From the NCBI GenBank assembly GCA_027484915.1, contig JAIXSA010000009.1, forward strand, positions 1 through 36,321: 36,321 nt of DNA. Direction: 5' to 3'. The position numbers and the translations under genes were made by a program. The notes beneath the pieces are model-generated. The model searched no databases and was not told the origin of the DNA. It was given only the letters and a program-made list of their open reading frames with translations. Positions 1-36,321 of the stretch are shown here, piece by piece. The stretch's first letter is position 1; each line of letters starts with the position of its first letter. Origin of the DNA: Paracoccaceae bacterium. GTDB taxonomy: Bacteria; Pseudomonadota; Alphaproteobacteria; Rhodobacterales; Rhodobacteraceae.

Positions 1-777
1 CGCGGTGGCGTAGGTGTCGTAGAGGTCGAGGCCGTCGCAGGCGAAGTATTTCAGGCCGGGGCGGTTGGAGAAGGTGGCGGCGATCCAACCGGTGGGGGTT
101 TTGGTGGAAATGCCGATGCCGTTGTCTTCGCAACAGAAGAGGAGGGGCAGGGGGATCGACTGGTAGCTGGTCCATTGCGCGGCGTTGAAGGCGCCTTGGG
201 CGGTGGAGTGGTTGGCCGAGGCGTCGCCGAAGCTGCAGTAGGCGATGGCGTCGTCGGGGAGGATCGCGTGCTCGGGCCGGCGACGGCGGGCGGCGGCGAT
301 GGCATAGGCGGCGCCGACGGCTTTGGGCAGGTGGCTGGCGATGGTGGAGGTCTGGGGCGGGATCATGAGGGCGCGGCTGCCCAGGACCTTGTGCCGGCCG
401 CCGGAGATCGGGTCCTCGGCCGACGACGCGAAGGAGAGGAGCATGTCGCGTCCGATGGTCTGGCCGGGGACCTGCTCGGCGCGCGCGATCTGGAAGGCGG
501 CGTCGCGGTAGTGGAGGAAGGCGATGTCGGTGGGACGAAGGGCGGCGGCGACGGCGGCAAGGCCTTCGTGGCCCGAGGAGCCGATGGTGTAGAAGCCCTG
601 GCCCGCGCGCTGCATGGCGCGGCTTTGGCGGTCAAGCGCGCGGCTGAGGCAGCCGGAGCGGAAAAGCGAGATGGCGAGGGTATCGGCAAGCGGGCCCTGC
701 GGCGGGTTGCCCGGCGGCAGGTCGCGGGCGGCGACGCGGGACAGGAAGTTTTCGTGGACGATGTCACAGCGGTCCAT
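1..777 (-). CDS. Thiamine-diphosphate-dependent 2-oxoacid dehydrogenase E1, alpha-type part (3' end missing)
   Basis: The open frame runs from the ATG at 777 leftwards off the window, giving 259 residues without a stop. It reads as an E1 alpha-type domain of the branched-chain 2-oxoacid dehydrogenase kind: SSGHEG at residues 67-72, HYRD at 89-92, the STIASHLP segment near 144-151, and a ThDP/Mg site formed by GDAS (184-187) and EDNGIGIS (217-224). The family ThDP motif is usually GDG...N; here the third position is Ala. E1 decarboxylates a 2-oxoacid and passes the acyl group to a lipoyl E2 protein. Its ATG shares one base with the stop of the upstream aminotransferase (TGATG), so the two are co-translated; the aminotransferase could supply the oxoacid. 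Whether the missing part holds a fused beta subunit cannot be seen. Family call is firm, substrate unknown. Confidence 0.8.
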   Translation of the reverse strand, partial: MDRCDIVHENFLSRVAARDLPPGNPPQGPLADTLAISLFRSGCLSRALDRQSRAMQRAGQGFYTIGSSGHEGLAAVAAALRPTDIAFLHYRDAAFQIARAEQVPGQTIGRDMLLSFASSAEDPISGGRHKVLGSRALMIPPQTSTIASHLPKAVGAAYAIAAARRRRPEHAILPDDAIAYCSFGDASANHSTAQGAFNAAQWTSYQSIPLPLLFCCEDNGIGISTKTPTGWIAATFSNRPGLKYFACDGLDLYDTYATA

Positions 778-1949
778 CAGCGGGGCTCCAGTGCGGCGGC
801 GATACGGGAAAGGCCGCGGGTCAGGTCGGCGTCGGAATAAGCGAAGGAGAGACGCAGATGGCCGGGCAGGCCGAAGGCGCGACCGGGGACCAGGGCGACG
901 CCGTGGTCGTGGAGGAGCCAGCGACAGAAGTCGGCGTCGGTGGGGTGGCCGGTGGCCGCCATCGCGGCGGTGATGCGGGGGAAGACGTAAAAGGCTCCGT
1001 GGGTGGTGGGGCAGTCGATGCCGGGGATCGCGTTCAGCGCCGAGACAACGCGGTCGCGGCGGGCCTGCCAGTCGGCGCGGCGGGTCGCAAGGAGCGACTG
1101 GTCGCCGTCCAGTGCGGCAAGGGCGGCGGCTTGCGAGACCGAGGAGGCCCCCGAAGTCACCTGGCCCTGGACGGTGCCCATCGCACCGATAAGGACCTTG
1201 GGTCCGATGCCCCAACCGATGCGCCAGCCGGTCATGGCATAAGCTTTTGACACGCCGTCAACTGTCAGGGTACGGTCGCGGAGGTCGGGTGCGGCAGTGG
1301 TGAAGGGGGTGAAGGGGACGTAGGCCAGGTGGCGGTAGATTTCGTCTGACAGGACCCAGATGTCCGGGTGGCGGGCCAGCACTTCTGCGAGCGCGTGAAG
1401 TTCTGCGGCGGAGTAGACGGCGCCCGAGGGGTTCGAGGGGGAGTTCAGCATCAGCCAGCGGGTGCGGGGGGTGATGGCGGCCTCCAAGGCGGCGGGGGAC
1501 AGCTTGAAGCCGGTCTCCATCGGGCAGGGAATGACGATCGGGCGACCGCCCGCCATGCTGACGATGTCGGCGTAGCTGGTCCAGAACGGGGCGGGCATCA
1601 CCACCTCGTCGCCGGGGTTCAAGGTCGCCAGCATCGCGTTGGCGATCACCTGCTTGGCGCCGGTGGAGACGATGACTTCGGCGGCCGTGACGCCCGCATC
1701 TGCAGCGATGGCGGCGCGGAGGGCGGGGGTGCCGCTGTTGGCGGTGTAGCGGGTCTGGCCCTGCAGCGCGGCCTGGTGGGCGGCGTCGATGACATGGGCG
1801 GGGGTGGGGAAATCCGGCTCTCCGGTCGACAGCGAGACGACGTCGCGACCGGCGGCTTTCAGCGCGGCAGCCTCTTCGGAGATCTGGACGATCTCGGACA
1901 CGTCCAGCCCGCGGATGCGGTCTGCGCGGGTGAAGTCTGCGGTCATCAT
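777..1949 (-). CDS. PLP-dependent class I/II aminotransferase (aspartate aminotransferase-like)
   Basis: This 390-residue protein has the full fold-type I aminotransferase signature: a substrate-loop stretch SPSNPSG, DEIYRHLAY (PLP-ring Asp and Tyr), and the Schiff-base lysine in VDGVSKAYAMTGWRIGWG, followed by a C-terminal RLSFAYS arginine that in the family binds the substrate carboxylate. Length is normal. It swaps an amino group between an amino acid and a 2-oxoacid; aspartate/aromatic/alanine specificity cannot be told apart here. Two adjacent ATGs (1949 and 1946) could start it. It is the first gene of a minus-strand pair, diverging from a LysR regulator 90 bp away and overlapping the E1 dehydrogenase by one base. 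The neighbour makes an amino-acid degradation role likely, with LysR as the probable regulator. Confidence 0.88.
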   Translation of the reverse strand: MMTADFTRADRIRGLDVSEIVQISEEAAALKAAGRDVVSLSTGEPDFPTPAHVIDAAHQAALQGQTRYTANSGTPALRAAIAADAGVTAAEVIVSTGAKQVIANAMLATLNPGDEVVMPAPFWTSYADIVSMAGGRPIVIPCPMETGFKLSPAALEAAITPRTRWLMLNSPSNPSGAVYSAAELHALAEVLARHPDIWVLSDEIYRHLAYVPFTPFTTAAPDLRDRTLTVDGVSKAYAMTGWRIGWGIGPKVLIGAMGTVQGQVTSGASSVSQAAALAALDGDQSLLATRRADWQARRDRVVSALNAIPGIDCPTTHGAFYVFPRITAAMAATGHPTDADFCRWLLHDHGVALVPGRAFGLPGHLRLSFAYSDADLTRGLSRIAAALEPR

Positions 1950-2039
1950 GGTCTCGCTTTTGCCATCCGGCTCCAGTCTAGCTGGTCTTTCGCCTGAAAA
2001 TGAGCGACATGTTGGTCACTACTTTGGAGAAAAACTCAC

Positions 2040-2918
2040 ATGATTGCGCCGCGCCGGTTCCTGCCCTCGATCAGTTCATTGTTGGCGCTGGAGGCGGTGG
2101 AGCGGCTAGGCAGTGCCACGGCGGCGGCGGAAGAGCTGGCGCTGACCCATTCGGCGGTCAGTCGGCAGTTGAAGACACTGCAGGACCAGATCGGGGTGAC
2201 GCTTCTGCGCCGCGAGGGGAAGGGGCTGGCACTGACCCCGGCGGGGGTGGACTACGCCGCGTCGATCCGGGACTACTTGCAGGACCTGGCGCGGGCCAGC
2301 CTGAAGATCCGGGCAGCGGGGGAACAGTCGAGCCTGAACATCGCCGTCCTGCCCGCCTTCGGGACGCACTGGCTGCTGCCACGCCTGCGGCGGTTCGCGG
2401 CGGAAAACCCGGACATCACGCTGAACTTCGGGACGCGGCTGTCGCCCTTCGACTTCACGCGTGAGCCCTTCGACGCGGCGATCCATTTTGGCGGGGCGGA
2501 CTGGCCGGGGGCGACGCATCTGGAACTGGGGCGCGAGCGGGTGATCCCGGCCTGCGCGCCGGACTTGGCGGCAGGTCCGCTAAAGGCGCAGGACCTGCTT
2601 GCCCTGCCGCTCTTGCACCTGGAAACCCGGCCCGGCGCCTGGGAGGACTGGTTTGCCCGGCAGGGCTGTCCGGTGGGGCATTTGCGGGGAATGCTGTTCG
2701 ATCAGTTCGGCCAGATGGCCGAGGCGGCGGCGCTGGGCTTTGGCGTGGCGCTTCTGCCCGCCTTCCTGGCCGAGGCCGAGTTCCGGGCAGGTCGGCTGCG
2801 CCCGGCGGTCGCAGGCTATACCGAGGTCGACGGGGCCTATCACATCGTCTGGCCCCAGATCCGCCCGCCAAGCCGCGCCTTGCAGAAGCTGCTGAGGTGG
2901 CTGCGGCACCCCGACTGA
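2040..2918 (+). CDS. LysR-family transcriptional regulator (GcvA-like)
   Basis: This 292-residue protein begins with a typical LysR winged helix-turn-helix (about residues 9-66: LLALEAVERLGSATAAAEEL, then HSAVSRQLKTLQ) and continues into a periplasmic-binding-type effector domain starting near SLNIAVLPAFGTHWLLPRL. That last pattern and the FDAAIHFG segment resemble the GcvA-like subgroup. A GGAG at 2026-2029 supports the ATG at 2040. It diverges from the aminotransferase/E1 pair, the classic arrangement for a LysR protein that controls its divergent neighbours and itself. The 90-bp gap contains no inverted repeat convincing enough to name as its box. It ends 2 bp before the convergent stop of the short-chain dehydrogenase. 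Effector unknown. Confidence 0.88.
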   Translation: MIAPRRFLPSISSLLALEAVERLGSATAAAEELALTHSAVSRQLKTLQDQIGVTLLRREGKGLALTPAGVDYAASIRDYLQDLARASLKIRAAGEQSSLNIAVLPAFGTHWLLPRLRRFAAENPDITLNFGTRLSPFDFTREPFDAAIHFGGADWPGATHLELGRERVIPACAPDLAAGPLKAQDLLALPLLHLETRPGAWEDWFARQGCPVGHLRGMLFDQFGQMAEAAALGFGVALLPAFLAEAEFRAGRLRPAVAGYTEVDGAYHIVWPQIRPPSRALQKLLRWLRHPD

Positions 2919-2920
2919 CG

Positions 2921-3736
2921 TCAGGGCAGCTGCATCGGGCCGTTGGGCACCGGCATCCCGCCCGCCACTGCGCCCCAGACGGACTGGTCGAAGTTGACGA
3001 TGGCCCCGGTCATCAGCCCGGCGTCGTCCGAGACGAGGAAGTTGACTGCTCGGGCGGCCTCATCGGGGTCGACGAGGCGTCCGAAGGGCAGGGCGGCGGC
3101 GGCTTTCGCCTCCCACTCGGGATCGCCGTTTGCGGCCTGGATTTCGCGTTCATGATCCGAGGCCATCCAGCCCACGTTCAGCTGGTTGACCCGGATGCGG
3201 TTGCCCATGACGCTGAACGCCGTGTTCGTGGTGAGCGTCGTCAGTGCGCCTTTCGAAGCACAGTAGGCGTTGATGAAGGGTTGCCCTGCCAGGGCCGAGA
3301 TCGAGCCGATGTTGCAGATCGCGCCCTGGATGTTCTTGGCGATCATCAGGCGGATCGCATCCTGCATCAGGAAGTAGGGGCCGCGGACGTTGGTGGCGAA
3401 CATATCGTCGAAGGCCTCGGGCGTAGTGTCGAGGATCGTGCCGCGTGCGGTCGAGGCCCCGGCGTTCACCAGGACGTCGAGGCGTCCGAAGCGGCGGTCG
3501 GTCTCGGCGATGACATGGCGGCAGTCGTCGACGTTGGCGAAGTCGGCCTGCAGGAATTCGGTATGGTTACCATGCGCGTCGCGGATGCCGCGCGCGACCG
3601 AGGTGCCCCGGTCGGCATTGCGTCCGGTGATGATGATTCCGCTGGCCCCTGCTGCTGCCAGGCGGCGGGCGATTGCCGCGCCGAGGCCCTGCGTGGCCCC
3701 CGCCACGACGCAAATCTTGCCATCCATCCGGTTCAT
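2921..3736 (-). CDS. Short-chain dehydrogenase/reductase (SDR) family oxidoreductase
   Basis: About 271 residues with the classical SDR layout: N-terminal Rossmann motif AGATQGLG (the TGxxxGxG element), ITGRN, the NAG segment (VLVNAGAS), catalytic Ser in IGSISALAG, and YCASK (YxxxK). A C-terminal tail FDQSVWGAVAGG is unremarkable. A perfect AGGAGG lies at 3744-3749; the ATG at 3736 sits 7 bases from it, better than the in-frame GTG at 3739. It is the last gene of the long peptide/amide operon and probably oxidises or reduces an alcohol or ketone released by the upstream hydrolases. That role is inference from position; substrate and NAD/NADP preference are not evident. Confidence 0.85.
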   Translation of the reverse strand: MNRMDGKICVVAGATQGLGAAIARRLAAAGASGIIITGRNADRGTSVARGIRDAHGNHTEFLQADFANVDDCRHVIAETDRRFGRLDVLVNAGASTARGTILDTTPEAFDDMFATNVRGPYFLMQDAIRLMIAKNIQGAICNIGSISALAGQPFINAYCASKGALTTLTTNTAFSVMGNRIRVNQLNVGWMASDHEREIQAANGDPEWEAKAAAALPFGRLVDPDEAARAVNFLVSDDAGLMTGAIVNFDQSVWGAVAGGMPVPNGPMQLP

Positions 3737-3817
3737 CACGGTTCCTCCTGCGCGGCGGGATCAGGGCCCGTGGCGCAGCCTAGTCGCGCCGCCGCCCCGC
3801 CGCCAGCGGGTTGTGGA

Positions 3818-5179
3818 TCAGCCCAGACGCTCCATCAGCTTGCAGTAGGCGGTCTGGCCGGTGCGGAAGTTCGAGAGGCGGAAGAATTCGTTCGGGGCGT
3901 GGAGGTTTTCGTCGTTCATCCCGAAAGCGAAGACGGTGGCGTGGACGCCAAGCTCGTTCAGAAGCATGGTCATCACGGGGATCGAGCCGCCGGTGCGGGT
4001 GATGTAGGGGGCCTTGCCGTAGACATCGGTCAGGACCTGTGCCGCCGCCGTGCTGGCGTTGTGGCCGGGGGGGACGAGGAAGGGGTCGGCGCTGCCTGCA
4101 AGGCGTGTGACGCTGACGCGCAGGCCCTTGGGGCAGGCCGCCTCGATATGGGCGCGGAGGAGGTCGAAGATCGCGTCGGGCTTCTGGTTGGCGACAAGGC
4201 GGCAGGTGATCTTGGCATGCGCCTCGGCGGGAAGGACGGTCTTGATGCCGCTGCCCTGCCAGCCGCCCCAGATGCCGTTCATCTCCAACGTTGGTCGCCC
4301 CCAGAGCCGTTCGCGGGTGGTGTAGCCTTCCTCGCCGAAGGTGTCGGGGACGCCCAGGTCTGCGATATAGGCGGCCTCGTCGAAGGGGATGCGGGCGAAG
4401 GCGGCGCGGTCTTCGACCGTGAGGTCGATGACGTCGTCGTAGAAGCCGGGGACGGTGATTTTTCCGTTCGCGCCCTTCATCGAGGCGATGATCTGCGCCA
4501 GGCCCTGGATCGGGTTGGCGATCCCGCCGCCCTGCTGGCCGGAGTGCTGGTCACCCTTCGCGCCCGAGACGGTGATCTCGGCGGCCACCAGCCCTTTCAG
4601 GCCGGTGATCAGGTTCGGCTGGTCCTCGCCCCACTGGCTGCCGTCGGCAGAGAAGATCATGTCGGCCTTCAGCATCGAACCGTTCGCCTTGATGAACGGG
4701 GGGAGGTGGGGGGAGCCGATCTCCTCTTGTCCTTCGAAGAACATCTTCACGTTGACGGGGAGCTTTCCCTTCGTCTTCAGCATCGCCTCGACCGAAAGGA
4801 TCGGGATCAGCATCCCGCCCTTGTCGTCCGAGGCCCCCCGGCCCCAGAGCTTGTTGTCGCGGATTTCCGGTTCGAAGGGCGGAGTCTGCCAGAGGTCGAA
4901 GGGTTCCGCCGGTTGGACGTCGAAGTGGCCGTAGATCAGGATGGTGGGCTTGCCCGGCGCGTGCAGCCAGTCGGCATAGACGACCGGGTGGCCGTCGGTG
5001 GGCATCATGCGGACGTTTTCCATCCCGGCGGCCTTGAGGCGGTCGACGACCCAGTTTCCAGCGGCCACCACGTCGGGGATGTGGGCAGGCGCGGCAGAGA
5101 CCGAGGGGATGCGGACGAAATCGACGAGTTCATCCACGAAGCGCGGCTGATGCGCGTCGAGGTATTCGGACCAGTCCAT
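3818..5179 (-). CDS. M20-family metallopeptidase (dipeptidase, ArgE/DapE/CPG2 type)
   Basis: This 453-residue M20 zinc hydrolase shows all expected elements: HFD with His85 and Asp87, GRGASDDKGG with bridging Asp118, GQEEIGSP with the general base/metal pair Glu152-Glu153, and a C-terminal NLHAPNEF metal histidine. The dimerisation domain fills the middle. The family removes C-terminal residues or splits dipeptides in the cytoplasm. The ATG at 5179 was chosen because AAGGAA precedes it; the open frame runs on upstream with no family similarity. It follows the aminoacylase-like M20 gene by 11 bp. With an importer just upstream, it probably hydrolyses the transported compound. It is much longer than, and distinct from, its neighbour, so the two are not a recent duplication. 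Confidence 0.88.
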   Translation of the reverse strand: MDWSEYLDAHQPRFVDELVDFVRIPSVSAAPAHIPDVVAAGNWVVDRLKAAGMENVRMMPTDGHPVVYADWLHAPGKPTILIYGHFDVQPAEPFDLWQTPPFEPEIRDNKLWGRGASDDKGGMLIPILSVEAMLKTKGKLPVNVKMFFEGQEEIGSPHLPPFIKANGSMLKADMIFSADGSQWGEDQPNLITGLKGLVAAEITVSGAKGDQHSGQQGGGIANPIQGLAQIIASMKGANGKITVPGFYDDVIDLTVEDRAAFARIPFDEAAYIADLGVPDTFGEEGYTTRERLWGRPTLEMNGIWGGWQGSGIKTVLPAEAHAKITCRLVANQKPDAIFDLLRAHIEAACPKGLRVSVTRLAGSADPFLVPPGHNASTAAAQVLTDVYGKAPYITRTGGSIPVMTMLLNELGVHATVFAFGMNDENLHAPNEFFRLSNFRTGQTAYCKLMERLG

Positions 5180-5190
5180 GTGCTTTCCTT

Positions 5191-6363
5191 TCAGGCCGCA
5201 GGCATGCGGGTTTCGACGAGTTCGGCCCAATAGGACGCGCCGAAGGGGATCGCTTCGTCGTTGAAGTTGTATTCGGGGTGATGGACTTCCGCCGTGTCGC
5301 CGTTGCCGACCTGGATATAAGCGCCGGGGACGGCCTGCAGCATGTAGGCGAAATCCTCGCCGCCCATGATCGCGGGGCAGTTCGCGTCGACCGATCCCGA
5401 ACCGCCGATCTTTTCGGCGACTTGGGCGGCGAAGTCGGTTTCCCGTTCGGCGTTGACCATGGCGGGGTAGCCTGGTTTCCAATCGATCTCCACCGATCCG
5501 CCGAAGCCTGCGACGGTGCCTTCGACCAGCGCGCGGAAGCGTTCCTCGGCCAGTTTGCGGACGCCGGCGTCGAAGGTGCGGACGGTGCCGCGCAGCTCGA
5601 CGCGTTCGGGGATGACGTTCCAGGCCTCGGACTCGGTCTTCATCGAGGTGACGGAGACGACGATGGATTCAAGGGGGTCGGAGTTGCGCGAGACGATGGT
5701 CTGGAGTGCCATCACGGTCTGGCAGGCCATGACGGTGGTGTCGACGGTGCGGTGCGGACAGGCCGCGTGGCCGCCCTGGCCGCGCAGGTGGACGGTGAAG
5801 TTGTCGGTGGCGGCGTAGAACGGGCCGGGCTTGATCGAGAACTGGCCGACGGGCAGGCCGGGGGAGTTGTGCATCCCGTAGACCTCCTTGATACCGAACC
5901 GTTCGATCAACCCGTCCTTGACCATCGCCTCGCCACCCGCGCCACCTTCTTCAGCGGGCTGAAAGATCACGGCGACGCTGCCGTCGAAGTTGCGGGTTTC
6001 GCAGAGGTATTTCGCGGCCCCGAGCAGCATGGCCGTGTGGCCGTCATGGCCGCAGGCGTGCATCTTGCCGGGCGTTTTGGACGCATAGGGCAGGTTGGTG
6101 GCTTCCAGGATCGGCAGGGCGTCCATGTCGGCGCGGAGGCCCACGACGTGCCCGCGCGTGTCGGTCTTGCCCTTGATCACGCCCACGACTCCGGTGCGGC
6201 CGATACCGGTCACGACCTCGTCGCAGCCGAATTCGCGCAGGCGGTCGGCGACCGTGGCGGCGGTGCGGTGGACGTCGTACATGAGTTCCGGGTTCTCGTG
6301 CAGGTCACGGCGCCAGGCGGTGATTTCGGCCTGCATCTCGGCCAGACGGTTCTTGATCGGCAT
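5191..6363 (-). CDS. M20-family amidohydrolase (aminoacylase / hippurate hydrolase type)
   Basis: This 390-residue protein belongs to the aminoacylase/IAA-amino-acid-hydrolase branch of M20: LRADMDALP (76-84), MHACGHDGHTAML with Cys104 and His106 as typical metal ligands, FQPAEEG with Glu138-Glu139, YGMHNSPGLPVG, a GGHAACPH lid segment, and a late GGEDFAYM. Such enzymes cleave N-acyl or aromatic amides of amino acids. The ATG at 6363 follows GGGAGGA; the longer upstream frame only reads into the ATPase gene in another frame. It starts 10 bp after the transporter ATPase and precedes the dipeptidase, so N-acylated or blocked peptides are a reasonable guess for the imported nutrient. Confidence 0.88.
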   Translation of the reverse strand: MPIKNRLAEMQAEITAWRRDLHENPELMYDVHRTAATVADRLREFGCDEVVTGIGRTGVVGVIKGKTDTRGHVVGLRADMDALPILEATNLPYASKTPGKMHACGHDGHTAMLLGAAKYLCETRNFDGSVAVIFQPAEEGGAGGEAMVKDGLIERFGIKEVYGMHNSPGLPVGQFSIKPGPFYAATDNFTVHLRGQGGHAACPHRTVDTTVMACQTVMALQTIVSRNSDPLESIVVSVTSMKTESEAWNVIPERVELRGTVRTFDAGVRKLAEERFRALVEGTVAGFGGSVEIDWKPGYPAMVNAERETDFAAQVAEKIGGSGSVDANCPAIMGGEDFAYMLQAVPGAYIQVGNGDTAEVHHPEYNFNDEAIPFGASYWAELVETRMPAA

Positions 6364-6373
6364 GGGGTCCTCC

Positions 6374-8185
6374 CTAGTCCTGCAGGACGAAATGGCCGGG
6401 GGCCACTTCGGTATAGACCGATGGGGCGGGCTCATGCCCCAGCGGAAAGATCGGCGACTTGATCGGCTTGAACGATAGGTCATCGGCGAAGCGGCGTTTG
6501 GTGGGGTCGGCGATGGGGACGGCGGACAGCAGCTGCTTGGTGTAGCTGTGCGCGGGGCTTTCGAAGATCGCCGCGCGGGGGCCGATTTCGACGATCCTGC
6601 CCAGATACATCACGCCCACCTGATGCGCGATGCGTTCGACGACGGCCATGTCGTGGGAGATGAAGAGGTAGGAGAGGCCGAGGTCCTCTTGCAGCTCCAT
6701 CATCAGGTTCAGGACCTGCGCCTGGACCGAGACGTCGAGGGCGGAGACGGCCTCGTCCGCGACGATGAGCTTGGGGTTCACGGCCAAAGCGCGGGCGATG
6801 GCGACGCGCTGGCGTTGGCCGCCGGACAACTCGTGCGGGAAGCGTTTCATGAAGCCGCGGGGGATGTTGACGCGGTCGAAGAGCTGTTCGACGCGGGCTT
6901 TCAGTTCTGCGCCGGAGGCGAGGCCGAAGTTGACGATGGGCTCGGCCACCTGGTCCTTGAGGCGGCGGTAGGGGTTTAGGCTGGCGAAGGGGTCCTGGAA
7001 GACCATCTGCATGTCGGCGCGCGCGCGTCTTAGGTCGTGGTGGTTCAGCGCACCGATGTCGCGGCCGCCGATCCAGACCTCTCCGCTTGTGGGTTTGACG
7101 AGGCGCAGGATGGACCGGCCGCAAGAGGACTTGCCGCAGCCGGATTCGCCGACGAGGGCGAGGGTTTCGCCGACGTTGAGGGTGAAGCTGACGTCCTCCA
7201 CCGCGTGGACCTGGGCCTTGGTGCGGCGCAGGATGCCACCCTTGACGGGGAAGCGGGTGGTGAGGTGGCGGACGTCGAGAAGCACTTCCTTCTTCCGCGC
7301 CACCGGGGTCACACGGGCGGCGCGGGCGGCCTCATCCCCGATCAGGCGCATGCGTTCTGGGGCGGGCTTGCCTTTCATCTCGCCCAGTTTCGGGACGGCG
7401 GCGAGGAGGGCCTTGGTGTAGTCTTCTTTCGGCGCGGTGAAGATCTGGTCGACGGTGCCCGTCTCGACGATCTTGCCGCGGTACATGACGACGACGCGGT
7501 CGGCCATCTGGGCGACGACGGCCATGTCGTGGGTAATGAAGAGGACCGCCATCCCGTTTTCGCGCTTCAGCCGGTTGATGAGGGCGAGGATCTCGGCCTG
7601 TATCGTGACGTCGAGGGCGGTGGTGGGTTCGTCGGCGATGAGGAGCTTCGGCTCGCAGGCCATCGCCATTGCGATCACGACACGCTGGCGCATGCCGCCG
7701 GAAAGCTCGTGCGGGTATTGCTTCAAGCGGCGTTCGGGTTCGGGGATGCGGACGCTTTTCAGCAACTCCAGCGCGCGGGCGCTGGCCTGGGATTGGGACA
7801 GGCCCTTGTGCAGCATCAGGCCGTCGGTCAGCTGGCGTTCGATGGTGAAGACGGGGTTCAGTGCCGTCATCGGTTCCTGGAAGATCATCCCGATCTCGTT
7901 GCCGCGCACGCTGCCCATCACGGACGGAGAGGCGGCTGCGACGTCGAGTTCCGTGCCGTCTGACCGGCGGAAGCGGAGTTGGCCTGCGGCGATGGTGCCG
8001 CCGCCGAATTCGACGAGGCGCATGAGGGAGAGGGAGGTGACGGACTTCCCCGACCCACTTTCACCGACGACGCAGACGGTCTCTCCGGGTGCGATGGTGA
8101 AGGAGACATCCTCGACCCCCACGACGGGGCCGCTGTCGGTGGCGAATTCGACCCTCAGGTGATCGACCGAAACGATATCCTTCAT
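6374..8185 (-). CDS. Dipeptide/oligopeptide ABC transporter, fused double ATPase (DppD-DppF type)
   Basis: A single 603-residue chain carries two complete nucleotide-binding domains. The first has Walker A GESGSGKS (41-48), signature LSGGMRQR and Walker B LLIADEPTTALD. The second has Walker A GESGCGKS (about 346-353), signature LSGGQRQR and Walker B LIVADEAVSALD, where the usual DEP reads DEA. Each half ends with the oligopeptide-ATPase extension (YTKALLAAVP and YTKQLLSAVP). In Dpp/Opp systems the two ATPases are often separate genes; the fused form is known from GsiA-like proteins. It energises the permease pair encoded immediately upstream (9-bp gap). Call is firm; substrate is set by the binding protein. 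Confidence 0.93.
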   Translation of the reverse strand: MKDIVSVDHLRVEFATDSGPVVGVEDVSFTIAPGETVCVVGESGSGKSVTSLSLMRLVEFGGGTIAAGQLRFRRSDGTELDVAAASPSVMGSVRGNEIGMIFQEPMTALNPVFTIERQLTDGLMLHKGLSQSQASARALELLKSVRIPEPERRLKQYPHELSGGMRQRVVIAMAMACEPKLLIADEPTTALDVTIQAEILALINRLKRENGMAVLFITHDMAVVAQMADRVVVMYRGKIVETGTVDQIFTAPKEDYTKALLAAVPKLGEMKGKPAPERMRLIGDEAARAARVTPVARKKEVLLDVRHLTTRFPVKGGILRRTKAQVHAVEDVSFTLNVGETLALVGESGCGKSSCGRSILRLVKPTSGEVWIGGRDIGALNHHDLRRARADMQMVFQDPFASLNPYRRLKDQVAEPIVNFGLASGAELKARVEQLFDRVNIPRGFMKRFPHELSGGQRQRVAIARALAVNPKLIVADEAVSALDVSVQAQVLNLMMELQEDLGLSYLFISHDMAVVERIAHQVGVMYLGRIVEIGPRAAIFESPAHSYTKQLLSAVPIADPTKRRFADDLSFKPIKSPIFPLGHEPAPSVYTEVAPGHFVLQD

Positions 8186-8194
8186 TGCCGCCCC

Positions 8195-9010
8195 CTATTT
8201 CGACTTCGGGTCGAGGATGTCGCGCAGGACATCGCCGAACATGTTCAGGCCAAGGACCGTCAGCGCAACCGCCGCTCCGGGGACGAGCGCTGTCCAGGGC
8301 GCCACGTCCAGCTGGTCGCGGCTGGCCTGGATCATCAGGCCCCAACTTGCGGCGGGGGGCTGGGTTCCGAGGCCGAGGAAGGACAGCCCGGCCTCGGCCA
8401 GGATGGCGAAGGCGAGGGAGATGGTGGCCTGGACGATGACAGCGGGCATGATGTTCGGCAGGACATGGCGCAGCATGATCATTCCGTCGGTCGTGCCCGA
8501 GGCGCGGGCGGCCTCGACATAGGGCATCTGCGCGACCTTCAGCGCCTCTCCCCTTATGATGCGGGCAAGGTAGGGGGTGAAGGCGATGCCGATGGCGATG
8601 ATGGTGTTCTGGACGTTGGGGCCGAGGACCGCGCTGATGGTGAGGGCAAGGAGGAGGGCCGGGAAGGCGAGGAGGGTGTCGACAAGGCGCATCAGCACGT
8701 TGTCGATCCAGCCGCCGAAGTAGCCGGAGACGAGGCCGAGGGGCAGGCCGAGGACGATGCTCATCAGGACGGCGGTGACGGCGATTTCCAGCGAGGTGCG
8801 GGCGCCGAGGATCACGCGGTAGAGCATGTCGCGGCCCAGCTGGTCGGTGCCGAGGAGGTGGGTCCAGGTCGGCGGCGAGCGGCGGGCCAGCATGTCCATC
8901 TTGGTCGCGGCATCGGGCGGGATGACCATCGGGCCAACGATGGCGATCAGCGCGATCAGCGTCAGAAGGACGATCCCGATCAGGCCCTTTGTGGTCTTGA
9001 AGCGCTTCAT
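8195..9010 (-). CDS. Peptide ABC transporter permease, DppC type
   Basis: 271-residue inner-membrane permease. It opens with a cytoplasmic MKRFKTTKG and a long hydrophobic helix, then the DppC/OppC-typical HLLGTDQLGRDMLYRVILGARTSL region, more membrane helices, and the EAA loop EAARASGTTDGMIMLRHVLPN that contacts the ATPase. C-terminal SFLGLGTQPPAASWG and the FGDVLRDILDP tail are hallmarks of this subfamily. GTGAGGGG just before the ATG serves as ribosome site; the DppB-type gene ends only 4 bp upstream, so the two halves of the channel are co-translated. Confidence 0.93.
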   Translation of the reverse strand: MKRFKTTKGLIGIVLLTLIALIAIVGPMVIPPDAATKMDMLARRSPPTWTHLLGTDQLGRDMLYRVILGARTSLEIAVTAVLMSIVLGLPLGLVSGYFGGWIDNVLMRLVDTLLAFPALLLALTISAVLGPNVQNTIIAIGIAFTPYLARIIRGEALKVAQMPYVEAARASGTTDGMIMLRHVLPNIMPAVIVQATISLAFAILAEAGLSFLGLGTQPPAASWGLMIQASRDQLDVAPWTALVPGAAVALTVLGLNMFGDVLRDILDPKSK

Positions 9011-9014
9011 CCCC

Positions 9015-9956
9015 TCACCCCAGCTTCACGCGCGGGTCGATCAGGACGTAGAGGAGATCGACGAGGAGGTTGGTGATCATCACCACGGCGGCGATGACGA
9101 AGACGGTGGCCTGGATCAGGGGCAGGTCGCGGTTAAGGAGTGCCTGATAGGTCAGCCAGCCCATGCCGGTATAGCCGAAGAGGCTTTCCATCACGATGAT
9201 GGACCCGAAGAGGTAGCCGATCTGCAACCCCGCGATGGTGATGACCGGCCCGATGGCGTTGGCCAGCGCATAGCGCCAGATGACGGTACGCTCGGTCAGG
9301 CCCTTGGCACGGGCGACGCGGATGAATTCCTGGCCGAGGATGCCGGTCATGGTGGACCGTGTCATCCGCGTCAGGTGCGCCATGAGGCCGAGGCCGAGGG
9401 CAAGAGAGGGGAGGAAGGCGTAGTAGAGGGACGCCAGGAAATCCTCGGACGGCTCGACGATGCCGGAGGAGGGGAACCAGCCCAGCCAGCGGGCGAAGAC
9501 GAGGATCATCACGATCCCCCAGAAGAAATCCGGAAGCGAGACGCCGAGGAGGGAGGTGGAGGAGCTGACGGTGTCCTGCCAGCGGTCGCGGTGGACGGCG
9601 GCCCATACGCCCAGGGGGACAGCCAGGCACAGCGCGATGGTCATCGACATCACGACGATGATGGCCGAGGCCACGGCCTTCTGCGCCAGAAGCTCGGCAA
9701 TGGGTTTCTTGAAGATGAGCGAGGTGCCCCAGTCCCCGGTCAGAAGCCCGCCGATCCAGTTGCCGTACTGCACCAGAAGCGGGTCGTTCAGGCCAAGGGA
9801 CTGGCGCAGGCCCTCCAGCGCCTCGGGGTTCGACTGGGTGCCCATGATCATCATCGCCACGTCGCCGGGCAGGATGTTGGTGACGGCGAAGGTCACCAGC
9901 GTGATCAGGAACAGCGTCAGGATCACCGACAGAAGTCGGTTCAGCACATAGGTCAT
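9015..9956 (-). CDS. Peptide ABC transporter permease, DppB type
   Basis: 313-residue permease of the DppB/OppB family. It starts MTYVLNRLLSVILTLFLITL, the usual N-terminal helix after YxxxR(L)L, followed by the conserved DP(L)LVQYGNWIGGLLTGDWGTS periplasmic region, several membrane spans, the EAA loop (FIRVARAKGLTERTVIWRYAL) and a C-terminal LLYVLIDPR. The ATG at 9956 is preferred; upstream in-frame sequence passes through the intercistronic stem-loop and is not protein-like. It pairs with the DppC-type subunit to form the channel. The gap to the binding-protein gene is 55 bp and holds a perfect 10-bp stem-loop, which may set lower permease than binding-protein expression. Confidence 0.92.
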   Translation of the reverse strand: MTYVLNRLLSVILTLFLITLVTFAVTNILPGDVAMMIMGTQSNPEALEGLRQSLGLNDPLLVQYGNWIGGLLTGDWGTSLIFKKPIAELLAQKAVASAIIVVMSMTIALCLAVPLGVWAAVHRDRWQDTVSSSTSLLGVSLPDFFWGIVMILVFARWLGWFPSSGIVEPSEDFLASLYYAFLPSLALGLGLMAHLTRMTRSTMTGILGQEFIRVARAKGLTERTVIWRYALANAIGPVITIAGLQIGYLFGSIIVMESLFGYTGMGWLTYQALLNRDLPLIQATVFVIAAVVMITNLLVDLLYVLIDPRVKLG

Positions 9957-9978
9957 TGCGTGGCACCCGAAGGGGGAT

Positions 9979-10003
9979 CGGCGGGCCGGGATGCGGCCCG
10001 CCG
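9979..10003 (-). promoter_or_regulatory. Intercistronic stem-loop after the peptide-binding-protein gene
   Basis: A perfect 10-bp inverted repeat (CGGCGGGCCG at 9979-9988, CGGCCCGCCG at 9994-10003) with a 5-base loop lies between the substrate-binding gene and the first permease gene of the same operon. No T-run follows in the direction of transcription, so it is not a standard intrinsic terminator. Stem-loops in this position (known from malE-malF) protect the upstream mRNA or lower downstream expression, giving an excess of binding protein. The structure is seen; the role is inferred. Confidence 0.6.
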
Positions 10004-10011
10004 GAGGATCA

Positions 10012-11556
10012 TCAGGCCGCGAGCCAGACCTTGTGGAAGTTGAGGTTCGAGCCGTTCGGATGCACGACGGTATCAAGCCCCATCACCTTCGGTTGCGCGC
10101 CGATGGTGCCGTTGCGGAACCAGAGCACGATGTCGTGCGCCTCGTCCCAGATCTGCTTCTGCACGGCCTTGTAGACCTCGGCGCGCGCGGCGTCGTCTAC
10201 CGTGATGCGGGCCTTTTCCGTCAGCTCGTCGATGATGGGATCGTTGATGGCGCGATAGTTGAACGCACCCTTCGAGTTCCAGACCGAGTAGTAGAGGAAA
10301 TCGGATTCCCAGAGCGTGAAGAAGTTCATCATCGTCATCTGGTAGTCCTTGTCGACCCAGCACTGCGACAGCCAGTCGGCCCAGGTCAGCTGCTCGATGG
10401 TCAGGTTGACGCCGGCCATCTTGAACCATTCCACAAGGATCTGCGCGGTCTCGATGTGGTAGGGGTAGTTGGTCGTCGCCTTGAAGACGATGTTCAGGCT
10501 GCCTTCGGGATAGCCTGCCTCGGCCAGCAGGGCCTTGGCGCCTTCGATGTCCTGCGGGCGCTGGACGAGGTCCTTATTGTAGGCGGCGTCCGTCGGGAAG
10601 CTGGGCGAGGCGGTCGTGGCCCCCTGGCCCCAGAGCGCGCCCTGCATCAGGGCTTCCTTGTCGATGATCATGTCGAAGGCCACGCGGACGCGCTTGTCCT
10701 GGAAAGGCTCGAACGTGTGGTTCATGTTGATGAAGTCGAAGTTCAGCGGGAACCACTTCTTCACCTGGAGCCCGGCGTCGGCTTCGATTTCACCAACGCG
10801 GTCCAGCGGGATGTCGTTGATCATGTGAAGTTCGCCCGTGCGCAGGCCGGTCAGGCGCGTTGTGGGCTCGGTGATCTCGCGCGCTTCCACGGCGTCAAGG
10901 TGGGCGGGGCCTTCCCAATAGTCGTCGAAGCGCGACATCTTGACGACGGTGCCGACCTCGTAGCTGTCGAACTTGAAGGGACCGGCGCCCATCGGGTTGG
11001 TGCCCTGGGTCGGACCGGAGTCGACCGGCATCACGACGCCCGCGCCGTTTTCGGCGAGGCGCGACAGGAAGGGGGCGTTCACCGCGCTCATCTTGATGAC
11101 GACGGTCAGGTCGTCGGGGGTCTCGATCGCGGCGACGTTGTTGAAGACTTCGAAGTTGACGGCCCCGGTGGCCGGGTCCTTGCAGCGTTCAAAACTGTAT
11201 TTCACGTCCGCGCTGGTCATGGTCGCCCCGTTGTGGAACTTGACGTTCGGGCGCAGCTTGAAGGTGTAGGTCAGCCCGTCCTCGGCGACCTCGAAGCTTT
11301 CGGCAAGGCCGGGGATGACCTTGAGGTTCGCGTCCACCGTCACGATGGATGAATGGATGTTCTGCAGTACCCGGCCCGAGGAGGCCGTGCCGGTCTGGTG
11401 CATGTCGAGGTTCTGCGTCGTCTCGGAATGGCCCCAGATCAGCGTGCCGCCCTTGACCGGCGTGTCCTGGGCAAGTGCGGGCAGGGCGAAGCCGCCCATC
11501 AGCACGCTGCCACCCATCACCGCCGTCGAGTTCAGAAGGAATTCCCTGCGCTTCAT
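10012..11556 (-). CDS. Peptide ABC transporter substrate-binding protein (SBP_bac_5 family), Tat-type signal
   Basis: 514-residue extracytoplasmic solute-binding protein. The N-terminus MKRREFLLNSTAVMGGS has a twin-arginine motif (RREFLL) followed by a hydrophobic stretch and a probable AxA cleavage site (ALPALAQ), so export by Tat is likely. The mature part has the SBP_bac_5 features: GGTLIWGHSE, a long TFKLRPNVKFHNG segment typical of the family, and FNYR near the end. It captures a peptide, opine or other oligopeptide-like ligand and delivers it to the DppB/C-type permeases encoded next. The ATG at 11556 is placed at the signal peptide; AGGGAAA precedes it. Two small stem-loops separate it from the upstream amidase gene. 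Confidence 0.92.
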   Translation of the reverse strand: MKRREFLLNSTAVMGGSVLMGGFALPALAQDTPVKGGTLIWGHSETTQNLDMHQTGTASSGRVLQNIHSSIVTVDANLKVIPGLAESFEVAEDGLTYTFKLRPNVKFHNGATMTSADVKYSFERCKDPATGAVNFEVFNNVAAIETPDDLTVVIKMSAVNAPFLSRLAENGAGVVMPVDSGPTQGTNPMGAGPFKFDSYEVGTVVKMSRFDDYWEGPAHLDAVEAREITEPTTRLTGLRTGELHMINDIPLDRVGEIEADAGLQVKKWFPLNFDFINMNHTFEPFQDKRVRVAFDMIIDKEALMQGALWGQGATTASPSFPTDAAYNKDLVQRPQDIEGAKALLAEAGYPEGSLNIVFKATTNYPYHIETAQILVEWFKMAGVNLTIEQLTWADWLSQCWVDKDYQMTMMNFFTLWESDFLYYSVWNSKGAFNYRAINDPIIDELTEKARITVDDAARAEVYKAVQKQIWDEAHDIVLWFRNGTIGAQPKVMGLDTVVHPNGSNLNFHKVWLAA

Positions 11557-11600
11557 GTCGTTTTCCCTGTTGGTTGGCCGCGGGTGCGGACTTTGGTGGA

Positions 11601-11645
11601 GGGCCGGTTCCACGGCCCCTATTCTTTGCCCGCATGGACTGCGGG
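11601..11645 (-). promoter_or_regulatory. Two tandem small stem-loops between amidase and binding-protein genes
   Basis: The 97-bp gap holds two perfect 6-bp hairpins: GGGCCG/CGGCCC (11601-11606 and 11613-11618, 6-base loop) and CCCGCA/TGCGGG (11629-11634 and 11640-11645, 5-base loop). Neither is followed by a T-run. They could be a processing or attenuation site separating the regulator-amidase part from the transporter part of the operon. A separate promoter for the binding-protein gene is possible but no clear -35/-10 pair was found. Confidence 0.35.
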
Positions 11646-11653
11646 TCGGTTCG

Positions 11654-13300
11654 TTACTCCGGCAGGCCGGGCCGTTTTCCGGCCACGTCCAGTGCTGCTT
11701 CCAGCGCCAGTCCCAGGCGCAGGATCGGTCCCTCGTCGTAAAGCCGGCCCCAGAGCGAGATGCCCTGCGGCACGGTGTAGGTCTTGCCCCCGGCGGCCTC
11801 GCCCGTGGTCAGCTTGCCCGAGGCGAGCGAGGCCGGGCTGCGGGTGCCGAGGTCCTCAAACCCGGCCCGCAGGTGCAGGCAGGGATGTCCGGTGAAGTTC
11901 GATGCGATCAGCATCGGCCCGGTCATGAAGGGGCCGATGAGGACGTCGCACTGTCGGAAGAGGCCGTCGAGCGCCTGCATCACCAGGTAGCGCAGGCGGT
12001 CCAGTTGGACATGGTCCACGGCGGAAAGGAAGCGGGCCTTGCGCATCGCGTTGGGCCAGGCGGCGGCGTCCTGCCAGGTGAGGGTGTCGTCCTGGTTGGA
12101 CAGGGTGAGGTCCTCGAAGCTGGCTGCGGCCTCGGCGAAGAGGATGTTCATCAGGGCGCCATAGGGCAGGTCGGGGAGCGTGGCCTCCACGACCTTCACG
12201 CCCAGCTTGCGCATCGCGGCAAGGGCGGCATGGTCAACCGCTGTGGCGCCCTCGCCGAAGGCGTCTGGCAGGTAGCCGACGGTCAGGTGTTTCCGCTCGG
12301 CAGCGGCGTCGAAGACGAAGGGGGCGGCGATGGTGGAGCGGTCGGCCGGGTCGGCGCCGTTCAGGGCGGCAAGGACGATGGCGGTGTCTTCCACGGACCG
12401 GCAGATCGGGCCGACCTTGTCGAGGCTGTTGCACAGCGCCATGCCCCCCGCCCGGCTGACCCGCCCGAAGGTCGGGCGCAGGCCGGTGGTGCCGCAACGC
12501 TGGCTGGGCGAGGTGATCGATCCCAGCGTCTCGGTCCCGATGGCGAAGGCGCAGAGGGCTGCCGCCGTGGCGCTGGCCGAACCGGCGGAAGAGCCGGACG
12601 AGCCTTCGTTCAGGTTCCACGGGTTGCGGGTGACGCCGCCGTACCAGATGTCGTTGTAGGCCAGCGCCCCCACTGTGGTCTTGCCCAGAAGCACCGCCCC
12701 CGCCGCGCGGAGTTTCCTCACGATGGTAGCGTCGCTGTCGGCAATGCGGTTGCGGAAAGGTTCGGCCCCCCAGCCGGTGATGGTGCCCTTGGCGTCGAAA
12801 AGGTCCTTCAGGCCGTAAGGGATGCCGTGCAGCGGGCCAAGGTTCACCCCGCCCCGGGTCAGTGCGTCGGCGGCGTCGGCTTCGGCCAGAGCGAGGTCAG
12901 GCGTGACCTGCGCCCAGCATTCGAGTTTTGGGTCCAGGGCGGCGATCCGGTCGAGGTAGATCTGGGTCAGGCGGCGGGAGGTCAGCGTGCCGGTTCTGAT
13001 CCAGGTCGCCAGGTGGGTGACCGGGGCGAAAGCGATGTCCTCGTCGGACTTGGGCAGCGGGGCGCTCACGGGCGAGAGCTTCAGCGCATCCGTCCCGTGC
13101 GGCATGGCGAAATCCGGCAGGCGCGGGTCAAAGCGCAGGGCCATCGGTACATGGTTCGCCATCGGCACCGCCCGCCGCGCCAGGGCCGAGGCGATCTGGC
13201 CTTCGAGGTTGTCCAGCATCAGTTGGCGTTCGGCGGGCGTGTAGTCCACCCCCATCAACCGTTCTGCAGCCGCAATCGTCTCGATAGTGATCTCGGTCAC
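11654..13300 (-). CDS. Amidase signature (AS) family amidase
   Basis: About 548 residues with the AS-family Ser-cisSer-Lys triad: Lys165 in HGIPYGLKDLFDAKG, cis-Ser238 in GSSGSSAGSA (family GSSGGS), and nucleophile Ser261 in GTETLGSITSPS. Length fits bacterial AS amidases. The enzyme cleaves a carboxamide to acid and ammonia. The start is taken as the GTG at 13300, whose bases overlap the regulator stop (GTGA), a usual coupling arrangement; the next in-frame ATG is at residue 16. An uninterrupted frame runs upstream to 14293 but that part is out-of-frame reading of the GntR gene. No signal peptide, so it acts in the cytoplasm, probably on an imported amide. Glutamyl-tRNA amidotransferase subunit A is unlikely, as no GatB/GatC genes are near. 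Confidence 0.9.
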   Translation of the reverse strand: MTEITIETIAAAERLMGVDYTPAERQLMLDNLEGQIASALARRAVPMANHVPMALRFDPRLPDFAMPHGTDALKLSPVSAPLPKSDEDIAFAPVTHLATWIRTGTLTSRRLTQIYLDRIAALDPKLECWAQVTPDLALAEADAADALTRGGVNLGPLHGIPYGLKDLFDAKGTITGWGAEPFRNRIADSDATIVRKLRAAGAVLLGKTTVGALAYNDIWYGGVTRNPWNLNEGSSGSSAGSASATAAALCAFAIGTETLGSITSPSQRCGTTGLRPTFGRVSRAGGMALCNSLDKVGPICRSVEDTAIVLAALNGADPADRSTIAAPFVFDAAAERKHLTVGYLPDAFGEGATAVDHAALAAMRKLGVKVVEATLPDLPYGALMNILFAEAAASFEDLTLSNQDDTLTWQDAAAWPNAMRKARFLSAVDHVQLDRLRYLVMQALDGLFRQCDVLIGPFMTGPMLIASNFTGHPCLHLRAGFEDLGTRSPASLASGKLTTGEAAGGKTYTVPQGISLWGRLYDEGPILRLGLALEAALDVAGKRPGLPE

Positions 13301-14016
13301 TTTGGGTCTCCGTCCGGGGCAAGGATGCGGTTCAGGTTGTCCGCGAGGATGGTCAGGTGCTTGCGCATCGCGGCTTCGGCGCCGGGGGCATCGCCCGCCT
13401 CGATCCGGTTGATGATCTCGACATGTTCGTCGTTGCGGTCCTGTATCGACCGCATCGAACGCGCCTTCTGCCGGACGCCGCGCCAGCCCGGATTGCCGCG
13501 GATCTCGTCGATCATGGAGAAGGCGGTGAGGAGCGGCTTGTTCCGCGCCGTCCGGGCGATCAGGCGGTGAAGCGCGCCGTCCCAAAGCTCGATGGAGTCC
13601 GGGTCGCCTGCCTGGACGATGCGAAGCGCGAGGTTGCGCATCCGGTCGATGTCGTCCGGTAGCGCGTGGCGCGCGGCCATCGCTGCAAGGACCGGCTCTA
13701 CGCAAAGACGCGCTTCCATGACCTCGGCGACGTTGGTTTCGCCCACGATTTCGGCGGCCAGGATCTGTGTCTTGTCCGGGGGCTGGCCTGCGAAGGTGCC
13801 CTTGCCCTGCTTGCGCCAGATCAGCCCCTCGGCCAGCAGGCTTTCCAGCGCGCTGCGGACGGCACGACGCCCGATGCCCATGCTGTCCGAAAGCTCTCTC
13901 TCGGTCGGAAGCCGGCCGTCGGCGGGAAGCCCGTCGCCTTCGATCATCGCCAAGAGCCGCGCCCGCACCACGTTGGCGCTGTCGGTCACGACCGGGTTGC
14001 GGCGGGGTATCGGCAT
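13297..14016 (-). CDS. GntR-family transcriptional regulator with FCD domain
   Basis: 239-residue FadR/GntR-type regulator. The winged helix-turn-helix lies at about residues 10-78 (GRLPTERELSDSMGIGRRAVRSALESL, then the wing QGKGTF), followed by an all-helical FCD effector domain with the family's acidic/histidine positions (MEARLCVEPVLAAMAARH, DGALHRLIA, DEHVEIINRIEAGD, MRKHL). It is the first gene of the long minus-strand operon and overlaps the amidase start by 4 bases, so it probably controls its own operon. An 8-bp-arm inverted repeat sits 4 bp before the ATG and a TTGACA lies about 50 bp upstream. No clear Shine-Dalgarno is present, suggesting a short or leaderless mRNA. Ligand unknown; an amide or peptide breakdown product is a guess. 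Confidence 0.9.
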   Translation of the reverse strand: MPIPRRNPVVTDSANVVRARLLAMIEGDGLPADGRLPTERELSDSMGIGRRAVRSALESLLAEGLIWRKQGKGTFAGQPPDKTQILAAEIVGETNVAEVMEARLCVEPVLAAMAARHALPDDIDRMRNLALRIVQAGDPDSIELWDGALHRLIARTARNKPLLTAFSMIDEIRGNPGWRGVRQKARSMRSIQDRNDEHVEIINRIEAGDAPGAEAAMRKHLTILADNLNRILAPDGDPK

Positions 14017-14019
14017 GGG

Positions 14020-14042
14020 CGAACCAATCTGAACTTGGTTCG
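14020..14042. promoter_or_regulatory. Candidate operator of the GntR/FCD regulator
   Basis: A perfect inverted repeat, CGAACCAA (14020-14027) and TTGGTTCG (14035-14042) with a 7-base spacer, ends 4 bp before the regulator's ATG. FadR/FCD proteins bind short palindromes of the TGGT...ACCA kind, and this repeat contains TTGGT/ACCAA. Its position over the expected transcription start and ribosome site would give tight autorepression. Assignment to this regulator is inference. Confidence 0.5.
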
Positions 14043-14045
14043 AGA

Positions 14046-14074
14046 ATGAGTGTCTGCCCTACCGATTCTGTCAA
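14046..14074 (-). promoter_or_regulatory. Candidate promoter of the GntR-amidase-peptide operon
   Basis: On the minus strand a consensus -35 hexamer TTGACA (14074-14069) is followed after 17 bases by ACTCAT (14051-14046), a poor -10 (3 of 6). The start site would fall inside the inverted repeat at 14020-14042. The -35 is convincing; the -10 is weak. Confidence 0.4.
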
Positions 14075-14131
14075 CTGCATTCCACGCGGTCCGTGGCAGC
14101 CTTGCGCGGAATGTGCGGATATCAATCGATC

Positions 14132-14148
14132 TGCCGCTGAAAGCGGCA
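14132..14148 (-). terminator. Possible terminator of the aminotransferase-RraA transcript
   Basis: A 7-bp perfect hairpin (TGCCGCT, loop GAA, AGCGGCA) lies 73 bases beyond the RraA-like stop in the 204-bp gap before the GntR gene. No T-run follows, so this is a weak candidate. The rest of the gap holds the GntR promoter and operator and no gene. Confidence 0.25.
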
Positions 14149-14220
14149 CATCGAAGTTTCTCTGGTCCGGTCCAAACGCCGCACCAATCCTGCATTGATC
14201 AGAAAGCGGCCGGCCCTGCC

Positions 14221-14892
14221 TCAGCCACGAAGCGCGGGAGCGAGGCCGAAAACCTCGGCCGCCGGTCTGCCTGCGGCGAGCGCGTCGATCCACTGCGTTT
14301 CGCGCAGAAGTTTGGCCTCGGCATCGGCGATGAGGGTCCGGACGTGGAGCGGGGTCAGCGACACCAGGCCGTCGTCGTCGCCGATCACCAGGTCGCCGGG
14401 CGCGATGTTAAGCCCGCCGACCAGCACGGGCAGGTTGACCGCGCCACGGTCGGCCCCGGTCGGACCGCGCGGGTTGATCCAGCGAGAGAAGACCGGGAAA
14501 TCGTCCCAGCCGCCCAGGGTGCCGGTGTCGCGCACGGCGCCGTCGCAGACCACCCCAGCGACCCCCTTGGCGCGCAGATGGCCTGACAGGATGTCGCCGA
14601 TCATTGCAGCCTCGCGGTAGCCATTGGCGGCGATCACCAGCACTTGCCCGCGCACGATGACGTCCAGCGCCTGCAGGACGGCGCCGAAATCCGGGGCCTC
14701 GCACTGGACGGTGACGGCCAGGCCGAAGAGGCGTGGCTGCTTGCCTGCAGGGCAAAGCGGCCTTATCGCCGGATCGATCTGACCGGCCTCGCGGACAAGG
14801 TCGACGGCGACGGCCACGGGCACTGTGCGCCAGCGGTCGATCTCGGCTTCGGTCAGGTCGGAGGCGGGCGGGGTGTGCAGGGTGACGGGCAT
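14221..14892 (-). CDS. RraA-family protein (4-carboxy-4-hydroxy-2-oxoadipate / HMG aldolase-like)
   Basis: 223 residues of the RraA/demethylmenaquinone-methyltransferase-like fold. The family's active-site signature is present: GDILSGHLRAKGVAG, then VVCDGAVRDTG (the Gx(V)xDGxxRD motif with the Mg-binding Asp and substrate Arg), and GDLVIGDDDGLVSL. Proteins of this family outside E. coli are mostly divalent-metal class II aldolases or oxaloacetate decarboxylases that release pyruvate; the RNase E inhibitor role is limited to true RraA. It follows the aminotransferase by 10 bp. A pathway in which the aminotransferase makes a 2-oxoacid that this aldolase splits is plausible but unproven. Confidence 0.85.
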   Translation of the reverse strand: MPVTLHTPPASDLTEAEIDRWRTVPVAVAVDLVREAGQIDPAIRPLCPAGKQPRLFGLAVTVQCEAPDFGAVLQALDVIVRGQVLVIAANGYREAAMIGDILSGHLRAKGVAGVVCDGAVRDTGTLGGWDDFPVFSRWINPRGPTGADRGAVNLPVLVGGLNIAPGDLVIGDDDGLVSLTPLHVRTLIADAEAKLLRETQWIDALAAGRPAAEVFGLAPALRG

Positions 14893-14902
14893 GGGGCCTT
14901 CG

Positions 14903-16099
14903 CTATCGGAGAGAACGGTGGGCGTGGAGCGCGTGGCCCAGGGCGGCGATGCCGGTGCGGATCATCGCCTCGGACGGGGCGGAATAGTTCAGCCGGGCAT
15001 GGTTGGGGCGCGGGGTCAGGGGAAAGAAGCTTTCGCCCGGAACATAGGCCACCCGGGCCTTGGGCAAGGCCACGTCGCGCATGAAGGCGGTCGCATCGAA
15101 GCCTTCGTCGAAGGTCAGCCAGGTGAAGAGCCCGCCTTCGGGATCGGTGGCGGTGATGTCCTGCGGCAGATACTGGCGGATCGCGTCCAGCATCGCCTCT
15201 TTCTTTCGGGCATAGGCTTGCCGCAGCGTGACGATATGCGCGGCAAGGTCATAGCGGTCGAGGAACAGGCTGGCCGCCGCCATGTTCAGCGTCGAGGTCT
15301 GCGTGTCGGCAGCGACCTTCAAGAGCCCCATCCGTGCCAGAAGATCGGGGCTGGCCACCGCCCAGCCGATGCGCAGGCCGGGGACCAGCACCTTGGAGAA
15401 ACTGCCGAGGTGGATCACCCGCCCCTCGGTATCAAGAGACTTGAGGGTGGGCAGGCTTTCGCCGGCAAAGCGGATGTGGCGGTAGGGCGTGTCTTCCAGC
15501 ACGATCAGGTCATGGCGGTTGGCCAGTGCGATCAGCTCTTTGCGCCGGGCGAGGGACAGGGTCACGCCGGTGGGGTTCTGGAAATCCGGCACCGTGTAGA
15601 TCATCCGCGCCCGGGGGTTTGCTGCCAGCGTCGCGGCAAGGATGTCGGTGCGCATCCCCTCGGCATCGACCGGCACGACGGCATAGTCCGGCTGGCTGGG
15701 CTGGAAGGCGATGAGCGCGCCCAGGAAGGTCGGGTCTTCGGTCACGATCACGTCGCCGGGGTCGATCAGCATCCGCGCGGCGAAGTCGAGGCCCTGCTGC
15801 GAGCCTTGCAGGATCAGCACGTCGTCGGCCGTGCAGGGCACACCGTCCGCCGTCATCAGGCCGGCGATCTGGTCACGCAGACGGGGCAGGCCGTTGGAGG
15901 GGGCGTATTGCATCGCCGCTCCGCCGGGCTGGCGAAGGACCTCGTGGAAGACCGCGTCCAGCTGGGTTGCTGGGAACAGCGTGGCGTCCGGATAGCCCCC
16001 GCCGAACGAGATGATCGACGGGTCGGCACCAAGTGCCAGAAGCTCTCCGATGGCTGATGGCTGCACCTTGGCCATCCGCTGCGCGTATCTGGGTGTCAT
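14903..16099 (-). CDS. PLP-dependent aminotransferase, MocR/2-aminoadipate-aminotransferase-like
   Basis: 398-residue fold-type I aminotransferase resembling the catalytic half of MocR proteins and LysN-type 2-aminoadipate aminotransferases. It has FGGGYPDATLFP near the N-terminus, GSQQGLDFAARML, the PDFQNPTG substrate loop, EDTPYRHIRF, and the PLP lysine in LGSFSKVLVPGLRIGW. No helix-turn-helix domain is attached, so it is an enzyme, not a MocR regulator. It leads a two-gene operon with the RraA-like aldolase. Substrate is not evident; aromatic or branched amino acids and 2-aminoadipate are known for relatives. Confidence 0.87.
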   Translation of the reverse strand: MTPRYAQRMAKVQPSAIGELLALGADPSIISFGGGYPDATLFPATQLDAVFHEVLRQPGGAAMQYAPSNGLPRLRDQIAGLMTADGVPCTADDVLILQGSQQGLDFAARMLIDPGDVIVTEDPTFLGALIAFQPSQPDYAVVPVDAEGMRTDILAATLAANPRARMIYTVPDFQNPTGVTLSLARRKELIALANRHDLIVLEDTPYRHIRFAGESLPTLKSLDTEGRVIHLGSFSKVLVPGLRIGWAVASPDLLARMGLLKVAADTQTSTLNMAAASLFLDRYDLAAHIVTLRQAYARKKEAMLDAIRQYLPQDITATDPEGGLFTWLTFDEGFDATAFMRDVALPKARVAYVPGESFFPLTPRPNHARLNYSAPSEAMIRTGIAALGHALHAHRSLR

Positions 16100-16255
16100 C
16101 TGGTCGGGTCCCGTAGCAAGGTTGGCGCAGGGGACACGATGTCGGGCGCGGCTGCAAGTGTCGCGGCCGGGGCTTCAACCGGGGGCTTTCCGGCGGTAGG
16201 GTCGGCTGTGCGGCGACCATGAGCGGACATGCCGGCGTGCCAGGAGGAAATGCGG

Positions 16256-16387
16256 ATGGGATTGCCGTCGGTCGGGGCGCAACTTCGGGACAGGCCGTAC
16301 GGCCGTGCCATTCATAGGCGCAAGCTTGTCGCAATAGTGTGCACCGCCCGTGCCTTGCGGGCGGCCCAGGCGAAGAGAAGAGGATAG
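16256..16387 (+). CDS. Candidate small leader ORF, 43 residues, upstream of the PfkB kinase
   Basis: A perfect AGGAGG at 16242-16247 stands 8 bases before the ATG at 16256, which opens a 43-residue basic peptide (MGLPSVGAQLRDRPYGRA at its start, ending AQAKRRG) stopping at TAG 16385-16387. The kinase GTG follows after two bases, and the kinase ribosome site (AGGA, 16381-16384) is inside this ORF, an arrangement that would couple the two. Another in-frame ATG at 16250 is too close to the AGGAGG. The peptide resembles no family I know and has no signal or membrane segment. It may be a regulatory leader or a chance ORF; protein-level evidence is absent. Confidence 0.4.
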   Translation: MGLPSVGAQLRDRPYGRAIHRRKLVAIVCTARALRAAQAKRRG

Positions 16388-16389
16388 TT

Positions 16390-17265
16390 GTGCTGCAGCA
16401 ACCCGTGGTTCTGGTCGTCGGCTCGCTTCACCATGACATCATGGTCGAGGCGGACCATCTGCCCCGCGCGGACGAAACCGCGGTCGGTTCGCGCTGGTAT
16501 CCCAAGTTCGGCGGCAAGGGCGGCAACCAGGCCGTCGCGGCGCAGACGGCTGGGGTGCGGGCCCGGATGCTGGGGGCCGTGGGGCAGGATGCCTTCGGGG
16601 ATTTCCTGCTGGCGGCGCTGGACAGGGGCGGCGTCGACCACCGGTTTGTCCGCCGGATCGACGGGGTCGGCTCGGGGATGAGCGTGGCGATCCAGGACAG
16701 CGCGGGCGACTATGCCGCGACCATCGTCTCGGGTGCCAACCTGCTGATCGACCCGCGCGACCTGGACGATCCCCTGGTCTGGGAAGACGTGCGCGCCCTG
16801 GTCCTGCAGAACGAGGTTCCGGCCGGGGTCAACCTTGCCGCCGCGCGCAGCGCGCGGGCACGTGGCGTGCCGGTCATCCTGAACGCGGCCCCGGCGCGCG
16901 AGGTGTCGCCGGACCTGGGGTCTGCGGTCGATGTCCTGATCGTGAACGCGGTCGAGGCCGAGATGCTGGGCGCGGGCCCGGTGACCGACCTACCATCCGC
17001 CCTGGCCGCCGCCGGCTACCTGGCCGCGCAGTACGACAGCGTGGTGGTCACCGCCGGAGCGCATGGGCTTGCCGTTTGTAGCCGGGTGGGTGCCCAGGTG
17101 ACGATTCCCGCGCGCAAGGTCACTGTCCTCAGCACCCACGGCGCGGGCGACTGCTTCACCGGGACCCTGGCCGCAGCCCTGGTGACAGGACAGTCGCTCG
17201 AAGAAGCATGCCGCACTGCCTCGGACGCCGCCGCCCGCCATGTCTCGGGTGGATCGGCTGCGTAG
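16390..17265 (+). CDS. PfkB-family carbohydrate kinase (ribokinase-like)
   Basis: About 291 residues from the GTG at 16390, which is preceded by GAGAAGAGGA and sits just before the family's first strand (VVLVVGSLHHDIMVE). PfkB features: GGKGGNQAVAAQTAG (ribokinase-type sugar loop and signature 1), NEVPAG, NAVEAEML, VTAGAHG, and the ATP/catalytic motif STHGAGDCFTGTLAAAL where GAGD carries the catalytic Asp. It phosphorylates a sugar, ribokinase-like substrates being the first guess. An in-frame GTG at 16339 exists but lacks a ribosome site. It converges on the sugar ABC operon and may phosphorylate the sugar that operon imports. Confidence 0.87.
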   Translation: MLQQPVVLVVGSLHHDIMVEADHLPRADETAVGSRWYPKFGGKGGNQAVAAQTAGVRARMLGAVGQDAFGDFLLAALDRGGVDHRFVRRIDGVGSGMSVAIQDSAGDYAATIVSGANLLIDPRDLDDPLVWEDVRALVLQNEVPAGVNLAAARSARARGVPVILNAAPAREVSPDLGSAVDVLIVNAVEAEMLGAGPVTDLPSALAAAGYLAAQYDSVVVTAGAHGLAVCSRVGAQVTIPARKVTVLSTHGAGDCFTGTLAAALVTGQSLEEACRTASDAAARHVSGGSAA

Positions 17266-17343
17266 GCGAGGCGCACCGGGCAGGCGGTCCGTAACGTGCG
17301 CGAACCGACCAGGCATCGGGTTCGGAAACGGGGTGGAGCGCGG

Positions 17344-17643
17344 TTATCCGGCGCGCTTGGACAACATGGTCAGTGGCCTGATCTCGACCTGACAGGCCAG
17401 CAACCGGTCCAGTTGCGAGAACAGCGGCTGCAGGTGCGGCATAGCAAGATGCGCGTCGAGTGCGGCGCGGCTGGTCCAGTTTTCGTAGAAGACGAAGACG
17501 CAAGGGTTGGTCGCATCGACGTGGAAGTCGTAGTTGATGCAGCCCTCTTCGGCCCGGGTGGGCGCTACCTGTGCGGCGAGAAGCGTTGCAAGCTCTTCCC
17601 GCGTTTCGGGCCGGGCGGTGACGGTGCCGATGATCGTGTACAT
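17344..17643 (-). CDS. Antibiotic-biosynthesis-monooxygenase (ABM) domain protein, YgiN/LsrG-like
   Basis: A 99-residue single ABM-domain protein: MYTIIGTVTARPETREEL, EEGCINYDFHVD, FVFYENWTSRAALDAHL and MPHLQPL are the family's conserved strands and helix. Relatives include quinol monooxygenase YgiN and the AI-2 degrading isomerase LsrG; these ferredoxin-like dimers need no cofactor. The gene is the last of the sugar operon and starts one base after the permease stop (TGA-C-ATG), so it is co-translated with the transporter. Lsr systems also place an ABM gene beside an RbsABC-type transporter, but the LsrK and LsrF genes are absent here. A role in processing an oxidised sugar intermediate is inference. 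Confidence 0.82.
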   Translation of the reverse strand: MYTIIGTVTARPETREELATLLAAQVAPTRAEEGCINYDFHVDATNPCVFVFYENWTSRAALDAHLAMPHLQPLFSQLDRLLACQVEIRPLTMLSKRAG

Positions 17644-17644
17644 G

Positions 17645-18613
17645 TCAGGTCCGTTTCTGGCTGAGGGCGACGGCCAGGATGATGATCCCGCCCCGCGCGA
17701 TAAGTTGCTGGCTGAACTCCAGCCCCATGAGGATCAACCCGTTGTTGATCAGCCCGATCATCAGGGCGCCGACGATGGTGCCGATGACCGTGCCCTTGCC
17801 GCCGAACAGGCTGGTGCCCCCCAGGACGGCGGCGGCGATGACGGAAAGCTCGTCCCCTTCGCCCAGCTGGAAGCGGCCCGATTGCAGGCGCCCGGCGTAG
17901 AGCATCCCGGCAAGGGCGGCCGCGCAGGAGGAGAGGACGAGGACGCGGAACTTGATCGAAGCCGTGTCGATGCCGGAATAGCGCGCTGCGGTTTCCCCGC
18001 CGCCCGTCGCCAGCACCCGGCGGCCAAAGCCGGACCGGCGGAGTGCGATGTGTCCGACACCCGCGATCAGGGCCATCCAGAACATCAGCACCGGGATCGG
18101 GCCGACCGACCCGCCGCCGAAGATCCAGGAGTAGGATGGGGACAGGATCGGAACGGCGGCAGTGTCCGAGATCCACATCGCCACGCCTTTGGCGATGCCC
18201 ATCATCGCAAGCGTCGTCAGGAAGGACGGAATGCCGATCTTCGTGGTCAGCCAGCCGTTGAACATGCCGACCGCCAGCCCGGTGGCCAGACCGGCAAGTA
18301 GGCCACCCACCGGCCCCGCTACGGCAATCGCCATCGCGACCGTCACGGTGGCAAGCCCCGCGACCGCGCCGACCGACAGGTCGATCTCGCCCGCCGACAG
18401 GACAAAGGTCATCGCGACGGCCATCACCGCGATCATTGCCGTCTGGCGGATGATGTTGAGCAGGTTGTTGGGGTTCAGGAACCCCTTGTCGTTCAGCGTC
18501 AGCGCGAAGACCACGAAGATCACCACAAAGCCGATGTAGATGATGTTCTGCCGCCAGTTGGCGAAGAAGCCCCCGGCGAGGTCGGAGCGGGGGGCGGTTG
18601 CTGCCTTAGACAT
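17645..18613 (-). CDS. Sugar ABC transporter permease, RbsC type
   Basis: 322-residue permease of the ribose/xylose/autoinducer-2 family (BPD_transp_2). About eight to ten hydrophobic spans; the diagnostic region MTFVLSAGEIDLSVGAVAGL is present, as are the loop GETAARYSGI and the C-terminal GGTSLFGGKGTVIGTIVGAL. The ATG at 18613 overlaps the ATPase stop by 8 bases. Together with the RbsA-like ATPase and the binding protein it makes a monosaccharide importer. It is typical in length and lacks oddities. Confidence 0.93.
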   Translation of the reverse strand: MSKAATAPRSDLAGGFFANWRQNIIYIGFVVIFVVFALTLNDKGFLNPNNLLNIIRQTAMIAVMAVAMTFVLSAGEIDLSVGAVAGLATVTVAMAIAVAGPVGGLLAGLATGLAVGMFNGWLTTKIGIPSFLTTLAMMGIAKGVAMWISDTAAVPILSPSYSWIFGGGSVGPIPVLMFWMALIAGVGHIALRRSGFGRRVLATGGGETAARYSGIDTASIKFRVLVLSSCAAALAGMLYAGRLQSGRFQLGEGDELSVIAAAVLGGTSLFGGKGTVIGTIVGALMIGLINNGLILMGLEFSQQLIARGGIIILAVALSQKRT

Positions 18614-20177
18614 GGCTGGGCTCCTTGATGCTGAGGGCTTTCTGGATTTCGATCTGCAACCGGCGCTCGGCGGCTTGCAGGGCATGTTCGGGGTCGGTCT
18701 CGGAGGGATCGTCCAGATCGGCGCGGTCCAGCATCTGATGCGCGCGGCCGTCGGCCATCACCAGGATGCGGTCGCAGGCGGTAAGGAGTTCCGACAGTTC
18801 GGAGGAAATGACGATCACGCCTTTTCCTGCTTGCGCCAGGTCGCGGACCAAGCGGATGATCTCGGACTTCGACCCGATGTCGATGCCCGCTGTGGGTTCG
18901 TCGAGGATCAAGATCTCCGGCTCGGTCGCGAGCCATTTGCCGATCACCACCTTCTGCTGGTTGCCGCCCGACAGGGTGGACACGGCATGGTCCCGGCTGG
19001 CTGTCTTGACCGACAGGCGCTGGATCATCCGGTCCGCCAGATCGCGCACCCGCTTCCGGTCGACGAACCCGCGGGGCGAGAGGCGGCCGATGACCGCCAT
19101 CGCCATGTTGTCGGCAACACTGTGCGCCGGGATGATGCCTTGCGTTGCTCGCGCCTCGGGCACGAGCGCGACCCCGTGAGCAATCGCATCTGCGGGGCGG
19201 CGGATGGTGACCTTCTTCCCCCTGATGCGGATTTCGCCGGCCACTGCAGGTTCGATCCCGGCAATCACCCGCGCCAGGGCCGACCGGCCCGAGCCGAGAA
19301 GACCGGCCAGACCGACGACCTCGCCCCGATGGAGGGTCAGGCTGACGTCTTCCGGCTTGTGCGGTCCGGTCACGGATGTGAGTTCCAAAAGCACCTCGCC
19401 CCGCGAGGCATCGCCGCGTGCGACATCGGCCAGGCCCTTGGATTTCTTGCCGACGATGTGTTCGATCATCACGTCCAGGGGCAGGTCCGCCATCGGAGCG
19501 GTAATGACATGCTTGCCGTCGCGCAGGATCGTGGCGCGGTCGGCGATGCGGGCGATTTCGTCCATTCGGTGGCTGACATAGATGATCGCCACGCCCTTCT
19601 CCGTCAGCTTGCGCAGAAAGACGAAGAGCCGCTCCACATCCGACACCGCAAGCGCCGTCGAGGGTTCATCGAGGATCAGCACGCGGGCGTCCTGGCTGAT
19701 GGCCTTGGCAATCTCGGTCAGCTGCTTCTGCCCGGCCCCCAGATCACCGACCAAGGCGCGCGGGTTCACCTCGACCTCAAGCATCTGGAAGATCGTCTCG
19801 GCGCGGTGGACAGAGTCTTCGTCGTCGATCATCCCACGCGCGTTGCGTGCCTCACGGGTCAGGAACACGTTCTGCGCCACGGTCAGCGTCGGGATCAGCG
19901 ACATTTCCTGAAAGTTCATCGCGATGCCCGCCGCCCGCGCTGCTTCGGGCGTGTGGGCGGCAAGCCTTTGGCCGCCCACCTCGATCTCGCCTTCATCCGG
20001 CACGTGCACGCCGTTCAGGACCTTGAGTATGGTCGACTTCCCCGCCCCGTTGCCGCCCAGAAGCGCATGGACCTCGCCCGCGCGGACCTCGAAGTCGACG
20101 CTGTCCAGGGCCCGGATGCCGCCGAAGGATTTGGAAATCCCGGTCATCCGCACGGCAGTTGGGGCGGGAGCGGTCAT
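18606..20177 (-). CDS. Sugar ABC transporter double ATPase, RbsA type
   Basis: 523 residues with two tandem ATPase domains as in RbsA/XylG/MglA. Domain 1: Walker A GGNGAGKST (41-49), signature LGAGQKQ and Walker B VLILDEPSTAL. Domain 2: the degenerate Walker A GLLGSGRS normal for this family, signature LSGGNQQK and Walker B ILILDEPTAGID. The first site therefore is the likely main hydrolytic site. Its ATG overlaps the dehydrogenase stop (ATGA). It powers the RbsC-type permease encoded next. Confidence 0.93.
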   Translation of the reverse strand: MTAPAPTAVRMTGISKSFGGIRALDSVDFEVRAGEVHALLGGNGAGKSTILKVLNGVHVPDEGEIEVGGQRLAAHTPEAARAAGIAMNFQEMSLIPTLTVAQNVFLTREARNARGMIDDEDSVHRAETIFQMLEVEVNPRALVGDLGAGQKQLTEIAKAISQDARVLILDEPSTALAVSDVERLFVFLRKLTEKGVAIIYVSHRMDEIARIADRATILRDGKHVITAPMADLPLDVMIEHIVGKKSKGLADVARGDASRGEVLLELTSVTGPHKPEDVSLTLHRGEVVGLAGLLGSGRSALARVIAGIEPAVAGEIRIRGKKVTIRRPADAIAHGVALVPEARATQGIIPAHSVADNMAMAVIGRLSPRGFVDRKRVRDLADRMIQRLSVKTASRDHAVSTLSGGNQQKVVIGKWLATEPEILILDEPTAGIDIGSKSEIIRLVRDLAQAGKGVIVISSELSELLTACDRILVMADGRAHQMLDRADLDDPSETDPEHALQAAERRLQIEIQKALSIKEPSHV

Positions 20178-21340
20178 TCCACCCGCTCCCACTTGCCGGT
20201 TTCGCCGGACCGCAGGAGGGCGTCGGCGACGAGTTCGGTCAAGAGACCATCCTCGAAATTCGGGCTGGGCTGCTTGCCGGTGGCGATGGCGGTGAAGAGG
20301 TCGAAGCATTCCACGATCTTCGTCTCGGAATAGCCGATGCCCAATCCCGGGATCGGCCAGAGACCGCCGCCATAGGGGTGCGCCGGGCCGGTGTAGACGG
20401 TGCGGAAGCCGCGCGCATCGGCGGGGTCGTCGGCGAACATCACCTGCAGCTCGTCGCGGCGTTCGTAGTTGAAGTGGATCGAGCCCTTGGTGCCGTGAAT
20501 CTCCAGCGTGATGAAGTTGTTGCGGCCCCAGGCGTTGCGTGTCGCCTCAAGGCTGCCGATGGCGCCGTTGCCGAACTTCAGCATCGAGACGACCTCGTCG
20601 TCCACATCGACCGGAGCGCGTTCGGCACCCCCCGATTTCTCGGACGCGCCCAGCTTGTCGACGCCACCCTGCTGGATGGGCCGCGTGGTGACATAGGTCT
20701 TGGTCATCGCGATCACCTCGGCAATCGGGCCGACCAGGTAATGCGCAAGGTCAACGACATGGGTGCCAATGTCGCCCACCGTGCCGGACCCGGCGATCTT
20801 CTTCTGGAAGCGCCAGGACAGGGGGCCGTTTTCATCCGCCGACCAGTCCTGCAGATAGGTGCCGCGGAAGTTCAGGATGCGGCCGATGCGGCCTTCGTCG
20901 ATGTATTTCTTGGCCAGCGCCACGGCGGGCGTGCGGCGGTAGTTGAAGGCGACCATGTGGATCACCCCGGCGGTCTTCACCGCCTCGGCCATCGCGCGGG
21001 CTTCCTCGACCGTGCGGGCCAGGGGCTTTTCGCAGATGATGTGCTTGCCCGCCTTGGCGGCGGCGATGGCGATCTCGGCGTGGACGTTGTTCGGCGTGCA
21101 GATGTCGACCACGTCGATGTCGGGCCGGGCGACGACCGAACGCCAGTCGCTGGACGCCTCGTCAAAGCCAAAGCGGCGGCGGGCTTCTTCGGCGGCCCCG
21201 TCGGTGACATCGACGACGACCTTGCGGTGCGGGATGGCCGGGGCGGGCCAGAAGAACATTGGCATCGAGGCATAGGCCATGGCGTGCGCCTTGCCCATGA
21301 ACCCACCGCCGATCATGGCGACGTTCATCACTTTGGTCAT
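20174..21340 (-). CDS. Gfo/Idh/MocA-family NAD(P)-dependent sugar dehydrogenase
   Basis: 388-residue oxidoreductase. The Rossmann motif MIGGGFMGKAHAMAY starts at about residue 8; EKPLART (the EKP motif with the catalytic Lys) and DIGTHVVDLAHYL (with the active-site Asp/His) follow, then the C-terminal alpha/beta substrate domain. It oxidises a sugar or polyol hydroxyl. Sitting in an operon with an AP-endonuclease-type isomerase and a sugar importer, it resembles sets that act through keto-sugars (for example ThuB-like or inositol pathways), but the substrate cannot be named. The ATG at 21340 is chosen at the start of family similarity. Confidence 0.9.
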   Translation of the reverse strand: MTKVMNVAMIGGGFMGKAHAMAYASMPMFFWPAPAIPHRKVVVDVTDGAAEEARRRFGFDEASSDWRSVVARPDIDVVDICTPNNVHAEIAIAAAKAGKHIICEKPLARTVEEARAMAEAVKTAGVIHMVAFNYRRTPAVALAKKYIDEGRIGRILNFRGTYLQDWSADENGPLSWRFQKKIAGSGTVGDIGTHVVDLAHYLVGPIAEVIAMTKTYVTTRPIQQGGVDKLGASEKSGGAERAPVDVDDEVVSMLKFGNGAIGSLEATRNAWGRNNFITLEIHGTKGSIHFNYERRDELQVMFADDPADARGFRTVYTGPAHPYGGGLWPIPGLGIGYSETKIVECFDLFTAIATGKQPSPNFEDGLLTELVADALLRSGETGKWERVE

Positions 21341-21411
21341 TGTCGGTCTCCGAAGAAGGGGGAAGGACCTTCGCGGGCGGGGGAGCATGCGCCACCCCGA
21401 AGGCCCGGTTT

Positions 21412-21441
21412 GCGCGCGGGGGTCAGTGACGCCCCGCGCGC
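21412..21441 (-). promoter_or_regulatory. Intercistronic stem-loop after the sugar-binding-protein gene
   Basis: A perfect 10-bp inverted repeat (GCGCGCGGGG at 21412-21421, CCCCGCGCGC at 21432-21441) with a 10-base loop begins 6 bases after the binding-protein stop and precedes the dehydrogenase gene. No strong T-run follows. By position it is likely to stabilise the binding-protein message or partly terminate transcription. Confidence 0.6.
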
Positions 21442-21447
21442 TTCGGG

Positions 21448-22569
21448 TCACTGCATCGACGACTTCACGTTGTCGGTGGCTTCGGTCGAGTAGACCTGGG
21501 TCCAGGCCTCCAGGAGGTTGTCCTTGGAAACCGGAAGTGCAGGCAGGGCCACGAAGTCGGGCGCGTCCTTGCCAAGAAGCCCGTAACCGGCAAGCTTCGC
21601 CTCGACCACACCGGCGTCATAGGGGCGCTGGGCGCCCAGACCCTTGATGAACCCGCCCTGCGCCATGCTGATGGCGACGTTTTCCCCAAGGTCCACCGTG
21701 GTGATGATCAGATCATCGCGGCCGTTGGCGCGGGCTGCGGCCATCACGCCTTCAGCAGGCACGTCCCAGACCGCCCAGATCCCCTTGATGTTCGGGTTCG
21801 AGGTCAGCATCGCGCCCGCAGCCTTCTCGGCATCGCCCGAGAAGTCCGGTCCGCCGATCCCCTGTTCGTCCACGATCTTGATGTTGGGATAGTCGCTGGC
21901 GATGGTCGCCTTGAAGGCGTCATAGCGCTGCTTGGTCACGAAGAAGTCGGCGGCGTGAAACACAAGGCCGATCTCGCCGCCGTCCGGCCCAAGCGCCTTG
22001 GCCATCAGATGGGCCGCCGCGACACCGTTGCCGTAGTTGTCGGCCGAGACGACCGAGACGTAGTCCGTGCCAGCCACAAACCCTGCGGGGACGTTGTCCA
22101 TGAACACCAGTTTCGCCCCGGCCTCTGCCGCTGCGCGATAGGCGGCGGCGGTGGCGGTCGGGTCGGTCGGGATCGACACGATGATGTCTGGCGACTGCGC
22201 CATGATGGTTTCCAGGTCGCTGACCTGCTTTTCCGGTTTGAACCCGGCGTCGGTTACGGCGATCACTTCGATCCCCATCGCCTCGAACTGGGTTTGCAAC
22301 CCGTTGATCTGCGCCCGGCTCCAGTCGTTGCCGCCGTAGTGCATGACGATGGCCGCCGTGGCCCCCATCTCCTTGATCTTCGCCAGTTCCTCGTCCGTCA
22401 GCACGACGTCGGAGGCGGGCGAGGGATCTTCGCCGCTGGGACCCTTGGAGAGGACCGTCTCCAGCAGTTTCGCAAGGGCTTCGTCCGGGTCGGCAAAGGC
22501 CGGAAGGGCCGCGCCCAGTGCAAGCGCAAGGGCCATGGTCGAAGTCATCAGGGTCCGTCTGGTCAACAT
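21448..22569 (-). CDS. Sugar ABC transporter periplasmic binding protein (Peripla_BP_4)
   Basis: 373-residue solute-binding protein of the ribose-binding type. The N-terminus MLTRRTLMTSTMALALALGA ending ALPAFA-D is a signal peptide. The mature two-lobed domain begins near ATAAIVMHYGGNDWSRAQ and continues with DIIVSIPTDP, VFMDNVPAG, VVSADNYGNG, GIWAVWDVPAEGVMAA and ITTVDLGENV. GGGAGGAG precedes the ATG. It feeds the RbsA/RbsC-type transporter. Its closest relative in the window is the signal-less protein at 25056-26060, with which it shares these blocks in the same order. Confidence 0.92.
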   Translation of the reverse strand: MLTRRTLMTSTMALALALGAALPAFADPDEALAKLLETVLSKGPSGEDPSPASDVVLTDEELAKIKEMGATAAIVMHYGGNDWSRAQINGLQTQFEAMGIEVIAVTDAGFKPEKQVSDLETIMAQSPDIIVSIPTDPTATAAAYRAAAEAGAKLVFMDNVPAGFVAGTDYVSVVSADNYGNGVAAAHLMAKALGPDGGEIGLVFHAADFFVTKQRYDAFKATIASDYPNIKIVDEQGIGGPDFSGDAEKAAGAMLTSNPNIKGIWAVWDVPAEGVMAAARANGRDDLIITTVDLGENVAISMAQGGFIKGLGAQRPYDAGVVEAKLAGYGLLGKDAPDFVALPALPVSKDNLLEAWTQVYSTEATDNVKSSMQ

Positions 22570-22624
22570 GGTTTTCTCCTCCCAGAGAAATGGCGGGGAT
22601 GTCCCCGGTGGATGGGTTGGCGGA

Positions 22625-23446
22625 TCAGCCCGCGATGGCCCGGTTCAGGTAAGTCATGCTCAGCCGCGCGCCCTCGGCGGGGTCGGGCCAGGCATCAAGT
22701 TCGGTGCAGACCCAGCCCGAGAAGCCGACATCCTTCATCGCCTGCAGGATCGGTCCGGTGGGCACGTCGCCCCGGTCGATGGGGGTGAAGGCGAAGGGCT
22801 CACGCTGGAAACCTTTCAGGTGGACATAGGTGATTCGCGCCGCGTGATCGCGGATCAGCTGCGCCGGATCGCCCCCGGCGGCGGCGAGGTGTGCCGTGTC
22901 GGGGCAGAAGTCGATGGCGGTCAGGTCGAAGATCTTGGCGACTTCAGCCGGGCCTTCGACGATGGTCGACAGATGCGGGTGGTAGTGGGCGCGCAGCCCC
23001 CGCGCCTCGGCCAGCGCCTTCACCCGGTCAAGGGCCGCGCCGAGCTTGTGGAAGTCGGGTTCGCGGGTGCCGTCAAAGCGTTTCGCCCCACCCCCCACCA
23101 CCAGATGCGGCGCACCCAGTTCCGCGGCCCGGTCGGCAGCGCGGGTCACGCGGGCCAGTTCCTCGGGCAGGATGTCGTCGAAGATGAAGTTGCCGCCGGC
23201 ATAGGTGGCGACCAGCTCCAGCCCGTTGTCGGCCAGAAGGCCGCGCATCTCGGACGCCGAGTGGTCCAGGAGATTGCCGTCGAAAAGCTCGACCCCGGCA
23301 TAGCCCGCTGCCGCGATATCGGCAAAGGCGCGGTCCATTGCGCCAAAGGTGCGATAGCGCAGCTGAGTGATCGAGGTCACCCCCACTGCATCGCCGCCAA
23401 GGCTGCCCCAGCAATTGGCGTGATAGGCCAGTTTCCAGGCTGTCAT
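22625..23446 (-). CDS. Sugar phosphate isomerase/epimerase (xylose-isomerase-like TIM barrel, AP_endonuc_2)
   Basis: 273-residue TIM barrel. Typical metal-site segments are VELFDGN, HYHPHLSTIVEG, DFCPDTAHLAAAGGD, YVHLKGF and CTELDAW. Relatives include IolE/IolI inosose enzymes, tagatose-3-epimerases and 3-keto-sugar enzymes. The ATG at 23446 was chosen because GGGGAGGA lies just upstream; an ATG six codons earlier lies before that site. It is the first gene of the sugar operon, facing the divergent ROK regulator across 224 bp. It likely isomerises or dehydrates the sugar, or the product of the MocA-type dehydrogenase. Confidence 0.85.
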   Translation of the reverse strand: MTAWKLAYHANCWGSLGGDAVGVTSITQLRYRTFGAMDRAFADIAAAGYAGVELFDGNLLDHSASEMRGLLADNGLELVATYAGGNFIFDDILPEELARVTRAADRAAELGAPHLVVGGGAKRFDGTREPDFHKLGAALDRVKALAEARGLRAHYHPHLSTIVEGPAEVAKIFDLTAIDFCPDTAHLAAAGGDPAQLIRDHAARITYVHLKGFQREPFAFTPIDRGDVPTGPILQAMKDVGFSGWVCTELDAWPDPAEGARLSMTYLNRAIAG

Positions 23447-23670
23447 CGTGATCCTCCCCTTCATGGCCCGGGCCCGCCGGGACCCCCGATTGACCGTTTT
23501 TCCGACGGCCTCCTCCGACCGAATGATCGTTGCTTAGGCGTGGTTTCGCGCTTGGTCAATAATATTTGTGCTTAGCAATGCCTACTTCTGCAGTTTTACA
23601 GCAAAAGTTTTTTCTTGAACAACATAAGTAGCCCTCGTATCCCTGAGGCATTCCCTGTCTGGACCCCACC
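23447..23670. promoter_or_regulatory. Divergent promoter region between sugar operon and ROK regulator
   Basis: This 224-bp AT-richer gap must hold promoters for both directions. On the minus strand TTGACC (plus 23555-23560 region) is a fair -35, but the -10 17 bases on (TAAGCA) is poor. TGCTTAG occurs twice in the same orientation (23531-23537 and 23569-23575), the second within the odd palindrome TGCTTAGCA. These are possible operator half-sites for the ROK protein. No terminator or gene seen. Confidence 0.35.
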
Positions 23671-25059
23671 TTGCCGACCCAAACGCTCACCCAAGCCGAA
23701 TCACTGCGCCCCAGGGGCAAAGGCCGTCCCCGGACGGTGGAAACGGCTGCGCCGTCGCTGGTCGAACTCCTCAACCTTGTCCGCAGCGAGACCGCCACGA
23801 CGCGGCAAGAGCTGGAGCGCCACAGCGATCTGGGCCGTGCGGTGGTGGCGGACCGGCTCACGATGCTGGGTGAGCTGGGCCTCGTGGACGAAAGTGAACT
23901 TGGCACCGCGACCGGCGGCCGCGCGCCGCGCCTGGTGCGCTTTGCCGCGCGACGGGCGGCGATCCTGGTGGCGACGCTGGACCAGACGGCTATCGGCGTT
24001 GGCGTGGCAGACCTGTCCGGCACCCTTCTGACAGAACATCACGAGGCCGCAGACCTGACCGCCCCGCCCGAGCAGTTGACCGAAAGGCTGGCCGCCTTGT
24101 TCCGATGGTCGCTGGAACGGCATGCCGCGCCGCAGGGGGTCTGGGGGATTTCGCTGTCGGTCCCCGGCGCAGTGCAGGGTGGGGCCGAGGGCGCGTTCCT
24201 GACCTCGACCCCGCCGATCATGCCCGCCTGGGAAGGCTTTCCGATGGTCGAAACGCTGACCCAAGGCTTCGGTGTTCCGGTCTGGATCCGCTCCAGCGTC
24301 GAGACGATGACGATGGGGGAACTCCACGCCGGCGCGGGCCTGGGGCAACACACGATGCTTTTCATCAAGGTCGGTCGCCGCATCGGCGCAGGCATTGTCT
24401 GCGATGGGCAACTTTTCCGGGGCGCGCAGGGGGCGGCGGGGCTGATCGGGTCGCTGCCCGTCACCCTGGGCGGGCAGACCGGGTCGCTTGATCACCTTGC
24501 CGGGTCCGACATGATCCAGCGCGAGGGGATGGCGGCTGCCAGCGACGGTCGCAGTGCCGTTCTTGCCGACATCCTGCGAAGGGGCGGCGAGATCACCGCG
24601 ATCGAGGTGTCGCAGGCCGCTCAGGTGGGCGATCCCGTCGCATCCGCCATTCTGTCCACCTCCGGCCATTTGATCGGGCAGGTGGTGGCCACGCTTGCCA
24701 ATGCGCTGAACCCCGACCTCATCGTCCTTTCGGGGTCACTGGTCCAGACCAACGACATCTTGCTCGCAGCGGTTCGCGAGGCGGTCTATGGCGCCTCGCA
24801 TCCCCTTGTGACGCGTGATCTGCGGATCATCCGGTCGCAGATGGGCAGTTCCGCCGGTCTGGTCGGCGCGGCCCGGGTGGCATCGGAGGCCCTGTTTGCC
24901 CCTGCCTTCCTGAAGGAATGGGTGATGCAGGGCCGTCCGCTGGCCCATCCCGCCTTTGCGGAATACCTGGGTCAGCTGGCCCGGGCCCAGACTCCGGTTC
25001 CGCAGCCAGCCCCGCCCGTGCCCCCGACCATGCGCCCTGGAAAGGAGCCCCAGGCATGA
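23671..25059 (+). CDS. ROK-family transcriptional regulator lacking zinc and sugar-binding residues
   Basis: 462 residues: an N-terminal winged helix-turn-helix (about 28-92, RQELERHSDLGRAVVADRL) joined to an ROK domain (from about 97). Start is the TTG at 23671; an in-frame TGA at 23644 limits alternatives and no ATG precedes the helix-turn-helix. In normal ROK proteins an ENDAN stretch and a GHxxx...CxCGxxGC zinc cluster hold the sugar. Here these read VPVWIRSSVETM (202-212) and GAAGLIGSLPVTLGGQTGS (254-272), without the Asp or the cysteines. It is therefore not a kinase and probably not a normal sugar sensor. It overlaps the next gene by ATGA and diverges from the sugar operon, its likely target. 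Confidence 0.87.
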   Translation: MPTQTLTQAESLRPRGKGRPRTVETAAPSLVELLNLVRSETATTRQELERHSDLGRAVVADRLTMLGELGLVDESELGTATGGRAPRLVRFAARRAAILVATLDQTAIGVGVADLSGTLLTEHHEAADLTAPPEQLTERLAALFRWSLERHAAPQGVWGISLSVPGAVQGGAEGAFLTSTPPIMPAWEGFPMVETLTQGFGVPVWIRSSVETMTMGELHAGAGLGQHTMLFIKVGRRIGAGIVCDGQLFRGAQGAAGLIGSLPVTLGGQTGSLDHLAGSDMIQREGMAAASDGRSAVLADILRRGGEITAIEVSQAAQVGDPVASAILSTSGHLIGQVVATLANALNPDLIVLSGSLVQTNDILLAAVREAVYGASHPLVTRDLRIIRSQMGSSAGLVGAARVASEALFAPAFLKEWVMQGRPLAHPAFAEYLGQLARAQTPVPQPAPPVPPTMRPGKEPQA

Positions 25060-26060
25060 CGATTTCCGGTCTTGGCCCCCACGGCGAACGCGCCGCGCCG
25101 CCCGAACGGGTCAGCCTTCTGCCAGATGACCGTACCGCAGCACGGGACGCATCTTGGCGGGTCGCGGTCGTCCTGCACACGTTGGACAGCGACTGGGCCA
25201 AGCAGCAACTGGCTGGAATGGTAGGGATTTTCGGCGACTGCGGCGCAGCGGTGATCGACGTGGTCGATTGCGCGTTCTCGCCCGAACGGCAGGTGGCCGA
25301 ACTTGACCGCCTGATCGCGCAGCGACCCGATGCCATCCTGTCGCTGCCCGTCGCGAACGAGCAGGTTGCCGCCGCACACGCCCGGGTCTCTGCGGCGGGC
25401 ATCAAGCTGGTGCTTCTGGACAATGCGCCGACGGGTCTTCTGCCCGGCAAGCACTATACGGCGCTTGTCTCGGCTGACAACTTCGGCCTTGGCAAGATCG
25501 CTGCGGCGGGGCTTGAACCCCATCTGCCGCAGGGTGCCGAGGTGGGTGTCCTTGGTTTCGCCGCCGATTTCTTCGCCACGAACGAACGCGAGATCGCTTT
25601 CATCAAGTGGTTTCAGGCCAACCGGGCAGATGTCCGTGTCCATGTGGCGCGGTTTGGCCGGATCGACGAGGCTGCCAAGCTTGGAGAACGTCTGTTGGCC
25701 GATCATCCCGCTCTCGCAGGGTTGTTCGTCGTCTGGGACACACCGGCACTCGCGGTGGCTGCACGGCTGAGGGAAGCCGGACGGTCGCTCCCGATGGCAA
25801 CTGTAGATCTTGGCGAAGGGGTGGCTGTTGACCTTGCCAAGGGTGGCGCGGTGCGATGCATCGCGGCGCAACTGCCCTATCAGCAAGGGATCGCGGCGGC
25901 ACAGACCGTGATCCTCAGCCTACTCGCCCGCCCTGTCCCGGCCTGGATCGCCCTGCCCGGACTGCGCGTGACGCGGGACAATGTGGTTGAAAGTTTTCAG
26001 ACTGTGTGGCGTCAGCCGGCCCCAAAGGAAGTCATCCGTGTCCTTGGGTTGGCCCGCTAG
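25056..26060 (+). CDS. Signal-less periplasmic-binding-protein-like sugar sensor, coupled to the ROK regulator
   Basis: 334-residue Peripla_BP_4 protein without a signal peptide: the N-terminus (MTISGLGPHGERAAPPERV) is polar, and the fold starts near residue 33 at SWRVAVVLHTLDSDW. It matches the operon's exported binding protein block by block: LVSADNFGLG versus VVSADNYGNG, FAADFFATN versus HAADFFVTK, VVWDTPALAVAA versus AVWDVPAEGVMAA, ATVDLGEGVAV versus TTVDLGENVAI. No helix-turn-helix is present. The ATG at 25056 overlaps the ROK stop (ATGA) and follows AGGAG, so the pair is co-translated. A cytoplasmic ligand sensor partnering the ROK protein is my inference. Alternatives are a LacI-type core that lost its DNA-binding domain or a non-functional duplicate. 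Confidence 0.82.
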   Translation: MTISGLGPHGERAAPPERVSLLPDDRTAARDASWRVAVVLHTLDSDWAKQQLAGMVGIFGDCGAAVIDVVDCAFSPERQVAELDRLIAQRPDAILSLPVANEQVAAAHARVSAAGIKLVLLDNAPTGLLPGKHYTALVSADNFGLGKIAAAGLEPHLPQGAEVGVLGFAADFFATNEREIAFIKWFQANRADVRVHVARFGRIDEAAKLGERLLADHPALAGLFVVWDTPALAVAARLREAGRSLPMATVDLGEGVAVDLAKGGAVRCIAAQLPYQQGIAAAQTVILSLLARPVPAWIALPGLRVTRDNVVESFQTVWRQPAPKEVIRVLGLAR

Positions 26061-26721
26061 GCAACGGCCAACTTTTTAATGGTGGTCGATTGACGACCGA
26101 ACGGCCGCTGAGGCCCGAGAGGTGCCGTTGACGAGCGAACCCGGTGCGAGGTCCCGCTTGAAGACTTGTACGTCGGCGCCCAAGGCTGATCTTCGATTCG
26201 TTTGTTGGCAGCGAGTTTGAATGATAAAATCTTTAGGATATGAAAAATACCAATAGAGAACCTGAATTTATCTATTTCGAAAAACGGTATCCCAAGCGCA
26301 AGGATCCAGTTCCACAGTAGATTGGTTCAGATGAAAGACCGCCCGATGGTCTGCATGACTGCAGGGATGCGCCAACAGGCCATTCAGTGATATCCCGTCG
26401 CAATCGAGCAAACCGGTTCAGCGAGACGCTGACTTATAACTTCAGCAAAACGGCATTGACGGTGCGCGTCCCTTGGGAAACTTTTAATATTAATATCAGA
26501 TACTTAATCATCGTCATCCGAGTTCTCGCCTCGCGCCCTGCGTTTCGAATCCGTTGGCCGCCTACTAACTAAGACTTTGAAGCGTGAGGCCGGTTCTCTT
26601 TGTTATTCCTGAAATCTTGCAGCGAAGGATAATTCGTGTATGGGTCAAAATGTCCAGGCTTTGCCGTTGTCGGCGAGAAATGGACGGACAAGGCAAACGC
26701 GATGGGAGGCATGGGGTTGAA
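26061..26721. other. 661-bp gene-free, partly AT-rich gap between the sugar and aromatic modules
   Basis: No gene is supported here. Base composition falls sharply: 26221-26280 has 15 G/C in 60 bases, against strongly GC-rich flanks. The palindrome TTAATATTAA is at 26484-26493. A small inverted repeat GGTCG/CGACC (26084-26098) follows the sensor gene but has no T-run. GATAAT at 26628-26633 could be a -10 for the TctC gene, though no good -35 accompanies it. A 61-codon frame at 26387-26572 has neither ribosome site nor family resemblance. Confidence 0.6.
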
Positions 26722-27699
26722 ATGAAACTTGGATTTCTGAAAGGGGCGCTTCTGGCTGGGGTGATGGCACTCGCGCATCCTGCGACGGCTCAGGATTCAA
26801 CCGTCCTGAAGATCGGCGTCGCAGCCGGCGGCGGCTATGACACCGTAGGCCGCGTGATTGCGCGCCATCTGGGCAAGCACCTGGGCGAAAGCGGCGAGAT
26901 CCCGGTACAGAATGTCGTCGGCGCCTCCAGCCTCAACTTGGTCAAGGAAATGGTGGCGGGCGGCAGCGAGACCGAACTTGGCATGGCGTTGGCCAGTCTT
27001 CTGCTGAACGCCAAGCTTGATCCGGCTAACGTCGATGTCGACTTCACGACCTTCAAATGGATCGGCAGCGCGACCGGTGCGGAAAGTATCTGCCTGACCG
27101 GCAAGGATACCGGCATTGCCACCTTCGAGGACTTCATCACGAAGGACTTCAAGGTGGGGGCGACGACGGCAGTGGGCGGCTTCTACCAGATCGCAGCATT
27201 GGTGAAGAACATCTTCGGGGCGAAGTACGAAATCGTCACCGGATTTGAGGGCCTGCGCGAGATGGAGGCCGCCATCGACCGTGGCGAAATCGCAGGCTAC
27301 TGCGGCAGCCAGCTGGATGCCTTCCTGCGCAACAACCAGCAGGAAACCCGGTCGTTCATCGGCGGCATGACGCAGGATGTGGACATCGCTGGCACGACGG
27401 TGCCCAGCATCCTCAGCGCCGTGACCAAGCCCGAAGATGTTGCAGCGGTGAAGATGTTCACCCTTCGTGACGCGGTCTATTATCCGGTGATGATGGCGCC
27501 CTCGGTGTCGGACGAGACGGTCGCGAAATACCGCGCGGCCTTCGATGCCATGCTGGCGGACCCCGAGTTTCAGGCCGAGATGACCGGCCTTTACGGCGCG
27601 ATCTCGCCCAAATCGGGGGCCGAGGTGGAAGCCATCGTGGCCGATATCGGCAAGTCGGATCCGGCAACTTTGGCGCATCTGGTTGAGCTGACTAAATAA
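26722..27699 (+). CDS. Tripartite tricarboxylate transporter (TTT) substrate-binding protein, TctC/Bug family
   Basis: 325 residues with a signal peptide (MKLGFLKGALLAGVMALAHP, cleavage near ATA-Q) and a TctC-like mature domain: IGVAAGGGYDTVGRVIARHL (a variant of the family's PGGxxD loop), VQNVVGASSLNLVKEM, and a C-terminal helical tail ending LVELTK. These periplasmic proteins bind carboxylates, including aromatic acids, and deliver them to a TctA/TctB permease. The ATG at 26722 is at the signal peptide; GGGAGG is 12 bases upstream, longer than ideal. It heads a TctC, CoA-ligase, TctAB cluster next to a gentisate operon, so an aromatic acid is the likely ligand. Confidence 0.87.
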   Translation: MKLGFLKGALLAGVMALAHPATAQDSTVLKIGVAAGGGYDTVGRVIARHLGKHLGESGEIPVQNVVGASSLNLVKEMVAGGSETELGMALASLLLNAKLDPANVDVDFTTFKWIGSATGAESICLTGKDTGIATFEDFITKDFKVGATTAVGGFYQIAALVKNIFGAKYEIVTGFEGLREMEAAIDRGEIAGYCGSQLDAFLRNNQQETRSFIGGMTQDVDIAGTTVPSILSAVTKPEDVAAVKMFTLRDAVYYPVMMAPSVSDETVAKYRAAFDAMLADPEFQAEMTGLYGAISPKSGAEVEAIVADIGKSDPATLAHLVELTK

Positions 27700-27707
27700 A
27701 ATTCTTG

Positions 27708-27739
27708 CTGCGTCCTGCCACGGCTGTGGCGGGACGCAG
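27708..27739 (+). promoter_or_regulatory. Intercistronic stem-loop after the TctC gene
   Basis: A 14-bp stem (27708-27721 paired with 27726-27739, one T-G wobble) closed by the tetraloop GGCT follows the TctC stop by 8 bases and precedes the ligase gene by 26. Only ACTTGCT follows, not a T-run. Its position matches the stem-loops at 9979-10003 and 21412-21441. It may be a partial terminator or an mRNA 3'-end stabiliser. Confidence 0.62.
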
Positions 27740-27765
27740 ACTTGCTCACCTGAAGGAGTCTGGTC

Positions 27766-29253
27766 ATGACGCTGCACAACTTTGGCCACGCGATGCTGTC
27801 GGCGATCCGCAGCAATTTCGACAAAGTGGCCTTTGTGACCCCGTCGGGCGATCTGACCTACAACCAGCTTTCAAAGCTGATCGGCGGCATCGCCCTTGAT
27901 CTGAAAGAGGCCGGCGTCGGGCGCGGATCTCGGGTCGCGATTGACACCAATGATCCACGGATCTCCATCGCCAGCGTGGTCGCCTGTTGTCTTTTGGGTG
28001 CAAGCTGGCTGCATGGCACCCGTGCGGCCTATACCAAGGCAGGTCTGGGGATTACGCATGCCTACTGGGCGGGCGGGCGTGGCGAACCTGTCCCGCCGCA
28101 TCCGCGCCTGACCGCGTTCGACGCAGCCCGTCTGAACGCCCGCGACATGACGTCCTGGTATGAAAAGCTGGACCCGCAGGGCTATGCCTCGGACAGTGAT
28201 ATCTGTCGGATCGGTCAATCTTCGGGCACCACCGGCGACACGAAATTCATCGCCATCAGCCTGCGCGACATGTGGGAGCGCGCCTATTGGAAATCCGAGG
28301 GCATGCCTTCGGATGTGGCACCCGTCGTGGCCTGCCTCTTCCCGCCCCTGTCGGGGGTGGGCTGCAACACGCGGTTGCGCACCTTGCTGGCGGGGGGGGG
28401 CTGTGTGGAGACCGGCATTGGCGAGTTGCTGGGATCCTGGACTAAAGCCGGCGTCAACACGGTTACTGGATCGCCCGCGCAATTCGGACCGATTTTGCGC
28501 GAAGCGGTCAGCGGGTCTTCCCCTCGCATCCGCTCGGCCATGGTGGGCGGCGGCAAACCTTCGCCGCTGTTCTTGGAAAAGCTGTTCACCCGCTTTGAAT
28601 CCGTAACGGTCTTCTACGGTTCGACCGAGATGGGCCACGCCGCCGAGACCCGCATCGCATCCCTTGGCGATTTCGATGGCGGCCTGACCCCGATCACCGA
28701 CATGGTCGAGATCGAGATCGTTGACGATGCCGAACAGCCTGTCGCGGCTGAAACCGAGGGCCGCGTGCGTATTCGCGGCACGGGCGCATTGGGAACACCG
28801 ACTTACCTCAACGAACCGCCGTCGGTTCAAAACACCATCCGCGACGGATGGTTCTATTCCGGCGACCTCGGGCATTTTGATGCGGGCGGGCTGCTGCATA
28901 TCAGCGGTCGCGCGAACGAAGTGCTGAATATCGGCGGGAAGAAGTTCAACGCCCTGACGCTGGATGATCTTGTGCAGAACGTTGAAGGGGTCAAGGACGG
29001 CTACTGCTATCTGCGCCACAACCAGATCGGCACAGAAGAGGTCGAAGTCGTCCTGGTGCCGACAGAGGGACAGGACGGGGCGGCGGTGGCGCAAAACGTA
29101 ATGGCGGCCTGTGCCAAGGCCTTGTCCCAAATTCTCCGGCCGAAGCGGGTGTTCGTGCTGCCTGCGCTGCCGCGCACCGACACCGGCAAGGCCATGCGGA
29201 CCAAGGCGCTGGAGGTCACGTCGGCACTGACCCCCGCGGCCATATCATCCTGA
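27766..29253 (+). CDS. AMP-forming acyl/aryl-acid:CoA ligase (ANL superfamily)
   Basis: 495 residues with the adenylate-forming motifs in order: A3 SSGTTGDTK (152-160, lacking the usual PK-G pattern), A5 YGSTEMG, A7 YSGDLG, A8 GRANEVLNIGGKKFN, and A10 PRTDTGKAMR with catalytic Lys475. It activates a carboxylic acid to acyl-AMP, then normally to the CoA thioester. CTGAAGGAG precedes the ATG. The gene sits between the TTT binding protein and permease, so the imported acid is probably trapped as a CoA ester. An aromatic substrate is inferred from the gentisate genes; the 3-hydroxybenzoate 6-hydroxylase acts on free acid, so the ligase may serve a different acid. Confidence 0.85.
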   Translation: MTLHNFGHAMLSAIRSNFDKVAFVTPSGDLTYNQLSKLIGGIALDLKEAGVGRGSRVAIDTNDPRISIASVVACCLLGASWLHGTRAAYTKAGLGITHAYWAGGRGEPVPPHPRLTAFDAARLNARDMTSWYEKLDPQGYASDSDICRIGQSSGTTGDTKFIAISLRDMWERAYWKSEGMPSDVAPVVACLFPPLSGVGCNTRLRTLLAGGGCVETGIGELLGSWTKAGVNTVTGSPAQFGPILREAVSGSSPRIRSAMVGGGKPSPLFLEKLFTRFESVTVFYGSTEMGHAAETRIASLGDFDGGLTPITDMVEIEIVDDAEQPVAAETEGRVRIRGTGALGTPTYLNEPPSVQNTIRDGWFYSGDLGHFDAGGLLHISGRANEVLNIGGKKFNALTLDDLVQNVEGVKDGYCYLRHNQIGTEEVEVVLVPTEGQDGAAVAQNVMAACAKALSQILRPKRVFVLPALPRTDTGKAMRTKALEVTSALTPAAISS

Positions 29254-29279
29254 TTCCCGAATAAGCCGCTGGTGCAGCA

Positions 29280-31205
29280 ATGGATGCCTGGATCGAGGCC
29301 CTGGTGAACGTGGCCCAGCCGACGAGCCTGCTGATGCTGGTCACCGGCGTTGCGATCGGTCTAGTGGTGGGGGCGGTTCCGGGGATCGGGGGGATCTTCG
29401 GTCTGGTCATGGTGATCCCCTTCACCTACCAACTGGATCCCTATGCAGCCTTTGCGCTGCTTCTGGGCCTGTCGGCAGTCATCACCACATCCGACACTAT
29501 CCCGGCGGTGCTGATCGGCGTCCCTGGGTCAGTTGGGGCGATTGCCACGGTCGAGGACGGTCATCCGCTTGCGCGTCAGGGGCAAGCGGCGCGGGCCTTG
29601 GGGGCGGCCTATTCTGCCTCGATGCTGGGCGGGATCTTCGGGGCGCTGGTCCTGGCGCTGGCAATTCCCGTGATGCGTCCGGTGATCCTTTCGCTGCAAA
29701 CGCCCGATTTTCTGGCCGTTGCCTTGGTTGGACTGGTCTTTGTCTCTTTCATCTCGGGGCGCGATCCACTGAAGGGGTTGTCGGCGCTGCTTTTGGGGAT
29801 GTTGCTGTCCTATGTCGGCCTGGATCCCCACAGCGGGGCCGAAAGGTTCACCTTTGACCAAGTCTATCTGTGGGGCGGCATCCCGCTGACCATCCTGTTC
29901 CTGGGGCTGTTCGCGCTGCCCGAGATGGCCGCCCTCATGCAGCGCGGCCGTGTCAGCCTGCATCCGGCCCGGATTGACGCGCAGGGGCTGTGGACCGGAA
30001 TTGGCGAAACGCTGGCGCATTGGCGGCTGGTGGTCGCCTGCAGCTCGCTTGGCGCACTGATCGGCGCCATTCCGGGGGTCGGCGTCACGGTCATCGACTG
30101 GGTCGCCTATGGCGTGGCGCGTCGGTTTCAGCGCGGCGGACCGGCCTACGGAGACGGGAACATTGCCGGCGTCATCGCGCCCGAAAGCGCCAACAATGCC
30201 AAAGAGGGCGGCTATCTGATCCCCACGCTGGCGCTGGGGCTTCCCGGATCGGCCACGATGACCATCCTGCTGGCGGCCTTCACCATTCATGGGCTTGTTC
30301 CCGGTCCTGAAATGCTGGGCAAGAACCTGCCGCTGACCTATGCGATGGTGATGTTTCTGGTGCTGGCGAACATCCTTGGCGCGGGCACCTGCCTGCTGGT
30401 CACCCGCCATCTCGCTGCGCTGACAACGGTGCCAGCCTCACGCGTGGTGCCGGTGGCGCTGGTGCTGATAACGCTCGGGGCGTTCCAGACGAACGGGCGC
30501 TTTGCAGATATCGTCGTGCTGTGTGGGGCAGGCGCTCTGGGGCTGGCGATGAAATCGGGCGGGTGGTCGCGCGCCGCATTCTCGCTGGGCTTCGTGCTCG
30601 GCCCGACGATCGAGCGCTATGCCTTCCTGTCCTACAAGCTGCACGGCCCGGAGATGTTTCTGCGGCCAAGCCTGATGGGGGCTGGAGTGGTGATCCTTGC
30701 CATCATGCTGGCATGGATCTGGCAGCAAGGGCGCGGCGAGCAGACCGCGAAAGCGCCCTTGCCGATGGCGTGGGCTGGTTTTGCGGCTCTGTTCGCGCTG
30801 GGTGCATCGGCACTTGCACTGCTGTCGGGCTTGAACGCCACCGCCCGCAGCTTTCCGGCCCTGACCGCGGCCTGCCTGATGGCCGTCGCGGTTCTGGGCG
30901 CGCTGCGAGGACTGCGGGCAAAGGCGGGTCTTCAGCTTTCATGGCCTTCACCTATGGCGCTGGCCATGCTGGCCCTTTGCCTGGGTCTGACAGGCCTGGT
31001 CTATCTGTTCGGCCTTCTCGCCGCGGTCGCGGTCTTTGCCCTTGCCACGATCACCGGGGCCGAGCGCCGCATCACGCCTTCTGCTCTGGGCGTCACGCTG
31101 GTGCTGTCGGGGGTTGTTGTGCTGCTGTTCAAGACGATCACGCCCGCAGACTGGCCTGATGGCCTTGCCTGGCATCTTTGGGTGAGCGCACCGGTACCGG
31201 ATTGA
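29280..31205 (+). CDS. TTT-family permease, single-chain TctA-TctB fusion
   Basis: 641 residues, well above the roughly 500 of TctA. Residues 1 to about 480 are TctA: GLVVGAVPGIGGIFG, TTSDTIPAVLIGVPG, GAIPGVGVTVIDWVAYGVA and EGGYLIPTLALGLPGSATM are the family's repeated motifs, in a many-helix membrane protein. Residues about 495-638 form four further helices that look like the small subunit TctB, with ARSFPALTAACL and a final GLLAAVAVFALATITGAERR stretch followed by a helix and TPADWP. TctA and TctB are usually separate genes, so this is a fusion. Start at 29280 lacks a strong ribosome site; 26 bp separate it from the ligase. It carries out proton- or sodium-coupled uptake with TctC. Confidence 0.87.
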   Translation: MDAWIEALVNVAQPTSLLMLVTGVAIGLVVGAVPGIGGIFGLVMVIPFTYQLDPYAAFALLLGLSAVITTSDTIPAVLIGVPGSVGAIATVEDGHPLARQGQAARALGAAYSASMLGGIFGALVLALAIPVMRPVILSLQTPDFLAVALVGLVFVSFISGRDPLKGLSALLLGMLLSYVGLDPHSGAERFTFDQVYLWGGIPLTILFLGLFALPEMAALMQRGRVSLHPARIDAQGLWTGIGETLAHWRLVVACSSLGALIGAIPGVGVTVIDWVAYGVARRFQRGGPAYGDGNIAGVIAPESANNAKEGGYLIPTLALGLPGSATMTILLAAFTIHGLVPGPEMLGKNLPLTYAMVMFLVLANILGAGTCLLVTRHLAALTTVPASRVVPVALVLITLGAFQTNGRFADIVVLCGAGALGLAMKSGGWSRAAFSLGFVLGPTIERYAFLSYKLHGPEMFLRPSLMGAGVVILAIMLAWIWQQGRGEQTAKAPLPMAWAGFAALFALGASALALLSGLNATARSFPALTAACLMAVAVLGALRGLRAKAGLQLSWPSPMALAMLALCLGLTGLVYLFGLLAAVAVFALATITGAERRITPSALGVTLVLSGVVVLLFKTITPADWPDGLAWHLWVSAPVPD

Positions 31206-31552
31206 ATCTTGCCGCTTCACAGCCTGGACACGAATTTCTTGGCACGTCACCAGATGGCGCGACGATAGTGGGGTGAGGCGTAGGCTCGGGTCGCTTCGGA
31301 CACCGCTCGCGGACCATCGCCTGCTTTTGCACGGAGAGGATATTCAGGGCCTTTGGCTGCTCCGGTTTCACCTGGAAACGACCAGCTCCCGCAAAGCCCT
31401 TGCACGAGAGGGCGTGATCCTCGGGTCGCGTCCTGCCGAGATTGCCCGGATGAGCGCATTCAAGGTACGGCATCAGGTAGGCGGCGCCCACCACCCGCAC
31501 CGCTCACGCGTATTAAGTAGTATGCGTCGTAGAATGAAGGCCGCGCGGCTGG
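31206..31552. other. 347-bp gap between TctAB and marR, no recognisable gene
   Basis: The two flanking genes converge here. Several frames stay open for 60-110 codons on both strands, but none has a ribosome site or any family I recognise; they may be chance in GC-rich DNA or decayed coding sequence. The only structured element is the GCATAC-type motif at 31512-31525, 27 bp beyond the marR stop. No convincing terminator hairpin with T-run was seen. Confidence 0.5.
31512..31525 (-). promoter_or_regulatory. Candidate MarR operator, copy C (GCATACTACTTAAT, minus strand)
   Basis: On the minus strand this reads GCATACTACTTAAT. It matches copy B (32135-32148) at 13 of 14 positions, and at 14 of 15 when one base upstream is included, but in opposite orientation and on the other side of marR. 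Such a long match so near is unlikely by chance. It may bind the same MarR protein. Confidence 0.45.
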
Positions 31553-32032
31553 TCAGCCGGTCGGTTCTTCGCCATCTGTCGGGCGCAGGGGGGCGCGGCT
31601 GATCTCGTTTCCGGCAGCGGTCGCCTTGTGCATAAGTTCGAGGAAGATCGCCTTTTCGCCAGGCGTCAGGCCGTCCAGCATCCTGACCTGCGCACGCTGG
31701 ACAGCGGCTTCAAGCTGGTCAAGAAGGGCGAACCCCGTTTGCGTCATGCGCAGCGATCTGGCGCGGCGGTCGGTGCCCGAGACCGAACGTTCAAGAAGCC
31801 CCCGTTTTTCCAAGCGGGAAAGGACGCCACTGATTGTGACGCGGTCGTAGGCAATCAGCCCTGCAAGCGTGATCTGGTCGATGCCGGGATTGTCGCGCAA
31901 CACGGTCAGCGCCGCGTATTGAACGGGTGTCAGGTCGGAACCGGCCTCGGCCACCTCGGCGGCAAAAGCCGAGACCGAAATCTGGTGCAGGCGGCGGATC
32001 AGGTGCCCGGGGAGTTCATACAGTTTCGACAT
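31553..32032 (-). CDS. MarR-family transcriptional regulator
   Basis: 159-residue winged-helix regulator: LTPVQYAALTVLRDNPGIDQ, the recognition helix region YDRVTISGVLSRLEKRGLLER and the wing TDRRARSLRMTQTG are standard MarR elements, with dimerisation helices at both ends. It diverges from the gentisate operon with 141 bp between, as is common for MarR repressors of aromatic catabolism that respond to the substrate or its CoA ester. A CACCT-gact-AGGTG palindrome (32035-32048) directly before its ATG is a second possible control site. Ligand unknown. Confidence 0.9.
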   Translation of the reverse strand: MSKLYELPGHLIRRLHQISVSAFAAEVAEAGSDLTPVQYAALTVLRDNPGIDQITLAGLIAYDRVTISGVLSRLEKRGLLERSVSGTDRRARSLRMTQTGFALLDQLEAAVQRAQVRMLDGLTPGEKAIFLELMHKATAAGNEISRAPLRPTDGEEPTG

Positions 32033-32097
32033 GACACCTGACTAGGTGAAAGCGGTGTTTGTGACAAGCGCAGAGGGCAGTGGCGTGGAAATGAGAA

Positions 32098-32111
32098 GCA
32101 TACGAATTAAA
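32098..32111 (+). promoter_or_regulatory. Candidate MarR operator, copy A (GCATACGAATTAAA)
   Basis: Matches copy C at 11 of 14 positions. It also forms one arm of an imperfect inverted repeat with the promoter-proximal site: 32097-32109 against 32129-32141 agree at 10 of 13 positions. It lies just upstream of the candidate -35 of the gentisate operon. Confidence 0.4.
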
Positions 32112-32113
32112 TC

Positions 32114-32141
32114 TTGATTGGTGAGTTATAGTTCGCATACT
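32114..32141 (+). promoter_or_regulatory. Candidate promoter of the gentisate operon
   Basis: TTGATT (32114-32119, 4 of 6) and CATACT (32136-32141, 4 of 6) are spaced by 16 bases, 33 bp before the dioxygenase ATG. The -10 is inside motif copy B, so binding there would block transcription. Confidence 0.4.
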
Positions 32142-32148
32142 ACCTAAT
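32135..32148 (+). promoter_or_regulatory. Candidate MarR operator, copy B (GCATACTACCTAAT)
   Basis: Near-identical to copy C (13 of 14) and overlapping the candidate -10 of the gentisate operon. This placement suits a repressor site. Confidence 0.45.
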
Positions 32149-32173
32149 TGTCGAATCGCAGGGAGGTGCGCCT

Positions 32174-33253
32174 ATGGACAACGCAATGCAACCCGAGGAC
32201 ACGCCCGCGCTGCGCGCGCTTTACGCGGGCTTCAAGGCGAACCACCTCAACCCGCTTTGGACCCAGATCGGCAACTTGATGCCGCGCCAGCCGAGCCCGA
32301 GGGCCGTGCCCCACGTGTGGAAATGGTCCGACCTCTATCCTTTGGCCAAGACCTCGGGCGATCTGGTGCCCGTCGGGCGGGGCGGCGAGCGGCGGGCGAT
32401 TGGCCTCGCCAATCCAGGACTGGGCGGGGATACCTACATCACGCCGACGCTGTGGTGCGCGATCCAGTATCTTGGCCCGCGCGAGACAGCGCCTGAACAC
32501 CGCCATTCGCAGAACGCCTTCCGCTTCGTCGTCGAGGGCGAGGGCGTCTGGACGGTCGTGAACGGCGATCCGGTGCGGATGAGCCGCGGGGATTTCCTGC
32601 TGACGCCGGGCTGGAACTTCCACGGCCACCACAATGACAGAGAAAAGCCGATGGCATGGCTCGACGGTTTGGACATCCCGTTCAGCTTTCAGAACGATGT
32701 GGGTTTCTTCGAATTCGGGTCGGAACGGGTGACGGACTACGCGACACCGAACGTCTCGCGCAGTGAGCGGCTGTGGTGCCATCCGGGCCTGCGTCCGCTG
32801 TCGGGGTTGCAGAACACCGTATCCTCGCCCATCGGGGCCTATCGGTGGGTGTACACCGATGCCGCGCTGAATCAGCAGTTGCTGTTGGAGGAGGAGGGCC
32901 ATCCTGCCACGGTTGAACAGGGCCATGCCGCCATCCGCTATACGAACCCGACTACGGGCGGGGATGTGATGCCCACGATCCGCGCCGAATTCCACCGCCT
33001 GCGGGCCGGATGCGAGACCGCGACGCGGCGCGAGGTGGGTTCGACCGTGTTCCAGGTGTTCGGGGGGCGCGGTGCCGTGGTCATGGGCGGCGTGACGCAC
33101 AAGGTGGACAAGGGCGACATCTTCGTCATTCCGTCTTGGGTGGCATGGTCGCTTCAGGCCGAGACCGGGTTCGACCTGTTCCGGTTCTCGGACGCGCCGA
33201 TCATCGAGCGGTTGAACTTTGACCGGGTGATGATCGAAGACGCAAAGAAATGA
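32174..33253 (+). CDS. Gentisate 1,2-dioxygenase (bicupin)
   Basis: 359-residue two-cupin protein. The first cupin carries the iron ligands: EHRHSQNAFRFVVEGEG with His109 and His111, then GWNFHGHHND with His150 (or His152). The second cupin is seen around FQVFGGRGAVVMGG and KGDIFVIPSWVAWSL. Family length and motifs match gentisate dioxygenases, which open the ring of 2,5-dihydroxybenzoate with O2 to maleylpyruvate. GGGAGGT precedes the ATG. It is the first gene of the operon and overlaps the next gene by ATGA. 1-Hydroxy-2-naphthoate dioxygenase is a close relative, but the downstream genes favour gentisate. Confidence 0.9.
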   Translation: MDNAMQPEDTPALRALYAGFKANHLNPLWTQIGNLMPRQPSPRAVPHVWKWSDLYPLAKTSGDLVPVGRGGERRAIGLANPGLGGDTYITPTLWCAIQYLGPRETAPEHRHSQNAFRFVVEGEGVWTVVNGDPVRMSRGDFLLTPGWNFHGHHNDREKPMAWLDGLDIPFSFQNDVGFFEFGSERVTDYATPNVSRSERLWCHPGLRPLSGLQNTVSSPIGAYRWVYTDAALNQQLLLEEEGHPATVEQGHAAIRYTNPTTGGDVMPTIRAEFHRLRAGCETATRREVGSTVFQVFGGRGAVVMGGVTHKVDKGDIFVIPSWVAWSLQAETGFDLFRFSDAPIIERLNFDRVMIEDAKK

Positions 33254-33828
33254 GCGGGCTGGATCAGGCCCGCGCCGATCTATGGGCGCGACAGGGGGCC
33301 GGGGCGCGGCGCGACGCCCCTGAAGCGCCCGCCGCCGCCTTGGCCTTGGCACGTCTGGGAACGGCCTTCTTTGCGCGCAAACTGAACGAGCTGACGGATG
33401 ACGCGCTTTATCAACCGTCCGTCGTGGCCGGATGGAGCCGGGCGCAAGTGGTCTGCGACGTGGCCTATCATGCGCGGGCGATCAGTCGGCAGGTCGAGGC
33501 CGCGACAGCAGGGCTGACCGTTCCGTCATTCGGAGACCTGACCCCCGAAGTGGATTTGGGCGCGACCCTCCCGCCTCGTGCGCTGCGGCATCTGTTCGAC
33601 CACGCGGCGATCCATCTGAACGTCGTCTGGCGCGACTTGCACGCCGCTGGCTGGCAAGCGGTCGGGGCCGGTGAAACAGGGGTGCTGCGTCCTTTGTCGG
33701 CTACGCCGCGGGAACAGGCGCAGAGGCTTTGGATACGCGCGATCCATCTGGGCAACGGGGCGCGACTACGCGACCTGCCCGCAGAATTCCGGCCCGTCGG
33801 GCCTACCGGTTTACAGGAGCCGCTATGA
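33250..33828 (+). CDS. Maleylpyruvate isomerase-like protein of the DinB/MDMPI fold, metal site apparently lost
   Basis: 192 residues resembling the mycothiol-dependent maleylpyruvate isomerase N-terminal (DinB-fold) family: GWSRAQVVCDVAYHARAISR, PPRALRHLFDHAAIHLNVVWRD, and WIRAIHLGNGARLRDLP near the C-terminus. In the Corynebacterium enzyme a metal is held by His52, Glu144 and His148. By eye the corresponding positions here are Asp70, Arg159 and Arg163, so the site looks broken. The fold's other conserved residues remain. It overlaps both neighbours (ATGA each side), so it is kept in the operon. Possible roles: an inactive remnant, a partner of the GST-type isomerase, or an enzyme with changed chemistry. 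Proteobacteria do not normally make mycothiol. Confidence 0.72.
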   Translation: MSGLDQARADLWARQGAGARRDAPEAPAAALALARLGTAFFARKLNELTDDALYQPSVVAGWSRAQVVCDVAYHARAISRQVEAATAGLTVPSFGDLTPEVDLGATLPPRALRHLFDHAAIHLNVVWRDLHAAGWQAVGAGETGVLRPLSATPREQAQRLWIRAIHLGNGARLRDLPAEFRPVGPTGLQEPL

Positions 33829-34523
33829 CCCCCACGCTATTCCCGTCGCCCGCATGGCCCACCGTTCCGGTTCTGGGCGAGGTGGCCGCCTATCCCGTTC
33901 ACCGCATCTTTTGCGTGGGTCGCAACTATGCCGCCCATGCGGTCGAAATGGGGGTCGAGGTGGACCGCGAAGCGCCGTTCTACTTCACCAAATCCGCGTT
34001 GGCGGTGCAGCAAAGTGGTGCGACCGTGGCCTATCCGCCGGGGACCGCCAATTACCATTACGAGATGGAACTGGTGATCGTGATCGGCGCGCCGGTGTTC
34101 AAGGCCGACCGCGCGGCGGCGGCCAAGGCGATCTATGGCTATGCCTGCGGGCTCGACATGACGCGGCGCGATCTGCAACTGGCGGCGCGTGCCACGCAGC
34201 GGCCCTGGGATCTGGGCAAGGATGTCGAGCAATCGGCCATTCTGGGGCCGATCACCAAGGCAGCAGCCTTCGGCGCGGTGGGGCCGCAGCGCATCCATCT
34301 GGAGGTGAATGGGCAGGTGAAGCAGGACGCGCATCTGTCCGATCTGATCTGGAAGGTGGACGAGATCGTCAGCCACCTGTCGGGATTTTACCATCTGCAA
34401 GCCGGCGATATCATCATGACTGGGACGCCTGCGGGCGTGGGGGCCGTGGTGGCGGGTGATGTCATCACCGGCGGGATCGACGGGCTGGAGCCGGTCGCCC
34501 TGACGGTGGGGGCGGCCAAATGA
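33825..34523 (+). CDS. Fumarylpyruvate hydrolase (FAH family)
   Basis: 232-residue fumarylacetoacetate-hydrolase-family enzyme. It starts the domain with IFCVGRNYAAHAVEMG, has metal ligands Glu80 and Glu82 in YHYEMELVIVIG and Asp111 in CGLDMTRRDLQ, and ends with GDIIMTGTPAGVG. In a gentisate operon this family hydrolyses fumarylpyruvate to fumarate and pyruvate. The ATG at 33825 has AGGAG ahead of it and overlaps the upstream stop; the longer frame starting at 33729 lies inside the previous gene. It overlaps the next gene by ATGA. Confidence 0.9.
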   Translation: MTPTLFPSPAWPTVPVLGEVAAYPVHRIFCVGRNYAAHAVEMGVEVDREAPFYFTKSALAVQQSGATVAYPPGTANYHYEMELVIVIGAPVFKADRAAAAKAIYGYACGLDMTRRDLQLAARATQRPWDLGKDVEQSAILGPITKAAAFGAVGPQRIHLEVNGQVKQDAHLSDLIWKVDEIVSHLSGFYHLQAGDIIMTGTPAGVGAVVAGDVITGGIDGLEPVALTVGAAK

Positions 34524-35164
34524 TCTTTCACGGCTATTTCCGCAGTTCGTCCGCCTATCGCTGTCGGATCGCCTTTAACCTTAATGGTGTCACGCCGGAT
34601 TTCGTTTCGGTGCATCTGAGGAAAGGCGGCGGGCAGCAGAAGTTGCCCGCCTATCGCGCATTGAACCCGCAAGCCTTGGTCCCGACGGTCGAAGAGGGCG
34701 ATTTCAGGCTGACGCAATCGCTGGCCATCATCGAATGGCTGGACGAGACGACGGGTGGCCCGCGCCTCCTGCCTGCCGATCCGAACCTGCGGGCCGAGGT
34801 GCGCGCCTTTGCCCAGGTGATCGCCTGCGATGTCCATCCGCTGCAGAACCTGCGGGTGCTGGATTACCTGAAGGCCGAGTTCGGAGCGGATCAGGCCGCG
34901 CTTGACCGCTGGTGCGGGCGCTGGATCACCGATGGCCTGGCCGCCTGCGAGGCGCTGCTGGCCCGGCGTCCAGCCACGACTTTCTGTTTTGGTCAGACGC
35001 CGACGCTTGCCGATATCTGCCTTGTGCCGCAGATGTTCTCGGCCATGCGCTTCGGGGTCGATGCCTCTGCTTTCCCGCGTTTGACCGCTGTTCATGCGGC
35101 CTGCGAGGCGCTGCCCGCTTTTGCCTCCGCCCATCCCAAGCACCAAACCGACCACGAAGCTTGA
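34520..35164 (+). CDS. Zeta-class glutathione S-transferase, maleylpyruvate/maleylacetoacetate isomerase
   Basis: 214 residues with the zeta-GST N-terminal motif SSSAYRCRIAFNLNG (Ser9-Ser11 region binds glutathione), VPTVEEGDFRLTQSLAIIEWLDE (glutathione gamma-glutamyl contact), and the C-terminal helical domain with PTLADICLVPQM. It isomerises maleylpyruvate to fumarylpyruvate with glutathione as cofactor (NagL-type). Standing next to fumarylpyruvate hydrolase, that is the natural role; maleylacetoacetate isomerase (tyrosine pathway) is the alternative, but no homogentisate genes are seen. It overlaps the previous stop by ATGA and is followed by a 69-bp gap. Confidence 0.9.
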   Translation: MIFHGYFRSSSAYRCRIAFNLNGVTPDFVSVHLRKGGGQQKLPAYRALNPQALVPTVEEGDFRLTQSLAIIEWLDETTGGPRLLPADPNLRAEVRAFAQVIACDVHPLQNLRVLDYLKAEFGADQAALDRWCGRWITDGLAACEALLARRPATTFCFGQTPTLADICLVPQMFSAMRFGVDASAFPRLTAVHAACEALPAFASAHPKHQTDHEA

Positions 35165-35233
35165 TCGGAAAACCTGTCCACAACAACACGCTCGGTCCGG
35201 ACTTGCCCGCGACCGCATGATGGAGAATTGACC

Positions 35234-36321
35234 ATGTCCCAAGACCTTCCCGTCCTGATTGCCGGTGGCGGTATCGGTGGCCTCGCCAGCGCCATAGGGC
35301 TGGCCCAGAAGGGGATTGCGAGCCTTGTCCTCGAGCGTGCGCCGGAACTGGGTGAGATCGGCGCAGGTATCCAGCTTGGACCCAACGCTTTTCATGCCTT
35401 CGACTATCTGGGCGTCGGCGATACCGCCCGGGCGATGGCCGTCTACATCGACAACCTGCGCCTGATGGATGCGATGGACGGGACAGAGATCACGCGGATT
35501 CCGCTGGATGACGCTTTTCGCACGCGGTTCAAGAACCCCTATGCGGTGATCCATCGCGGTGATCTGCACGGCGTGTTCCTCAAGGCCTGTCAGGACCATC
35601 CTTTGGTGTCTCTGCGCACTTCGGCCGAGGTGAAGGATTACGAACAGGATGGCAGCACGGTGACCGCCATCCTTGCCAGTGGCGAGCGGGTTCGGGGCCG
35701 CATCCTGATCGGGGCGGACGGGCTTTGGTCGAACATCCGCAAGAAACTGGTGGGCGATGGTGCGCCGCGCGTGTCGGGGCATACGACCTATCGTTCGGTG
35801 ATCCCGACCGAGGAGATGCCCGAAGACCTGCGCTGGAATGCGGCGACACTGTGGGCCGGCCCGAAATGCCACATCGTCCATTATCCGTTGAAGGGGTGGA
35901 AGATGTTCAACCTCGTCGTCACCTATCACAACGATGCACCCTCGCCCGAGGCAGGCGTCAGCGTGACGCATGACGAGGTGAAACTTGGCTTTGCCCATGT
36001 TGCACCGGTTGCAAGGCAGATCATCGACCGTGGCACGAACTGGAAACGCTGGGTGCTGTGCGACCGTGATCCGGTGAGCACCTGGGTGGACGGGCGGGTG
36101 GTCCTGCTGGGTGATGCGGCGCATCCGATGCTGCAATACTTCGCCCAGGGGGCCTGCATGGCGATGGAGGATGCGGTCGCCCTCTCGCACCATCTGAGCG
36201 CAAATCCCGATGCCCCGGAGACGGCGCTTGTGGCCTATCAGGATCTGCGCCGCTTGCGCACGGCCCGCGTGCAGCTGCAATCGCGCGAGATTGGCCAGCA
36301 TGTCTACCACCCCGCAGGCGC
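35234..36321 (+). CDS. FAD-dependent monooxygenase, 3-hydroxybenzoate 6-hydroxylase-like (3' end missing)
   Basis: At least 362 residues of a class A flavoprotein hydroxylase, running off the window. GGGIGG (11-16) binds the ADP part of FAD, GADGLWS (about 161) is the DG motif and GDAAHPMLQYFAQGA (about 293) is the GD motif. GEIGAGIQLGPNAFHAFDYLGVG fits 3-hydroxybenzoate 6-hydroxylases (XlnD/MhbM/NagX type) and also salicylate hydroxylases. Placement after gentisate genes favours hydroxylation of 3-hydroxybenzoate to gentisate with NADH and O2. GGAG 8 bases before the ATG supports the start. The 69-bp gap before it holds no clear promoter. Confidence 0.85.
   Translation, partial: MSQDLPVLIAGGGIGGLASAIGLAQKGIASLVLERAPELGEIGAGIQLGPNAFHAFDYLGVGDTARAMAVYIDNLRLMDAMDGTEITRIPLDDAFRTRFKNPYAVIHRGDLHGVFLKACQDHPLVSLRTSAEVKDYEQDGSTVTAILASGERVRGRILIGADGLWSNIRKKLVGDGAPRVSGHTTYRSVIPTEEMPEDLRWNAATLWAGPKCHIVHYPLKGWKMFNLVVTYHNDAPSPEAGVSVTHDEVKLGFAHVAPVARQIIDRGTNWKRWVLCDRDPVSTWVDGRVVLLGDAAHPMLQYFAQGACMAMEDAVALSHHLSANPDAPETALVAYQDLRRLRTARVQLQSREIGQHVYHPAG

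Follow-up and report, generated by a model that had tools for sequence, protein, structure and literature searches.

Levoglucosan, the sugar of burnt wood, appears to be sensed through two separate proteins in some soil and water bacteria with genes for its catabolism. In the window, the whole stretch of 36,321 nucleotides of Paracoccaceae DNA that was analyzed, a ROK-family regulator gene is followed by an overlapping gene for a binding protein that lacks an export signal (PBPc). We consider it about three-in-four probable that these proteins form a split sugar sensor for levoglucosan catabolism, in which PBPc senses the sugar and the ROK protein is the DNA-binding output. The pair itself is genuine and conserved, and is likely well explained by a split sensor, with a putative ligand and a putative contact between the proteins. 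In this model PBPc, which carries no export signal, would remain in the cytoplasm, bind imported levoglucosan or a near relative, and signal its occupancy to the co-translated ROK protein, presumably through direct contact. The ROK protein, with its canonical sugar site lost, would serve as the output by binding a putative operator with the sequence CTTTTGC-N9-GCAAAAG, where it could switch its own gene as well as the catabolic operon. The features of the locus are:

17645..18685 (- strand), sugar ABC transporter permease of the RbsC/AraH type
18606..20309 (- strand), ABC ATPase; the listed open reading frame probably starts too early
20174..21451 (- strand), levoglucosan dehydrogenase (LGDH); NF052479, 715.9 bits against a cut-off of 650, match from residue 40
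21448..22569 (- strand), SBP (P0003), exported sugar-binding protein with an RR/hydrophobic signal, paralog of PBPc
22625..23464 (- strand), sugar phosphate isomerase-like TIM barrel (AP_endonuc_2), candidate LgdB1 encoded by the operon's first gene
23531..23559 (- strand), inferred promoter of the catabolic operon; -35 TTGACC (23559-23554), -10 TAAGCA (23536-23531)
23585..23607 (no strand), proposed ROK operator CTTCTGC-N9-GCAAAAG, a 23 bp inverted repeat found by dyad counting
23615..23643 (+ strand), inferred ROK-PBPc promoter; -35 TTGAAC (23615-23620), -10 TATCCC (23638-23643)
23671..25059 (+ strand), ROK-family regulator P0001; TTG start, 462 aa, ROK core without the canonical sugar-site Asp, Glu, or zinc cluster
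25056..26060 (+ strand), PBPc (P0002), RbsB-type binding protein without a signal, 334 aa; proposed cytoplasmic sugar sensor

The ROK-PBPc pair is divergent to an operon that encodes the isomerase, SBP, LGDH, ABC ATPase, and permease, and the start of the PBPc gene overlaps the ROK stop codon through ATGA, with coordinates, strand, and overlap all as the first-pass annotation gave them. Judged by sequence, this is specifically a levoglucosan operon. The listed LGDH open reading frame (20174..21451) probably starts too early, and the name LgdB1 follows from gene position and from the annotation of relatives. At 16339-17645 the window has a PfkB-family gene, while plasmid pPZ03 of Paracoccus zhejiangensis instead has monooxygenase, isomerase, and Gfo/Idh/MocA genes after the permease gene; a relative (64%) of the pPZ03 isomerase is found on another contig of the same genome as the window (G000:C109:14644-15690).

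Whether a ROK protein and a signal-less binding protein occur together as a pair in other genomes was a question raised by the first-pass annotation, and the answer is that they are kept together. Genome contigs were scanned with the peptide patterns GLGPHGERA and PDA[IV][IL]SLPV, which favor loci with that N terminus, and the best 80 of 138 relatives were kept. These 80 alphaproteobacterial loci come from Rhodobacterales, from rhizobial and related genera (Rhizobium, Ensifer, Shinella, Kaistia, Aminobacter, Bosea, and others), and from one Rhodospirillaceae MAG. The ROK gene lies directly upstream of the PBPc gene in 79 of them, the single exception (L089) being a contig that starts inside PBPc. 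LGDH, with at least 77% identity, is encoded at 74 of these best 80 loci, with the other six contigs ending before its position, and the ATPase was recovered at 70 and the permease at 67, the remainder having been removed by length filters or being on short contigs. In a sample of 394 genomes from the family, PBPc (at least 55% identity) occurs in ten, including the window's own, and in the other nine a ROK protein of 54-84% identity adjoins it, with the isomerase and SBP alongside. Searching with the ROK protein gave a strong match in 5 of 198 family genomes (own included), all five of which have PBPc. Three of 385 genomes in a class-wide sample (own included) have a PBPc match below 1e-130, and both of the others have a ROK gene adjoining it. 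At one locus (L042) the pair is not divergent but co-oriented with the operon, ahead of the operon genes. Genome G806 encodes an LGDH relative below the cut-off, with no ROK or PBPc match in the 12 kb examined. One of the loci (L113) is from Shinella sumterensis MEC087, where LGDH scores 723.9 bits, and excerpts of PMC10066097 name this strain as a levoglucosan degrader. A reported levoglucosan-degrading strain that carries the pair, together with a defined candidate operator, provides a ready experimental case.

The candidate operator was identified by dyad counting over 78 orthologous intergenic regions, that of the window included. The consensus CTTTTGC-N9-GCAAAAG, which was derived from the same regions as it was counted in, is present with 0-2 mismatches in 71 of the 78. 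Matches this good occur in 1 of 780 shuffled sequences and in 3 of 769 segments drawn at random from these loci, a set that may include some copies of the site. When 63 non-redundant loci are centered on the operator, TTG is found at +19 in 63/63 and GTCAA at -41 in 60/63, with TAT at +42 and TTA at -62 also conserved. These TTG/TAT and GTCAA/TTA blocks appear to be the -35 and -10 boxes of two divergent promoters; a strict consensus promoter scan found no promoter. A second conserved block (T-rich, then gCatA) occupies 23563-23574, between the -35 box of the operon and the operator. A search of the window's own genome with the operator pattern, allowing up to 2 mismatches on both strands, gave 61 matches compared with 31 for a control pattern, and therefore no regulon stands out. 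One perfect copy of the pattern occurs elsewhere in that genome (L205, G000:C49:545-567).

The operator sits between the two inferred -35 boxes at nearly fixed spacing and overlaps neither inferred promoter, at about -72 for the operon and about -54 for the ROK gene relative to the inferred start sites. This placement would fit an activator more than an occluding repressor. Because the operator is upstream of both start sites, we lean towards a ROK activator that apo-PBPc would restrain, on the pattern of AmiC-AmiR and NasS-NasT. The ROK protein had initially been called a repressor, a label that is unproven because the position of the conserved operator does not look like occlusion. Repressors do occur among the well-studied ROK regulators of sugar genes, and a variant of the model in which the ROK protein represses in the classical way, with PBPc as co-repressor or anti-repressor, would still be a split sensor. 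However, with a repeat that lies clear of both inferred promoters, at an almost constant distance from both -35 boxes, we regard this variant as rather unlikely.

The ROK protein appears poorly equipped to sense a sugar in the canonical way. P0001 matches PF00480 (117.9 bits, cut-off 22.9, E 8e-34), and its N-terminal region aligns with the winged helix of Lmo0178, NagC, and Mlc, with no separate HTH match to Pfam. The Asp of ENDxN and the Glu of GExGH are what we take to be sugar-site residues in the ROK family. P0001 has Ser in place of the ENDAN Asp, Leu in place of the GExGH Glu, and Ser in place of the GExGH His, and the CxCGxxGC cluster is absent. The loss of the ENDAN Asp and the zinc segment described in the first-pass annotation extends to all 79 full-length orthologs (window included, from the best 80 of 138 relatives): the Asp is missing in 79/79 (Ser 74, Asn 4, Gly 1), as are the Glu (always Leu) and the zinc cluster, and the His is missing in 78/79. 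Because the Asp and Glu are absent, P0001 is better described as a ROK homolog than as a canonical sugar-sensing ROK. In contrast, ten near ROK proteins without a PBPc neighbor are acidic at both positions (Asp 9 and Glu 1 at the first, Glu 9 and Asp 1 at the second), in a comparison that used 16 paired rows where the ortholog residue counts used 79. Thirty control ROK proteins from the genomes of the relatives have the Asp in 30 and the Glu in 28, but this control is lenient and tilted to canonical proteins because it comprises loci among 62 matches that are mostly the best-scoring, many of them one ortholog. The zinc cluster is not diagnostic of pairing because it is also absent from 7 of the 10 near unpaired ROK proteins, and two diverged paired ROK proteins retain it. 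Its loss was therefore rejected as a mark of the split, which is how it had first been read. The loss of the sugar site does not prove that the ROK protein binds no small molecule, and Mlc retains its sugar-site residues yet answers to a protein.

Three diverged pairs also lack both the ENDxN Asp and the GExGH Glu in the ROK protein. In Mesorhizobium sp. 131-2-5 (L159; ROK 48%, PBPc 45%) and at L171 (G679; ROK 44%, PBPc 53%) the zinc cluster is kept and both site residues are gone, while at L170 (G700; ROK 51%, PBPc 51%) only the His is left of the site residues and cluster. The best operator matches at L159, L170, and L171 have 3, 3, and 4 mismatches, respectively, and are weak versions of the sequence. 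The Mesorhizobium pair adjoins an isomerase-SBP-ABC operon with genes for gluconate 2-dehydrogenase subunit 3 and a GMC oxidoreductase. The Gfo/Idh/MocA gene there scores 111 bits as levoglucosan dehydrogenase (cut-off 650), with 32% identity to the LGDH of the window over 246 positions, and so by score is not a levoglucosan dehydrogenase. We tentatively suggest, at somewhat less than even odds, that the ROK protein gave sugar sensing over wholly to a dedicated cytoplasmic binding protein and became an upstream activator, creating a split one-component system with a DNA-binding output that, given the related operon beside the Mesorhizobium pair, would be portable between sugar operons. If this is true, the hand-over would be recorded in those diverged pairs whose ROK protein still has the zinc cluster without the sugar-site residues. 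At another sugar locus (L048, L049), a ROK gene with an intact ENDxN has tandem exported binding proteins nearby; these were rejected as further split cases, as their N termini are signal-like and their ROK keeps ENDxN and the Glu.

PBPc has the predicted fold of a sugar-binding protein and an N terminus without an export signal. P0002 matches Peripla_BP_4 (E 1.3e-27), with a weak match to Peripla_BP_3 below the cut-off, and its predicted fold is intact, bilobed, and of the RbsB type. A Pfam-type domain search found no DNA-binding family in it, as initially stated. The maximum 11-residue hydrophobicity within residues 1-30 is 0.16-1.69 in 80 PBPc sequences (the window and 79 loci) compared with 1.77-2.73 in 76 exported paralogs, bearing out the early claim that PBPc lacks a signal peptide. 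The frame is open for up to 10 codons upstream of PBPc in 19 of 79 loci, with 1.71 for the most hydrophobic extension. Because it has no export signal, PBPc was not filed as an exported transport component.

For comparison of PBPc with SBP, rows L061, L064, and L081 (SBP misassigned) and L089 (cut) were left out, and sequences were mapped onto what we take to be the pocket positions of RbsB. The residues at RbsB S9 (His), R90 (Asn), R141, N190 (Trp), D215, and Q235 are invariant across the 80 PBPc and the 76 SBP sequences, and those at F15 (Trp) and N105 are nearly so. The two consensus sequences are identical at 11 of 15 pocket columns compared with 114 of 294 columns overall (P=0.006), a modest enrichment. 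At the N13 position PBPc has Ser or Gly where SBP has Asn, and at position 89 Asp is replaced by Glu in 9/76 PBPc and 7/76 SBP sequences, never both in one locus. Overall, PBPc is the more variable protein, with a mean pairwise identity of 0.648 compared with 0.813 for SBP. Residues C62 and C72 of P0002 are nearly fixed among PBPc sequences, where exported SBPs have Met and Ala, and C72 is invariant even when the diverged pairs are added.

Aligned over 331 positions, P0002 and the exported P0003 are 37% identical, so the relationship to the operon's binding protein that was initially proposed stands, but the description of PBPc as a copy of that protein does not. In a midpoint-rooted tree, with long-branch warnings for RbsB, PBPc_Meso, L172, and PBPc_L170, the 24 PBPc rows cluster in a single clade (99/98), separate from the levoglucosan SBPs. 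No PBPc is sister to the SBP of its own locus, and the nearest sampled exported relative of PBPc is L172 (96/89). By this topology, PBPc is an old paralog in a clade of its own, and a recent duplication of the operon's SBP was rejected. Contig G1149:C322 (L211, L212, L214) carries a PBPc match and two further homologs, one of which is 99% identical to L172 and lies ~10 kb from the PBPc match.

Co-variation also links PBPc to the ROK protein. Among the 21 pairs formed by seven genes in 66 of the 80 loci plus the window, ROK-PBPc ranks first, with a distance correlation of 0.919 and a partial correlation of 0.56 (0.46-0.67 in half-samples), compared with PBPc partial correlations of 0.22 for the ATPase, 0.14 for the permease, 0.08 for SBP, and 0.02 for LGDH. 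Linkage inflates mirror-tree correlations, and this result is supportive only, because all of the genes are linked and both proteins are fast-evolving (mean distances of 0.42 for ROK and 0.47 for PBPc, compared with 0.14-0.27 for the other genes). The ROK protein could itself sense the sugar or a pathway intermediate through a remodeled pocket, with PBPc a co-expressed accessory that buffers or delivers cytoplasmic sugar. The ROK core is indeed well conserved among paired ROK proteins, including TMTMGE and GLIG at the old site, which might form a new pocket. However, the site loss found in paired ROK proteins is absent from the ten near unpaired ones, PBPc sits right behind the ROK gene and outside the catabolic genes (including at L042, where the co-oriented pair precedes the operon), and its co-variation is with the ROK protein rather than with SBP or LGDH, making this explanation improbable. 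PBPc is a paralog of the transporter's own binding protein and the transporter genes are present at most loci, and it could instead act on the transporter from the cytoplasmic side as uptake feedback, its pairing with ROK being mere co-expression. This idea is very hard to reconcile with the low partial correlations for the ATPase and permease, and leaves the loss of the ROK sugar site unexplained. That PBPc, as a member of an exported family, is a second transport binding protein exported by an unrecognized route or from a longer start is the least credible proposal, with every N terminus, even when extended upstream, less hydrophobic than that of any sampled exported paralog. For the split sensor first proposed from the window, the conserved pairing, the site loss in ROK, the fold and pocket of PBPc, and the top-ranked co-variation provide strong circumstantial support. 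The copy and the zinc mark were rejected, and the repressor label is unsupported.

If correct, this model describes a sugar regulator rebuilt as two chains, with one ligand site silenced and a binding protein kept home. P0001 is homologous to NagC, Mlc, and Lmo0178 over the winged-helix region and ROK core, but lacks the sugar-site Asp, Glu, and zinc cluster of NagC and Mlc and has a binding-protein partner gene. LacI and RbsR likewise use a cytoplasmic periplasmic-binding fold as a sugar sensor for transcription. However, in those proteins a HTH and the binding-protein domain are fused in one chain, whereas the window has two separate open reading frames and the DNA-binding chain is a ROK protein. 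On a Klebsiella plasmid and in B. smithii, the levoglucosan loci have a LacI-type gene instead of ROK-PBPc. The lgd clusters described in excerpts of PMC10066097 are of the same operon type as that of the window, with ROK, LytTR, PucR, and LacI clusters among the lgdA neighbors, and those excerpts say nothing of ROK being paired with a binding protein that lacks a signal. A search of the open-licence literature by title and abstract found no description of the ROK-PBPc pair. In the plasmid records examined, PBPc-like proteins carry no annotation beyond substrate-binding protein or are unlisted, and similar sensors may therefore be overlooked.

In the AmiC-AmiR system of the Pseudomonas aeruginosa amidase, a separate small-molecule-binding partner holds the regulator in a ligand-responsive complex. 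This system differs from PBPc/ROK in its binding-protein family, its ligand, and its ANTAR output. In nitrate assimilation by Paracoccus denitrificans, the signal-less and predicted cytoplasmic NasS keeps its ligand residues and controls the separate protein NasT, with ligand dissociating the complex, according to excerpts of PMC3795266, which also cite AmiC-AmiR. The proposed PBPc/ROK arrangement shares with NasS-NasT a signal-less homolog of an exported binding protein and a separate output protein. However, NasS is NrtA-like and binds nitrate/nitrite and NasT is an ANTAR RNA-binding protein, while PBPc is RbsB-like and its proposed partner is a DNA-binding ROK protein. PBPc resembles the AmiC/NasS-type sensors in lacking a signal, conserving ligand residues, and being encoded beside its regulator, and the pair may work like that group, but is not a member of it because the partner is a ROK protein and not an ANTAR RNA-binding output. 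A binding-protein-like sensor with a separate output is thus of a known kind, as in AmiC-AmiR and NasS-NasT, and the DNA-binding ROK output appears to be new.
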